Below, piece by piece: positions 1 to 10,978 of a stretch of 10,978 nucleotides of DNA. The position numbers and the translations under genes were made by a program. This DNA is from an uncultured Campylobacter sp. Lineage in GTDB: Bacteria; Campylobacterota; Campylobacteria; Campylobacterales; Campylobacteraceae. A model generated the notes under the pieces. That model saw only the letters and a list, made by a program, of their open reading frames with translations. It did not search any database and was not told the origin of the DNA. Position 1 is the stretch's first letter. Each line of letters opens with the position of its first letter. The stretch lies in the NCBI GenBank assembly GCA_934728065.1, contig CAKVDW010000028.1:1-10978 (forward strand). The letters run 5' to 3'.

Positions 1-684
1 TTCTCTCACCCTTGCCTCAGGATTTACGGGCAAATTTTGCGCCCCTGCGTTAAGATAAGAAGCGATGATTTCGGCTAAAAATTCGCTCTCATCAGCCTTT
101 GCGCGCTCAAATTTACCGCCTTTTTTGGGGCTTATGTCAAAATTTTGGCTCGTAAAACGCTCCAAACTCGCCTTTATGCGCTCATCGCGCAAGTCTTGCG
201 TCTCTTTTATGTGCGCTCTTTGCTCGTCTAAAAACGCTTCATAATACGCACTTAAAGCCTCAGTAAGTGCCTTTTGGTTCTGCGAGCTAGGGCTTTGGCG
301 GTAAATGCTTATGGCATTTGCCACTGCTTGCTTTTGGCTAGCCTTTTTGTTTGGCGTTTGCAAATCCATAAAAGGCGGATTTTTACCAGCTTTTATGGCT
401 TTGAGCCACGAATTTATGTTTTTGTCCCGCTCTTTTTCGCGTTTTGCCAGCTTTTCTTGCTTTTGAGCGATAACCTTGTCATAGCTTTGATTTAAGGCAT
501 CGAGCAAATTCGCCTTGTTTTTTTCGCTAGGATTTTGCTTATACGCGGCTATGGCTTTTTTGGTGTGCGACGAAAGTGGCGGGTGTTCGCTTTCGCCAAA
601 AAGCGCAAGGTGCAAAAGGCTTACCGCAAGCAAAGCCTTAACAAGTGTTTGAAACGCTGAGTGAAAAGATTTAAAATCTTTCAT
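1..684 (-). CDS. Exported hypothetical protein with a duplicated helical module, partial (3' end beyond the left edge)
   Basis: I do not recognise this family. The frame is open from an ATG at 684 through 228 codons to the window edge without a stop, so the C-terminus is missing. The start is supported by a GGAG ribosome site five bases upstream and a TATAAT box at 716-721. Residues about 12-30 form a hydrophobic signal segment (core ALLAVSLLHLALFG) after a basic start, so the protein is probably exported to the periplasm or membrane. The rest is charged, rich in Lys, Gln, Glu and Ala, and probably helical. Two stretches, residues 44-100 and 124-180, are related: AIAAYKQNPSEKNK...LLDALNQSY against AISIYRQSPSSQNQ...LTEALSAYY, an internal duplication with an 80-residue offset. 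It is divergent from the Bax-inhibitor gene. The codon use is richer in G+C than in the genes at 831-6764. Confidence 0.72.
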   Translation of the reverse strand, partial: MKDFKSFHSAFQTLVKALLAVSLLHLALFGESEHPPLSSHTKKAIAAYKQNPSEKNKANLLDALNQSYDKVIAQKQEKLAKREKERDKNINSWLKAIKAGKNPPFMDLQTPNKKASQKQAVANAISIYRQSPSSQNQKALTEALSAYYEAFLDEQRAHIKETQDLRDERIKASLERFTSQNFDISPKKGGKFERAKADESEFLAEIIASYLNAGAQNLPVNPEARVRE

Positions 685-715
685 TTTTTCTCCTTATGTG
701 TAAAATTTCACCGAC

Positions 716-721
716 ATTATA
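716..721 (-). promoter_or_regulatory. -10 box of the leftward exported-protein gene
   Basis: On the minus strand this is a perfect TATAAT, preceded by a T-rich run and about 32 bases upstream of the ATG at 684. Transcription would start near 709 and give a short leader of about 25 nt that includes the GGAG site. No -35 box is visible, as expected for Campylobacter sigma-70 promoters. Confidence 0.6.
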
Positions 722-780
722 TAAAATTTTTGATGAAATTTAAATTTGGGGGCAAAAATTTTTGCATTTGTAATTTTGCG

Positions 781-800
781 TTTAACTTTTTAGGTTAAAT
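781..800 (+). promoter_or_regulatory. Dyad TTTAAC-N7-GTTAAA overlapping a possible -10 box of the Bax-inhibitor gene
   Basis: A perfect 6-bp inverted repeat lies at 781-786 and 794-799. Its right arm overlaps TTAAAT (795-800), the most plausible -10 hexamer upstream of the gene at 831. A dyad here could be an operator, but the sequence is A+T-rich and such a dyad can arise by chance. The gene's ribosome site is AGGAG at 821-825. Confidence 0.3.
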
Positions 801-830
801 TTACGAACATTATTTTATTGAGGAGAGAAA

Positions 831-1526
831 ATGAGTCTTTATGATAGAGATTACGCTCGTTCAAATGACCTTGCAGGACAAAGTTCTGCTTTAAGCTTGT
901 TTATCAAGCAAACTTACCAGCTTTTTGCGGCTTCACTTTTGGCTGGAGCAGCTGGAGCTTATGTTGGCATTTATGCTCTAGCAAGAGTATTTTTAGAGAA
1001 CAAGTTAATGTTTTGGGTTCTTTTTGGCGTTGAGCTTGTGCTTTTATTTGCTTTGATGGCGAAAAAAAGAGAAACACCGCTTAACTTAATCTTACTCTTT
1101 GCCTTTACTTTTTGTTCAGGGCTTACACTTACACCGCTTTTATACTCTGTCTTGTCTTTACCAGCAGGTGCGGTTATCGTAGCTCAGGCTTTGGCTTTGA
1201 CAAGTGTTGCTTTTGGAGGACTTAGCATTTTTGCGATGAATACAAAACGCGATTTTACCACTATGGGAAAAATGCTTTTTATCGCACTCATCGTTGTCAT
1301 TTGTGCAAGCTTGTTGAATATCTTTATGGCTAGTCCTATCTTGCAACTTGTTATTTCATCAGTAGCGGCGATTTTGTTTAGCTTTTACATTTTGTATGAT
1401 ACTCAAAACATTATTCGTGGTAACTATGAAACACCTGTTGAGGGTGCAGTAGCCTTATATCTTGATTTTTATAATCTTTTTGTCTCTTTGCTCCAAATTT
1501 TAGGACTTACAAGCAATAGAGAATGA
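831..1526 (+). CDS. Bax inhibitor-1 / YccA-YetJ family inner-membrane protein
   Basis: A 231-residue polytopic membrane protein of the BI-1 (UPF0005, TMBIM-like) family. After a hydrophilic N-terminus of about 22 residues there are about seven hydrophobic segments, roughly at 28-50, 58-76, 84-105, 112-134, 147-166, 169-188 and 206-225. The C-terminal signature is clear: LYLDFYNLFVSLLQILG at 209-225. Asp190 (ILYDTQN) and Asp212 (LYLDFYN) sit where the pH-sensing di-aspartyl pair lies in the B. subtilis homologue YetJ, which conducts calcium. The bacterial role is unclear; YccA-like members are linked to FtsH-dependent membrane protein quality control. The start is set by AGGAG at 821-825. The gene is monocistronic, because a strong terminator begins two bases after its stop. 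Confidence 0.9.
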   Translation: MSLYDRDYARSNDLAGQSSALSLFIKQTYQLFAASLLAGAAGAYVGIYALARVFLENKLMFWVLFGVELVLLFALMAKKRETPLNLILLFAFTFCSGLTLTPLLYSVLSLPAGAVIVAQALALTSVAFGGLSIFAMNTKRDFTTMGKMLFIALIVVICASLLNIFMASPILQLVISSVAAILFSFYILYDTQNIIRGNYETPVEGAVALYLDFYNLFVSLLQILGLTSNRE

Positions 1527-1527
1527 G

Positions 1528-1563
1528 AAAATTTGCAGGAAAGAAATTCCTGCAAATTTTTTT
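1528..1563 (+). terminator. Rho-independent terminator of the Bax-inhibitor gene
   Basis: A perfect 14-bp inverted repeat (1528-1541 and 1547-1560) encloses a 5-base loop and runs directly into a seven-T tract (1557-1563). It starts two bases after the TGA of the upstream gene. It separates that gene from the secG operon, which has its own promoter just downstream. Confidence 0.9.
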
Positions 1564-1577
1564 AATCATTCCTTTTC

Positions 1578-1613
1578 TTTTTCAAGCTTTTTTCAAGCTT
1601 TTTCAGCTAAAAT
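1578..1613 (+). promoter_or_regulatory. Promoter of the secG-frr-pyrE-nrdB operon with phased T-tracts
   Basis: Three near-identical units of the form TTTTTCAAGC lie at 1578-1587, 1588-1598 and 1599-1607, followed at once by a -10-like TAAAAT (1608-1613). The units repeat every 10-11 bases, about one helical turn. This agrees with the periodic T-rich upstream pattern that replaces the -35 box in Campylobacter sigma-70 promoters. Transcription would start near 1620, about 24 bases before the secG ATG, leaving room for its AAGGA ribosome site (1633-1637). Confidence 0.6.
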
Positions 1614-1643
1614 ACTCTTTTAAAACACTTTTAAGGAAAAATT

Positions 1644-1994
1644 ATGACGACCATTTTAATTGTCTTTCAAGTCATCTTGGTTATCCTCATCACTATATCA
1701 GTGCTTTTGCAAAAAAGTTCAAGCATAGGGCTTGGAGCATATAGTGGCAGCAATGAAAGCCTCTTTGGCGCTAAAGGACCAGCTGGATTTTTAGCCAAAT
1801 TCACCTTTTTCTTAGGCGTTTTGCTCATTGTTAATACTGTGGCTTTAAGTTATGTTTATAATACTGCTGGCAAAAGCTCTTTAGCCGAAAAGATAGCCTC
1901 GCCTCAAGCTCCAAGTGAAGCAAATGCTTCAAACGAAGTTGTGCCAAATTCAGCACCTCAAGCACCGCAAGCTCCAAGCGTTCCGCAAAATTAA
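1644..1994 (+). CDS. secG: Protein translocase subunit SecG
   Basis: The small auxiliary subunit of the SecYEG channel, which assists SecA-driven export across the inner membrane. The 116-residue protein has the usual two-helix layout: TM1 at about 3-22, a conserved loop QKSSSIGLGAYSGSNESLFG (23-42) followed by AKGPAGFLAKFT, then TM2 at about 53-72. The gapped Gly-rich loop is the family signature. The C-terminal tail (about 82-116) is rich in Ala, Pro, Gln and Ser and contains repeated PQAP; such extensions are common in epsilonproteobacterial SecG. It is the first gene of the operon, with AAGGA seven bases before the ATG, and frr follows after nine bases. Confidence 0.93.
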   Translation: MTTILIVFQVILVILITISVLLQKSSSIGLGAYSGSNESLFGAKGPAGFLAKFTFFLGVLLIVNTVALSYVYNTAGKSSLAEKIASPQAPSEANASNEVVPNSAPQAPQAPSVPQN

Positions 1995-2003
1995 GGATAA
2001 AAT

Positions 2004-2561
2004 ATGCTCAATGACATTTACACCAAACAAAAAGCACAGGCTGATAAAAGCCTAGAAGCTCTCAAAAAAGAATTTACCACACTTCGCACAGGAAAGGTCA
2101 GCATAAACATACTTGATAACATAACTGTGGATTATTATGGCACACAAACACCTTTAAATCAAGTAGCAACTATACTTGCTACTGATGCAAGCACTATAAA
2201 TATTAGTCCTTGGGAAAAATCAATGCTTAAAGGTATAGAAACAGCCATATCAGCAGCAAATATCGGCGTAAATCCTACTAATGACGGCGAGGCTGTAAAG
2301 CTTTTTTTTCCGCCGATGACAAGAGAACAAAGAGAAGAAAATGTTAAGCAGGCTAAGGCTATGGGCGAAAAGGCAAAGGTGAGCATTCGCAATGTCCGCA
2401 AGGACGCAAATGATGGCATTAAAAAGCTTGAAAAAGATAAAACCATAAGTGAAGATGAGGCTAAAAAGGCTTATGATGAGGTGCAAAAGCTCACTGATAG
2501 CTATACAAACAAGATTGATGAAGTTGTAAAGGCAAAAGAAAGCGAGCTTTTAAAGGTATGA
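2004..2561 (+). CDS. frr: Ribosome recycling factor
   Basis: With EF-G, this factor splits the post-termination ribosome complex in the cytoplasm. The 185-residue length is exactly typical. Domain I, a three-helix bundle, is formed by about 1-30 and 105-185; domain II is the beta-rich middle (about 31-104, with [16 protein letters not shown]). Conserved features include LRTGK at 27-31 and RNVRKD at 129-134, whose arginines 129 and 132 match the ribosome-contacting arginines of the E. coli protein. The ribosome site is AAGG, eight bases before the ATG. The stop overlaps the pyrE start by four bases (ATGA), which indicates translational coupling. Confidence 0.96.
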
Positions 2562-3166
2562 ACCTAGAAGCCATTTATAAAAAACGAGGAGCTTTTTTAC
2601 AAGGGCATTTTTTGTTAAGCTCAGGCAAACATTCAGCCTTTTACTTGCAAAGTGCAAAGGTTTTGGAGTATCCAGCTGTGGCTCAAGAGCTTTGCCAAAA
2701 TTTAGCCTCTATCATTTTTAAGGCTGGGCTTGAATTTGACAGCATTTGCTCGCCTGCACTTGGCGGAGTTTTGGCAGGCTATGAGTTAGCAAGAGCTTGT
2801 GAAAAACGGTTTATCTTTACTGAACGAGTGAATGGCGAAATGAATTTAAGGCGTGGTTTTGAGGTGAAAAAGGGCGAAAAATTCATCGTTTGCGAAGACA
2901 TTATCACCACAGGTGGTTCAGCTTTGGAGAGTGCTTTGGTGTTGGAGGGTTTAGGTGGCGTTGTCGTAGGCTTTGCTGCTTTGGCAAACCGTGGCTTTTG
3001 TGGGGTAAGCAATCTTGGCACAAAAAGCAAGGAAAATGCAAAATTACCCACAAATTTGCCTCTTTTTGCCTTAGGCAATTTTGACTTTGAAATTTATGAA
3101 CCTAGCGTTTGTCCGCTTTGCAAAAGTGGTTCAGTGGCTATAAAACCGGGAAGTCGTGGGAATTAA
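2558..3166 (+). CDS. pyrE: Orotate phosphoribosyltransferase
   Basis: Converts orotate and PRPP to orotidine 5'-monophosphate in de novo pyrimidine synthesis. The 202-residue protein shows the type I phosphoribosyltransferase signature [14 protein letters not shown] at 109-122, with acidic pair Glu113-Asp114. Upstream are the family segments [12 protein letters not shown] (20-31) and SPALGG (65-70), and [12 protein letters not shown] at 90-101 lies in the mobile catalytic loop region. The tail carries CPLCKSG (185-191) and KPGSRG, a C-terminus I recall from several other bacterial PyrE proteins; the CxxC may bind metal, which is inference. It is coupled to frr by a 4-bp overlap. Confidence 0.94.
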
Positions 3167-3167
3167 A

Positions 3168-3578
3168 ATGAAAGCAAAGGCAATAATGGCTACAAGGATA
3201 GAGCGTTCAAAAGCCTTTTTGATTGACATTTTTTTGCTCTATGTGCCTATTTTATATCTTTGTTATTTTGTTTTGGGTTCAAAAGAAGCTTTTTTGGATA
3301 ATCAAGCCGTTATTTTTACTTGTAGTGCCTTTTTTGGAATAGTGCAAGCCATTTTTTTAAGCGCAAAGGCTCAAAGTCCCGGACTTAAGGCTTATGATTT
3401 ATATTTAATAGACAAAAAAACAGGTAAAAAAGTAAATTTTTTAAAGATAATGATTAGATATGTGGTATTTTTGTTGGGTTCATCTTTGCTTTTTGGGCTT
3501 TTGATGAGCTTTTTAAGAAAAGATGGCTTAGCTTTGCACGATTTGCTTAGTCAAACTTGTATAGTAAGAAAGGTTTAA
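3168..3578 (+). CDS. RDD-family integral membrane protein
   Basis: A 136-residue membrane protein of the RDD family, whose members are small three-helix proteins of mostly unknown function. Hydrophobic segments lie at about 18-37, 47-65 and 97-115. The naming residues are visible: Arg10 or Arg13 and Asp20 at the start of TM1 (TRIERSKAFLID), and Asp125 in GLALHDLLSQTCIV near the end. The ATG at 3168, one base after the pyrE stop, was chosen. A GTG at 3156 in the same frame would overlap pyrE and has no better ribosome site, while an internal ATG at 3186 has AAGG at a good distance and is a real alternative (130 residues). It sits between pyrE and nrdB in the operon; its role there is unknown. 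Confidence 0.8.
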   Translation: MKAKAIMATRIERSKAFLIDIFLLYVPILYLCYFVLGSKEAFLDNQAVIFTCSAFFGIVQAIFLSAKAQSPGLKAYDLYLIDKKTGKKVNFLKIMIRYVVFLLGSSLLFGLLMSFLRKDGLALHDLLSQTCIVRKV

Positions 3579-3579
3579 A

Positions 3580-4602
3580 ATGCACAGAAAAAGAATTTAT
3601 AATCCAAGCTCAAATGAATCTTTAAATCAAAGGCGAGTCTTTGATGGCAATCCGCACGGGATTTTAAATTTCACTAAGGCAAAGTATGTTTGGGCTTTAA
3701 AACTTTGGGATTTAATGGAGGCAAACACTTGGTTTCCAAAAGAAGTTGATACAACAAGAGATGCTATGGATTACCGCGTGAATTTAACTCGGGCTGAAAA
3801 GAGAATGTATGATTTAGTGTGGTCTCAACTCATCTCAATGGACAGCTTTCAGGCTAATAATCTTGCTGATAACATAAACCCTTACATAACCGCACCTGAA
3901 ATTAACGCTGTTTTAGCAAGACAAGCTTATGAGGAAGCTAATCATTCAAAATCCTACGCCGTTATGGTTGAAGCCATTTGCGAAAATACCGACCTCATTT
4001 ATGAAATGGAAAAACACGATGCCACTTTAAGAGAAAAAAATGACTTTATTTCGGGCATTTATGAGGAATTAGCTGGCGATGTTGATGATAATAAACTCCT
4101 TTTGGCAATGGTAGCTAATCAAATTTTAGAAGGCATTTACTTTTACAGCGGCTTTACAGCCATTTATGCCTTAGCAAGAGCTGGAAAAATGCTTGGTTCA
4201 GCCCAAATGATAAGATTTATCCAAAGAGATGAAATCACTCATTTGCTTTTGTTTCAAAATATGATAAATTCAACACGCAAAGAAAGACCAGACTTATTTA
4301 CGCCAGAAAATACAGATAAAATTTATGATATGTTTAAAAAGGCTGGAGAACTTGAGATTAAATGGGGCAAATATATCACGCAAAATCAAATTATGGGCTT
4401 TACTGATGATATAATCGAGGAATATATCCATTATCTTGTCGATCAACGCCTCATAGCCATAAATTTTGAAAAACTTTACAACGCCAAACACCCGATAAAA
4501 TGGGTTGATGATTTTTCTAAATTCAATGAACAAAAGAGCAATTTCTTTGAGGGCAAGGTAACAAACTATTCAAAAGGGAGCATTTCTTTTGATGATTTTT
4601 AG
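3580..4602 (+). CDS. nrdB: Class Ia ribonucleoside-diphosphate reductase, beta subunit (R2)
   Basis: Holds the diiron-tyrosyl radical cofactor that the NrdA subunit uses to reduce ribonucleoside diphosphates for DNA synthesis. At 340 residues it is of normal length for the short form. All metal ligands are readable: Asp88 (SMDSF), Glu119 and His122 (YEEANHSKSY), Glu184 (QILEG), Glu218 and His221 (RDEITH). Tyr126 lies seven residues after Glu119, matching the radical tyrosine Tyr122 of E. coli. The acidic C-terminus SFDDF matches the flexible tail that docks to NrdA. The ATG follows the RDD stop by one base, with AAAGG upstream. No nrdA is in the window, so the partner must lie elsewhere. Confidence 0.96.
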   Translation: MHRKRIYNPSSNESLNQRRVFDGNPHGILNFTKAKYVWALKLWDLMEANTWFPKEVDTTRDAMDYRVNLTRAEKRMYDLVWSQLISMDSFQANNLADNINPYITAPEINAVLARQAYEEANHSKSYAVMVEAICENTDLIYEMEKHDATLREKNDFISGIYEELAGDVDDNKLLLAMVANQILEGIYFYSGFTAIYALARAGKMLGSAQMIRFIQRDEITHLLLFQNMINSTRKERPDLFTPENTDKIYDMFKKAGELEIKWGKYITQNQIMGFTDDIIEEYIHYLVDQRLIAINFEKLYNAKHPIKWVDDFSKFNEQKSNFFEGKVTNYSKGSISFDDF

Positions 4603-4704
4603 GGTTTTTGCGCTTTTTTGCAACTTGGCTTTTTTCTTTGTTGTGCTTACAACATATTTTAACCGTCCATTTTGCTTGGCAAAACAAGGTTTTGGAGCAA
4701 TGAG
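4603..4704 (+). promoter_or_regulatory. nrdB-pncB gap with T-tracts and a possible -10 box
   Basis: This 102-nt stretch has no gene. Runs of T near 4606-4610, 4613-4618 and 4629-4635 precede TATTTT (4655-4660), which could be a weak -10 box for pncB. A 6-bp stem with a GCTT loop (4639-4654) is too weak to call a terminator. The pncB operon half could therefore be read through from nrdB, from its own promoter, or both. Confidence 0.3.
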
Positions 4705-6120
4705 ATGAAACAAAACCTAAGCCTACTTTGCGACTTTTATGAATTTACTATGAGTTATGGCTATTTTAAAAGCTCTTTAGCAGAAAAAATTTGTTATTTT
4801 GATGTTTTTTTTCGTCAAGTGCCTGATAATGGTGGCTTTGTCATTGCTGCTGGATTAGAACAAATTATTGATTTTGTCAAAAATTTACACTTTGATGATG
4901 AGGATATAGAGTTTTTTCGCCAAAAAGGGCTTTTTGATGAGCAGTTTTTAACCTATCTTAAGGACTTTAAATTCAGCGGGGACATTTGGGCGGTTAGAGA
5001 GGGAGAAATCGTCTTTGCTAATGAGCCTATTTTAACGGTTCGCGCTAAAGCTCCTCAAGCACAACTTTTAGAGACTTTTATTTTGCTTTCCTTAAATCAC
5101 CAAAGCCTTATTGCCACCAAAACTTCACGAGTGGTTAGAGCAGCTCTTAACCGTGCTGTTTTGGAGTTTGGTTCTCGCAGGGCGCAAGGGGTTGATGCAG
5201 CTCTTAAGGGTGCAAGGGCGGCTTTTATCGGTGGTGCTGCTGGTTCAGCCTGTGCTTTGGCTGATAAGCTTTGGGGCATAAATTCAAGCGGAACTATGGC
5301 TCACTCTTTTGTGCAAATGTTTGAAAGCGAGCTAGAAGCTTTTATTCGTTACTGTGAAATTTATCCGCACAATGCTATCTTGCTTGTAGATACTTACAAT
5401 GCCAAAAATGGCATCAAAAACGCCATTAAAGCCTTTAAAAAGGTGCTTGTTCCACAAGGAATTCAAAAATGTGGCATTCGTTTGGATTCTGGTGATTTGT
5501 GTGAGCTTTCAAAATTTGCAAGAAAAGAACTTGACAAAGCAGGATTAAATGAATGTAAAATAGTAGCTTCAGGGGCTTTAGACGAGTTTGAAATTTCAAG
5601 GCTTTTAAAAATGGGTGCTAAGATAGACATTTTTGGCGTAGGCGAGAGACTCATTACCGCTAAAAGCTCACCTGTGCTGGGTTGTGTTTATAAGCTTGTT
5701 GCCACAGAGGACGAAAAAAACATAGTGCCAAAGATTAAAATCAGCGAAAGCTCTGATAAAATTTCAAATCCTCACCACAAAAAACTCTACCGCTTTTTCG
5801 ACAAAAGCACAGGAAAAGCCCTTTTTGATGAGCTTTGTTTGGCTGATGAAAAACCAAGTGTTTGCCACTGCATACTTAATCAACACTACTGCCAAGAACC
5901 TAACAATTTAAGCAAAAAAGAGCTTTTAATCCCCATTTTTCAAAACGGAGAACTTGTTTATGAATTGCCAAGCTTGCAAGAAAGTAGAGCCTATGCTAAA
6001 GAGCAATTACAATGCTTTGATGAGGACATAAAAAGTCTTGAAAATCCAAGTCGTTACGAGCTTTGTTTGTCTTTAAATTTGCAAAAGCTCAAAGATACGC
6101 TTTTAACAAGGGTTGAATGA
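4705..6120 (+). CDS. pncB: Nicotinate phosphoribosyltransferase
   Basis: First step of the Preiss-Handler NAD salvage route: nicotinate, PRPP and ATP give nicotinate mononucleotide. At 471 residues it fits the longer bacterial NAPRTase type. Visible motifs in order are DFYEFTMSYGYF (10-21), FGSRRAQG (155-162), GTMAHSF (196-202) with His200 at the place of the phosphorylated histidine, LVDTYN (227-232), GIRLDSGDL (257-265) and FGVGERL (310-316). The C-terminal third has several cysteines (387, 389, 396), among them CHC. A frame-matched TTG at 4672 lacks a good ribosome site, so the ATG at 4705 with GGAG at 4694-4697 was chosen. It overlaps pcm by four bases. My recollection is that C. jejuni has other genes between nrdB and pcm. 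Confidence 0.92.
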   Translation: MKQNLSLLCDFYEFTMSYGYFKSSLAEKICYFDVFFRQVPDNGGFVIAAGLEQIIDFVKNLHFDDEDIEFFRQKGLFDEQFLTYLKDFKFSGDIWAVREGEIVFANEPILTVRAKAPQAQLLETFILLSLNHQSLIATKTSRVVRAALNRAVLEFGSRRAQGVDAALKGARAAFIGGAAGSACALADKLWGINSSGTMAHSFVQMFESELEAFIRYCEIYPHNAILLVDTYNAKNGIKNAIKAFKKVLVPQGIQKCGIRLDSGDLCELSKFARKELDKAGLNECKIVASGALDEFEISRLLKMGAKIDIFGVGERLITAKSSPVLGCVYKLVATEDEKNIVPKIKISESSDKISNPHHKKLYRFFDKSTGKALFDELCLADEKPSVCHCILNQHYCQEPNNLSKKELLIPIFQNGELVYELPSLQESRAYAKEQLQCFDEDIKSLENPSRYELCLSLNLQKLKDTLLTRVE

Positions 6121-6764
6121 TGAATAATTTTTTAAACCAAACAGAGCTTGAATTAAGACAGTGTAAAAAAATGGCAGATGAAATTGCTGAGAAATTTCCT
6201 ATCAATGAAGCACTTTTTAAGGCTTTTTGTTCTGTGCCAAGAGAGATTTTTTGCTCCCTAAAGGCTCAAGCTTACAAGCTCGAAGCTTCGCCAATGATGC
6301 TCCAATGGCTCAGTTCGCCATTAACTGTGGCTAAAATGACTATGGCGCTTGATTTTGATGAGGCTGATAGCGTTTTAGAAGTTGGTTGTGGTAGCGGGTA
6401 TCAAGCAGCGATTTTAAGCAAGGTTATACGACGAGTTTTTACCATAGAACGCATAGAAAAATTAGCCAATGGCGCAAAAAGAACCTTTAAAGAACTTGAA
6501 CTTAACAATATCTTTGTCCTGCACGCAGACGGACAGCTTGGCTGGGCAAGATATGCTCCTTATGATAGAATTTTATTTTCAGCCTACGCACAAAACATAC
6601 CTCAAGCCTTGTTTGAACAGTTAAATGAAAACGGTATTTTAGTCGCTCCCGTGCTTGATAAAAGCAAACAATTTATCACCAAATTCACCAAAACCGCAAG
6701 CGGCATTCGCAAAGAAGTGCTTGATGAATGCTTGTTTGTTCCCATACTTGATGGCAAAGAATGA
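6117..6764 (+). CDS. pcm: Protein-L-isoaspartate O-methyltransferase
   Basis: Methylates L-isoaspartyl residues with S-adenosylmethionine and so starts repair of aged proteins. The 215-residue protein has the Rossmann methyltransferase fold: motif I VLEVGCGSGYQAA at 86-98, an acidic residue after strand 2 (FTIER, 108-112), HADGQLGW at 136-143, and APYDRILFSA at 147-156 followed by IPQALFEQL and NGILVAPV. The PIMT-specific active-site segment is present but divergent: QWLSSPLTVAKMT (63-75) in place of the usual QTIS-x-P. Two adjacent ATGs (6117, 6120) are possible starts. The first makes an ATGA overlap with pncB; the second has better spacing from AAGGG (6108-6112). It appears to be the last gene of the operon. 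Confidence 0.9.
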   Translation: MMNNFLNQTELELRQCKKMADEIAEKFPINEALFKAFCSVPREIFCSLKAQAYKLEASPMMLQWLSSPLTVAKMTMALDFDEADSVLEVGCGSGYQAAILSKVIRRVFTIERIEKLANGAKRTFKELELNNIFVLHADGQLGWARYAPYDRILFSAYAQNIPQALFEQLNENGILVAPVLDKSKQFITKFTKTASGIRKEVLDECLFVPILDGKE

Positions 6765-6779
6765 AAAAGCATACCATTT

Positions 6780-6788
6780 TGTTATAAT
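6780..6788 (+). promoter_or_regulatory. Extended -10 promoter of the outer-membrane protein gene
   Basis: TGTTATAAT is a perfect TATAAT (6783-6788) with the TG extension. It lies 16 bases after the pcm stop and about 28 bases before the chosen ATG. Transcription from near 6795 would include the AAAGG ribosome site at 6805-6809. The following GC is shared with the two leftward promoters at 8686 and 10771. Confidence 0.7.
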
Positions 6789-6815
6789 GCTGAATGTAAA
6801 ATTTAAAGGTTGATG

Positions 6816-7382
6816 ATGAAAAAATGCTTATTTATAATCTTGCTTTTAGCCTGCGTAAATGCCCTAAATGCGGCGAATTTTAGCGAAAAAAGCACGCTTT
6901 CACTTGGTGCGTATGGCAACTTTGGCGCTGCTATGGGCGGGGGCGTGGAGTTTGGATTTGCCCTATACAGCACGGATTTGGTGCAGGTGCGAAACGCTGT
7001 TTCAGCCCAAATGCGCGCCTTAAAACTGCAAGAAGAAAAATACGACTCGTCCGCACTCATCTTTCACGAAAAGCTTATGGTTGGGCTTTTGATGGGTAGT
7101 TCTGCGCTTTCGCATATCGGGTTTGCGTATTTTCGCCCTTATCTTTTTATCAGCGGAGGCTTTGGGCTAGTTGCCACAAAGGACACGGCTATGGGCGAGA
7201 AGCCATTTTATTACGAGATACAAGGCGGGATAGGGCACGAGTTTATCACTATGAGCGGGCATAGCGTGTTTTTTGAGCTAGGCGGTGGAATGGGCAAGCT
7301 CACGCACGATTTGCCTGAGCAAATCGACAAGCCTACGCTTGGCGGAACAAAATTCTTGCTTGGTTACAGGTGGCAGTTTTAA
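6816..7382 (+). CDS. Probable outer-membrane beta-barrel protein of unknown function
   Basis: I do not recognise a named family. The 188-residue product starts with a classical signal peptide (MKKCLFIILLLACVNALNA, cleavage probably after residue 19). The mature part is rich in Gly and aromatic residues in alternating strand-like runs, such as LSLGAYGNFGAAMGGG, GFAYFRPYLFISGGFGLV and FFELGGGMGK. It ends in FLLGYRWQF, the terminal-phenylalanine pattern typical of proteins inserted by the BAM complex, so a small barrel of about eight strands is plausible. LLLAC could be read as a weak lipobox, but the -2 Leu and early position argue against it. Three in-frame starts exist (TTG 6810, ATG 6813, ATG 6816); the last has the best spacing from AAAGG. 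Its composition is clearly richer in G+C than pcm just upstream. Confidence 0.75.
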   Translation: MKKCLFIILLLACVNALNAANFSEKSTLSLGAYGNFGAAMGGGVEFGFALYSTDLVQVRNAVSAQMRALKLQEEKYDSSALIFHEKLMVGLLMGSSALSHIGFAYFRPYLFISGGFGLVATKDTAMGEKPFYYEIQGGIGHEFITMSGHSVFFELGGGMGKLTHDLPEQIDKPTLGGTKFLLGYRWQF

Positions 7383-7400
7383 TAGCTTTTGCTGTTTGGT

Positions 7401-7469
7401 AAAACCTTTTTCACTCGCGCAAATATCACGGATTTGCTCTAAAAGCTCATCAAAATAATCACTCCTGCC
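7401..7469 (-). pseudogene. Short remnant resembling the RhuM virulence-protein family
   Basis: Read on the minus strand, 23 codons from 7469 to 7401 contain DYFDELLEQIRDICASEK. As I recall, this closely matches a segment of RhuM-family proteins (DYF-ELLERIRDIRASEKRF). An in-frame TAA lies immediately upstream (7470-7472), no start codon or ribosome site is apparent, and the similarity stops after ASEKGF, just before the frame runs into the 3' end of the barrel gene on the other strand. It is therefore a broken fragment at best. RhuM proteins are often found in islands and on mobile DNA. The match is from memory and short. Confidence 0.45.
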
Positions 7470-7572
7470 TTAGCCTTGCATTGCCAACAAAAAACCTTTT
7501 TGCAAGTATGAGCGGCATCCTCCGCCCAAACCTATTGCAAAACAAAATTTTCATCATTTTAAGCCACAAGCC

Positions 7573-7599
7573 TTTCAAGTGGCTTTTCGCCACTTGAAA
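7573..7599. terminator. Inverted repeat between convergent genes, possible terminator
   Basis: A perfect 11-bp inverted repeat (7573-7583 and 7589-7599) with a 5-base loop sits six bases beyond the ilvC stop, between ilvC and the convergent barrel gene. An alternative 7-bp pairing (7561-7567 with 7579-7585) would exclude it. Neither form has a classical U-run on its 3' side, so termination is inferred from position rather than from the full signature. Confidence 0.4.
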
Positions 7600-7604
7600 A
7601 AAAG

Positions 7605-8603
<999 letters not shown>

Positions 8604-8635
8604 TTATCCTTTCGCTTGATGAATTTAAGCGGAAT

Positions 8636-8665
8636 TTTTATCATTTTTGGCGGTTTTTGATAAAA
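8636..8665 (-). promoter_or_regulatory. Dyad in the ilvC leader
   Basis: A perfect 8-bp inverted repeat, TTTTATCA (8636-8643) and TGATAAAA (8658-8665), flanks a 14-base spacer inside the inferred 5' untranslated region of ilvC. It could fold in RNA or be bound by a regulator. I see no leader peptide rich in Ile, Leu or Val and no T-box features, so classical attenuation is not supported. Confidence 0.35.
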
Positions 8666-8685
8666 TTTCTCTTAAATTTTTCTGC

Positions 8686-8694
8686 ATTATAGCA
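8686..8694 (-). promoter_or_regulatory. Extended -10 promoter of ilvC
   Basis: On the minus strand the sequence reads TGCTATAAT, a perfect TATAAT (8686-8691) with the TG extension. Transcription would start near 8679 and leave a leader of about 79 nt before the ATG, longer than the other leaders in the window, with the dyad at 8636-8665 inside it. Confidence 0.7.
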
Positions 8695-8790
8695 AATTTA
8701 TGTTGCTTTTTTGGCACGAGTGAAAAATCTTTGCCTAAAATTTGTGAAATTTTGGGCGAAAATTTAAAAAATTTAAATTTTTTTAGAAAT

Positions 8791-8899
8791 TTCAAGCACT
8801 TTCAAAATTCCAAACACTTTTAAATTTCAAAGGTTTTTAAAATTCACAAAATCAAAATTCCCAAGCATTTTCAAAATTTTAAAGACTTTTTTAAAAGCA
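8791..8899. repeat. Degenerate A+T-rich short repeats
   Basis: Roughly 17-21-base units of the form CAAGCACTTTCAAAATT recur at 8791-8809, 8810-8828, 8829-8845, 8860-8880 and 8881-8898 with many mismatches. Low sequence complexity makes the exact unit uncertain. Confidence 0.35.
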
Positions 8900-8904
8900 C
8901 CGCT

Positions 8905-8996
8905 TGTCATACTGAGGGCAAAGCCCGAAGTATCCATAAATTTAAAAAGTGCGTCTTAATTTCTTTGTGGATATTTCGCATTCGCTCAATATGACA
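8905..8996. repeat. 92-bp imperfect palindromic repeat element
   Basis: The left arm (8905-8936) begins TGTCATACTGAG and ends GTATCCA. The right arm (8968-8996) is its imperfect reverse complement, ending TCAATATGACA. About 31 bases separate them. The left arm contains its own small hairpin, GGGC-AAA-GCCC (8916-8926). The pattern TGTCAT-x-CTGAG...GAA-x-ATCC resembles a short palindromic repeat that I recall as dispersed in many bacterial genomes, Campylobacterota included. No transposase is nearby, so it is best described as a REP- or MITE-like element. Confidence 0.6.
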
Positions 8997-9025
8997 ACAA
9001 AAAAGTCAATATGACAAGAAAAAAT
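8986..9025. repeat. 20-bp tandem duplication at the edge of the palindromic element
   Basis: TCAATATGACAACAAAAAAG (8986-9005) is followed directly by a copy differing at 2 of 20 positions (9006-9025). The duplicated block contains the terminal TCAATATGACA of the palindromic element, so the element end is present twice. Confidence 0.65.
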
Positions 9026-9072
9026 AACTCAATACAATAGAAAAATTATCAGTATAGCCATAAGCAAAAAAA

Positions 9073-9330
9073 CTACTCCACAAAAATGCCCTTATATCCT
9101 GTTTTTTCTACTGCTTCAAGCAGTTTTTCCTTGCTGGTATTATCCGCACATTCGATTTTAGCGATTTTATCTTTTAATGTAGCCTTAACAAAACTCACGC
9201 CATCAACCTTTAAAAGCTCTTTGCGAACCAAACTCGTGCAAAGTAAGCAGTGCATACCCTCGACAAAGATTTTATATTCAGCCGCTTGCAAACTCGCACA
9301 GCACGCTAACAAAAACACAAATTTACGCAT
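9073..9330 (-). CDS. MerP-like periplasmic heavy-metal-binding protein (HMA domain)
   Basis: An 85-residue protein with a signal peptide (MRKFVFLLACCASLQA, cleaved probably after residue 16) followed by a single ferredoxin-like HMA domain. The metal site is GMHCLLC (25-31) with Cys28 and Cys31; MerP and copper chaperones usually have GMTCxxC, so His replaces Thr. VEKTGYKG (74-81) is the conserved loop facing the site. It probably passes a soft metal ion such as Hg2+ or Cu+ to the MerT-like protein encoded just upstream; which metal cannot be told. A longer frame from 9384 would bury the signal peptide behind 18 hydrophobic residues, so the ATG at 9330, overlapping the upstream stop by eight bases, was chosen. 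It is the last gene of the operon. Confidence 0.82.
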   Translation of the reverse strand: MRKFVFLLACCASLQAAEYKIFVEGMHCLLCTSLVRKELLKVDGVSFVKATLKDKIAKIECADNTSKEKLLEAVEKTGYKGIFVE

Positions 9331-9658
9331 AAAATACCCCCAAAATTTCAGGGTAAAAAAGAACAAAAACAAGCAAAAGCGCACAAAACATTTGAAAAAT
9401 CGCTGCTTTTACCTTGTTTTGACATAAATTTTTCTTACACCTTTGAAAATTCCATAAATATCCCACAAAAAAGCCCACCGCTACAACGCTTAAAGGCACT
9501 CGGTAAGCACTCAACAAATCTGCACCCAAAATCCCAAAAGAAAAGCCAAAGAGCAAAAATAAAAGCGCGGGCAGGCAACACAGGGTTGCCACCACACCAA
9601 AAATGTATGCCAAAGCCAAAAAAATCCTTTCTTTTGCTATGAAGTTTTGAATTTTCAT
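9323..9658 (-). CDS. MerT-like inner-membrane metal transporter
   Basis: A 111-residue membrane protein with hydrophobic segments at about 11-43, 52-70 and 86-106. It has both cysteine pairs of MerT: vicinal Cys27-Cys28 in the first helix (VVATLCCLPALLFLLFGFS) and a second pair, Cys74 and Cys79 (RCKKNLC), in the loop before helix three. The motif CCLPxLxxxxFGFSxG and AYRVPL after it also fit MerT. In mercury operons MerT carries Hg2+ inward from MerP to cytoplasmic MerA; neither merA nor merR is seen here, so the substrate is open. Its start overlaps the upstream transglutaminase gene by ATGA, and its stop overlaps the MerP-like gene by eight bases. Confidence 0.78.
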   Translation of the reverse strand: MKIQNFIAKERIFLALAYIFGVVATLCCLPALLFLLFGFSFGILGADLLSAYRVPLSVVAVGFFVGYLWNFQRCKKNLCQNKVKAAIFQMFCALLLVFVLFYPEILGVFYA

Positions 9659-10743
9659 TTTTCTACCGCTTCATAGCTATATGAAAACTCGTTTGGCTCG
9701 TAGTAGTTAAGCACATTGCCATCAACCTCGCCATAAACATAGCCAAAGTTATTTAAGGGGCTTTGTTCAGGCTGTGGAGACAAGATAAAATCCCTTGCCG
9801 TGTTAAAGCCAAACCAGCACATTTCCCAACTGCCAAAAAGATAGTTTTTAAGCTCTTTGATTTTGGCATCTTCATTGCTTAAATTTTCGGCTAATTTTAC
9901 CTTTGCCACATCGCCCGGGTCGCAAGGTATCCAGCCATAATCCTTGATGAAAAACTCAGCACGGCAATGTTGCGCTTTGGTAATGTTTGCGACTTTATTT
10001 TTCGCACTTCCCATCGCATTTGAAAAGCGAGATTGCCCAAGCCTTATGCCAAAAACTTCCCTTGCAGGTATGCCAACACTTCGGCAAAATGCCACAAAGA
10101 CCGAGCTAATATCCGTGCATTTGCCAAAAAGCTTTTTAGACTCTAAAATCGCCCTTGCATCACCCACACCACAGCCTATAATGCTCTCATCTCTTTGCAT
10201 ATTGCTTGCTACCCACTCAAAAAGGGCTTTTGCTCTACTTAAATCATCTTTTGCCTTTGCTTTTGTGATGATTTCTTGTGCTGTTTTTTTGACTATGCCA
10301 CTTGTTTGAATGTGCGTTGTGGCTTTAAGATATTCTTTTATGTCTTTTGGAATGGCGACTTTTTGGGGCTTTAATGAAAAGTCTATATTGCGCTCAACCG
10401 TTACAATGTCGAAAGAAAGGTCAAGGTAGGGAGATTTGACATTTTCAAATTCAGCATAAAGCGTTGGAATTTGAGTATTTGAGATATAAGCTTTTGTGCA
10501 ATTTCCCACAAAATTTATATCACTTGTAAGGTATTGATACTCTCTAAAAAGTGGCAAAGGTATCCAAAGCCTTGTCATCTTGCCTTTTTCTAGGATTTTA
10601 TGTTTGAGCATAACGCTAAATTCACGCTTTTTAAGCTCTTGCTTTGTGCTTGTTTTACCCTGCATTGACAAGGGCAAACAACAAGCCGCAGCAGTAAGTC
10701 CAGCGAGCTTAAAAAGCTCTCTTCTTGAAACTGAATTTGACAT
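9655..10743 (-). CDS. Tat-exported transglutaminase-like (TGc domain) protein
   Basis: A 362-residue protein with a clear twin-arginine signal, SRRELFKLAGLTAAACC (6-22), so it is probably exported folded. Two adjacent cysteines (21-22) leave a Tat-lipoprotein possible but unproven. The middle carries a transglutaminase/cysteine-peptidase fold: Cys209 in GKCTDISSVFVAFCRSVGIPAR (207-228, key residues Cys209 and Asp211), His259 in AQHCRAEFF and Asp275 in PCDPGDV form the expected Cys-His-Asp triad. Before it, about 40-130 looks beta-rich (WIPLPLFREYQYL), as in other bacterial members of this group. It might be a peptidase, an amidase or a crosslinking enzyme; the reaction is not known. It is first in an operon with MerT- and MerP-like genes. 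AAGGAT precedes the ATG and TATAAT lies at 10771-10776. Confidence 0.85.
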   Translation of the reverse strand: MSNSVSRRELFKLAGLTAAACCLPLSMQGKTSTKQELKKREFSVMLKHKILEKGKMTRLWIPLPLFREYQYLTSDINFVGNCTKAYISNTQIPTLYAEFENVKSPYLDLSFDIVTVERNIDFSLKPQKVAIPKDIKEYLKATTHIQTSGIVKKTAQEIITKAKAKDDLSRAKALFEWVASNMQRDESIIGCGVGDARAILESKKLFGKCTDISSVFVAFCRSVGIPAREVFGIRLGQSRFSNAMGSAKNKVANITKAQHCRAEFFIKDYGWIPCDPGDVAKVKLAENLSNEDAKIKELKNYLFGSWEMCWFGFNTARDFILSPQPEQSPLNNFGYVYGEVDGNVLNYYEPNEFSYSYEAVEK

Positions 10744-10770
10744 TTTTATCCTTTTTTGTGAAATTTAAGC

Positions 10771-10776
10771 ATTATA
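10771..10776 (-). promoter_or_regulatory. -10 box of the transglutaminase-merT-merP operon
   Basis: Perfect TATAAT on the minus strand in the context GCGCTATAATGC, lying between the truD stop and the operon's first ATG. Transcription would start near 10764, about 21 nt before the start codon. No inverted repeat typical of a MerR operator (a long spacer between -35 and -10 with a dyad) is visible around it. Confidence 0.65.
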
Positions 10777-10805
10777 GCGCGTTTTAATAAATGTTTTTTA
10801 ATGGC

Positions 10806-10978
10806 TTAAAGCTCACTCAAAGGCTCTTGCAACAGCTCTTCTAAAATGATAGTGGCGTAGCAGCCTTTTTGCAAAAAAAACTCCACGCAAAAATGCGCCT
10901 TTTCCTCATCGTAGCGACATTGAGCGTTTTGCAAAAAGCTCCACAAAAAGCGGCGCGAGCCTGTAAGGAGCTCTGCAA
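10806..10978 (-). CDS. truD: tRNA pseudouridine synthase TruD, C-terminal fragment (runs off the right edge)
   Basis: The last 56 residues and stop of a gene entering from the right edge. The visible part holds [10 protein letters not shown] and then [17 protein letters not shown], which match the C-terminal TruD pattern G-x-RR...F-LPKGSYAT-LL-EL. TruD makes pseudouridine at position 13 of tRNAs. The usual GSYAT is GCYAT here. The catalytic core is outside the window, so the call rests on this tail alone. The stop lies 63 bases before the start of the transglutaminase gene, which has its own promoter in between. Confidence 0.75.

What the first reader, a model, noticed from the sequence alone, without database searches (positions are those of the whole stretch)
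9073..10776. Overlapping operon of a Tat-exported transglutaminase-like protein with MerT- and MerP-like metal transport proteins
All three genes overlap (4 bp and 8 bp) behind one promoter, so they are made together. MerT (both Cys pairs) and MerP (GMHCLLC) are recognisable, but merR and merA are absent and the leading gene is a periplasmic Cys-His-Asp transglutaminase-fold protein. A plausible reading is a soft-metal uptake or handling unit in which the enzyme processes a metal-binding peptide or protein in the periplasm. That function is inference; the parts and their coupling are seen directly.
Basis: partly seen in the sequence, partly recalled or inferred. Interest (0 to 1): 0.75.

Follow-up and report, generated by a model that had tools for sequence, protein, structure and literature searches.

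The report
Selenium-linked MerT/MerP-like transport module
Three overlapping genes that look like a mercury-transport pair behind a secreted transglutaminase-type enzyme form a conserved unit that travels with the genes for using selenium, so they may be part of the missing machinery by which bacteria take up selenium.

Summary
The three-gene unit is real, with overlaps as described. Its coupling is conserved: among 397 Campylobacterota genomes, 112 of the 113 with both genes have the MerT-like gene directly downstream of the enzyme gene. HMA and MerT-like genes follow the enzyme in 76 of 79 loci inspected.

The metal reading is not supported; the signal points to selenium. All 116 genomes with the module-type enzyme have selenophosphate synthetase SelD; 0 of 114 SelD-lacking genomes have the enzyme. 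SelD lies in 36 of 80 fetched loci of up to 20 kb, in several arrangements, including abutting MnmH-SelD-enzyme-MerT-HMA genes. In 15 of 79 loci MerT is fused to a TusA domain. Five of 80 module genomes lack SelA, and all five have MnmH, which fits selenium supply rather than selenocysteine alone.

Best reading: a cysteine-relay selenium importer (HMA to MerT to TusA/SelD) with a periplasmic helper enzyme of unknown substrate. The selenium link is strong; import is inferred; in the window's own clade the link is co-occurrence only; co-occurrence is not corrected for relatedness; no experiment exists.

The parts
9655..10743 (-). Tat-type exported transglutaminase-core protein, 362 aa; catalytic Cys209, His259, Asp275 and near-invariant Cys191, Cys260
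9323..9658 (-). MerT-like three-helix membrane protein, 111 aa; Cys27-Cys28 in helix 1, Cys74/Cys79 in the second (cytoplasmic by charge) loop
9073..9330 (-). MerP-like HMA protein with signal-peptide-like start and CxxC (Cys28, Cys31), 85 aa from the ATG
9655..9658 (-). 4-bp overlap of enzyme and MerT-like genes
9323..9330 (-). 8-bp overlap of MerT-like and HMA genes
10744..10805 (-). 62-bp gap to an upstream minus-strand frame (10806-10976, open at the window end); any promoter would lie here or further upstream

Best explanation
The unit is a selenium acquisition module built on the MerP/MerT cysteine-relay design. A reduced or thiol-bound selenium species in the periplasm is captured on the CxxC of the HMA protein, passed to the Cys-Cys pair in helix 1 of the MerT-like protein, then to Cys79 on the cytoplasmic side, and on to a TusA/YedF-type carrier (fused to MerT in some lineages) that feeds SelD. 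SelD makes selenophosphate for selenocysteine (SelA/SelB) and/or 2-selenouridine (MnmH). The Tat-exported transglutaminase-fold enzyme probably prepares or releases the selenium species, for example by acting on a selenium-bearing peptide adduct. Shown: gene order and its conservation, co-occurrence with SelD, adjacency to and fusion with selenium genes, conserved cysteines. Inferred: that the cargo is selenium (about 0.8), import direction and relay (about 0.55), the enzyme's role (about 0.25).
For: 112 of 113 genomes keep enzyme and MerT-like gene adjacent. All 116 strong module genomes have SelD; 0 of 114 SelD-lacking genomes have the module or a MerT-like match (uncorrected Fisher 1e-21). 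SelD in 36 of 80 loci, SelA 18, SelB 18, in four orientations on the enzyme tree. L106 and L108: MnmH-SelD-enzyme-TusA/MerT genes overlapping or 3-4 bp apart, HMA overlapping in L106. L098: SelA-SelB-YedF-enzyme-TusA/MerT-HMA-DsrE-SelD on one strand. TusA-MerT fusion with CPxP in 15 of 79 loci and, by my count, both domains in 111 of 120 listed homologues. SelA in 75 of 80 module genomes; the 5 without it have MnmH. Charge pattern puts loop 2 and the N-terminus inside. Relay precedents: MerP-MerT (PMC5715351, passages); YeeE with TusA-family YeeD (PMC11073785, passages).
Against: Co-occurrence is not corrected for relatedness; SelD is in 283 of 397 genomes anyway. In the window's clade 0 of 26 tree rows has SelD in its locus, and the window's genome is not held. 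In the family of G001 only 4 of 121 genomes have the enzyme. 167 SelD genomes lack the module, 132 of them also YedE, so it is not needed for selenium use in general. YedE coexists with it in 50 of 116. Two loci have the enzyme without MerT/HMA (L102, L110). A review ties most predicted Sec-containing transporters to metal or metalloid resistance (PMC13188914, passage). No transport, binding or enzyme data.
Confidence: 0.6

Rival explanations
1. A soft-metal (Cu, Hg, Zn) uptake or handling unit; selenium genes lie nearby for unrelated reasons.
For: HMA and MerT-like folds are classical metal carriers.
Against: No metal family among 30 scanned representatives of the 35 most widespread other neighbour clusters; strict co-occurrence with SelD; fusion to a TusA domain.
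Confidence: 0.1
2. A sulfane-sulfur or thiosulfate importer (as YeeE-YeeD) that serves sulfur transfer; selenium genes are linked because sulfur and selenium share carriers.
For: TusA and DsrE domains are sulfurtransferase families; YeeE-YeeD moves thiosulfate (PMC11073785, passages).
Against: A general sulfur function would not predict absence from all 114 SelD-lacking genomes or operons with SelD and MnmH.
Confidence: 0.12
3. An assembly or protection factor for selenocysteine enzymes, mainly formate dehydrogenase, rather than a selenium supplier.
For: Formate-dehydrogenase-like and 4Fe-4S genes lie near the module in many loci.
Against: Five of 80 module genomes lack SelA and have MnmH; two of them (G308, G217) have MnmH-SelD-enzyme gene order. 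Draft incompleteness could explain single absences, less so five.
Confidence: 0.13

Closest known systems
MerT/MerP of mercury-resistance operons
   Same: Membrane Cys-Cys helix, loop Cys pair, periplasmic HMA CxxC; relay logic (PMC5715351 passages)
   Different: No merR/merA recognised; window MerT below the Pfam and NCBIfam cut-offs; leading transglutaminase gene; linkage to selenium genes; TusA fusions in relatives
YedE/YedF (FdhT/FdhU), predicted selenium transporter and partner
   Same: Co-occur with SelD only (YedE 85 of 85 in SelD genomes); the TusA domain of the MerT fusion matches YedF
   Different: YedE is an unrelated membrane family; it is present in only 50 of 116 module genomes
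YeeE-YeeD (TsuA-TsuB) thiosulfate uptake
   Same: Cysteine relay through a membrane protein to a TusA-family acceptor, sometimes one polypeptide (PMC11073785 passages)
   Different: Different membrane fold and presumed cargo; no periplasmic enzyme or HMA carrier known to me there (recall)
NCBIfam MerT_CopZ_Se (NF045683), MerT/CopZ fusion selenoprotein
   Same: MerT plus HMA-type parts with a selenium connection (it contains Sec)
   Different: Window HMA scores 26.2 against a cut-off of 375 bits; the window parts are separate genes and use Cys

Membership tests
mer operon | merR regulator and merA reductase with merT and merP | tested here: not met
   None recognised among the listed window ORFs or in the scanned neighbour clusters; not every ORF was family-scanned
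MerT (Pfam PF02411) | Score over the curated cut-off | tested here: not met
   Window 12.2 against 32.9 bits; 14 of 19 relatives match at E <= 0.01; the L098 fusion passes (36.4 bits)
HMA (Pfam PF00403) | Score over cut-off and CxxC | tested here: met
   44 against 24.8 bits; CxxC 77 of 77
Transglutaminase core (Pfam PF01841) | Score over cut-off and Cys-His-Asp triad | tested here: met
   84.2 against 23 bits; triad 77, 78, 78 of 78
Selenium-utilisation gene set | Occurs only with SelD | tested here: met
   116 of 116 with SelD, 0 of 114 without; not corrected for relatedness
Selenium-utilisation gene set | Adjacent to sel genes | tested here: inconclusive
   Met in 36 of 80 loci overall, in 0 of 26 rows of the window's clade
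YedE/YedF system | Membership of TIGR04112 or TIGR03527 | tested here: not met
   Neither model matched the three window proteins in NCBIfam
Selenium transporter | Moves a selenium species across the membrane | not testable with these tools
   Needs uptake assays

The most novel reading that the evidence does not exclude
This is a dedicated, possibly high-affinity selenium import system: a periplasmic enzyme that readies a selenium compound, an HMA carrier and a MerT-type cysteine-relay membrane protein delivering to TusA/SelD. It would be the first dedicated selenium transporter of any organism and a change of cargo for the MerT/MerP design.
Probability: 0.45. Interest if true: 0.92.

Novelty: new variant of a known kind. 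Interest (0 to 1): 0.8.

Why it matters
A 2024 study says that no dedicated selenium transporter is known in any organism, and reviews of 2022 and 2026 say the same for high-affinity transport in prokaryotes (PMC11097638, PMC9312934, PMC13188914; passages). This module gives a concrete, deletable candidate with a testable cysteine relay. It also suggests that proteins annotated as mercuric transporters or "aryl sulfotransferase" may handle selenium.

Tried and rejected
Copper/mercury unit: no metal-transport or resistance family among 30 scanned representatives; the 35 most widespread other neighbour clusters include 5 that I did not scan, and 3 of the 30 matched no family. Mutual exclusion with YedE: tested, not found (50 of 116 module genomes; 35 of 167 SelD genomes without the module). 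Selenocysteine in the module's own HMA, suspected where my gene caller lost HMA: reading TGA as U in seven loci showed plain Cys HMA frames in five (L050, L091, L095, L097, L108) and none in L102 and L110. RNA element in the window: 0 Rfam matches at gathering scores. Structure: no model obtained; one weak solved-structure match (3isr, E 5.6e-4).

Mended while checking: a first SelD count (33 of 79) came from a crude gene caller and was replaced by tblastn (36 of 80). I had thought that Cys74 was not conserved (column); recounting showed a second-loop pair in 49 of 77 rows, window included.

Set aside: 8 of 124 enzyme genomes had weak hits (107.9-136.8 bits); in the alignment all eight lack Cys209, His259, Cys191 and Cys260 but keep Asp275, and 5 of 8 lack SelD. 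Not fetched at 20 kb: 36 of 116 strong genomes (G001 was seen through L001). The tree has 79 rows (L104 too short, L111 without intact gene); the conservation counts use 78, 77 and 77 rows, window included.

Full report
What is in the window. The window looks like Campylobacterota DNA: its enzyme's named close homologues are from Helicobacter and Campylobacter, and it carries ilvC, nicotinate phosphoribosyltransferase, PCMT and RDD genes. At its right end, on the minus strand, lie three overlapping genes: a Tat-type transglutaminase-core protein (9655-10743), a MerT-like membrane protein (9323-9658) and an HMA protein (9073-9330 from the ATG). The overlaps are 4 and 8 bp. A minus-strand frame ends 62 bp upstream of the first gene, so a single own promoter is not shown.

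Is the coupling real? I built profiles from 18 enzyme and 19 MerT-like sequences and searched 397 Campylobacterota genomes. The enzyme was found in 124 (116 strong, 8 weak), the MerT-like protein in 115, both in 113. In 112 of these 113 the MerT-like match lies downstream on the same strand within 600 bp, in 92 within 30 bp (the larger gaps include the fusions, where the match begins inside a longer gene); in the remaining draft genome (G347) they lie on different contigs. I fetched up to 20 kb around the enzyme in 80 of the 116 strong genomes. MerT-like and HMA genes follow the enzyme in 76 of the 79 loci with an enzyme frame; the exceptions are a contig end (L093) and two solitary enzymes (L102, L110). 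The one named genome fetched, Helicobacter sp. MIT 11-5569, has the same triad beside other genes.

What the neighbours say. Clustering the genes of these loci gave, besides the triad, SelD, SelA, SelB, YedF, MnmH and formate-dehydrogenase-like genes as recurring neighbours. Among the 35 other most widespread clusters I scanned 30 representatives; none is a metal-transport or resistance family. By tblastn SelD lies in 36 of 80 loci, SelA in 18 and SelB in 18: SelD divergent upstream in 25, co-directional upstream in 4, downstream same strand in 5, downstream opposite in 2. On a tree of the enzyme (79 rows) these labels need 8 changes in all, so proximity arose or was rearranged more than once; some placements rest on long branches. 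In two unfetched genomes, G127 and G273, coordinates also put SelD next to the enzyme. In L106, read on its reverse complement, MnmH 6909-7934, SelD 7918-8952, enzyme 8957-10048, TusA-MerT 10045-10653 and HMA 10641-10901 overlap or nearly abut. L108 has MnmH, SelD, enzyme and TusA-MerT in the same order with an HMA frame after them.

Fusion. In 15 of 79 loci the MerT-like protein carries an N-terminal TusA domain with CPxP. In the one that I scanned against NCBIfam (L094) the domain matches selenium_YedF. A database search gave 121 homologues at E <= 1e-10; 111 of the 120 listed carry both PF01206 and PF02411 by my count, with named hosts in Nitratifractor, Caminibacter, Hydrogenimonas, Nautilia, Lebetimonas and Sulfurospirillum.

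Co-occurrence. SelD is over its cut-off in 283 of 397 genomes. All 116 strong module genomes are among them, and none of the 114 others has the module or a MerT-like match. The uncorrected Fisher value is 1e-21; relatedness inflates it, and I built no host tree. As an internal contrast, the eight weak enzyme homologues lack Cys209, His259, Cys191 and Cys260 while keeping Asp275, and five of the eight are in SelD-lacking genomes. In 80 module genomes SelA is in 75, and the five without it (G075, G388, G308, G217, G390) all have MnmH. YedF matches in 52 of 80, some only over its C-terminal part. This places the module at selenium supply, above the branch between selenocysteine and selenouridine. 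YedE, the other suspected selenium transporter, is in 85 of 397, 50 of them module genomes: the two are not exclusive. 132 SelD genomes have neither.

Mechanism. Conserved cysteines mark a path: CxxC of HMA (77 of 77), CC in helix 1 of MerT (77 of 77), Cys79 in the second loop (74 of 77; with a partner Cys in 49 of 77), CPxP in the fusions. The charge pattern puts the N-terminus and second loop in the cytoplasm (mean net charge +1.9 and +4.5 against 0 for the first loop), so a fused TusA would face the cytoplasm. The same logic is described for MerP-MerT and mercury (PMC5715351, passages) and for YeeE with its TusA-family partner YeeD and thiosulfate (PMC11073785, passages). The enzyme's role is the weakest step: its triad and two further cysteines are near-invariant, but substrate and activity are unknown. 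One solved structure matched weakly (3isr), and no model could be made.

Prior knowledge. Reviews of 2022 and 2026 state that no high-affinity selenium transport system has been identified in prokaryotes (PMC9312934, PMC13188914; passages), and a 2024 study that none is known in any organism (PMC11097638; passages). The 2026 review also says that most predicted Sec-containing transporters, a putative mercuric transport protein among them, are implicated in metal or metalloid resistance, which speaks for caution. A 2015 comparative study lists a 'transglutaminase-like enzyme' as a STRING partner of YedF in Slackia; the parts that I read do not comment on it (PMC5322559; passages, section 10, first part of section 9). 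My ten paper searches listed no paper that I could see describes this module; they cover an open-licence library only.

Limits. The window's own genome is not held. Its nearest held relatives G023 and G138, and G001, have SelD, SelA and MnmH, but none of the 26 other tree rows in the window's clade has SelD in its locus. In the family of G001 only 4 of 121 genomes carry the enzyme, so the module is patchy there. The element, the direction of transport and the enzyme's chemistry await experiment.

Noticed in passing
homologues of window 9323-9658: Public records name the MerT-like protein 'aryl sulfotransferase' in Helicobacter, Campylobacter and Aliarcobacter, apparently a propagated misannotation.
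   Followed up: partly
L120-L127: A Tat-signalled relative of the enzyme that lacks the catalytic Cys and His (Asp kept) exists in 8 of 397 genomes, without MerT-like or HMA matches in the fetched stretches: a possibly non-enzymatic subfamily.
   Followed up: partly
L111 (G257), L104 (G183), L076 (G211): Enzyme copies interrupted by stops or frame breaks in two genomes, and two tandem copies in a third.
   Followed up: no
L045, L061, L066 and similar loci: A response regulator, a kinase-like gene and a Peripla_BP_6 protein lie on the opposite strand between module and formate-dehydrogenase-like genes; a possible sensor of the system.
   Followed up: no
L128 (G221), L129 (G307): MerT-like proteins without the enzyme, one followed in frame by a rhodanese-like stretch (by eye) and one by an HMA domain.
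   Followed up: no
Many Campylobacterota SelD genes have one in-frame TGA, as expected of selenocysteine-containing SelD.
   Followed up: no
window 8895-9010: Intergenic stretch with inverted-looking 'gtcatactgag...' and 'aatatgacaa' motifs that may be a dispersed repeat.
   Followed up: no
132 SelD-bearing genomes have neither YedE nor the module, so at least one further route for selenium must exist.
   Followed up: no
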